Part shown: positions 1-33,943 of the stretch, one piece after another | Numbering within the stretch: position 1 is the stretch's first letter | How the letters are laid out: each line of letters opens with the position of its first letter | Source: Clostridiaceae bacterium | Lineage (GTDB): Bacteria; Bacillota; Clostridia; DSM-8532 | NCBI GenBank assembly: GCA_012523685.1 | Contig: JAAYTR010000258.1 | Location: 1 to 33,943 of the forward strand | Reading direction: 5' to 3' | Length of the DNA stretch: 33,943 nt | Made by a program: the position numbers and the translations under genes | The notes under the pieces: generated by a model | Database searches by the model: none | What the model saw: the letters and a program-made list of their open reading frames with translations, nothing else | What the model was told of the DNA's origin: nothing

Positions 1-120
1 GAGCAGAGCGGAGTCGAAGGATCTTTGTGTTAAAGGGAAGTAATACTTTACTAGGGGACGGACACAGTTGAACTGAGGCAGGTGCCGTGAGTGATGTAAA
101 ATGGCGTCAGCGAAGAATCT
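1..120. repeat. Fragments of a dispersed repeat of the 'GAGCG-AGCGAAGAATCT' type
   Basis: Two short pieces look alike. Positions 1-24 read like GAGC-AGCGGAGTCGAAGGATCT, and 104-120 reads GCGTCAGCGAAGAATCT. The latter closely matches GCGTAGCGAAGAATCT inside the copy at 26730. Such motifs are common in non-coding DNA of many bacteria. No open reading frame with a start and ribosome-binding site was seen here. The left edge of the element lies outside the window. Confidence 0.45.
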
Positions 121-135
121 TTTTACGTTAAACAG

Positions 136-245
136 GGGAGCGGCTGTAGACCGCTGCGATTTAGCGCTCCATTTCCAACATACAGTTTCTAGTCGCGCTC
201 GCTACGCAATCCATGCTCCGCTTTAAATCGCAGCAGCCACGCCGC
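136..245. repeat. GC-rich imperfect palindrome, about 110 bp, non-coding
   Basis: GCTGCGATTT (153-162) is the exact reverse complement of AAATCGCAGC (225-234). The pairing extends inward as AGCG (163-166) with CGCT (219-222) across a two-base bulge, and outward with GCGGCTG against CAGCC-GC. The region is visibly richer in G and C than the flanking sequence. It could be a folded RNA, a small non-autonomous mobile element or a protein-binding repeat. No function can be assigned from this window. Confidence 0.5.
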
Positions 246-301
246 TTAATTATGTTCGTACAAACAAAGACTAGTTCGCATTATTCCTAGAAGATGCACA
301 C

Positions 302-331
302 TTTTCATATATTCTTCAAACATGATATAAT
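302..331 (+). promoter_or_regulatory. Probable sigma-A promoter of the amidohydrolase operon
   Basis: TTTTCA (302-307), an 18-bp spacer, then a perfect TATAAT (326-331). The TG at 323-324 one base before the -10 box makes an extended -10. Transcription would start near 338, about 55 nt before the amidohydrolase start codon. Confidence 0.6.
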
Positions 332-335
332 GAAG

Positions 336-359
336 AACAGGTTTAACACCTGTTTTTTT
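336..359 (+). terminator. Terminator-like hairpin at the predicted mRNA 5' end
   Basis: AACAGGT (336-342) pairs with ACCTGTT (348-354) around a TTAAC loop, and T residues run to 359. The shape is that of an intrinsic terminator, but it lies directly after the TATAAT at 326 and before the gene at 393. It may end transcripts entering from the left, or form a protective 5' stem on the amidohydrolase mRNA. Confidence 0.55.
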
Positions 360-392
360 ATACTTTAAAATTAGCTGATTTTTGGAGGCAAT

Positions 393-1574
393 ATGCTATT
401 TATTAAAAACGCAAAGATTCTTACTATGACAGAAAAGAATTACGAAAACGGATTTATATCAGTAAAAGATGGGAAAATATCAGGTATAGGTGATATGGCA
501 GACATGCCTGTTATTTCAAGCTCCGACACAGTTATTGATGCATCAGGAATGATTCTTATGCCCGGCCTTATTGACAGCCACTGCCACATAGGCATGGTCG
601 AGGATTCAGTAGGTTTTGAGGGTGATGATGTTAATGAAATGACCGACCCTGTTACCCCTCAATTAAGGGCAATAGACGGTATTTATCATAGTGACAGGGC
701 ATTTGAGGAAGCGCGGCAAAATGGCGTGACCACAGTTGTTACAGGCCCCGGTAGCTCCAACGTTATCTGCGGACAATTTGCTGCATTAAAAACCTATGGC
801 CGGACTGTAGACGAAATGGTAATAAAGGCGCCTTGTGCAATGAAAATTGCATTCGGTGAAAACCCCAAAACTTCATACCATGAGAAACATCAGCAACCCA
901 CCACCCGCATGGCTACGGCTGCACTTTTAAGAGAGCAGCTGTACAAGGCTAAGGAATATATGGAAGCCCTTCAGGAATATGAAGAGGATAAAGAAGAAAA
1001 TGAAAAGCCTGAATACGACATTAAGCTGCAAGCTCTCATTCCTGTAATAAAAGGAGAGCTGGTGGTTAAGGCACATGTCCACAGGACTGATGATATATTT
1101 ACAGCCATAAGGATTGCAAAGGAATTCAATCTGGACATGACGCTGGATCATTGCACCGAGGGCTGGCTTGTGGCAGATATATTAAAAGATTGCGGCTATA
1201 ATATAATATTGGGGCCTATTCTTACAGACAGGTCTAAAATTGAGCTTAAGAATCAGACCGTGAAAGCCCCCGGAATCTTATCAAAAGCCGGTATTGATGT
1301 AGCAATAATGACTGATCATCCTTGCGTACCGATACAGCATCTGATGTTAAGCGCATCCCTTGCAGCCCGTGAAGGCATGGCACCTGAGGATGCACTTAAG
1401 GCAATTACAATTAACGCTGCAAAGTGCGTTAAACTGGATAACCGGATAGGCAGCCTGGAAATTGGTAAGGATGCGGATATGGTATTATACACGGGAAATC
1501 CTTTAGACTATTCAAGCAAAGTAAAAATGACCTTTATTAACGGAATACTGGTCTATGAAAATCAAGAAGGATGA
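393..1574 (+). CDS. Metal-dependent amidohydrolase family protein
   Basis: A 393-residue protein of the amidohydrolase superfamily (TIM-barrel hydrolases of cyclic amides and related C-N bonds). It shows the metal-binding HxH in GLIDSHCH (H63, H65), AHVH (H228, H230), DHC (H253) and the catalytic Asp in MTDHP (D308). The C-terminal small beta domain has the usual 'IGKDADMVLYTGNPLD' pattern. A charged stretch (about 190-207, rich in E, K and D) interrupts the barrel. GGAGG lies 7 nt before the ATG. The end of the gene runs to within 4 nt of tsaE, so the two are probably co-transcribed. The substrate cannot be read from the sequence; imidazolonepropionase-like and dihydroorotase-like relatives share these motifs. 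Confidence 0.88.
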   Translation: MLFIKNAKILTMTEKNYENGFISVKDGKISGIGDMADMPVISSSDTVIDASGMILMPGLIDSHCHIGMVEDSVGFEGDDVNEMTDPVTPQLRAIDGIYHSDRAFEEARQNGVTTVVTGPGSSNVICGQFAALKTYGRTVDEMVIKAPCAMKIAFGENPKTSYHEKHQQPTTRMATAALLREQLYKAKEYMEALQEYEEDKEENEKPEYDIKLQALIPVIKGELVVKAHVHRTDDIFTAIRIAKEFNLDMTLDHCTEGWLVADILKDCGYNIILGPILTDRSKIELKNQTVKAPGILSKAGIDVAIMTDHPCVPIQHLMLSASLAAREGMAPEDALKAITINAAKCVKLDNRIGSLEIGKDADMVLYTGNPLDYSSKVKMTFINGILVYENQEG

Positions 1575-1578
1575 AGGG

Positions 1579-2019
1579 ATGTCAAAGGAAATACAAGAAT
1601 TTAAAACACATTCTGAAAAAGAAACATTCGAGCTGGGGTATAGAATATCACAGGAATTAAAAGCCGGAGACACAATAAGTCTCGAAGGTGATTTAGGAAC
1701 AGGTAAGACAGCATTAACAAAAGGGATTGCTGCCGGTCTGGGAATCAGTAAACCGATAACCAGTCCAACCTTTACTTTGGTTAATTCCCATGCCGGAAGA
1801 TGTGTATTACATCACTTTGATGTATACCGGATTGATGATTCTGATGAACTTCTGGAAATAGGATGGGAGGAATACATCACCGATGATGCTGTTTGCATAG
1901 TCGAGTGGGGAGACAGAATTTTGGATATCCTGCCGGAAAACACGATCCATATCAGATTAGAGCGGGATGATAAGGAAGCCGACAGTCGCAATATCTTTAT
2001 TGAAAGGGAGGTATTATGA
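1579..2019 (+). CDS. tsaE: TsaE, tRNA threonylcarbamoyladenosine synthesis ATPase
   Basis: A 146-residue P-loop ATPase that works with TsaB and TsaD to make N6-threonylcarbamoyladenosine at position 37 of ANN-decoding tRNAs. It has a Walker A (GDLGTGKT), the SPTF-TLVN segment, the HxDxYR motif (HHFDVYRI) and VEWGDR near the end, all typical of the family. I chose the ATG at 1579, which has AAGG 8 nt upstream. An in-frame ATG at 1555 would overlap the amidohydrolase gene by 20 nt and has no good ribosome-binding site. The stop overlaps the tsaB start region, which suggests translational coupling. Confidence 0.93.
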   Translation: MSKEIQEFKTHSEKETFELGYRISQELKAGDTISLEGDLGTGKTALTKGIAAGLGISKPITSPTFTLVNSHAGRCVLHHFDVYRIDDSDELLEIGWEEYITDDAVCIVEWGDRILDILPENTIHIRLERDDKEADSRNIFIEREVL

Positions 2020-2726
2020 TGCTGACACTTGCTGTTGATACATCAGGTCTGACTGCTTCCTGTGCAGTTGTTGAGGATGGTAATGTAATAGCTGAGATAT
2101 CGACGAAACATGGTAAGACCCATTCACAAAAAATACTTCCCATGATAAAAACCACTCTCTCCATGCTGGATAAGGAGATGAAAGAGGTGGATCTTTTCGC
2201 CGCCTCTATTGGTCCCGGATCATTCACCGGATTAAGAATTGGTGTTGTTACTATAAAAGGGTTAGCGTATTCCTTAAAAAGGCCCGTTTGCGGGGTGCCG
2301 ACCCTGGATGCACTTGCTTATTCAATGTCTGACTTTAAGGGTATAATATCTCCAATGCTGGATGCCAGAAACAATCAGGTTTTTACAGCTTTTTACCGTA
2401 AGACGGACGGAAAGCTGGACAAACTTAGTCCCGATTCAGGTATTACAATTAAAGAATGGATAGATAAAGCCGGGAAATTTAACGAAGATATTATAGTGCT
2501 CGGGGATGCGGCAGACATACATTTATCAGAGTTGAAGGATGTTTTCGGCGATAGAATAGTCAGCCCACAGCTTGCCATGACATATCCCAGAGCGTCGGCG
2601 ACAGCACTTCTGGCAGAGGAAGCTTATCATAACAATAAGATAACGAGTGCTTACGAGCTGGAACCGTTTTATCTGAGAAAATCGCAGGCTGAAAGGTTGA
2701 AGAAACTTCAAAAGAATAAAGCTTGA
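2019..2726 (+). CDS. tsaB: TsaB, tRNA t6A synthesis scaffold/peptidase-like protein
   Basis: A 235-residue protein of the ASKHA fold, the catalytically inactive partner that dimerises with TsaD in t6A synthesis. The N-terminal LAVDTSG and the SIGPGSFTGLRIGV and KGLAYSL segments are family hallmarks. Two consecutive ATGs occur at 2016 and 2019. GGAGG at 2007-2011 is 4 nt from the first and 7 nt from the second, so the second is preferred. The gene lies directly between tsaE and rimI, a common arrangement in Firmicutes. The tsaD partner is not in this window. Confidence 0.93.
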   Translation: MLTLAVDTSGLTASCAVVEDGNVIAEISTKHGKTHSQKILPMIKTTLSMLDKEMKEVDLFAASIGPGSFTGLRIGVVTIKGLAYSLKRPVCGVPTLDALAYSMSDFKGIISPMLDARNNQVFTAFYRKTDGKLDKLSPDSGITIKEWIDKAGKFNEDIIVLGDAADIHLSELKDVFGDRIVSPQLAMTYPRASATALLAEEAYHNNKITSAYELEPFYLRKSQAERLKKLQKNKA

Positions 2727-2737
2727 GAGGAAGTTTT

Positions 2738-3187
2738 ATGAGTTTTGGCGAACCTTTAATCCGCAGGATGGAAATAAATGATCTGGATGAAATCTTAGAA
2801 GTCGAAAAAAACTGTTTTAATGTTCCATGGACCAGGCATATGTTCGAAGACGAGTTGTATAACTTAAATGCTTACTATTATGTCATTAAGGTTAACGGGA
2901 AAATTGTCGGTTACGTGGGATTCTGGAAAATTATAGACGAGGCACATATTACGAATGTGGCTATACACAGCGATTACAGAAGGTCGGGTTATGGAAGAGC
3001 TCTTATCAATGCCCTGCTGAACAAAGCAAGGGAGCTTGGGATAATTGCTGCTACTCTTGAGGTCAGGGTCAGCAATCTTGCAGCAATTTCTTTGTATGAA
3101 AGTTTCGGGTTTATTTCCTCCGGAGTACGTCGCGGATACTACTCCGACAATAATGAGGATGCTCTGATTATGTGGCTGAAGCTGTAA
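2738..3187 (+). CDS. rimI: RimI, ribosomal-protein/N-terminal alanine acetyltransferase
   Basis: A 149-residue GNAT acetyltransferase. The acetyl-CoA binding motif A reads VAIHSDYRRSGYGRALI, and the N-terminal half has the ITNVAI strand expected of RimI. RimI acetylates protein N-termini, classically ribosomal protein S18, and is encoded beside tsaB in many bacteria. The ATG at 2738 has GAGAGGAAG upstream. An in-frame TTG at 2723 is possible but would overlap the tsaB stop and lacks a placed ribosome-binding site. Confidence 0.92.
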   Translation: MSFGEPLIRRMEINDLDEILEVEKNCFNVPWTRHMFEDELYNLNAYYYVIKVNGKIVGYVGFWKIIDEAHITNVAIHSDYRRSGYGRALINALLNKARELGIIAATLEVRVSNLAAISLYESFGFISSGVRRGYYSDNNEDALIMWLKL

Positions 3188-3209
3188 AGAACATGTAAAA
3201 TAATATAAT

Positions 3210-3238
3210 TTGATTTAAACAAAAAAATAGTTTATATT
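3210..3238 (+). promoter_or_regulatory. Probable promoter of the FGGY kinase gene
   Basis: TTGATT (3210-3215), a 17-bp spacer and TATATT (3233-3238) lie in a very AT-rich stretch 78 nt before the kinase start. No clear terminator is seen after rimI, so the kinase could also receive read-through. Confidence 0.5.
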
Positions 3239-3315
3239 TTAAATATTGAAAGCATATTTTACCATAATGCCATTAAGAAACTAAAAAATAATATAAAGGA
3301 ATTGGGGTTAGGTGT

Positions 3316-4920
3316 ATGAGTAACAATGTTGAAAGAATCAAAAATGTAATCAAAAGCGGAAAAACAGCAATAGGAATCGAACTGGGATCTACCAGAATAA
3401 AAACTGTCTTAATCGGCGAGGATAATTATCCTGTTGCATCAGGCAGCTATGACTGGGAAAACAGTTATATCAACAACATTTGGACTTATAGCATCGAGGA
3501 AATATGGGAAGGGTTACAAGGAAGTTACAGAGATTTAGCCCAAAATGTAAAAGAAAAGTATGATATGGTTATTGAGTCGGTTGGTTCTATCGGTATAAGT
3601 GCCATGATGCACGGTTATATGGTATTCGACAAAAATGATAACCTTCTGACACCGTTCCGTACATGGAGAAATAATATTACTGGAGCAGCATCTGAGAAGC
3701 TGACATCTTTGTTTAATTACCCAATTCCACAAAGATGGAGCATTGCTCATCTTTATCAGGCTATCCTTAATAATGAGGAGCATGTTCCTCAAATATCCTT
3801 TATGACTACCCTGGCCGGATATATTCATTGGAAATTGACCGGTGAGAAGGTTTTAGGTGTTGGTGAGGCATCCGGTATGTTCCCCATTGACCTGAAAACC
3901 AAAAAGTTTGACAAGAATATGATAGACATGTTTAGCCGGGAGATTAGTCAGAAAAACTATCCATGGAAGCTTGAAGATATTCTTCCGGGTATTCTGCTTG
4001 CAGGACAACAAGCCGGAGCTCTGACACCTGAAGGAGCTAAACTTCTGGATACATCAGGCAATCTGAAAGCCGGAATTCCTTTCTGTCCGCCCGAAGGAGA
4101 TGCGGGAACCGGTATGGTGGCTACAAACAGTATTGCCGTCAGAACAGGAAACGTTTCAGCCGGAACATCGGTTTTTGCAATGATTGTTCTGGAAAAGGAA
4201 TTATCAAAAGCGTATTCTGAAATAGATCTTGTAACAACTCCCGATGGTAACCTGGTTGCTATGGTTCATTCGAACAATTGTACCTCTGATTACGATGCAT
4301 GGATTTCTATATTTGCAGAAGCTTTCAAGGCTGTGGGTATGGAAATCACGAAGCCGAAGCTGTATGATACTTTGTTGGGAATGGCCTTAAAGGGAGATCC
4401 GGATTGTGGAGGTCTGTTGTCATACGGATATATTTCCGGAGAACATATAACCAACTTCAAGGAAGGGCGTCCATTGTTTGTCCGCTCCTCCAACTCAAAC
4501 TTCAATTTAGCCAACTTTATGCGCGTACATTTGTTCACAGCGCTGGGGGCATTGAGAACAGGTCTTAATATTCTATTTGAAAAAGAAAATGTTAAAGTCG
4601 ATGTTATTTGCGGTCATGGCGGCTTTTTCAAAACAAGAGATGTGGGTTTAAAGATTATGTCTGCAGCAACAACAGTGCCGGTCTCCGTTTTGGAGACAGC
4701 CGGTGAAGGCGGTGCCTGGGGAATAGCTTTACTTGCTTCATATATGGCCAACAAGGCGGAGGGAGAATCTCTGGCAGATTTCCTGAATAAGATTTTTGAA
4801 GGGAAATCAGGGGCTGTTGTCAATCCCGATCCCTCTGATGTAAAAGGATTTGACGAATTCATGAAGAGATATACACAGGGTCTGGAGATAGAAAAAGCGG
4901 CAGTTGAGAATTTAAAATAA
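3316..4920 (+). CDS. FGGY-family carbohydrate kinase
   Basis: A 534-residue sugar kinase of the FGGY family (xylulokinase, ribulokinase, glycerol kinase relatives), which phosphorylates a sugar or polyol with ATP in the cytoplasm. The phosphate-1 motif [16 protein letters not shown] opens the N-terminal domain. [10 protein letters not shown] carries the likely catalytic Asp, and [11 protein letters not shown] with [15 protein letters not shown] forms the C-terminal nucleotide site. The ATG at 3316 is preceded by a weak AAGGAATTGGGG. No sugar transporter or isomerase lies beside it, so the substrate is unknown. It is a single-gene unit with its own promoter and a large hairpin downstream. Confidence 0.88.
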
Positions 4921-4974
4921 AATTATATCATTGGTGTAACTTAATATAAGAGATTATAGAATTTTATAGTAGTC

Positions 4975-5048
4975 AACACCCCCTTTGTTTCATAATTTAT
5001 CATTGTGGTAGATAAAATGATAATAATAAAAATAGGGGGTGTTTTTTT
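4975..5048 (+). promoter_or_regulatory. Two-part hairpin containing the Lon-like gene's ribosome-binding site
   Basis: AACACCCCCT (4975-4984) is the exact reverse complement of AGGGGGTGTT (5034-5043), which is followed by T to 5048 and then the ATG at 5049. Inside the loop, TTATCATT (4997-5004) pairs with AATGATAA (5016-5023). The only Shine-Dalgarno-like sequence, GGGGG at 5035-5039, is in the 3' arm. The structure therefore looks like a terminator for the kinase gene and at the same time hides the next gene's ribosome-binding site. A weak promoter (TTGGTG 4931-4936, TATAGA 4955-4960) could start an mRNA just upstream. Confidence 0.7.
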
Positions 5049-7451
5049 ATGTCAATAACACCACTTGGAGCAAACCAGTTAAGAAGGAAATGTAATCCCT
5101 CAGTTTTTAGTTTTCAGGACACCTCTTTTCTGACTCCGTCCAGAGAGCTTATCGGGCAGCAAAGAGCGGCCGATGCTACAGATTTTGGGCTGAGCATCCA
5201 GTATGATGGATATAATTTGTATATGGCAGGTGAATCCGGAGTAGGCAAAACCCGTTATGCACTTGAAAGCGCGCAGCGTCAAGCCAGATTTATGCCTACT
5301 CCCGACGACTGGTGTTATGTATATAATTTTGAAGATTCAAACCGGCCGAAGGCAATAAATCTCCCTGCCGGTATGGGCAAGGAATTTAAAAAGGATATGG
5401 AGGATTTCGTAAAGGTTATAGAGCAGGAAATCTCCAAAGCTTTTGATGGTGAAGAGTACGAGGAAGAACGTTCCAGGATTATAAAAGTATTCCGTGACAA
5501 AAAAGATGAGCTGGTTTTAAAACTCAGCAATGAAGCCGCAGAACGCGGATTCAGGGTAAAGCTTGCCAATTCCGGTGTATATTTTATGCCGATTATTGAC
5601 GGTGAACCCTTAAGCGAGGATGATTTTAAAGCTTTAGATGAAGAAATAAAAATTGAGCTGTCAAAATCGTCAGAAGCCCTCCAAAGAGAAACTACCGATA
5701 CAATCAGAAAAATAAGAGAAGTAGAGATGGATGCAGAGAATGCTATACAGGAATGGGAGCATCAGATTGCACTTTATGCGGTAGGAATACATATTGACGA
5801 TCTTAAGGATAAATATAATGAGTATCCTTTTGTCACAGCTTATTTAGATGCGGTCAAAGAGGATATACTCAAGAACATAGAGCATCTTGCAGGGCCGCGT
5901 TACTCAGACGAACAACAAAGTATATTAACTCATCTGTTAATGATGAAAAAGGGAGGAGAAGATAATCCCTATGGTCGGTACAAGGTGAATCTTCTTGTTG
6001 ATAACAGCCGTCTACACGGAGCACCCGTAATAGTTGACTACAATCCTACTTTCTATAATCTGATGGGTCGCTGTGAATACGAGAATGAATTGGGGACAAT
6101 GATTACCGACTATACTTTAATAAAGCCTGGCCTTTTTCACCAGGCTAATGGCGGATTTCTGATTCTCCAAATTAATGATGTAATTTCCAATCCCCAGTCC
6201 TTTGAAGCTATTAAGCGGACCTTAAAGACAAGACAGATAATAATAGAGAATATAAAAGAGCAAATGGGTCTTGTGGCTGTATCAGCATTAAAGCCCGAAC
6301 CTATACCCATAAATGTAAAGATTATCTTTGTTGGAAGTGCTGAGATTTATCACCTTCTTTATAACTATGACAGGGATTTTAAGAAATACTTCAAAATCAA
6401 AGCAGACTTTGATGATCATATGGACTGGAACGATGAAAACGTACAGCGTCTTGCCCAATACATAGGTGCCTTTTGTAATAAAGAGGGTGTTAAGCATTTT
6501 GACAGATCAGGTGTTGCTGAGGTTGTCAACTACAGCTCATGGATTGTGCAGGATCAAAATAAGCTTACAACACGCTTTTCTGAAATAGTTAATATATTGG
6601 GTGAAGCCGGAACATGGGCTAACATCGAAGGTAGCCCCCTTGTTTCTGAACGCCATGTAAAAAAGGCTATCGCAGAAAAGAAGAAACGGTCGAACAAATA
6701 TGATGAGGAGCTTCTGGAACTTGTTCGTGAGGGTACTCTGCTAATTGATACCGACGGTTATGTGGTGGGACAGATTAACGGCCTTGCAGTTGTTGATCTG
6801 GGGGATTATACTTTTGGTAAACCCAGCCGTATTACTGCAGCCACTTATATGGGGAAAACCGGAATACTGGATATAGAGCGCGAAGTAGAGACCGGCGGGA
6901 CGACCCACTCCAAGGGTGTACTAATTCTAAGCGGTTACATAGGGCAGAAATATGCTCAGGAAATACCGCTGTCTCTGGCGGCAAGTATATGTTTTGAACA
7001 GCTCTACAGCGGAATAGAGGGGGACAGCGCATCAGCTACCGAATTATTCGCTATTCTCTCCAGCTTATCTGATTTGCCGGTATATCAGGGTATAGCTGTA
7101 ACAGGGTCAGTAAATCAGTTGGGGTTTATTCAACCAATCGGCGGTGCAACATTCAAGGTTGAAGGATTCTTTGAAATATGCAAAATAAACGGACTTACCG
7201 GAAAACAGGGTGTAATAATACCTCATCAAAATGTAAAAAATCTGGTATTGTCAGATGAGGTAGTGGAAGCTGTTGAAAAAGGACTTTTTCATATATATCC
7301 TATTAAGACAGTGGATGAAGGTATAGAGATACTAACCGGAGTTCCTGCCGGACAAAGGCTGCCCGACGGTACATACCCGGCTGGCACGATAAATGACAGA
7401 GTATATAAAAAGCTGCATTATTTTGCAGAGACCACAGCAAAGTATTTGTGA
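5049..7451 (+). CDS. Lon-like (LonB-type, S16 family) ATP-dependent protease
   Basis: An 800-residue AAA+ protease. Walker A is GESGVGKT (61-68), a charged helical region follows at about 110-240, and NGGFLILQ lies near 365-373. The C-terminal S16 peptidase domain holds a Ser/Lys dyad: S660 in EGDSAS and K703 in GGATFKVEG. Their spacing of 43 residues equals that of S679/K722 in E. coli Lon. It lacks the N-terminal substrate domain of LonA and resembles the LonB/COG1067 group, made of soluble or sporulation-related proteases in Firmicutes. No membrane segment was seen, so it is likely cytosolic. Expression is probably shaped by the hairpin over its ribosome-binding site. Confidence 0.9.
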   Translation: MSITPLGANQLRRKCNPSVFSFQDTSFLTPSRELIGQQRAADATDFGLSIQYDGYNLYMAGESGVGKTRYALESAQRQARFMPTPDDWCYVYNFEDSNRPKAINLPAGMGKEFKKDMEDFVKVIEQEISKAFDGEEYEEERSRIIKVFRDKKDELVLKLSNEAAERGFRVKLANSGVYFMPIIDGEPLSEDDFKALDEEIKIELSKSSEALQRETTDTIRKIREVEMDAENAIQEWEHQIALYAVGIHIDDLKDKYNEYPFVTAYLDAVKEDILKNIEHLAGPRYSDEQQSILTHLLMMKKGGEDNPYGRYKVNLLVDNSRLHGAPVIVDYNPTFYNLMGRCEYENELGTMITDYTLIKPGLFHQANGGFLILQINDVISNPQSFEAIKRTLKTRQIIIENIKEQMGLVAVSALKPEPIPINVKIIFVGSAEIYHLLYNYDRDFKKYFKIKADFDDHMDWNDENVQRLAQYIGAFCNKEGVKHFDRSGVAEVVNYSSWIVQDQNKLTTRFSEIVNILGEAGTWANIEGSPLVSERHVKKAIAEKKKRSNKYDEELLELVREGTLLIDTDGYVVGQINGLAVVDLGDYTFGKPSRITAATYMGKTGILDIEREVETGGTTHSKGVLILSGYIGQKYAQEIPLSLAASICFEQLYSGIEGDSASATELFAILSSLSDLPVYQGIAVTGSVNQLGFIQPIGGATFKVEGFFEICKINGLTGKQGVIIPHQNVKNLVLSDEVVEAVEKGLFHIYPIKTVDEGIEILTGVPAGQRLPDGTYPAGTINDRVYKKLHYFAETTAKYL

Positions 7452-7459
7452 GGGTTTAA

Positions 7460-8410
7460 ATGAAAGATACAGTTGAAATTCTATCAAAGGTTTTACCGGT
7501 AATACTCCTTATTATTCTTGGAGGGTTTCTTAGAAAAGCCAGATTTATCGGACAGAATACTATAGGCGAGTTTAAGAAAATCATTGTAAATATTACTTTA
7601 CCGGCGACATTGTTTTTAACTTTTGCAAAAACCACATTTGAGAGCCGATACATAATGATTTTTATATCAGTTTTTTTGGTATGTATTATTATGCTTCTGC
7701 TCGGGACAGTTTTAAAAAAGCAACTTAAACACTCCAACAAGTATTATCCTGCGATATTTAGCGGTTTTGAGACCGGAATGATGGGATATTCATTGTACGC
7801 GGTGGTATATGGCACTGCTAATGTATATAAGCTCGCCTTAATAGATTTAGGTCAAGTGGTATTCGTGTTTTTTGTTCTTGTAAGCTATCTGCAGAAATTG
7901 AATGGGAGATCAGCAAATGCTAAGGAATTAACGCTTTCATTTATAAAATCACCGGTTATTTTGTCAATTATTTTAGGTATTACAGTAAGCTTTACGGGTG
8001 ATTTCAGCTCCATTTCCTCTCCGGTCGTTAATTCAATATTTGAGACCTTAAGGTTGCTTTCGGAAATGACAATGCCCATAATATGTATTGCTATAGGCTA
8101 TGAGCTGAAAATTAATTTGAAAGGAATCGGAGGTCCTTTGCTGGCTACAGTGATAAGGATGGTTCTTCTCCTGGGAATGGCATATGCAATAAATGAGCTT
8201 GTAATCGATAGACTCCTCAATCTGGACGATACATTTAAAATAGCCTTATATACAATGTTTTTGCTGCCTCCACCGTTTGTTATACCAATTTATATGAATG
8301 AAAAGGAAGAGAAAAACAAACAATTTATATTAAATACACTATCAATAAGCATTATTCTTTCCTTACTCGCTTTTATAGTATTGATTTTAACGGGTACCAG
8401 GACATTATAA
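7460..8410 (+). CDS. AEC (auxin efflux carrier) family transporter
   Basis: A 316-residue very hydrophobic protein with about ten predicted membrane helices in two halves, separated by a polar stretch near residues 145-160. The N-terminal VLPVILLIILGGFLRK, the NITLPATLFLTFAK segment and the FETGMMGYSLYA region fit AEC permeases (auxin efflux carrier/malate permease-like). These transport organic anions or similar solutes across the cytoplasmic membrane. It starts 8 nt after the Lon-like stop with GAGGG overlapping that stop, so the two are likely co-transcribed. The substrate is not known. Confidence 0.88.
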   Translation: MKDTVEILSKVLPVILLIILGGFLRKARFIGQNTIGEFKKIIVNITLPATLFLTFAKTTFESRYIMIFISVFLVCIIMLLLGTVLKKQLKHSNKYYPAIFSGFETGMMGYSLYAVVYGTANVYKLALIDLGQVVFVFFVLVSYLQKLNGRSANAKELTLSFIKSPVILSIILGITVSFTGDFSSISSPVVNSIFETLRLLSEMTMPIICIAIGYELKINLKGIGGPLLATVIRMVLLLGMAYAINELVIDRLLNLDDTFKIALYTMFLLPPPFVIPIYMNEKEEKNKQFILNTLSISIILSLLAFIVLILTGTRTL

Positions 8411-8622
8411 CAAACAGTATGAAATATAGATTTAAGGTTCCTTATTTCAGCATTTTTCTCTAAAAAATCTATTAATCTATATAAAAATCAAATTTTTCAC
8501 CGATATAATTATTGTAATTTCTCAAAAAAGTTGTATGATAATATTAAATCATACTTTTACAGACTTTATTTAAAACTGTATTGAAAATACGAATGATAAA
8601 ATTCATATATTGGTGAAGTATA
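8411..8622 (+). promoter_or_regulatory. AT-rich leader with a possible sigma-D-like promoter
   Basis: The 212-nt gap contains ACCGATAT (8499-8506), a 7/8 match to the flagellar sigma-D -10 element GCCGATAT. TAAA at 8482-8485 lies 13 nt upstream, slightly shorter than the usual 14-16. TATAAT (8504-8509) overlaps it but lacks a good -35. A small inverted repeat, GTATGAT/ATCATAC, lies near 8533-8552. A motility-type promoter would suit the cyclic-di-GMP-related gene downstream. This is suggestive only. Confidence 0.35.
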
Positions 8623-9723
8623 GTGGTAAAGGTTCCAATTAGTAGTGTTGTTCCGGGTGCCGTTGTTGCTAAGCCCATTCATAACGAAAATGGAATATTG
8701 CTGGTTCCTACCGGCATTATTCTCGACGAAAAAGGTATCAGGAGACTTGCTGGACTGGGTGTTCAGGAGGCTTTTGTTCTCTATCCCGAACAGGAAACTG
8801 CTAAAATACTACAGCAATATTATGAATCTCCGCATATCGATGATATAATCTATCGCAGAACCCGTATTAAAGCTCAACAGCTGACAAAAAAAGTTATGCA
8901 TGCTATGTTGAGTAATCAAAAAAGTATCAACATAGAAAAAATAAGCAATATTATAGATGAAATTATCAGCCAGCTTCTCGATGTTGATGATATTATTCTT
9001 ACATTGTCCAGAATAAGAACCATAGACGACTATACATATGAGCATTCGGTGAATGTTTGCGTTGTTTCGCTTGTGATCGGTATAGATTTGAATCTTGAAC
9101 CGTATAAGCTGAAGCAACTGGGAACCGGAGCATTATTACATGATGTAGGTAAGATTTCAATATCTGAAGATGTTTTAAACAAGCCATCTACGCTCAATGC
9201 CGAGGAATATAATGAAGTTAAAGCCCATACTGAAATCGGATATCAGATGCTTTTAAATTCCGGCATCTCAGAAGAAGCTGCGCAAATAGCGCTTTATCAT
9301 CACGAAAGGTATGACGGAAGCGGTTATAACAGAAACCTGTGCGGTGAAGAAATACCGCTATTATCAAGAATTGTTACCCTCGCTGATTCATATGATGCAA
9401 TGTCAAATAACAGGGTATACAGAAGAGGACTTCCCCCTGATGTGGTCTACAAAGAAATAGCAAGCTTGAGCGGGCGGCATTTTGATTTTGATATTACCGA
9501 AAGATTCTTAAGGCGAATTGATCTCTTTCCTGTTGGAACAGGTGTTGTATTAAATACTAATCATAAGGGAGTTGTTGTTTCACCAAATAAGTTATTACCT
9601 CAGTCTCCTGTTATAAGAATATTCAGAGATAATACTGATCCTAAAAATGCCAATAACAGCCCCAACTATGTTGACATTGATTTATCTAAAACCAAATACT
9701 TATTCATTAAGGAAACTTTCTGA
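8623..9723 (+). CDS. HD-GYP domain protein, probable cyclic-di-GMP phosphodiesterase
   Basis: A 366-residue protein with an N-terminal domain (1-60; 'PISSVVPGAVVAKPI') like those found before many HD-GYP domains. The HD-GYP domain follows at about 125-300. LLHDVGKI holds the metal-binding H173-D174, and HHERYDGSGYN lies at 226-236. These enzymes hydrolyse cyclic-di-GMP to pGpG or GMP. The signature ends GYN instead of the usual GYP, while H226, H227, E228 and D231 are kept, so activity is plausible. A C-terminal extension of about 60 residues has no recognised motif. The start is GTG at 8623 with GGTGAAG upstream. No transmembrane segment was seen. Confidence 0.88.
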   Translation: MVKVPISSVVPGAVVAKPIHNENGILLVPTGIILDEKGIRRLAGLGVQEAFVLYPEQETAKILQQYYESPHIDDIIYRRTRIKAQQLTKKVMHAMLSNQKSINIEKISNIIDEIISQLLDVDDIILTLSRIRTIDDYTYEHSVNVCVVSLVIGIDLNLEPYKLKQLGTGALLHDVGKISISEDVLNKPSTLNAEEYNEVKAHTEIGYQMLLNSGISEEAAQIALYHHERYDGSGYNRNLCGEEIPLLSRIVTLADSYDAMSNNRVYRRGLPPDVVYKEIASLSGRHFDFDITERFLRRIDLFPVGTGVVLNTNHKGVVVSPNKLLPQSPVIRIFRDNTDPKNANNSPNYVDIDLSKTKYLFIKETF

Positions 9724-9764
9724 TGAGAGCCGTCACACAGCTAAAAATATATGAAAAAAAGTTC

Positions 9765-9793
9765 TTGCATTCATTTACGGTATGATATATAAT
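9765..9793 (+). promoter_or_regulatory. Strong promoter of the S10 operon
   Basis: TTGCAT (9765-9770), a 17-bp spacer and a perfect TATAAT (9788-9793). Transcription would begin near 9800, giving a leader of about 255 nt before rpsJ. This is the only good promoter seen before the ribosomal supercluster. Confidence 0.8.
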
Positions 9794-9799
9794 ATCTCT

Positions 9800-10054
9800 T
9801 GCTGTGACATTGCATACGATGAAACCGCAGATGGCAGGTGAAACAAACTGGGAACTGCGGTGGAGAATGTCCGATTCAAAGAAACCGGGCGACAAGTCAT
9901 TGTACATCATGCATGCAGATGTTTTATGTGTGTTTGTATCGTGGCCCAGGTGTATACCTTTGGGCTTTTTCCATGGCAAAACATGAAACACCCGGCAGTG
10001 TGGTACACGAAAAGCTTGTTGCGCCAACTATTTGTAACTCAAGGAGGCTTATGT
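9800..10054 (+). promoter_or_regulatory. Structured S10-operon leader with terminator-like hairpin
   Basis: Nested stems are visible. GACATT (9806-9811) pairs with AATGTC (9866-9871) and encloses ACCGCAG (9824-9830) with CTGCGGT (9855-9861). Further on, GCCCAGGT (9944-9951) pairs with ACCT (9956-9959) and GGGC (9962-9965), with two bulged T, and is followed by five T (9966-9970). That last element looks like an intrinsic terminator 85 nt before rpsJ, so transcription attenuation is likely. Ribosomal-protein leaders are a known way of feedback control. Which protein binds here is unknown. Long frames across this leader lack ribosome-binding sites. Confidence 0.6.
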
Positions 10055-10366
10055 ATGGCGAACAAACAAAAGATCAGAATAAGGCTGAAAGCTTTTGATC
10101 ATCAGGTTATCGATCAATCTGCAGAAAAGATTGTCGAGACAGCAAAGCGAACAGGTGCTAAGGTTTCCGGGCCGGTTCCGCTACCTACAAGGAAGGAAAT
10201 CATAACAATTTTGAGAGCTCCTCACAAGTATAAGGATTCTCGTGAGCAGTTCGAAATGAAGACTCACAAAAGACTTATTGATATCCTTATGCCCACACCG
10301 AAAACTGTAGATGCTCTTATGAGACTGGATCTCCCTGCTGGTGTGGATATAGAAATTAAGCTTTAA
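10055..10366 (+). CDS. rpsJ: 30S ribosomal protein S10 (uS10, NusE)
   Basis: A 103-residue protein beginning [16 protein letters not shown], the usual S10 length and start. It sits in the head of the 30S subunit and also joins NusB in transcription antitermination. AAGGAGG at 10041-10047 lies 7 nt before the ATG at 10055. An earlier ATG at 10051 is out of frame. The in-frame extension to 9860 is not supported, because it runs through the structured leader. It is the first gene of the S10 operon. Confidence 0.97.
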
Positions 10367-10382
10367 GAGAATAGAATGTTAA

Positions 10383-10400
10383 GTTCGGTCAAATCCGAAC
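10383..10400 (+). other. Small stem-loop between rpsJ and rplC
   Basis: GTTCGG (10383-10388) pairs perfectly with CCGAAC (10395-10400) around TCAAAT. There is no U-tract. It may act as an RNA processing or stability element between the first two genes, just before the rplC ribosome-binding site at 10408-10413. Confidence 0.4.
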
Positions 10401-10424
10401 CAATGACAGGAGGTTATATAAAAC

Positions 10425-11060
10425 ATGAAAAAATGCATACTTGGCAAAAAGATAGGTATGACACAAGTCTTTACCGAGGACGGAATAATGATTCCTGTAA
10501 CTGTTGTACTTGCAGGTCCCATGTCCGTTATACAGAAAAAGACTGTAGAAATTGACGGATACAACGCAGTGAAATTCGGTTTCGAAGACATCCCGGAGAG
10601 AAAGGCTACTAAGCCTATGAAGGGACAGTTCGAAAAAGCCGGTGTTTCTCCAAAGAGAGTAATGAGAGAATTCAAGCTGGATGATAGCTCCGAATACGAA
10701 GTAGGACAAGTTATTAAGGTTGAAGACATGTTTAAAGACGGTGATAAAATTGACGTCACCGGTATTTCAAAAGGTAAAGGCTATCAAGGTACCGTTAAAA
10801 GATTCCGTACCGCTCGCGGTCGTATGTCCCACGGTTCCGGATATCACAGGGGTATTGGTTCAATGGGTGCCAACTCCAGCCCGAGCCGTATTTTTAAAGG
10901 TAAGAAGATGCCCGGTCACATGGGCGCTGAAAAGGTAACTGTTCAGAATCTCGCCGTAGTCAAAGTTGATGCTGAGAGAGGTTTACTCCTTGTAAAAGGT
11001 GCAGTTCCCGGAGCAAAAGGCGGCCTCCTTGTGATTAAGGATTCGGTTAAGGCAAAATAA
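10425..11060 (+). CDS. rplC: 50S ribosomal protein L3 (uL3)
   Basis: A 211-residue protein with the L3 N-terminus ([12 protein letters not shown]) and the long central loop rich in Gly, Arg and Ser (about residues 120-170; [15 protein letters not shown]). That loop reaches towards the peptidyl-transferase centre in known structures. It binds 23S rRNA early in 50S assembly. AGGAGG lies 11 nt before the ATG. Length is normal for Firmicutes. Confidence 0.97.
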
Positions 11061-11088
11061 TAGAACTGGTTCGGAAGGAGGATATGAA

Positions 11089-11712
11089 ATGCCAAAAGTA
11101 GATGTTTACAATATAAGCGGCCAGAAGGTCGGCGATATGGATTTAAATGATGATATTTTCGCGGTAGAAATAAATAAAGTTGCGATGCACAGTGCGGTAG
11201 TGAACACACTTGCTAACGCAAGACAGGGAACACAATCTACCAAGACAAAATCAGAGGTCCGCGGCGGCGGTAGAAAACCGTGGAGGCAAAAAGGCACAGG
11301 CCGTGCCCGCCACGGCAGCATCCGTTCTGCACAATGGGTGGGCGGCGGTATCGTTTTGGGTCCGAAACCCAGAAGCTACAGCTATACACTGCCTAAGAAG
11401 GTAAAGAGACTTGCTCTTAAGAGTGCTCTTTCCAGTAAGGTTATCGAAAATAATATCATTGTATTGGATGATCTTAAGCTAGAAGCCATTAAGACTAAGG
11501 AAATGGTTAACATTCTGAACAATCTCAAGGTTGATTCCTCTGCTTTGATAGTACTTCCTGATGTTGATAAGAATGTAGTATTATCAGCAAGAAATATTGA
11601 GAGTGTTAAGACAACAACGACAAACAGCATCAACACCTACGATATTTTAAAGTACAGAAAGTTTATCGTAACTAAGGATGCTGTATCCAAGATTGAGGAG
11701 GTGTACGCATAA
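11089..11712 (+). CDS. rplD: 50S ribosomal protein L4 (uL4)
   Basis: A 207-residue protein. The extended loop with [21 protein letters not shown] (about 48-70) is the part that lines the constriction of the exit tunnel in L4. In E. coli L4 also represses the S10 operon, and whether this holds here is unknown. AAGGAGG precedes the ATG. The TAA overlaps the rplW ATG by one base (TAATG). Confidence 0.97.
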
Positions 11713-12065
11713 TGAAGTTTTCAGAGGATATTCTCGTTCGTCCGTACATTACCGAGAAAACAAATGCTGATATGGCAGATGGCAAGTACACTTTCATAGT
11801 TGACAAAAAAGCTACCAAAACACAAGTTAAGCAGGCTGTTGAAAAGCTTTTCGGAGTTAAGGTTTTGTCAGTTAACACTGTTATTTATGAAGGTAAGGAA
11901 AAACGCCAGGGAGTTCATGTCGGTAAGACTGCATCTTTCAAAAAAGCAACAGTTAAAATCGACACTAATCCTAAACCTGTTTCATATGCAACAAAGGGCG
12001 GAAAAGTCGTTACAACTTCGAAGAAGTACAAGACTTCTATTGAAGAGTTTGGAGTAGCCCAATAA
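11712..12065 (+). CDS. rplW: 50S ribosomal protein L23 (uL23), with C-terminal insertion
   Basis: A 117-residue protein at the exit of the nascent-peptide tunnel, the docking site for trigger factor and SRP in other bacteria. ILVRPYITEKT and YTFIVDKKATKTQVKQAVE are typical. The family usually has about 95 residues; here some 20 extra residues lie near 84-108, before the usual acidic end (IEEFGVAQ). The start overlaps the rplD stop, so the two are translationally coupled. Confidence 0.96.
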   Translation: MKFSEDILVRPYITEKTNADMADGKYTFIVDKKATKTQVKQAVEKLFGVKVLSVNTVIYEGKEKRQGVHVGKTASFKKATVKIDTNPKPVSYATKGGKVVTTSKKYKTSIEEFGVAQ

Positions 12066-12151
12066 TAACGTGATTATCGGATATATCGGATATATAGGCC
12101 TCACAGTCAGCCTGAGAACGATATACCGGAAAGAATAAAGGAGTGTAAGAA
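12066..12151 (+). repeat. Gap between rplW and rplB with a 9-bp tandem repeat
   Basis: TATCGGATA occurs twice in tandem (12075-12083, 12084-12092), followed by a partial third copy TATAGG (12093-12098). AGGC and GCCT could form a short hairpin just after. The 86-nt gap is larger than most in the operon. AAAGGAG precedes rplB normally. Confidence 0.5.
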
Positions 12152-12985
12152 ATGCCAATTAAAAAGTACAATCCGACATCTCCTGCAAGAAGATTCATGA
12201 CTGTATCTAAATTTGAGGAGATCACAAAGAAGGCACCGGAAAAGAGCCTTCTGGCTCCGCTAAGTAAGAACGGCGGAAGAAACTCCTACGGAAGGATCAC
12301 CGTTCGTCATCGCGGCGGCGGAGCAAAACAGAAGTACAGAATTATTGACTTTAAACGAGATAAGGATGGAATTCCTGCAAAGGTTTCCGCAATTGAGTAT
12401 GATCCCAACAGATCTGCTCGTATAGCTCTTCTTGTTTATGCAGATGGAGAAAAGAGATATATTCTGGCACCAAATGGTCTTAAAGTAGGCGATAGTGTAT
12501 ATTCAGGGGAGCATTCCGATATAAAGCCAGGTAATGCGCTTCCTATGGAATTTATTCCTCTGGGTACCGTAATTCATAATATTGAGTTGAAACCCGGTAA
12601 GGGTGGGCAGCTTGTAAGATCGGCCGGCAACGAAGCTCAATTGATGGCTAAAGAGGGCAAATATGCCCAGGTAAGACTTCCCTCGGGTGAAGTCAGGAAA
12701 ATTGATATTCGCTGTAGGGCTACAATTGGTCAGGTAAGTAATATTGAACATGAGAATATTTCTATTGGCAAAGCCGGAAGAAAACGCTGGATGGGAATAA
12801 GACCAACTGTTCGAGGCGTTGTTATGAATCCTAGTGACCACCCTCATGGCGGTGGAGAAGGTAAATCTCCTGTTGGTATGCCAAGCCCGGTTACTCCCTG
12901 GGGTAAACCTACACTTGGTTATAAGACCCGCAAGAAGAATAAACCAAGCAATAGCCTTATCGTGAAGAGACGTAACGATAAGTAA
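12152..12985 (+). CDS. rplB: 50S ribosomal protein L2 (uL2)
   Basis: A 277-residue protein, of standard length. The N-terminal [19 protein letters not shown], the [16 protein letters not shown] segment and the C-terminal [13 protein letters not shown] loop are near-universal L2 signatures. The His in that last loop is conserved and lies close to the peptidyl-transferase centre. L2 binds 23S rRNA and helps join the subunits. Confidence 0.97.
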
Positions 12986-13008
12986 GATGGAAGAAGGAGG
13001 TTGAAACC

Positions 13009-13293
13009 GTGAGTAGATCGCTTAAAAAGGGACCCTACGTTGATGAAAAACTCTTGAAGAGAATTGAAGAAATGAACGAAAAGAACGAGAAAAAGGTTTT
13101 AAAGACTTGGTCTCGTGCCTCTACCATCTTCCCGCAGATGGTCGGACATACCATTGCTGTTCACGATGGACGTAAACATGTTCCGGTATTTATAACAGAA
13201 GATATGGTAGGACATAAGCTTGGTGAGTTTTCTCCCACACGTTTATACAGAGGGCACAGCAAGGGAGAAAAAACTAGCAGACTCAAGAATTAA
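13009..13293 (+). CDS. rpsS: 30S ribosomal protein S19 (uS19)
   Basis: A 94-residue protein of the 30S head, starting with GTG at 13009 ([16 protein letters not shown]) after GAAGGAGG. The [11 protein letters not shown] motif near the C-terminus is diagnostic. It pairs with S13 near the A-site tRNA in known ribosomes. Spacing to rplV is short. Confidence 0.97.
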
Positions 13294-13322
13294 GAGACTC
13301 TTAATCGGAAGGAGGAAATGAC

Positions 13323-13802
13323 TTGGGCAGGAAAGTAATGTCAAAAGATGAGCTCCTTGAAAAGAAGGAGGAGCTTCTTGAACAATATGGTAAGACCCGC
13401 AGGAAAGCAGACAAGCTTCCGATTCTTACAAAGAAAGAGCGTAAAGTTCTGGGAATCGGTAAAGATGAAGGAAGAGCTGTTGCAAAGCATGTTAGGGTTT
13501 CATCCAGAAAAGCCAAACTGGTTATTGATTTAATACGTAATAAAGATTTAGACGAGGCTTACGGTATACTGAAGTACATGCCGAGAAACGCGTCAGAGAT
13601 ACTCTATAAACTTCTAAAATCTGCAGAAGCAAATGCAGTTAACAACAACCAGCTCAACAGAGACAACCTCTTTGTATCTGAGGTATATGCTGAACAGGGG
13701 CCGACTCTTAAAAGAATTATGCCGAGAGCACAGGGTAGGGCGTTCCGTATAAGAAAGAGAACCAGTCATATCACATTGGTACTCAAGGAAAGGGCTAAAT
13801 AG
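13323..13802 (+). CDS. rplV: 50S ribosomal protein L22 (uL22) with a 50-residue N-terminal extension
   Basis: A 159-residue protein. The conserved L22 core begins only near residue 51 ([16 protein letters not shown]) and runs to the end ([14 protein letters not shown]), about 109 residues as in other bacteria. The first 50 residues are highly charged (Lys, Glu, Arg). The start is TTG at 13323 with AAGGAGG at 13309-13315, 7 nt away. No in-frame start codon occurs at the core boundary; the only alternative is an ATG at 13338. The extension is therefore probably real. L22 lines the exit tunnel, and its globular part lies at the tunnel mouth. Confidence 0.95.
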
Positions 13803-13813
13803 GAGGTTGTAAA

Positions 13814-14479
13814 ATGGGCCAAAAAGTAAATCCGCATGGACTTAGAATAGGAATCATTAAAGACTGGGATACAAAATGGTATGCTGGTGTTAAAGATTTC
13901 AGCAGCTTCCTGGTTGAGGATGTAAAGCTGAGAAAGTTCTTAAAGAAAAAGCTTTATATCGCAGGAATTGCAAGAATTGAAATTGAGCGTGCTGCAAACA
14001 AAATTAAGATTAATATTCATACTGCTAAACCCGGTATTATCATCGGTAAGCAGGGATCGGGAATCGAAGCTCTTCGTGTAGAGCTGGAGAAAATGACCGG
14101 TAAGAGTATACTTCTTAATATCACAGAAATTAAAAACTCTGATTTGGTTTCACAGCTGGTGGCAGAGAATATTGCGGCTCAGTTGGAGAAACGTGTTTCG
14201 TTCCGCCGTGCTATGAAACAGGCAATGTCGAGGACTATGAAGGCCGGTGCAAAGGGTATTAAAACCCAGGTATCAGGCAGACTTGGCGGAGCAGAAATCG
14301 CAAGAACAGAACATTATGCAGAAGGTACGATCCCACTTCAGACACTGCGTGCCGATATTGACTATGGTTTTGCTGAAGCAAATACCACATATGGCAAGAT
14401 AGGTGTTAAAGTCTGGATTTATAAGGGTGAAGTTCTTCCCGCCAAAAAGAAGGAGAAAAAGGAAGGGGGAGACAAATAA
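13814..14479 (+). CDS. rpsC: 30S ribosomal protein S3 (uS3)
   Basis: A 221-residue protein with an N-terminal KH domain ([14 protein letters not shown], about 75-90) and the C-terminal S3 domain ([13 protein letters not shown]). It lies at the mRNA entry channel of the 30S subunit. A lysine- and glutamate-rich tail closes the protein. The ATG follows AGGAGG directly after the rplV stop. Confidence 0.97.
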
Positions 14480-14480
14480 T

Positions 14481-14918
14481 ATGTTAATGCCTAAGAGAGT
14501 TAAATATAGAAGAGTTCACAGAGGACGTATGACAGGTAAGGCAATGCGCGGTAATGTTGTATCAGATGGTGAATTCGGATTACAGGCTGTTGATCCTGCA
14601 TGGATTACCAGCAATCAGATTGAAGCAGCCCGTGTCGCTATGACTCGTTTTATAAAGAGAGGCGGAAGCGTTTGGATTAAGATTTTCCCTGATAAGCCAG
14701 TAACAAAGAAACCTGCTGAAACCCGTATGGGTTCCGGTAAAGGTTCTCCTGAGTACTGGGTAGCGGTAGTCAAACCAGGACGTGTTCTCTTTGAGATCGC
14801 AGGAGTTTCCGAAGAAGTAGCGAGAGAAGCATTGAGGCTTGCAGCCCACAAGTTACCCGTAAAGTGCAAAATTATTACTCGTGGGGAAGAGGTAGGTGTA
14901 GATAATGAAGGCGTCTGA
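14481..14918 (+). CDS. rplP: 50S ribosomal protein L16 (uL16)
   Basis: A 145-residue protein ([17 protein letters not shown]), of normal length. It binds near the A site and the 5S rRNA arm. The start is ATG 14481, one base after the rpsC stop. Its ribosome-binding site GGAAGGGGGAG lies within the end of rpsC, so the genes are probably coupled. Longer in-frame readings back into rpsC are artefacts. Confidence 0.97.
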
Positions 14919-15117
14919 ACTGAAAGCACTTAAGGAAAAGACACGCGAAGAGCTCAATCAAGAGCTTGCTGAACTGAAAACCGAGTTGTTTAAGCTTAGA
15001 TTCCAGCATGCTACAAGCCAGCTCGAGAATCCCATGAAGCTTAAGGAATGTAAGAAAAATATTGCACGGGTTAAGACATTGATTCGTGAAAAGGAACTCG
15101 GAATTGAGAGGAATTAA
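14905..15117 (+). CDS. rpmC: 50S ribosomal protein L29 (uL29)
   Basis: A 70-residue helical protein ([32 protein letters not shown]), slightly longer than the 66 residues usual in Bacillus. It sits near the tunnel exit beside L23. Its ATG overlaps the last 14 nt of rplP, implying translational coupling. Confidence 0.96.
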
Positions 15118-15160
15118 TAAGGCTTGATGCCGTTATTAACCGGAAGGAGGTTTGTTCCGC

Positions 15161-15418
15161 GTGGCTGACAGAGGTATAAGAAAGACCAAGGTTGGTAAGG
15201 TCGTAAGTGATAAAATGGATAAAACCATTGTTGTGGCTGTAGAGGACAGTGTTAAGCATCCTTTGATAAAAAAGGTTATTAAAAGGACTTATAAACTCAA
15301 AGCCCATGATGAAAACAATGAGTGTAATGTAGACGATCTTGTAGAAGTTATGGAAACCAGACCACTTAGTAAGGATAAGAGATGGAGACTGGTCAGGATC
15401 GTAGAGAAGGCGAAGTAA
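15161..15418 (+). CDS. rpsQ: 30S ribosomal protein S17 (uS17)
   Basis: An 85-residue OB-fold protein that binds 16S rRNA early in assembly. [17 protein letters not shown] is the typical N-terminal strand pair. The start is GTG 15161 with GGAAGGAGG at 15142-15150. A TTG at 15152 would add three residues but sits too close to the ribosome-binding site. Confidence 0.96.
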
Positions 15419-15433
15419 AGGAGGCGTTGGGAT

Positions 15434-15802
15434 ATGATTCAAGCAGAAAGCCGTTTAAAAGCTGCTGATAACACTGGCGCCAAGGAGTTGTATTGCATTA
15501 AAGTCCTGGGTGGCAGTAAAAGAAAATATGCAAATATCGGCGATGTAATTGTTTGTTCGGTTAAAAATGCAACACCCGGCGGTGTTGTTAAAAAGGGCGA
15601 TGTTGTCAGAGCCGTAATAGTGCGTAGCGTTAAAGGGTTAAAAAGATCAGATGGTTCTACCATCCGTTTTGATGAGAACGCGGCCGTTATTTTGAAAGAT
15701 GACGGCACCCCAAGAGGAACCCGTATATTTGGTCCGGTAGCAAGAGAATTGAGAGAAAAAAATTACATGAAAATAATCTCATTGGCACCGGAAGTACTGT
15801 AA
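15434..15802 (+). CDS. rplN: 50S ribosomal protein L14 (uL14)
   Basis: A 122-residue protein with the usual start [18 protein letters not shown] and the end EVL. It forms part of an intersubunit bridge and is the docking surface of ribosome silencing factor RsfS in other bacteria. AAAGGAGG precedes the ATG. Nothing unusual was seen. Confidence 0.97.
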
Positions 15803-15820
15803 GGAAGGAGGCTTGACAAA

Positions 15821-16168
15821 ATGGCCAAAACACACGTCAAAAAAGGTGATATGGTTTACATCTTAAATGGCAAGGATGGCGGGAAGAAAGGAAAAGTACT
15901 TTCCGTGATTCCATCAGATGGTAAGGTTCTCGTAGAGGGCGTGAATATCGTTTCAAAGCATGTTAAGCCAAATCCTGCGAAGGGTTTAAACGAAGGTGGA
16001 ATTATTCATCAGGAAGCACCTATTTATGTTGGTAAGGTAATGTTGATTTGCAAGCATTGCGGGAAGCCGACTAAGGTTGGCAAAAAACTTATGGATGATG
16101 GATCAAAAGCCAGAGTCTGTAAGAAATGTGATAGTGTAATTGACATTATCGGAGAAGGTAAGGAGTAA
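15821..16168 (+). CDS. rplX: 50S ribosomal protein L24 (uL24), zinc-ribbon form
   Basis: A 115-residue protein with an N-terminal KOW motif ([21 protein letters not shown]). The C-terminal half has two cysteine pairs, CKHC and CKKC, likely to bind zinc. That feature is seen in some but not all bacterial L24. It starts 50S assembly and lies near the tunnel exit. GGAAGGAGG precedes the ATG. Confidence 0.97.
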
Positions 16169-16190
16169 TCCTTAAGGAGGTTGACGAGAC

Positions 16191-16733
16191 ATGCCAAGAT
16201 TGCTTGACAAGTATAAAAATGAAGTTGCGCAGGCTCTGCAGGCAAAGTTTAATTATAAAACACCCATGCAGATTCCAAAGCTTGTTAAAGTTGTAATCAA
16301 TATGGGCGTCGGGGAAGTTAAAGAAAACCCCAAAGCCATTGAAACAGCAGCAAACGAGATAGCAGCTATAACAGGACAGAAAGCGGTTGTCACGAAAGCT
16401 AAGAAGTCGGTTGCGGCATTTAAGCTCCGTGAGGGTATGAGCATAGGATGCAAAACCACTCTTCGCGGTAATCGCATGTATGAGTTTGTTGATAAACTAT
16501 TTAATGTAGCTCTTCCCAGAGTAAGAGACTTTAGAGGAATTAACCCAAATTCCTTTGACGGCAGAGGTAACTTTACAATGGGAGTAAAAGAACAATTGAT
16601 TTTCCCGGAAATTGAGTACGATAAGGTTGACAGGATTCATGGAATGGATATCACATTTGTTACAACTGCCAAGACCGATGAAGAAGCGAAGGAATTACTG
16701 TCACTTCTCGGAATGCCGTTCAAAAAGAGCTAA
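16191..16733 (+). CDS. rplE: 50S ribosomal protein L5 (uL5)
   Basis: A 180-residue protein that binds 5S rRNA in the central protuberance. [21 protein letters not shown] and PRVRDFRGI are standard L5 segments, and length is normal. It starts with ATG after AAGGAGG. Confidence 0.97.
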
Positions 16734-16747
16734 AGGAGGAAATTGAT

Positions 16748-16933
16748 ATGGCTAAAAAGTCCATGATTCTAAAGCAGCAAAGAACGCCGAAGTTTTCAAC
16801 CAGGTATTATAACCGCTGCAAGCTCTGCGGCAGACCTCACGCATATATGAGGAAGTTCGGCATTTGCCGTCTTTGCTTCAGAGACTTAGCATATAAGGGC
16901 CAAATACCAGGTGTAAAGAAAGCAAGCTGGTAA
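16748..16933 (+). CDS. rpsZ: 30S ribosomal protein S14, zinc-binding form (uS14)
   Basis: A 61-residue protein of the 30S head. Cysteines C24, C27, C40 and C43 form the two CxxC pairs of the zinc (C+) form of S14; the zinc-free form is longer. The gene name rpsZ or rpsN is used for it. AAAGGAGG precedes the ATG. Confidence 0.97.
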
Positions 16934-16958
16934 CAGGAGCGAAAGGAGGTCTGTAATA

Positions 16959-17357
16959 ATGCATGCAACTGACGTAATTGCAGATATGCTTACTAGAATA
17001 AGGAATGCCGCAAGTTCAAAGCATCAGACTGTGGATATTCCGGCATCAAACCTGAAAAAGCAGATTGCTAAAATTTTGCTTGAAGAGGGTTATATCAAGG
17101 ATTTTATTGAAATAGACGATAAAAAGCAGGGAATTATCAGAATAACTCTTAAATACGTAGATAACAAGAAAAATATAATTACCGGAATTAAGAGAATCAG
17201 TAAGCCCGGTTTAAGGGTTTATGCCCAGAAAGACGAGATTCCAAAGGTTCTTGGTGGATTGGGTGTTGCTATAGTATCAACATCTCAGGGTGTTATGACT
17301 GATAAAGCTGCAAGAAAGCTCGGCATTGGCGGAGAGATACTTGCATTTGTATGGTAA
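16959..17357 (+). CDS. rpsH: 30S ribosomal protein S8 (uS8)
   Basis: A 132-residue protein ([34 protein letters not shown]) that binds the 16S central domain. In E. coli S8 represses the spc operon by binding its mRNA, so the unusual structured gap that follows this gene is of interest. AAAGGAGG precedes the ATG. Confidence 0.97.
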
Positions 17358-17564
17358 TTAAGTGCCACAACAAAGCCTGCTTAAAATTTTGATTTTAAGG
17401 CAGGAATAACTTGAGAATAGTTCAAGGTAAACTGAGATTGTTCTTCAATAAAAATGCAAAACTGTTGAACAATCAAGTTAATAAAAGATTTTTAAAGTTC
17501 CTGAAAAAAGTGTTTTTTCACACATGACTAAACACTCATAATTTAAGGACTGGAGGTTAAATCT
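17358..17564 (+). promoter_or_regulatory. 207-nt structured gap inside the spc operon
   Basis: Other genes in this operon are mostly about 10-30 nt apart. This gap holds several stems: CCTGC-TTAAAAT (17376-17387) with ATTTTAA-G-GCAGG (17392-17404, one bulged G); TAACTTGA (17407-17414) with TCAAGTTA (17473-17480); nested inside it GATTGTTC (17436-17443) with GAACAATC (17467-17474); and TGAAAAAA (17502-17509) with TTTTTTCA (17513-17520). No convincing promoter was found. No coding frame with a ribosome-binding site was seen. It is a candidate cis-acting RNA or inserted repeat. Confidence 0.6.
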
Positions 17565-18113
17565 ATGTCACGTATAGGAAGAATGCCGATTGAAATACCG
17601 GCAGGCGTGGAAGTAAAGCTTGATGGTCATAACATGACTGTTAAAGGACCAAATGGGACTTTGAGCTCAAGCTTTCACAAAAATATGATTATAGAAAAAG
17701 AAGGTAATATCATAACCGTTAAACGCCCTAATGATGAGAAAGAAAACAGATCTCTTCATGGCCTTACGCGGGCACTTATCAATAATATGGTGACCGGCGT
17801 ATCAAAGGGGTTTGAAAAAAGTCTTGAAATTGTCGGGGTAGGTTTCAGAGCACAGAAGCAAGGCAAAAAGCTTATTCTAACCATTGGTTATTCACATCCC
17901 GTTGAAATAGAGGAACCCAACGGCATAACCATTGAAGTGCCTTCTCCTAATGTAATTCATGTAAAAGGTGCAGATAAGCAGCTTGTTGGTGAAGTTGCCG
18001 CACAAATTCGTAAAAAGCGTCCACCCGAACCATATAAGGGCAAGGGGATTAAATATTCTGACGAGGTTGTTATCCGCAAGGAAGGCAAAACCGGCGCTAA
18101 AGGTAAGGGTTAA
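17565..18113 (+). CDS. rplF: 50S ribosomal protein L6 (uL6)
   Basis: A 182-residue protein of two similar domains ([34 protein letters not shown]). It lies near the factor-binding region of the 50S subunit. CTGGAGG precedes the ATG. It is the first gene after the long structured gap, so its expression may differ from that of the upstream genes. Confidence 0.97.
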
Positions 18114-18133
18114 GAGAAAGGAGTGAGTGTTAG

Positions 18134-18502
18134 ATGATTAAGCGTATTGATAAGAATGAGATCAGACTCCGTAAGCACGCACGAGTTCGCAAGAAAATAA
18201 GCGGTACAGCTGAAAGACCACGTCTCTGTGTCTTTAGGAGTTCAAAACACATATATGCCCAGATTATCGATGATGTTAGCAGCACCACTCTGGTTGCAGC
18301 ATCCACTTTGGATGAGGCTCTCAAGGGAAAGCTTGATTATTCTGGTAATAAAGAAGCCGCAAAAGAAGTAGGCAAGCTTATTGCAACAAAAGCAATCGAA
18401 AAGGGTATTAAGAATGTAGTATTCGACAGAGGCGGTTATCTTTATCATGGAAGAGTCAAGGAACTCGCTGACGGCGCCAGAGAAGCCGGGCTTGAGTTTT
18501 GA
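18134..18502 (+). CDS. rplR: 50S ribosomal protein L18 (uL18)
   Basis: A 122-residue 5S rRNA-binding protein of the central protuberance. [20 protein letters not shown] and [24 protein letters not shown] are typical. GAAAGGAG precedes the ATG. Nothing odd was seen. Confidence 0.97.
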
Positions 18503-18533
18503 TCACATCCTAAAGTAAAAGGAGGGGAACAAA

Positions 18534-19034
18534 TTGCAGAAAATTGATCCAAGTACTCTAGACCTTAAAGAAAAGGTTGTGAATATCGGTCGTGTCACCA
18601 AGGTTGTTAAGGGTGGCAGAAACTTCAGATTCAGCGCACTTGTTGTAGTTGGAGATGAGAACGGTCATGTAGGTATAGGTAGCGGGAAAGCTACTGAAAT
18701 CCCCGATGCTATCCGTAAAGGAATTGAGGATGCAAAAAAGAACCTCATTTTTGTTCCAACGGTTGGAAGTACTATTCCTCATGAAGCCATGGGAGTATAC
18801 GGTGCGGGCAAAGTATTGCTGAAACCAGCTAAAGAAGGTACCGGCGTTATAGCTGGCGGACCTGTCAGAGCGGTCTTAGAGCTGGCCGGAATCAGTGATA
18901 TATATACTAAATCATTAGGTTCAAACAACCCTACAAACATGGTACGTGCTACTATTGAAGGCCTTTCTCAGCTAAGAACAGTAGAGATGGTAGCAAAGCT
19001 AAGAGGGAAAACCGTTGAGGAAATTTTAGAATAG
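18534..19034 (+). CDS. rpsE: 30S ribosomal protein S5 (uS5)
   Basis: A 166-residue protein with a double-stranded RNA-binding N-terminal domain ([26 protein letters not shown]) and the C-terminal S5 fold. It contributes to decoding fidelity. The start is TTG at 18534 after AAAGGAGGGG, which is well placed. The stop is followed within 12 nt by rpmD. Confidence 0.96.
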
Positions 19035-19046
19035 GAGGTAGCTTTC

Positions 19047-19226
19047 ATGGGCAATTTGAAAATCACTCTTAAGAAGAGTACAATAGCATCAAAAGAAGAT
19101 CAGAAGGCTACTGTGGTTGCCCTTGGCCTTCATAAAATAGGGCAAAGTGTTATACAAAAAGACAATGCCCAGATTCGTGGTATGGTTAATAAAGTATCAC
19201 ACCTGGTTCAAGTTGAAGAAATATAA
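19047..19226 (+). CDS. rpmD: 50S ribosomal protein L30 (uL30)
   Basis: A 59-residue protein read as [17 protein letters not shown]... ending QVEEI. Length and position between rpsE and rplO are standard for uL30. The [11 protein letters not shown] segment is typical. GGAGG at 19034-19038 lies 8 nt before the ATG. Confidence 0.95.
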
Positions 19227-19240
19227 AGGAGGTGCAACCA

Positions 19241-19681
19241 GTGAACTTGTTCGAATTAAAACCTGGAGCACCTAGACAGGCTCCAAAGCGCAAAGGCAGA
19301 GGTCCCGGTTCAGGGAACGGCAAGACTGCGGGCAAAGGCCATAAAGGCCAGAACGCCAGGGCAGGCGGCGGTGTAAGACCCGGTTTTGAAGGTGGCCAGA
19401 TGCCCCTTTTCAGAAGAATACCAAAGAGGGGTTTTAATAACTCTGTTTTTAGAAAAGAGTATACCGAGGTTAAGCTTTCAGATCTTGAGGGCTTTGAAAA
19501 TGGTACAGAGGTTACCGCAGAGCTGCTAAAGCAAAATGGTATAATTAGCAAAATCAATGACGGAATAGTCGTTCTCGGAAACGGTAACCTTACAAAAAAG
19601 CTTACTGTCAAGGCTGCAAGATTTACAAAGACTGCTTCCGAAAAGATAGAAGCTTTAGGAGGAAAGGCTGAGGTGATTTAG
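19241..19681 (+). CDS. rplO: 50S ribosomal protein L15 (uL15)
   Basis: A 146-residue protein. The Gly/Arg/Lys-rich N-terminal region ([20 protein letters not shown]) threads into 23S rRNA, and [18 protein letters not shown] is diagnostic. The start is GTG 19241, 8 nt after GGAGG. The GTG at 19232 overlaps the ribosome-binding site and is rejected. It ends one base before the secY start. Confidence 0.96.
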
Positions 19682-19682
19682 G

Positions 19683-20972
19683 ATGGAGAGTATCTTCGCT
19701 CCTATAAAGAGTGCTTGGCGTGTCGTTGACATAAGAAAGAAACTAATTGCAACCTTTCTGTTATTGTTGGTTTATCGCTTTGGAGTATACGTACCCATCC
19801 CCGGCATGGACAGAAGTGTTCTTGCCGGTATGGTTAGCCAACAAGGCGGTCTTTTTGGATTTATGAATATAATAGGCGGCGGTGCTTTTGAAAACGCCAG
19901 TATATTTGCAATGTCCATAACACCGTATATTAACGCTTCCATTATTATTCAACTTCTTACCGTTGCTATTCCTGCATTGGAGAGAATGCAGAAAGAAGGG
20001 GAGGAAGGAAGAAAGAAGCTGGCTCAATGGGTAAGGTATGGTGCCGTTATATTAGGTTTCCTGCAGGCGACCTTTATGTATATTGGTTTTGGTAATGCAA
20101 TATCAAGACCCGGTATATTATCTTATCTCACCATTACTTTTTCACTTACTGCAGGTACAGCTTTCATAATGTGGCTGGGCGAACAGATAAATGAGTACGG
20201 AATAGGAAATGGTATTTCACTGATTATTTTTGTCAACATTATATCCAGAGGACCGATTGCTTTTAATACTCTCTATAATATTATTAAGGCATATGCTACT
20301 GATGGACGTCTTGCAGTAGGTGCACTTATAGTTCTGGCAATCGTACTGGTATTTGTTGCTGTGGTTGTATTCGTAATTTATGTAACTCAGGCAGAAAGAA
20401 GAATACCTGTACAATATGCAAAGCGTGTTGTTGGGCGCAAGATGTATGGCGGACAAAGTACACATATACCTATTAAGGTTAACCTGGCCGGAGTTCTGCC
20501 GGTTATCTTCGCATCGTCAATATTAGCATTTATTCCTACAATTATAGGTCTTGTAGCACCCAACACTACAAGTAAGTTTCTTATCAGCTTGAGAGATTTC
20601 AGCGGTAATCCGCTCTATATGCTGGTAATGGGATTACTCGTTATATTCTTTACATTCTTCTATACTATGATGGCGTTTAATCCTATCGAAGTTGCTAATA
20701 ATGTACGTAAGAATGGTGGTTTTATCCCCGGTATCCGTCCTGGTAAGCCAACCAGTGATTATATTACCAAGGTGTTAAACCGCATTACATGGTTTGGAGC
20801 CTTCTTCCTGGCCATAATAACTGTATTGCCAAGTGTATTGGAACTATTTACCGGTGTACGTATGGGATTTGGAGGAACTTCCCTGCTGATTATGGTAGGT
20901 GTGGCTCTGGAAACAGCCAAACAAATTGAATCACAGCTTATGATGAGGCATTATAAAGGTTTTCTTGAATAG
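19683..20972 (+). CDS. secY: SecY preprotein translocase channel subunit
   Basis: A 429-residue integral membrane protein with ten transmembrane helices expected. It forms the channel of the Sec translocon with SecE and SecG. YVPIPGMD, NASIIIQLLT, YGIGNGISLIIF and RRIPVQYAKR are family hallmarks. It is the last gene before a terminator-like hairpin. The ATG follows TTTAGGAT with minimal spacing and is coupled to rplO. Confidence 0.97.
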   Translation: MESIFAPIKSAWRVVDIRKKLIATFLLLLVYRFGVYVPIPGMDRSVLAGMVSQQGGLFGFMNIIGGGAFENASIFAMSITPYINASIIIQLLTVAIPALERMQKEGEEGRKKLAQWVRYGAVILGFLQATFMYIGFGNAISRPGILSYLTITFSLTAGTAFIMWLGEQINEYGIGNGISLIIFVNIISRGPIAFNTLYNIIKAYATDGRLAVGALIVLAIVLVFVAVVVFVIYVTQAERRIPVQYAKRVVGRKMYGGQSTHIPIKVNLAGVLPVIFASSILAFIPTIIGLVAPNTTSKFLISLRDFSGNPLYMLVMGLLVIFFTFFYTMMAFNPIEVANNVRKNGGFIPGIRPGKPTSDYITKVLNRITWFGAFFLAIITVLPSVLELFTGVRMGFGGTSLLIMVGVALETAKQIESQLMMRHYKGFLE

Positions 20973-20977
20973 AGAAT

Positions 20978-21017
20978 GATGGTACTAAGCGGATGATTTT
21001 AATACCATCCGCTTTTT
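20978..21017 (+). terminator. Intrinsic terminator after secY with a competing hairpin
   Basis: AAGCGGATG (20987-20995) pairs perfectly with CATCCGCTT (21006-21014) and is followed by T to 21017. A second pairing, GATGGTA (20978-20984) with TACCATC (21003-21009), shares bases 21006-21009 with the first, so only one can form. The first is the stronger. This would separate secY from adk, which are usually co-transcribed. Confidence 0.75.
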
Positions 21018-21061
21018 GACCATTTTAGATGCAAGATGTGAGATATGTAAAGCAGGAAATT

Positions 21062-21085
21062 GTCATTCTGAGCGTAGCGACGAAT
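21062..21085 (+). repeat. Dispersed repeat, GTCATTCTGAGCG type
   Basis: This 24-bp stretch matches 22 of 24 bases of the sequence at 26730-26753. It lies in the 160-nt gap between the secY terminator and adk. Translated in the adk frame it gives the well-known spurious 'CHSERS' peptide, so an in-frame upstream start for adk (21016) is rejected. Confidence 0.7.
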
Positions 21086-21177
21086 TTGTTCCGCCATTAC
21101 TCACCAATAACTACAAGTCGTTCGACATAACAAGGAAATCAATTAGAGGCAGTGCTAACTATAAAGGATTTATTATT

Positions 21178-21840
21178 ATGAGAATGATACTATTAGGACC
21201 TCCGGGAGCAGGCAAGGGAACACAGGCAGCGGTATTGTCAGCAACTTTAAAAATTCCCCATATTTCAACAGGAGATATTTTTCGGGCCAATATTAAAGGT
21301 GGAACTCCTCTCGGGTTATTGGCGAAAAGCTATATCGATTCCGGTAAGCTTGTTCCTGATGATGTAACCGTCGATATAGTCGCAAACAGGCTAAAAGAAG
21401 AAGATTGTGCTTCCGGTTTTATTATGGATGGTTTTCCAAGAACAGTTCCGCAAGCCGTGATGTTTGATGAGATGCTTGCAAAGCCCGGGAAAAAGGTTGA
21501 AGTTGTAATTAATATTACAGTGGAAGACAGCATAATCGTAAAGAGGTTGTCCGGCAGAAGGATGTGCTCTTGCGGAAGGACATATCACATTGATAATAAC
21601 CCGCCGAAGGTAGAGGAAATTTGCGATTTCTGCAATAGTTCTCTTTATATACGTGATGACGATAAGGAAGAGACAATAAAAGAGAGACTGAAGACTTACC
21701 ACGAACAAACGAGCCCTTTGGTTGATTATTATCAGGAAAAAGGTCTGATCATGAATTTTGACGGATCAAAGCCTATTGATGTTACAACCCGGGAGATACT
21801 GGACAGTCTGAAGAACAAACTGATAGACTTTGAGGATTAA
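21178..21840 (+). CDS. adk: Adenylate kinase
   Basis: A 220-residue enzyme converting AMP and ATP to two ADP. The P-loop is GPPGAGKGTQA (7-17), HISTGDIFRANI binds AMP, and GFPRT is conserved. The LID domain has four Cys (CSC...CDFC), suggesting a zinc-bound LID as in other Gram-positive kinases. The first pair is C-x-C instead of C-x2-C. The start MRMILLGPPG at 21178 has AAAGGA upstream. The stop is 2 nt before map. No promoter of high quality was found in front of it. Confidence 0.94.
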   Translation: MRMILLGPPGAGKGTQAAVLSATLKIPHISTGDIFRANIKGGTPLGLLAKSYIDSGKLVPDDVTVDIVANRLKEEDCASGFIMDGFPRTVPQAVMFDEMLAKPGKKVEVVINITVEDSIIVKRLSGRRMCSCGRTYHIDNNPPKVEEICDFCNSSLYIRDDDKEETIKERLKTYHEQTSPLVDYYQEKGLIMNFDGSKPIDVTTREILDSLKNKLIDFED

Positions 21841-21842
21841 AA

Positions 21843-22610
21843 ATGATTTTTGTTAAATCGCAACGTGAATTGGATAAGATGAGGCGGGCAGGTGAAATAG
21901 TTGCTTTAGTCCACCAAAAAATGGCTGAATTGATAAAGCCGGGAATAACAACTATTGAGCTTGACAGAGAAGCAGAAAAAGTTATTACCAGAGCAGGTGC
22001 CATACCATCTTTTAAGGGCTTTCCCTGTTCATACGGCGGAATTGATTTCCCCGGTTCAATATGCGCTTCTGTTAATGATGTGGTAATACATGGGATTCCC
22101 GACAATACGATACTAAAAGAAGGCGATATTATCAGTATCGATGTTGGAGCAATTCTGGATGGTTATCATGCAGATGCCGCAAGAACAATTGCGGTTGGCA
22201 AGATTTCAGAAGAAGCCAGAGATTTGATTTTTCATACAGAGGAAGCTTTTAAACGAGGCATGGAAAAGGCGGTCGAAGGCAACAGGATAAGGGATATCTC
22301 GATTGCCATACAGGATTACGCTGAAGGAAAAGGCTATAGCATAGTACGTGATTATGTAGGACATGGCATAGGGACCGAGATGCATGAGGAACCGCAAATT
22401 CCAAATTATGCAACTCGTGAAAAGGGAGTAAGACTATCAAATGGAATGACCTTAGCTATAGAACCGATGATAAACATCGGAACCTGGCGCGTAAATGTTT
22501 TGGATGATAAGTGGACCGTTGTAACAGCGGACGGAAAGCTGTCTGCCCATCATGAAAATACTATAGCGGTTACACCAAACGGGCCGGAAATATTGACCAG
22601 ATTATATTAA
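21843..22610 (+). CDS. map: Methionine aminopeptidase, type I
   Basis: A 255-residue metalloenzyme that removes the N-terminal methionine from nascent proteins. Metal ligands are visible in IDVGAILDGYHADAART (two Asp), VGHGIGTEMHEEP (His), AIEPM (Glu) and AHHENTIAV (Glu). It lacks an N-terminal zinc extension and fits the short type Ia. It starts 2 nt after adk without its own strong ribosome-binding site, so it probably depends on coupling to adk. Confidence 0.96.
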   Translation: MIFVKSQRELDKMRRAGEIVALVHQKMAELIKPGITTIELDREAEKVITRAGAIPSFKGFPCSYGGIDFPGSICASVNDVVIHGIPDNTILKEGDIISIDVGAILDGYHADAARTIAVGKISEEARDLIFHTEEAFKRGMEKAVEGNRIRDISIAIQDYAEGKGYSIVRDYVGHGIGTEMHEEPQIPNYATREKGVRLSNGMTLAIEPMINIGTWRVNVLDDKWTVVTADGKLSAHHENTIAVTPNGPEILTRLY

Positions 22611-22634
22611 TTTATACGAAATAAGTCAATAATC

Positions 22635-22663
22635 TTGAAATAGACTTGAATTTGTTATACAAT
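22635..22663 (+). promoter_or_regulatory. Promoter for the KOW-infA-rpmJ-alpha segment
   Basis: TTGAAA (22635-22640), a 17-bp spacer and TACAAT (22658-22663). Transcription would start near 22670, directly before a GC-rich hairpin. Confidence 0.6.
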
Positions 22664-22670
22664 ATATAAT

Positions 22671-22712
22671 CGGCGCAGTTGTGGCCGCAGTGCCGAAAGC
22701 CCCAAAGCGCCG
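22671..22712 (+). promoter_or_regulatory. GC-rich stem-loop in the leader of the KOW gene
   Basis: CGGCGC (22671-22676) pairs with GCGCCG (22707-22712). Between them GTGGCCGCAGTGCC allows further GGC/GCC pairing. This is much richer in G and C than the surroundings. It lies exactly where the transcript from the promoter at 22635-22663 would begin. A weak T run lies at 22722-22726. It may be a regulatory 5' structure. Confidence 0.5.
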
Positions 22713-22757
22713 GACAGAGCATTTTTCGTCTAATTATTATTAAGAGGGGAAGAATAC

Positions 22758-23021
22758 TTGGATACTATAATAGGCCGTTATGCATGGTCAAAATCTGGAA
22801 GAGACAAAGACAGATTATTTATAATTATCGGTATATATGATGATCAACATGTTTTGATAGCAGATGGTGAATATAGACGGGTAGAAAATCCTAAAAAAAA
22901 GAAACTCAAGCATCTTAATATAACCAATAAGATTGCTGATGAAATACAAACAATAGTTACTATGAAGAAAAAGCTACTTGATGCAGATCTTCAGAGAGCT
23001 ATAAATGACTATAATGAATAA
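22758..23021 (+). CDS. KOW-domain RNA-binding protein (eL14-like)
   Basis: An 87-residue basic protein. The start ([23 protein letters not shown]) and the [18 protein letters not shown] segment fit the small KOW-type protein, similar to the archaeal/eukaryotic L14e group, that is often encoded between map and infA in Clostridia. Its role is not established; ribosome or RNA binding is inferred from fold and context. The start is TTG 22758 with GAGGGGA upstream. Confidence 0.85.
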
Positions 23022-23047
23022 CATCCGGTAAGCGAGGGGGTATTAGA

Positions 23048-23266
23048 TTGTCAAAGGAAGATGTAATTGAACTGGAAGGAACGGTATTGGAAGCTCTTCC
23101 AAATGCGACTTTTAAGGTTCAACTTGAGAATGGTCATGTAATTCTTGCTCATATATCTGGTAAGCTAAGAATGAATTACATCCGTATTCTTCCGGGTGAT
23201 AAGGTAACTGTTGAAATGTCAACATACGATCTTTCTCGCGGACGTATTACGTGGAGAGGCAAATAA
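23048..23266 (+). CDS. infA: Translation initiation factor IF-1
   Basis: A 72-residue OB-fold protein ([29 protein letters not shown]) that binds the 30S A site during initiation. Length is exactly that of the family. It starts with TTG at 23048 after GAGGGGG. It sits between the KOW gene and rpmJ, as usual. Confidence 0.97.
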
Positions 23267-23298
23267 ACTGGAAGCCATAGATGACAGGAGGGTCAATC

Positions 23299-23412
23299 AT
23301 GAAGGTAAAACCATCAGTAAAAAAGATCTGCGAAAAGTGCAAGATCATCCGCAGAAAAGGGCGGGTTATGATTATTTGTTCAAATCCGAAGCATAAACAA
23401 AGACAAGGTTAG
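23299..23412 (+). CDS. rpmJ: 50S ribosomal protein L36 (bL36), zinc form
   Basis: A 37-residue protein read directly from the DNA as [15 protein letters not shown]... ending KHKQRQG. C11, C14, C27 and H32 form the zinc site of the C+ type. ACAGGAGG precedes the ATG at 23299. It is followed by a long structured gap before rpsM. Confidence 0.96.
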
Positions 23413-23605
23413 TATTAATGCAGCCGGCAGCTTAATGCTTCTGCCGGTTGCATGCATCGTAATGCATACAAATTCTCTGAAAAGCGGCTGGTCATGATAT
23501 AAAAACTATCATGATATTGTAGGGGAATTTTATATATAAAACAATTTAAACACTGTAAGTAAAGAATTCTAAGGTTAGACAAATACCAATCGGAGGTGTA
23601 GTAAT
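23413..23605 (+). promoter_or_regulatory. Structured leader of the alpha operon (before rpsM)
   Basis: A 13-bp stem joins ATGCAGCCGGCAG (23418-23430) and CTGCCGGTTGCAT (23441-23453), with one G-U pair, around a 10-nt loop. TCATGATA (23492-23499) then pairs perfectly with TATCATGA (23507-23514). An AT palindrome (TTTTATATATAAAA, 23528-23541) follows. There is no U-tract after the first stem, so it is not a plain terminator. In E. coli S4 represses the alpha operon by binding a structured leader before rpsM. Here rpsD is also in this operon, so S4 control is a reasonable but untested guess. Confidence 0.55.
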
Positions 23606-23974
23606 TTGGCTCGTATTGCAGGTGTTGACTTGCCAAGAGAAAAAAGAGTAGAAATCGGCCTTACGTATATCTTCGGGATAGGAAGAACCCGTTCCAATGA
23701 GATTTTGGGAAAAACGGGAATAAACCCGGATACACGTGTGCGTGATCTTACAGATGATGAGATCGCGAAGCTCCGAGATACAATTGAAAAAGGATATACA
23801 GTAGAGGGTGACCTGAGAAGAGAGGTTGCACTTAATATAAAACGCCTTACAGAGATAAGGTGTTATCGTGGAATCAGGCATAGAATGGGATTACCGGTTC
23901 GCGGACAGAGAACAAAGACTAACGCAAGAACCCGTAAGGGTCCCAGAAAGACTATTGCCAACAAGAAGAAGTAA
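23606..23974 (+). CDS. rpsM: 30S ribosomal protein S13 (uS13)
   Basis: A 122-residue protein of the 30S head ([26 protein letters not shown]) with the basic C-terminal tail ([18 protein letters not shown]) that reaches the P-site tRNA. The start is TTG at 23606 with CGGAGGTG upstream. It is the first gene of the alpha operon. Confidence 0.97.
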
Positions 23975-23993
23975 TCGGGAGGTCGATATATAA

Positions 23994-24389
23994 ATGGCAG
24001 CTAAAGTTGTTAGAAGATCAAGAAAAAAGAGAGAAAAGAAAAATATCGAGCGTGGCGCAGCCCACATTCGCTCTTCTTTTAACAATACCATCGTGACCTT
24101 AACCGACGTCCAGGGCAATGCTCTTTCATGGGCAAGTGCAGGAGGTCTTGGATTTAGAGGCTCCAAAAAGAGTACTCCTTTTGCTGCTCAGCAGGCTGCT
24201 GAGACAGCTGCAAAGGCTGCTATGGAGCACGGTCTGAAGACGGTGTCGGTTTATGTTAAAGGTCCAGGATCCGGTCGTGAGGCGGCAATCCGTGCACTCC
24301 AGGCGGCTGGTCTAGAGGTTAATTCTATTAAGGATGTTACCCCTATTCCTCATAACGGTTGCAGACCGCCTAAGAGAAGAAGAGTTTAA
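23994..24389 (+). CDS. rpsK: 30S ribosomal protein S11 (uS11)
   Basis: A 131-residue protein of the 30S platform, close to the mRNA exit. [31 protein letters not shown] and [13 protein letters not shown] at the end are standard. It begins with [16 protein letters not shown] after GGGAGG. Confidence 0.97.
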
Positions 24390-24406
24390 TGGAGGTGTAA
24401 GGATAG

Positions 24407-25033
24407 ATGGCTAGATATACAGATGCATCTTGTAAACTCTGTCGTCGAGAAGGGCAAAAACTCTTCTTAAAAGGAGAAAGATGCTATACAAATAAATGCG
24501 CAATAGGCAGAAGGCCTTATGCGCCGGGACAACATGGCGCTCAGAGAAAGAAGCTATCGGAATATGGTATTCAGCTTCGTGAGAAGCAGAAAGCCAAGAG
24601 ATTCTATGGTCTTTTAGAGAGCCAGTTCAGAAAATATTTTGAAATCGCAAACCGTAAAAAGGGAGTTACAGGTGAGAACCTGTTGCAGTTACTGGAAAGC
24701 AGGCTTGATAATGTTGTTTACAGATTAGGATTTGGAACAACAAGGGCAGAAGCTCGTCAGCTTGTTACCCATGGCCATTTTCTGGTGAATGGAAAAAAAG
24801 TCAATATTCCATCTTATATCGTTAAGGTGGGTGACACCATAGACGTAAGTGAAAAGAGTAAAAAATCGGTTAGATTTAAGGAAATCCTTGATATAACAGG
24901 CGCAAAGGTAGTTCCTAAGTGGCTTGAAGTAGATCAGGAGAATCTTAAGGGTAAGATTGTCGCATTACCGGCCAGAGAGGATATTGACCTTAATGTTCAG
25001 GAACACCTCATTGTTGAGTTGTACTCCAAGTAA
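24407..25033 (+). CDS. rpsD: 30S ribosomal protein S4 (uS4), zinc form
   Basis: A 208-residue primary 16S-binding protein. Cysteines C9, C12, C26 and C31 make the zinc knuckle of the C+ variant. The S4 RNA-binding domain ([32 protein letters not shown]) follows at about 97-130. It is encoded inside the alpha operon, unlike in Bacillus subtilis where it is separate. AATGGAGG precedes the ATG. Confidence 0.97.
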
Positions 25034-25081
25034 TAAAAAAGCGATTACCCTTATAAAAAATAACCCAAGGAGGGTTGACTG

Positions 25082-26029
25082 ATGATCGAAATGGAAAAGC
25101 CTAGGATTGAGTGTGTAGAAAGTACAGAGGATAATAAGTATGGTAAGTTTGTCATAGAGCCTTTGGAAAGAGGGTATGGCACAACTTTGGGCAACTCTTT
25201 GAGAAGGATTCTGATTTCATCATTACCGGGTGCAGCAGTTACATCTATTAAAATAGATGGTGTGCTTCATGAGTTTACTACCATACCCGGTGTGGTTGAA
25301 GACATGACCGAAATTATTCTCAATATTAAAAGTCTTCGTTTGAAGCTTTTCAGCGACCAGCCAAAAACATTGTATATTGACTACGAGGGTGAAGGTGAAG
25401 TTACGGCTGCTGATATTAAAGCTGACTCAGATGTTGAGATATTGAATCCTGATTTGCATATAGCTACTATTAGCGGTGCAAGCAGATTCTTTATGGAAAT
25501 CAATGTTAATCATGGACGCGGATATGTATCAGCTGAAAAGAATAAGCTTCCTAATCAGCCTATTGGCGTAATACCGATAGATTCTATATATACACCTGTC
25601 ACTAAGGTGAATTATTCTGTAGAGGATACGCGTGTTGGTCAGGTAACTGATTATGATAAGTTGAGCATTGAGGTCTGGACCGATGGTTCCATCGCGCCCG
25701 ATGAAGCAATTAGTCTAGGTGCCAAAATTTTGAGCGATCATCTCAATCTATTTATTGACTTAACAGATAGAGCTAAAAATACCGAGGTTCTTGTTGAAAA
25801 GGGAGAACCCGCTAAGGACAAGATTCTCGAGATGACAATTGAAGAGCTTGACCTGTCGGTTCGTTCGTACAACTGCTTAAAGAGAGCCGGTATTAATACT
25901 GTTGATGATCTCATCAGTAAAACCGAGGAAGAAATGATGAAGGTCAGGAATCTCGGACGGAAATCACTTGAAGAAGTAGTAACCAAGCTTGAAGCTTTAG
26001 ATTTAAAGCTTGCTTCTAATGAAGATTAA
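25082..26029 (+). CDS. rpoA: RNA polymerase alpha subunit
   Basis: A 315-residue protein. The N-terminal domain (1-230; [20 protein letters not shown]) dimerises and assembles beta and beta'. The C-terminal helix-hairpin-helix domain (about 245-305; [26 protein letters not shown]) binds UP elements and activators. AAGGAGGG precedes the ATG. It is co-transcribed with S4 and L17. Confidence 0.97.
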
Positions 26030-26056
26030 TAGTAATGCGTAAGGGGAGGAAACAAA

Positions 26057-26584
26057 ATGCCTGCTAATAAAAAGTTAGGAAGACCTACAGACCAACGTAA
26101 GGCAATTTTAAAGAATCTGGTAACCTCTCTGATCCAGTATGGTCGTATTGAGACAACCGAAGCCAGAGCAAAGGAAGTTAAGAACATAGCTGAGAAATTA
26201 ATTGCACTTGCAGTTAAAGAATGTGATAATTTTACGGCTTCCAAGAATGTAACAATCAGTGCTCCGGTAGTAGATAGTAAAGGACGTAAAATACTTAAGA
26301 CCGTAACTTCAAAGAACGGAAATAAGTACGAGGTTGTTGAGAGAGAAACTAAAACTGAACTGAAAACGGTTGATGGTCCCTCAAGATTGGCTGCAAGACG
26401 TCTCATTATGAACTGGGTCTATAGAGTCAAAGATGAAAAAGGCAATACCATAAGCCTGACAAACAAATTGTTTGATGAAATTGCTCCTAAGTATAAGGAC
26501 AGAAAAGGCGGTTATACCCGCATTTACAAACTTGGGGCAAGACGGGGCGATGGTGCCGAAGTTGTAGTACTTGAATTAGTTTAA
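26057..26584 (+). CDS. rplQ: 50S ribosomal protein L17 (bL17) with a 50-residue internal insertion
   Basis: A 175-residue protein, against about 113-127 in most bacteria. The N-terminal part ([32 protein letters not shown]) and the end ([25 protein letters not shown]) are typical. Residues about 55-106 are extra, including [20 protein letters not shown], probably a beta hairpin. L17 sits near the tunnel exit. GGGGAGG precedes the ATG. A hairpin 22 nt after the stop probably ends the operon. Confidence 0.95.
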
Positions 26585-26606
26585 TTCAAATAAGTTTTTG
26601 CTTATG

Positions 26607-26640
26607 ATAATGGAGAGCGGAGTGTACCGGTCTCCATTAT
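26607..26640 (+). terminator. Hairpin at the end of the alpha operon
   Basis: ATAATGGAGA (26607-26616) is the exact reverse complement of TCTCCATTAT (26631-26640). CGG/CCG pairs inside give a 6-nt loop. The T-tract is weak (TCACATTATT), so termination may be partial. The symmetry would work on either strand. Confidence 0.6.
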
Positions 26641-26729
26641 TCACATTATTGAGTCAGAAGTAAGCTCTTCTTTATAACTCACGGATACATGAGGACAGTT
26701 CAGGAATACTGAAAAAGTTGTTCCTGCAT

Positions 26730-26827
26730 GTCATTCCGAGCGTAGCGAAGAATCTTATCTGCTGTATGTGCGGATGTTTTAAGCCTTTCATTTCGCGTAG
26801 AGGCATGTGGAATGTATGTGGAATGAC
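26730..26827 (+). repeat. 98-bp dispersed element with inverted ends, GTCATTCC...GGAATGAC
   Basis: GTCATTCC (26730-26737) is the exact reverse complement of GGAATGAC (26820-26827). The left part GTCATTCCGAGCGTAGCGAA shares 22 of 24 bases with 21062-21085. In frame it gives the familiar artefact peptide 'HVIPSVAKNL', so the upstream extension of the next gene (from 26718) is rejected. The layout suggests a small non-autonomous repeat between the alpha operon and the ecf genes. Confidence 0.7.
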
Positions 26828-26852
26828 AAAACGTATTTTTCAGGATGAAAAT

Positions 26853-28625
26853 ATGAATGAGATGATAAAAACTGATGATGTTTATTATGAATATTTTACA
26901 CAAAATGTAGATGACATTGTTGTACAAGCTGTTAAAGGTGTTTCCATGTCCATTAGGCAGGGTCAATTTGTTGTTGTCTTAGGACGGAATGGCTCGGGCA
27001 AATCAACATTGGCAAGACTCTTAAATGGGCTTTTAATTCCCCGCAAAGGCACTGTAATTATTAACGGCATTCATACTCATAATGATGAATTGATATGGGA
27101 AGTCAGAAAAACTTTAGGGCTGGTTCTTCAAAATCCTGATAATCAGATTGTTGCTACAACAGTTGAGGAGGATGTGGCCTTTGGTCCTGAAAATCTGGGA
27201 ATTTCTCCGGCTGAGATAAGGATTAGAGTGGATGAATCGCTCAGAATGGTTGATATGGAAGGATACAGTGAGTATTCACCCCATATGCTTTCAGGCGGAC
27301 AAAAACAGAGAATTGCGATAGCGGGGATACTTGCAATGAAGCCAAAGTGCATAGTTCTTGATGAAGCCACATCAATGCTTGATCCACGCGGACGCAAAGA
27401 AGTAATGGATGTCTTAAAAAAACTGAACCAGGAAAAGGGGATTACTATTGTACTTATCACACACCATATGGAAGAGGCCGTTGAGGCTGACCAGGTCATG
27501 GTTATGGAGGATGGCAGACTTTCTTTAACCGGCACTCCCAGACAGATTTTTGAGAATGTCGAACAAATAAGAAGAGCGGGGCTTGATATTCCTAAAATAA
27601 CCGCCCTGGCCTATAATTTAAAAAAAAGCGGAGTAAAAATAGACAGACTACCCTTAAATTCAGAAGAAATGATTAAGACCTTAAAAGGCTTTTTAAAAAG
27701 AAAAAATGGAGAAAGTCCAAATCTATTTTCACAATTATCATCAGGAAAATATGAAAAGAATGAACCAATAATAAAGGTTCAAAATTTGAGTCATATTTAC
27801 ATGCAGGGATCGGCTTTTGAAAAAGCAGCACTGGATAATATTAACCTTACTGTAAATAAAGGCGAGATCTTAGGTATTATAGGGCAGACTGGATCGGGTA
27901 AATCCACACTGGTTCAACATTTTAACGGTATTTTGAAGGCCACTTCCGGAACTGTTGAGGTGGATGGGCTGAAGGCAGAAGGTAAGGACCTAAAAGAGCT
28001 TAGACAAAAAGTTGGACTAATTTTTCAATATCCTGAACATCAGTTGTTTGAAGAAACAGTCTATAAAGATATAATTTTTGGGCTTACAAGGATGGGTATA
28101 CCCGCAGAGGAAATGAAGGCAAAGGTTTTCCATACCATTGATTTATTGGGTATATCTCCTGAGCTTCTTGACAAATCACCCTTTGAGCTTTCGGGCGGCC
28201 AAAAGCGCAGAGTGGCGATTGCCGGTGTTTTGGTAATGGAGCCTATGGTGCTGATTTTAGATGAGCCTACCGCAGGCTTGGATCCTCAGGGCAGCATCGA
28301 AGTATTTAAAATACTATCCAGGCTTAATAAACAGGAAGGGACCACCATAATTATTATATCCCACAATATGGATGATATTGCTGCATACTGCGATCGTGTG
28401 GCTGTAATGAACAATGGAAGACTGGTTTTTTGTGATACTGCTCCCAATGTTTTTTCAAGATATGAAGAATTAAGAAGCTATAACCTGGATATTCCCAAAA
28501 TTACTGACTTATTCAGAAAACTTCATGAATCAGGTTACAATATTTCACAGCCGGTATTGACAGTGGATGAGGCGCAGAAATCTCTTTTGGATATAATAAA
28601 TGCGAATCAGGGAGGGGTGGAATGA
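26853..28625 (+). CDS. Fused energy-coupling factor ATPases (EcfA-EcfA')
   Basis: A 590-residue protein made of two complete ABC ATPase domains. Domain 1: Walker A GRNGSGKST (44-52), Q-loop QNPDNQ (93-98), signature LSGGQ (146-150), Walker B CIVLDEATSMLDP and H-loop THHM. A linker at about 240-300 follows. Domain 2: Walker A GQTGSGKST (344-352), QYPEHQ (392-397), LSGGQ (446-450), LILDEPTAGLDP and SHNM. These power vitamin or metal uptake by ECF transporters together with EcfT and an S component. In most Firmicutes the two ATPases are separate genes, ecfA1 and ecfA2, at this place after rplQ. The start at 26853 has AGGA 7 nt upstream. Confidence 0.93.
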   Translation: MNEMIKTDDVYYEYFTQNVDDIVVQAVKGVSMSIRQGQFVVVLGRNGSGKSTLARLLNGLLIPRKGTVIINGIHTHNDELIWEVRKTLGLVLQNPDNQIVATTVEEDVAFGPENLGISPAEIRIRVDESLRMVDMEGYSEYSPHMLSGGQKQRIAIAGILAMKPKCIVLDEATSMLDPRGRKEVMDVLKKLNQEKGITIVLITHHMEEAVEADQVMVMEDGRLSLTGTPRQIFENVEQIRRAGLDIPKITALAYNLKKSGVKIDRLPLNSEEMIKTLKGFLKRKNGESPNLFSQLSSGKYEKNEPIIKVQNLSHIYMQGSAFEKAALDNINLTVNKGEILGIIGQTGSGKSTLVQHFNGILKATSGTVEVDGLKAEGKDLKELRQKVGLIFQYPEHQLFEETVYKDIIFGLTRMGIPAEEMKAKVFHTIDLLGISPELLDKSPFELSGGQKRRVAIAGVLVMEPMVLILDEPTAGLDPQGSIEVFKILSRLNKQEGTTIIIISHNMDDIAAYCDRVAVMNNGRLVFCDTAPNVFSRYEELRSYNLDIPKITDLFRKLHESGYNISQPVLTVDEAQKSLLDIINANQGGVE

Positions 28626-29425
28626 TGATAGGAAATATTACATTAGGACAATATATTCCCGGTAATTCTATACTCCATCGCATTGATCCGAGAACAAAAA
28701 TATTTTGGACAGCACTACTTATGGTGGTAACGTTCCTGATATCAACATGGGCAGAATATGTTATGATGGGTGCATTTGTGCTTATGCTTTTATTAGTCAG
28801 CGGTGTTCCCATAAAACAATCTATAAAAGGAATCAAACCATTATTATTTATACTGGCTATAACCGCCATATTAAATATATTCTTTACAGGCGGAACACCT
28901 GTTTTTGAGATTGGACCTGTAAAGGTAACTTATGAGGGAATAATTGCGGCCGTTAAATTATTCTTAAGATTGGTTATGCTGGTTATAACAGCTTCACTGG
29001 TGACAATTACAACAACTCCGATGACTATGACTGATGGAATAGAAAAGCTCTTAAAGCCTTTTGAAAAAATAGGTGTCCCTTCTCACGAAATTGCCATGAT
29101 GATGTCAATAGCTCTGAGGTTTATTCCAACTTTGCTTGATGAAACCGATCGGATAATGAAAGCACAGGCCTCGCGGGGGGCAAATTTCGATACGGGAAGT
29201 ATTTTTTCCAGGATAAAAAGCTTTATTCCTGTTTTGGTTCCGCTTTTTGTAAGTGCTTTCAAGCGAGCCGATGAATTAGCCGAAGCTATGGAATCCAGGT
29301 GTTACCGTGGTGGAAAAGGCAGAACGAGACTTAAGGAGATTCACTATACCAGGCTGGATCTTTTTGTCAGTATGGTCGGAATAGCTTTTATAGGAGTCTT
29401 ATTCAGCGGACGCATATTTTTGTAA
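28622..29425 (+). CDS. ecfT: EcfT, energy-coupling factor transporter transmembrane protein
   Basis: A 267-residue membrane protein with about five or six hydrophobic helices. The cytosolic coupling motifs are seen as ASRGANF and ESRCYRGG, each with the Ala/Ser-Arg-Gly type signature that grips the ATPases. It overlaps the ATPase gene by 4 nt (ATGA), with GGAGG at 28611-28615, so it is co-translated. No substrate-binding S component lies nearby, which suggests a shared (group II) ECF module. Confidence 0.93.
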   Translation: MMIGNITLGQYIPGNSILHRIDPRTKIFWTALLMVVTFLISTWAEYVMMGAFVLMLLLVSGVPIKQSIKGIKPLLFILAITAILNIFFTGGTPVFEIGPVKVTYEGIIAAVKLFLRLVMLVITASLVTITTTPMTMTDGIEKLLKPFEKIGVPSHEIAMMMSIALRFIPTLLDETDRIMKAQASRGANFDTGSIFSRIKSFIPVLVPLFVSAFKRADELAEAMESRCYRGGKGRTRLKEIHYTRLDLFVSMVGIAFIGVLFSGRIFL

Positions 29426-29550
29426 AATTTAATATAACGGCCGGGATTTGTTCAAAATCTTCAAATTTGTTAAAGGTTGATTATTAATATTTAAAAAAAT
29501 GCTACGATAATATAAATGAGAGGGTTAATTAAACAAACGGGGGATTTATA
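29426..29550. other. Gap between ecfT and a small unknown gene
   Basis: 125 nt, AT-rich. No convincing terminator or promoter was seen. A poor promoter (TTAATA near 29483, TAATAT at 29508-29513) is possible for the next gene. Confidence 0.35.
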
Positions 29551-29805
29551 TTGAAAATAAACATTAGAGCAGATGTAGTAAAGAATAAAAGCTTTGATCC
29601 GTACTTTGTGGTGAAGGTATCATATGATGACGGTAAAAACAAATTTGTTGAAGAGATGGTATCAGTTGAGAGAAAACCACCAAGGGTTACAATTGAATAT
29701 TCAGAAACCATAAACAGAATGATGGACAGGATTGATATAAAAAAGATAGAGCTTGAAATTATGAAAGCTATTGTTGAATACCTGTTAGGTCCGAAAAAAC
29801 GTTAA
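29551..29805 (+). CDS. Small hypothetical protein
   Basis: An 84-residue protein of unknown function. It is rich in Lys, Val and Glu, with alternating hydrophobic residues suggesting beta strands (about 1-50) and a C-terminal helix (EIMKAIVEYLLGPKKR). There are no Cys residues, no signal peptide and no membrane segment. The start is TTG with GGGGGA upstream. It ends 11 bp from the convergent DUF421 gene. I do not recognise a family. Confidence 0.6.
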   Translation: MKINIRADVVKNKSFDPYFVVKVSYDDGKNKFVEEMVSVERKPPRVTIEYSETINRMMDRIDIKKIELEIMKAIVEYLLGPKKR

Positions 29806-29816
29806 TTACAGGAGTG

Positions 29817-30503
29817 CTATTCTAAATACTCTCCTTTCTTTTGTACAAATAATTTCATATTATTGTCGACCGACGCATAGAAGACCTGCTTATAATCATT
29901 AATGCCGAATTCCTTCAAAGCGTTGTCCACCCACTCTCTTTTTATATTAAACTGTTCCAGAGTCCTGCCAATAAGCTTTCCGTCAATTATTATATCGCGG
30001 CAGAAAGATTCGGGAGGAAGATCCATGTTAAGATCCTCTGGAGTTACTGCACGTTTTTTTGACTTTAACAGCACACTTAACTGGCCGTTAGTTTCCAGGA
30101 TTCCATATTCAACATCACTAACACTCTGAATGCTGTTGAATCTCAACTGCTCCAGAAGATCATTTATGGTATACATCTCCTTTCGCATATTCTTTTCCAG
30201 CATTTTACCATCCCTGATCAGGAGCATTGGTCTTCCGCATATAACTTCCCTTACCCGGACACCTTTAATAGATAAAAAAGAAATCGAGACTTGACATACT
30301 ACCAGTACCGCAATAGGTACAACAGCATGATAAAGATCTTTACTGTCATCAGCAAGGGGGATAGCAGCGAGATCGGAGATCATAACCGCAATAGCAAATT
30401 CAAACGGCTGCAGCTCGCCTATTTGTCGTTTTCCCATAATACGCATAGTTACTACAACTACAATATATATAAAAAAGGTTCTTGTTATAAGCTGGGAAAT
30501 CAT
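29817..30503 (-). CDS. DUF421 (YetF/YrbG-like) membrane protein
   Basis: A 228-residue protein. Three hydrophobic helices lie in the first 80 residues (FFIYIVVVVTMRIMGKRQIGEL; AVVPIAVLVVCQVSISFL). A soluble domain follows with GRPMLLIRDGKMLEKNMRKE, LLEQLR and SVSDVEYGILETNGQLSVL, the typical DUF421/YetF pattern. Its function is not known; family members are implicated in envelope or spore properties in Firmicutes. The ribosome-binding site reads AGAAGGA on the minus strand. It may be expressed with the acetyltransferase gene that precedes it on the same strand. Confidence 0.9.
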   Translation of the reverse strand: MISQLITRTFFIYIVVVVTMRIMGKRQIGELQPFEFAIAVMISDLAAIPLADDSKDLYHAVVPIAVLVVCQVSISFLSIKGVRVREVICGRPMLLIRDGKMLEKNMRKEMYTINDLLEQLRFNSIQSVSDVEYGILETNGQLSVLLKSKKRAVTPEDLNMDLPPESFCRDIIIDGKLIGRTLEQFNIKREWVDNALKEFGINDYKQVFYASVDNNMKLFVQKKGEYLE

Positions 30504-30580
30504 AACATCTCAGTCCTTCTAACATGAATAATACAATCCAGCAAATATTTTGAACCTTTTATAAAAATTTAATTCACTAG

Positions 30581-30594
30581 ACCACGGGGGTGGT
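30581..30594 (-). terminator. Possible weak hairpin between two minus-strand genes
   Basis: ACCAC (30581-30585) pairs with GTGGT (30590-30594). Read on the minus strand it follows the stop of the acetyltransferase gene, but a T run only appears about 15 nt later. It may be a weak terminator. Confidence 0.3.
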
Positions 30595-30597
30595 TAC

Positions 30598-31146
30598 TTA
30601 AGCTTTCTTTATTAATGCATCTAACGGTGGACATTCTTCGCGAAGAAGTGAATAAAGCCGCAGGTTATGATACTTACCCTGGTTAAAGGTTGCTTTCCTC
30701 ATGGTGCCTTCATAAGCAAATCCACACTTTTCCGCTACTCTTGCACTGCCTATATTTCCTTCCATGACGTTAACCTGAATGCGGTTGATGGGGCGAATAG
30801 AAAACATATAGGAGCAGAATAAAAGTAAAGCCTCGCTCATATAGCCTTTGCCTTCAAATTTTGGGTCAAAAAGCTCATAACCGACTTCATAACCCGACTG
30901 ATAGTCCAGACCTTTAAAATAAAGAAGCTCTCCCAAGTATTCTTCTTGTGAAGAAAGTATTAACATACGCCCTTCATCCATGCTCCAGAAACCGTTACGA
31001 TTGAATTCATTTATAAATTCTTTGGCAGATGGAATATTCAGATGCCAGAACGGTCCCTTGGAATTGATATGAGTAATAAGTTCATAAACATGTTCAACCT
31101 CATGCGGGTAAATGGTTCGAAGTATTACTTTTTTTCCGTATATCAT
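30598..31146 (-). CDS. GNAT-family N-acetyltransferase (RimJ/RimL-like)
   Basis: A 182-residue GNAT enzyme. The acetyl-CoA motif appears as VGYELFDPKFEGKGYMSEAL and RVAEKCGFAYEGTMRKA is near the C-terminus, both as in the RimL/RimJ and small-molecule acetyltransferase branch. The substrate is unknown. AGGAAGG lies 7 nt before the ATG on the minus strand. It is divergent from the glucokinase gene, with a 144-bp shared promoter region. Confidence 0.88.
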   Translation of the reverse strand: MIYGKKVILRTIYPHEVEHVYELITHINSKGPFWHLNIPSAKEFINEFNRNGFWSMDEGRMLILSSQEEYLGELLYFKGLDYQSGYEVGYELFDPKFEGKGYMSEALLLFCSYMFSIRPINRIQVNVMEGNIGSARVAEKCGFAYEGTMRKATFNQGKYHNLRLYSLLREECPPLDALIKKA

Positions 31147-31168
31147 AAGATTACCTTCCTGTATAAAC

Positions 31169-31196
31169 TTGACTATAATCCAGTGTATATTATATC
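31169..31196 (+). promoter_or_regulatory. Probable glucokinase promoter in a divergent region
   Basis: TTGACT (31169-31174), a 16-bp spacer and TATATC (31191-31196) on the + strand. On the minus strand an extended -10, TGATATAAT, lies at about 31188-31196, probably for the acetyltransferase gene. The two promoters overlap. Confidence 0.5.
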
Positions 31197-31225
31197 ATAA
31201 GTAAAGGAAAGCAATTTATTGCTTT

Positions 31226-31245
31226 AAGCCGTCGAAAGACGGCTT
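31226..31245. other. Perfect hairpin with GAAA loop upstream of glucokinase
   Basis: AAGCCGTC (31226-31233) and GACGGCTT (31238-31245) flank a GAAA tetraloop. TGC and GCA may extend it outward. It lies in the 5' untranslated region of the glucokinase transcript and is not followed by a full U-tract, so an RNA stability or regulatory role is as likely as termination. Confidence 0.5.
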
Positions 31246-31290
31246 TATAGCATGTTTTAAACCCTACCATAGACATTCAGGGAGGTTATT

Positions 31291-32244
31291 ATGTATTATA
31301 TCGGTATAGACCTTGGAGGTACAAAAATCGCGGCAGGGATTGTAGATGAAGAAGGAACAATTATAAAAAAGGACAGTGTTCCTACAGGGAGAACAAGAAA
31401 AAACGAAGAAATTGTTAACGATATATGCATGCTTGTAAAAAAGCTGCTAAATGATACAAACCTCTCTGAAAAGGATATCTATAGTGTAGGAATCGGAAGC
31501 CCGGGATCACTGGACAGAGACCAGGGCATTATTATTGCTAATTTTAATTTAAGCTTTAGATATGTAACTATCAGGAAAGCAATACAGGAAGTTATACCGG
31601 TACCGGTTTATGTAGAGAACGATGCTAACTGTGCAGCCATTGCCGAAAGCATTGCAGGAGTAGGAAAAGGTGTAGATTATATGGTGCTTATTACAATTGG
31701 AACCGGTATAGGCGGGGGCATAATTATTAATAATAAGCTTTATATTGGGTCAAACGGTGCCGCTGCTGAATTAGGACATATGGTTATAAATCTGGACGGA
31801 GAAAGCTGCACCTGCGGGAGAAAAGGCTGCTGGGAGGCATATTCCTCCGCCACTGCCTTTATCAGACAAACGAAAGCGGCGGCTGCTGATAATCCAGAGT
31901 CGAAGATTTTAGAGCTTGTTGATGGGGATATGGAGAAGATAGATGCTAAAACTGCCTTTGATGCTGCAAGAATGGGGGATGAGACTGCCATAAATGTTGT
32001 CGACCGCTATATTGATATACTGGCTGAAGGGCTTGCTAATATGGTAAACATATTTCAACCTGATCTTATCGCAATTGGCGGGGGTGTATCAAAAGAGGGG
32101 GAAAATCTTCTGGCCCCGTTAAGAGAGAAGATGAAAGGGCGGACATTCTTCATTGGAGACTTGAAAAACACACAAATTGTTGCCGCCAAAATGAGAAATG
32201 ATGCGGGCATTGTTGGAGCGGCACTTATTTCCAAGAGGATGTAA
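31291..32244 (+). CDS. ROK-family glucokinase
   Basis: A 317-residue sugar kinase. The ATP motif is IGIDLGGTKIAAGI (4-17). VENDANCAAIAE holds the catalytic Asp, and the ROK zinc signature with ELGHMVI and CTCGRKGCWEAYSS is complete. It most likely phosphorylates glucose to glucose-6-phosphate (glk/glcK type). GGGAGG precedes the ATG. It has no DNA-binding N-terminus, so it is not a ROK repressor. The gene is placed 9 nt before truA. Confidence 0.92.
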   Translation: MYYIGIDLGGTKIAAGIVDEEGTIIKKDSVPTGRTRKNEEIVNDICMLVKKLLNDTNLSEKDIYSVGIGSPGSLDRDQGIIIANFNLSFRYVTIRKAIQEVIPVPVYVENDANCAAIAESIAGVGKGVDYMVLITIGTGIGGGIIINNKLYIGSNGAAAELGHMVINLDGESCTCGRKGCWEAYSSATAFIRQTKAAAADNPESKILELVDGDMEKIDAKTAFDAARMGDETAINVVDRYIDILAEGLANMVNIFQPDLIAIGGGVSKEGENLLAPLREKMKGRTFFIGDLKNTQIVAAKMRNDAGIVGAALISKRM

Positions 32245-32253
32245 GATATCAGA

Positions 32254-32988
32254 ATGAGAAAAATAAAACTGGTAATTGAATATGACGGTTCGGGTTACCA
32301 TGGGTGGCAATATCAGAAAAATGCTATATCTGTGCAGGAGGTTCTTTCAAAAGCAATAAAAAAGCTAACGGGAGAAGATATTATACCTGATGGAGCGGGG
32401 AGAACAGATGCGGGAGTTCACGCATATGGTCAGGTAGCCAGCTTCATCACCAGTTCATCTATACCTGCTGAAAAATTTACACCGGCTTTAAATACGTATT
32501 TACCCGATAATATTTCCATAATAGCGTCAGAGGAGGCAGATGAAAATTTTCATGCCCGCTTTTCAGCAAAAGGGAAACATTACAGATATATAATTATTAA
32601 CAGACCTCAAAAATCGGCAATATGGGCCAGTAAAGCATGGCATGTACGGGAGACACTGGATTTTGAAGCGATGAACAAAGCAGCCGGATTTTTTATAGGT
32701 CACAAATGTTTCAGGGCATTTTGCGCTTCAGGCCATAGTGCCAAAACCTTTGACAGGACAGTTTTTTACTCTCAATGGCACAGGGACGGTGAATTTTTAG
32801 TATATGATACCAAGGGAGACGGTTTTCTTTACAATATGGTAAGGATTATGGTCGGGACTATGGTGGATATTGGTAAAGGACGTTATAAGCCTGAAATCAT
32901 TGAGGAAGCTATAAGAAACCAGCAACGTAATTCAATAGGAGTTACTGCACCACCGTCAGGTCTGTATTTAATGGAGGTTTTTTATTAA
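32254..32988 (+). CDS. truA: tRNA pseudouridine(38-40) synthase TruA
   Basis: A 244-residue enzyme that makes pseudouridine at positions 38-40 of tRNAs. IEYDGSGYHGWQYQ opens the protein, and GAGRTDAGVHAYGQVASF carries the catalytic Asp. MVRIMVGTMVDIGKG is typical of the C-terminal part. In many Firmicutes truA follows ecfT directly and precedes rplM-rpsI. Here a small gene and rpoB follow instead. Confidence 0.96.
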   Translation: MRKIKLVIEYDGSGYHGWQYQKNAISVQEVLSKAIKKLTGEDIIPDGAGRTDAGVHAYGQVASFITSSSIPAEKFTPALNTYLPDNISIIASEEADENFHARFSAKGKHYRYIIINRPQKSAIWASKAWHVRETLDFEAMNKAAGFFIGHKCFRAFCASGHSAKTFDRTVFYSQWHRDGEFLVYDTKGDGFLYNMVRIMVGTMVDIGKGRYKPEIIEEAIRNQQRNSIGVTAPPSGLYLMEVFY

Positions 32989-33005
32989 CCAGAAGGAGAA
33001 TCATT

Positions 33006-33263
33006 ATGCGCACCGTCGGCAAGCTTATCAAAGGAACAACAATATTATCAGAGCAGGTTTATGAGATTGATGACAACGAGGGCTCTTATCAGGACAGGCT
33101 GGAAAAAAGTCTTGTTGAAGTATGCCGTCTCTTGAAAATTGAGGTACCAATCTGGCTGTCAAAAAATACCCGTGAATATGTAAGATTCAGAAGGACCTCG
33201 TTTAATGCTGATCAATTTTTCAACCCTGTGCTATTTGAAAGATTTGAAATAAAAGTAGAATAG
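33006..33263 (+). CDS. Small conserved-looking hypothetical protein
   Basis: An 85-residue protein (MRTVGKLIKGTTILSEQVYE...). It has no Cys, signal peptide or membrane segment. The end is rich in aromatic residues (VRFRRTSFNADQFFNPVLFERFE). GAAGGAG precedes the ATG. It lies 17 nt after truA and is likely co-transcribed with it. I do not assign a function. Confidence 0.75.
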   Translation: MRTVGKLIKGTTILSEQVYEIDDNEGSYQDRLEKSLVEVCRLLKIEVPIWLSKNTREYVRFRRTSFNADQFFNPVLFERFEIKVE

Positions 33264-33329
33264 AAATATAAAGAAATAGAAATTTAATAATAATGAAAAA
33301 ATGTTTTCATAAAAAAACGATACAATTGG
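33264..33329. other. AT-rich gap after the small unknown gene
   Basis: Contains a weak hairpin, ATGAAAA (33293-33299) with TTTTCAT (33304-33310). No U-tract follows on the + strand, so it is not a clear terminator. Confidence 0.35.
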
Positions 33330-33358
33330 TTGACTTTGGTCAACCCATGTGTTACAAT
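33328..33358 (+). promoter_or_regulatory. rpoB promoter with an overlapping palindromic operator-like site
   Basis: TTGACT (33330-33335), a 17-bp spacer and TACAAT (33353-33358) form a strong promoter. A perfect palindrome GGTTGAC-TTTG-GTCAACC (33328-33345) covers the -35 box and part of the spacer. A dimeric regulator could bind there; none is encoded nearby. Confidence 0.75.
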
Positions 33359-33364
33359 TAAAAA

Positions 33365-33507
33365 CTGCATTATTATAAATGCAGGTATTGTATTATGCTT
33401 TTTTTGTTGTGCATCTGTACTATAATTTCGTTATTATAATAGCACAATTGTATGAATGATACAATACTTGTCAATAATCTTTAAGATTAAAATAATAGAT
33501 CGGGAGA
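33365..33507 (+). promoter_or_regulatory. Structured 5' leader of rpoB
   Basis: Three stems are visible. CTGCATT (33365-33371) pairs with AATGCAG (33378-33384), and a T-rich run lies about 15-20 nt later (33399-33405). TTGTGC (33407-33412) pairs with GCACAA (33442-33447) and encloses TATAAT with ATTATA. ATTGTAT (33447-33453) pairs with ATACAAT (33459-33465). This may be a regulatory leader of RNA polymerase synthesis. Confidence 0.5.
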
Positions 33508-33639
33508 ATGATGTCTTGGAATTTTTGCACAAGTCTAAAACTTGACAAAATTAATTTAAACCAGAATGGATACGTTTCCCCTTCTATATTTTTATGTCTT
33601 TTCCACCAAAATATGCAGTTCATACGAGGTGATTATTAA
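33508..33639 (+). CDS. Possible 43-codon leader ORF overlapping the rpoB start
   Basis: Read directly, ATG ATG TCT TGG... runs for 43 codons without a stop and ends with TAA at 33637-33639, whose last base is the first base of the rpoB ATG (TAATG). CGGGAG lies just before the second ATG. The peptide contains no recognised motif. It may be a translated leader coupled to rpoB, or chance. Confidence 0.3.
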
Positions 33640-33943
33640 TGGACCATGAAGTTCAAATGGGCAGAACAAAAAGGAAGAGTTTTGCTCGCATCAAAGAAGT
33701 CCTTGACATGCCAAACCTGATTGAGATTCAAAAGAACTCATACCAGCAGTTTCTTAAAGAGGGCTTAAAAGATGTATTAAGAGATGTATCTCCTATCACC
33801 GATTACACCGGTAATCTGATTATGGAGTTCATCGGCTATACTCTGGAAACCGATAATGTTAAGTATTCGGTTGAAGAGTGCAAGGAAAGAGACACAACCT
33901 ATTCCGCACCTTTAAAAGTGAAGGTTCGCCTTATTAATAAGGA
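33639..33943 (+). CDS. rpoB: RNA polymerase beta subunit, N-terminal part (cut by window end)
   Basis: The first 101 residues are seen ([31 protein letters not shown] by eye in two parts). [20 protein letters not shown] and [16 protein letters not shown] are standard for the start of RpoB. CGAGGTGA is the ribosome-binding site. The rest lies past the window. In most bacteria this gene follows rplJ-rplL; here it follows truA and a small unknown gene and has its own promoter. Confidence 0.96.

Follow-up and report, generated by a model that had tools for sequence, protein, structure and literature searches.

The Lon-type protease gene in the window (the 33,943-nt stretch of Clostridiaceae DNA analysed here) has its ribosome-binding site inside a hairpin, and the loop of this hairpin carries two invariant, promoter-like boxes. 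Sequence comparison and folding models make it likely that a promoter, probably of the sigma-B type, lies within the hairpin that sequesters the site; RNA reading through from upstream would then be silent, while RNA started in the loop would be translatable. The maintenance of the sequestering stem across the genus by compensatory change is well supported by the sequences of relatives.

The protease gene and its neighbourhood

The gene (5049-7451, forward strand) encodes an 800-aa AAA+ protease of family S16. Profile searches identified LonB-like AAA (PF13654), LonB AAA-LID, LonC helical and Lon_C protease domains (the other accessions being PF20436, PF20437 and PF05362); the match to the NCBIfam LonB equivalog TIGR00764 lies below its cut-off. 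LonC (MEROPS S16.007) has lost ATPase activity (PMC9569914), whereas this translation retains a complete Walker A motif, GESGVGKT; the protein is therefore classified only as LonB/LonC-like.

Upstream lies a gene for an FGGY-family carbohydrate kinase (3316-4920, forward strand), from which read-through RNA probably originates in this species. In most relatives the gene upstream of the protease is rimI, as read from the upstream sequence; here, and apparently in L003 and L004 too, the kinase gene separates rimI from the protease gene. These three species are three of the four with at least six T before the ATG.

Structure of the leader hairpin

The outer stem of the hairpin consists of 10 perfect base pairs between AACACCCCCT (4975-4984, forward strand) and AGGGGGTGTT (5034-5043, forward strand). 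It encloses an 8-bp inverted repeat formed by TTATCATT (4997-5004) and AATGATAA (5016-5023). Seven T residues (5042-5048, forward strand) directly abut the ATG at 5049, and the only Shine-Dalgarno (SD) sequence of the gene, GGGGGTG (5035-5041), lies entirely within the 3' arm. The first-pass annotation had described a 10-bp stem, a nested 8-bp stem, a T run touching the start codon and a sole SD in the 3' arm, and the sequence bears out this description. A search of the genome found the hairpin in a single copy, and a repeat or mobile element was rejected on these grounds.

The predicted RNA fold of positions 4965-5060 has a free energy of -23.8 kcal/mol (z = -3.34), and one of 200 shuffled sequences was as stable. 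Opening the SD in read-through RNA costs 14.6 kcal/mol in the folding model. This is the highest value among the 32 genes of the window that have an SD (median 4.7 kcal/mol); the second highest, 9.6 kcal/mol, belongs to the gene at 24407-25033.

A hairpin that hides the SD of a protease gene and is more stable than shuffled sequence could act as an RNA thermosensor, or as a leader controlled by a ligand or protein, on the long transcript. This is improbable: even at 55 °C opening is predicted to cost 12.4 kcal/mol, and at 65 °C 10.3 kcal/mol, an Rfam search of the window gave no family match, the nested stem is not conserved, and the conserved letters of the loop make up a pair of spaced boxes also seen at other genes. 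The thermosensor, which had been suggested from the sequence alone, was rejected as the stem is too stable by prediction; its opening cost drops only from 14.6 kcal/mol at 37 °C to 12.4 kcal/mol at 55 °C.

Conservation of the SD-hiding stem

The genus is represented by 14 genomes, including that of the window; 13 contain the protease gene and 12 have a readable leader. A stem that hides the SD is present in 11 of these 12 leaders, with varying sequence; the exception is L008. The outer stem is widely kept, whereas the nested stem (4997-5023, forward strand) is lineage-specific; it overlaps a variable spacer and is common only to the nearest relatives, L003 and L004.

The 5' region of each leader pairs better with its own SD region than with those of other leaders (mean -18.6 kcal/mol, against -14.9 kcal/mol when swapped; p about 0.001). 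This comparison is free of alignment, and p is 0.002 when only ten representatives are used. Further measures depend on registration of the arms by hand, which favours structure: 86% of cells pair, compared with 46-56% when the arms are slid, both sides have changed in five of nine stem pairs, and none of 500 shuffles reaches the covariation score of the stem. Pairing conservation in relatives had been named in the first-pass annotation as a check on its proposals. With the stem kept in nearly all leaders through compensatory changes, the translational gate that it put forward is well supported. The L008 leader has exact promoter-like boxes and lacks the SD-sequestering stem; it is a natural control that separates the two parts of the element.

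The arms themselves differ between species (AACACCCCC, AACAGCCGC, GGCATTTCC, AACAGACCC) but stay complementary to the SD; a fixed operator sequence is thus not preserved. The stem is consequently very unlikely to be an inverted-repeat DNA operator for a repressor, even though the inverted repeat is perfect and its position promoter-like, which would fit that role.

The T run is less widespread than the stem. A run of at least five T before the ATG is found in four of the 12 species and is absent in the other eight; runs of at least six are found in L002, L003, L004 and L013. These runs, and the U7 immediately next to the stem in this species, would fit an ordinary intrinsic terminator serving the upstream operon and overlapping the next RBS by chance. 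Another genus of the family likewise has a terminator-like hairpin, placed before the gene and clear of the RBS (CGGGCTGTCC/GGACAGCCCGTTTT in L128). However, seven of the eight species that lack the T run retain the stem, the loop is about 49 nt long, and a terminator leaves the invariant boxes unexplained; as a full account of the element it is unlikely. Since the run is missing in eight of 12 species, termination is not the conserved function. The earlier suggestion of a terminator thus holds as a possibility for this species, where the T run may serve as a terminator tail. Termination restricted to this species and its near relatives is plausible.

Two invariant boxes in the loop

The loop contains two boxes, GTTTCATA-N10-GTGGTAGATA, which are exact in eight species; all 18 box positions are invariant. 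Outside the boxes, invariant positions in the same eight species number three of ten in the spacer, one of 14 on the 5' side and three of 18 on the 3' side. Fixed boxes between drifting flanks and around a drifting spacer are the pattern of -35 and -10 promoter boxes, not of a helix. The upstream box (4987-4994, forward strand; eight of eight columns invariant) is -35-like and overlaps the TGTTT at 4986-4990 that corresponds to the sigma-B consensus. The downstream box (5005-5014, forward strand; ten of ten columns) includes the -10-like TGGTAG at 5006-5011. In L011, L013 and L014 the boxes are either missing or eroded, and in L012 their position may have shifted. The boxes are very likely to be a promoter of some kind. 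They were overlooked in the first-pass annotation and change the expected mode of action of the element.

Candidate sigma factors

The consensus published for C. difficile sigma-B is WGWTT-N13-17-(G/T)GGTWA (PMC7494833). In the window, TGTTT-N15-TGGTAG agrees with it at ten of 11 positions, with one mismatch. In single leaders the consensus is not significant, as 7-25% of shuffled sequences score equally.

The genus encodes three factors of the SigB/F/G type, one of which adjoins rsbV-like, rsbW-like and ClpC genes. In L099 (positions 961-2950), an operon beside the ClpC gene comprises a sigB-like gene, a STAS (RsbV-like) gene, an RsbW-like gene and a gene for a second RsbW-like ATPase. Its sigB-like protein scores above the cut-off for the SigBFG subfamily; matches to the SigB and RsbW equivalogs are below theirs. 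A search of the region preceding the sigB operon, before the rsbV-like gene, gave no consensus site of the sigma-B type, and sigma-B autoregulation was rejected.

The internal promoter is rather likely to be read by a sigma-B-like factor. The literature consulted holds no direct account of a sigma-B regulon that includes a Lon-type protease. There is a smaller, though appreciable, chance that a different sigma factor (sigma-A with an extended -10, sigma-F or sigma-G, or another) reads the promoter in the same architecture, in which case the protease would respond to a different signal. TTCATA-N18-TAAAAT is also sigma-A-like, with a score of 9/12; in C. difficile, sigma-B promoters are at times difficult to tell from those with an extended -10 (PMC7438776); sigF and sigG are available in the genus; and the divergent L013 and L014 have no sigma-B boxes. 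Against this, the invariant boxes occupy the sigma-B positions, and the other genes that bear them have functions in redox, signalling and motility, not in the forespore. Sigma-F was tried as a candidate and rejected: the region upstream of spoIIR, which is a sigma-F target in B. subtilis, carries a different conserved motif, ...GAGAATAATT.

Occurrence of the boxes at other genes

A relaxed pattern, GTTTNA-N12-GNGGTANATA, has 19 exact matches in the 14 genomes, compared with three for the reversed pattern. When one mismatch is allowed, counts are not clearly above the reversed-pattern control. Eight of the 19 exact sites are at the protease gene and the remaining 11 all fall outside open reading frames. 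These 11 sites point at genes for rubredoxin (four species: L104, L031, L054 and L111), HD-domain proteins of the HD-GYP type (three: L108, L112 and L035), integrase/Xer-type recombinases (two), flagellin and a STAS protein; each gene family was checked on one representative. The flagellin example is weak, since its site may overlap a sigma-D promoter. The rubredoxin and HD-GYP-type genes, identified through their boxes, are candidates for a stress regulon of the genus.

Proposed start-site-dependent translation

We infer the promoter function of the boxes, the identity of the sigma factor, the start site and the silencing of read-through RNA from these observations, and together they lead to the following model. 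Polymerase running on past the upstream gene, which is rimI in most species and the FGGY kinase gene here, would produce RNA with both arms of the stem. The arms would fold together and hide the SD, and the protease would remain untranslated from this RNA; here, some of the read-through RNA may in addition end at the U7 tail. When the alternative sigma factor is active, most likely the sigma-B-like one, transcription would start downstream of the 5' arm at about 5018-5022 (forward strand), a region placed 7-11 nt past the -10-like box. The resulting leader of about 27-31 nt would lack the 5' arm, and the hairpin could not form; this RNA would therefore be translated.

Folding models of the two RNAs agree with this proposal in several species. 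The cost of opening the SD falls from 14.6 kcal/mol in read-through RNA to 5.5 kcal/mol in internally started RNA in the window, from 18.1 to 2.4 kcal/mol in L003, from 12.3 to 4.6 kcal/mol in L004, from 11.9 to 3.4 kcal/mol in L006 and from 6.6 to 2.9 kcal/mol in L007. In L012 it falls from 21.4 to 2.7 kcal/mol; the site in this species is possibly shifted and is less certain. The modelled difference is small in L005 and L009, and the cost rises in L008. Where loss of the 5' arm lowers the cost, read-through RNA should be silent and RNA started internally should be translatable.

The neighbouring genus and wider relatives

In five genomes of this other genus of the family (L126-L130), the RBS of the protease gene lies outside any such stem. 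A terminator-like hairpin is found upstream of the gene instead and is clearest in L128. A conserved TGTTTTGGA...TGAGGTAAAC follows or overlaps this hairpin; it resembles the sigma-B form and is possibly a sigma-B-type promoter. This arrangement suggests that insulation against upstream transcription may be a theme common to both genera. Inspection of the wider relatives L065-L070, L131 and L149 revealed no obvious equivalent.

Comparison with known systems

In RNA of phage T4 gene e initiated upstream, a helix hides the SD and this structure cuts lysozyme synthesis 100-fold; the DNA that encodes the 5' strand of this helix contains a late promoter, whose RNA is missing the strand and is translated (PMC3014915). 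The element described here resembles gene e (and also soc, 49 and I-TevI) in that hiding of the SD would depend on the start site, as proposed here from sequence and folding. It differs in that the T4 cases are phage genes with phage late promoters, whereas here the gene is a chromosomal protease gene and a probable stress-type promoter lies in the loop.

In B. subtilis, a large hairpin before sigG (spoIIIG) was proposed to block translation of read-through RNA from spoIIG, and it is unable to form in RNA from the gene's own alternative-sigma promoter (PMC5942855). The same division is predicted here, with read-through RNA blocked by the hairpin and own-promoter RNA free of it. In contrast to sigG, which is a sigma-factor gene with a forespore sigma-F/G promoter, the present case has sigma-B-type boxes, a Lon-type protease and genus-wide compensatory change.

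In Listeria monocytogenes, prfA RNA from the P2 promoter is also without part of a hairpin. The prfA leader is a true thermosensor, unlike the protease stem, whose predicted stability is too high for such a role. The C. difficile sigma-B regulon shares the form of its consensus with the boxes described here and includes redox and stress genes (PMC7494833); the text consulted describes no hairpin architecture, and the host genus is distinct.

The literature consulted contains nothing direct on read-through hairpins with internal alternative-sigma promoters. Start-site-dependent translation as such is known from T4 and from B. subtilis sigG; the present element is best read as a genus-wide bacterial case of it, with visible compensatory change and, as sequence and modelling suggest, an alternative-sigma-type promoter in the loop.

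Implications

On balance, we lean towards an account in which a general-stress sigma factor drives a Lon-type protease from a promoter within the gene's own RBS-blocking hairpin, kept throughout the genus by compensatory change. A single 75-bp element would thereby insulate the gene translationally, so that only its own start is productive. In this genus of spore-forming anaerobes, the protease should then be produced solely in response to its own signal.

The genus-wide occurrence suggests a reusable device that shields genes from read-through and needs no terminator. Such elements could be found by seeking promoter boxes within SD-sequestering stems. In addition, the boxes predict membership of a stress regulon in uncultured Clostridia of anaerobic digesters.
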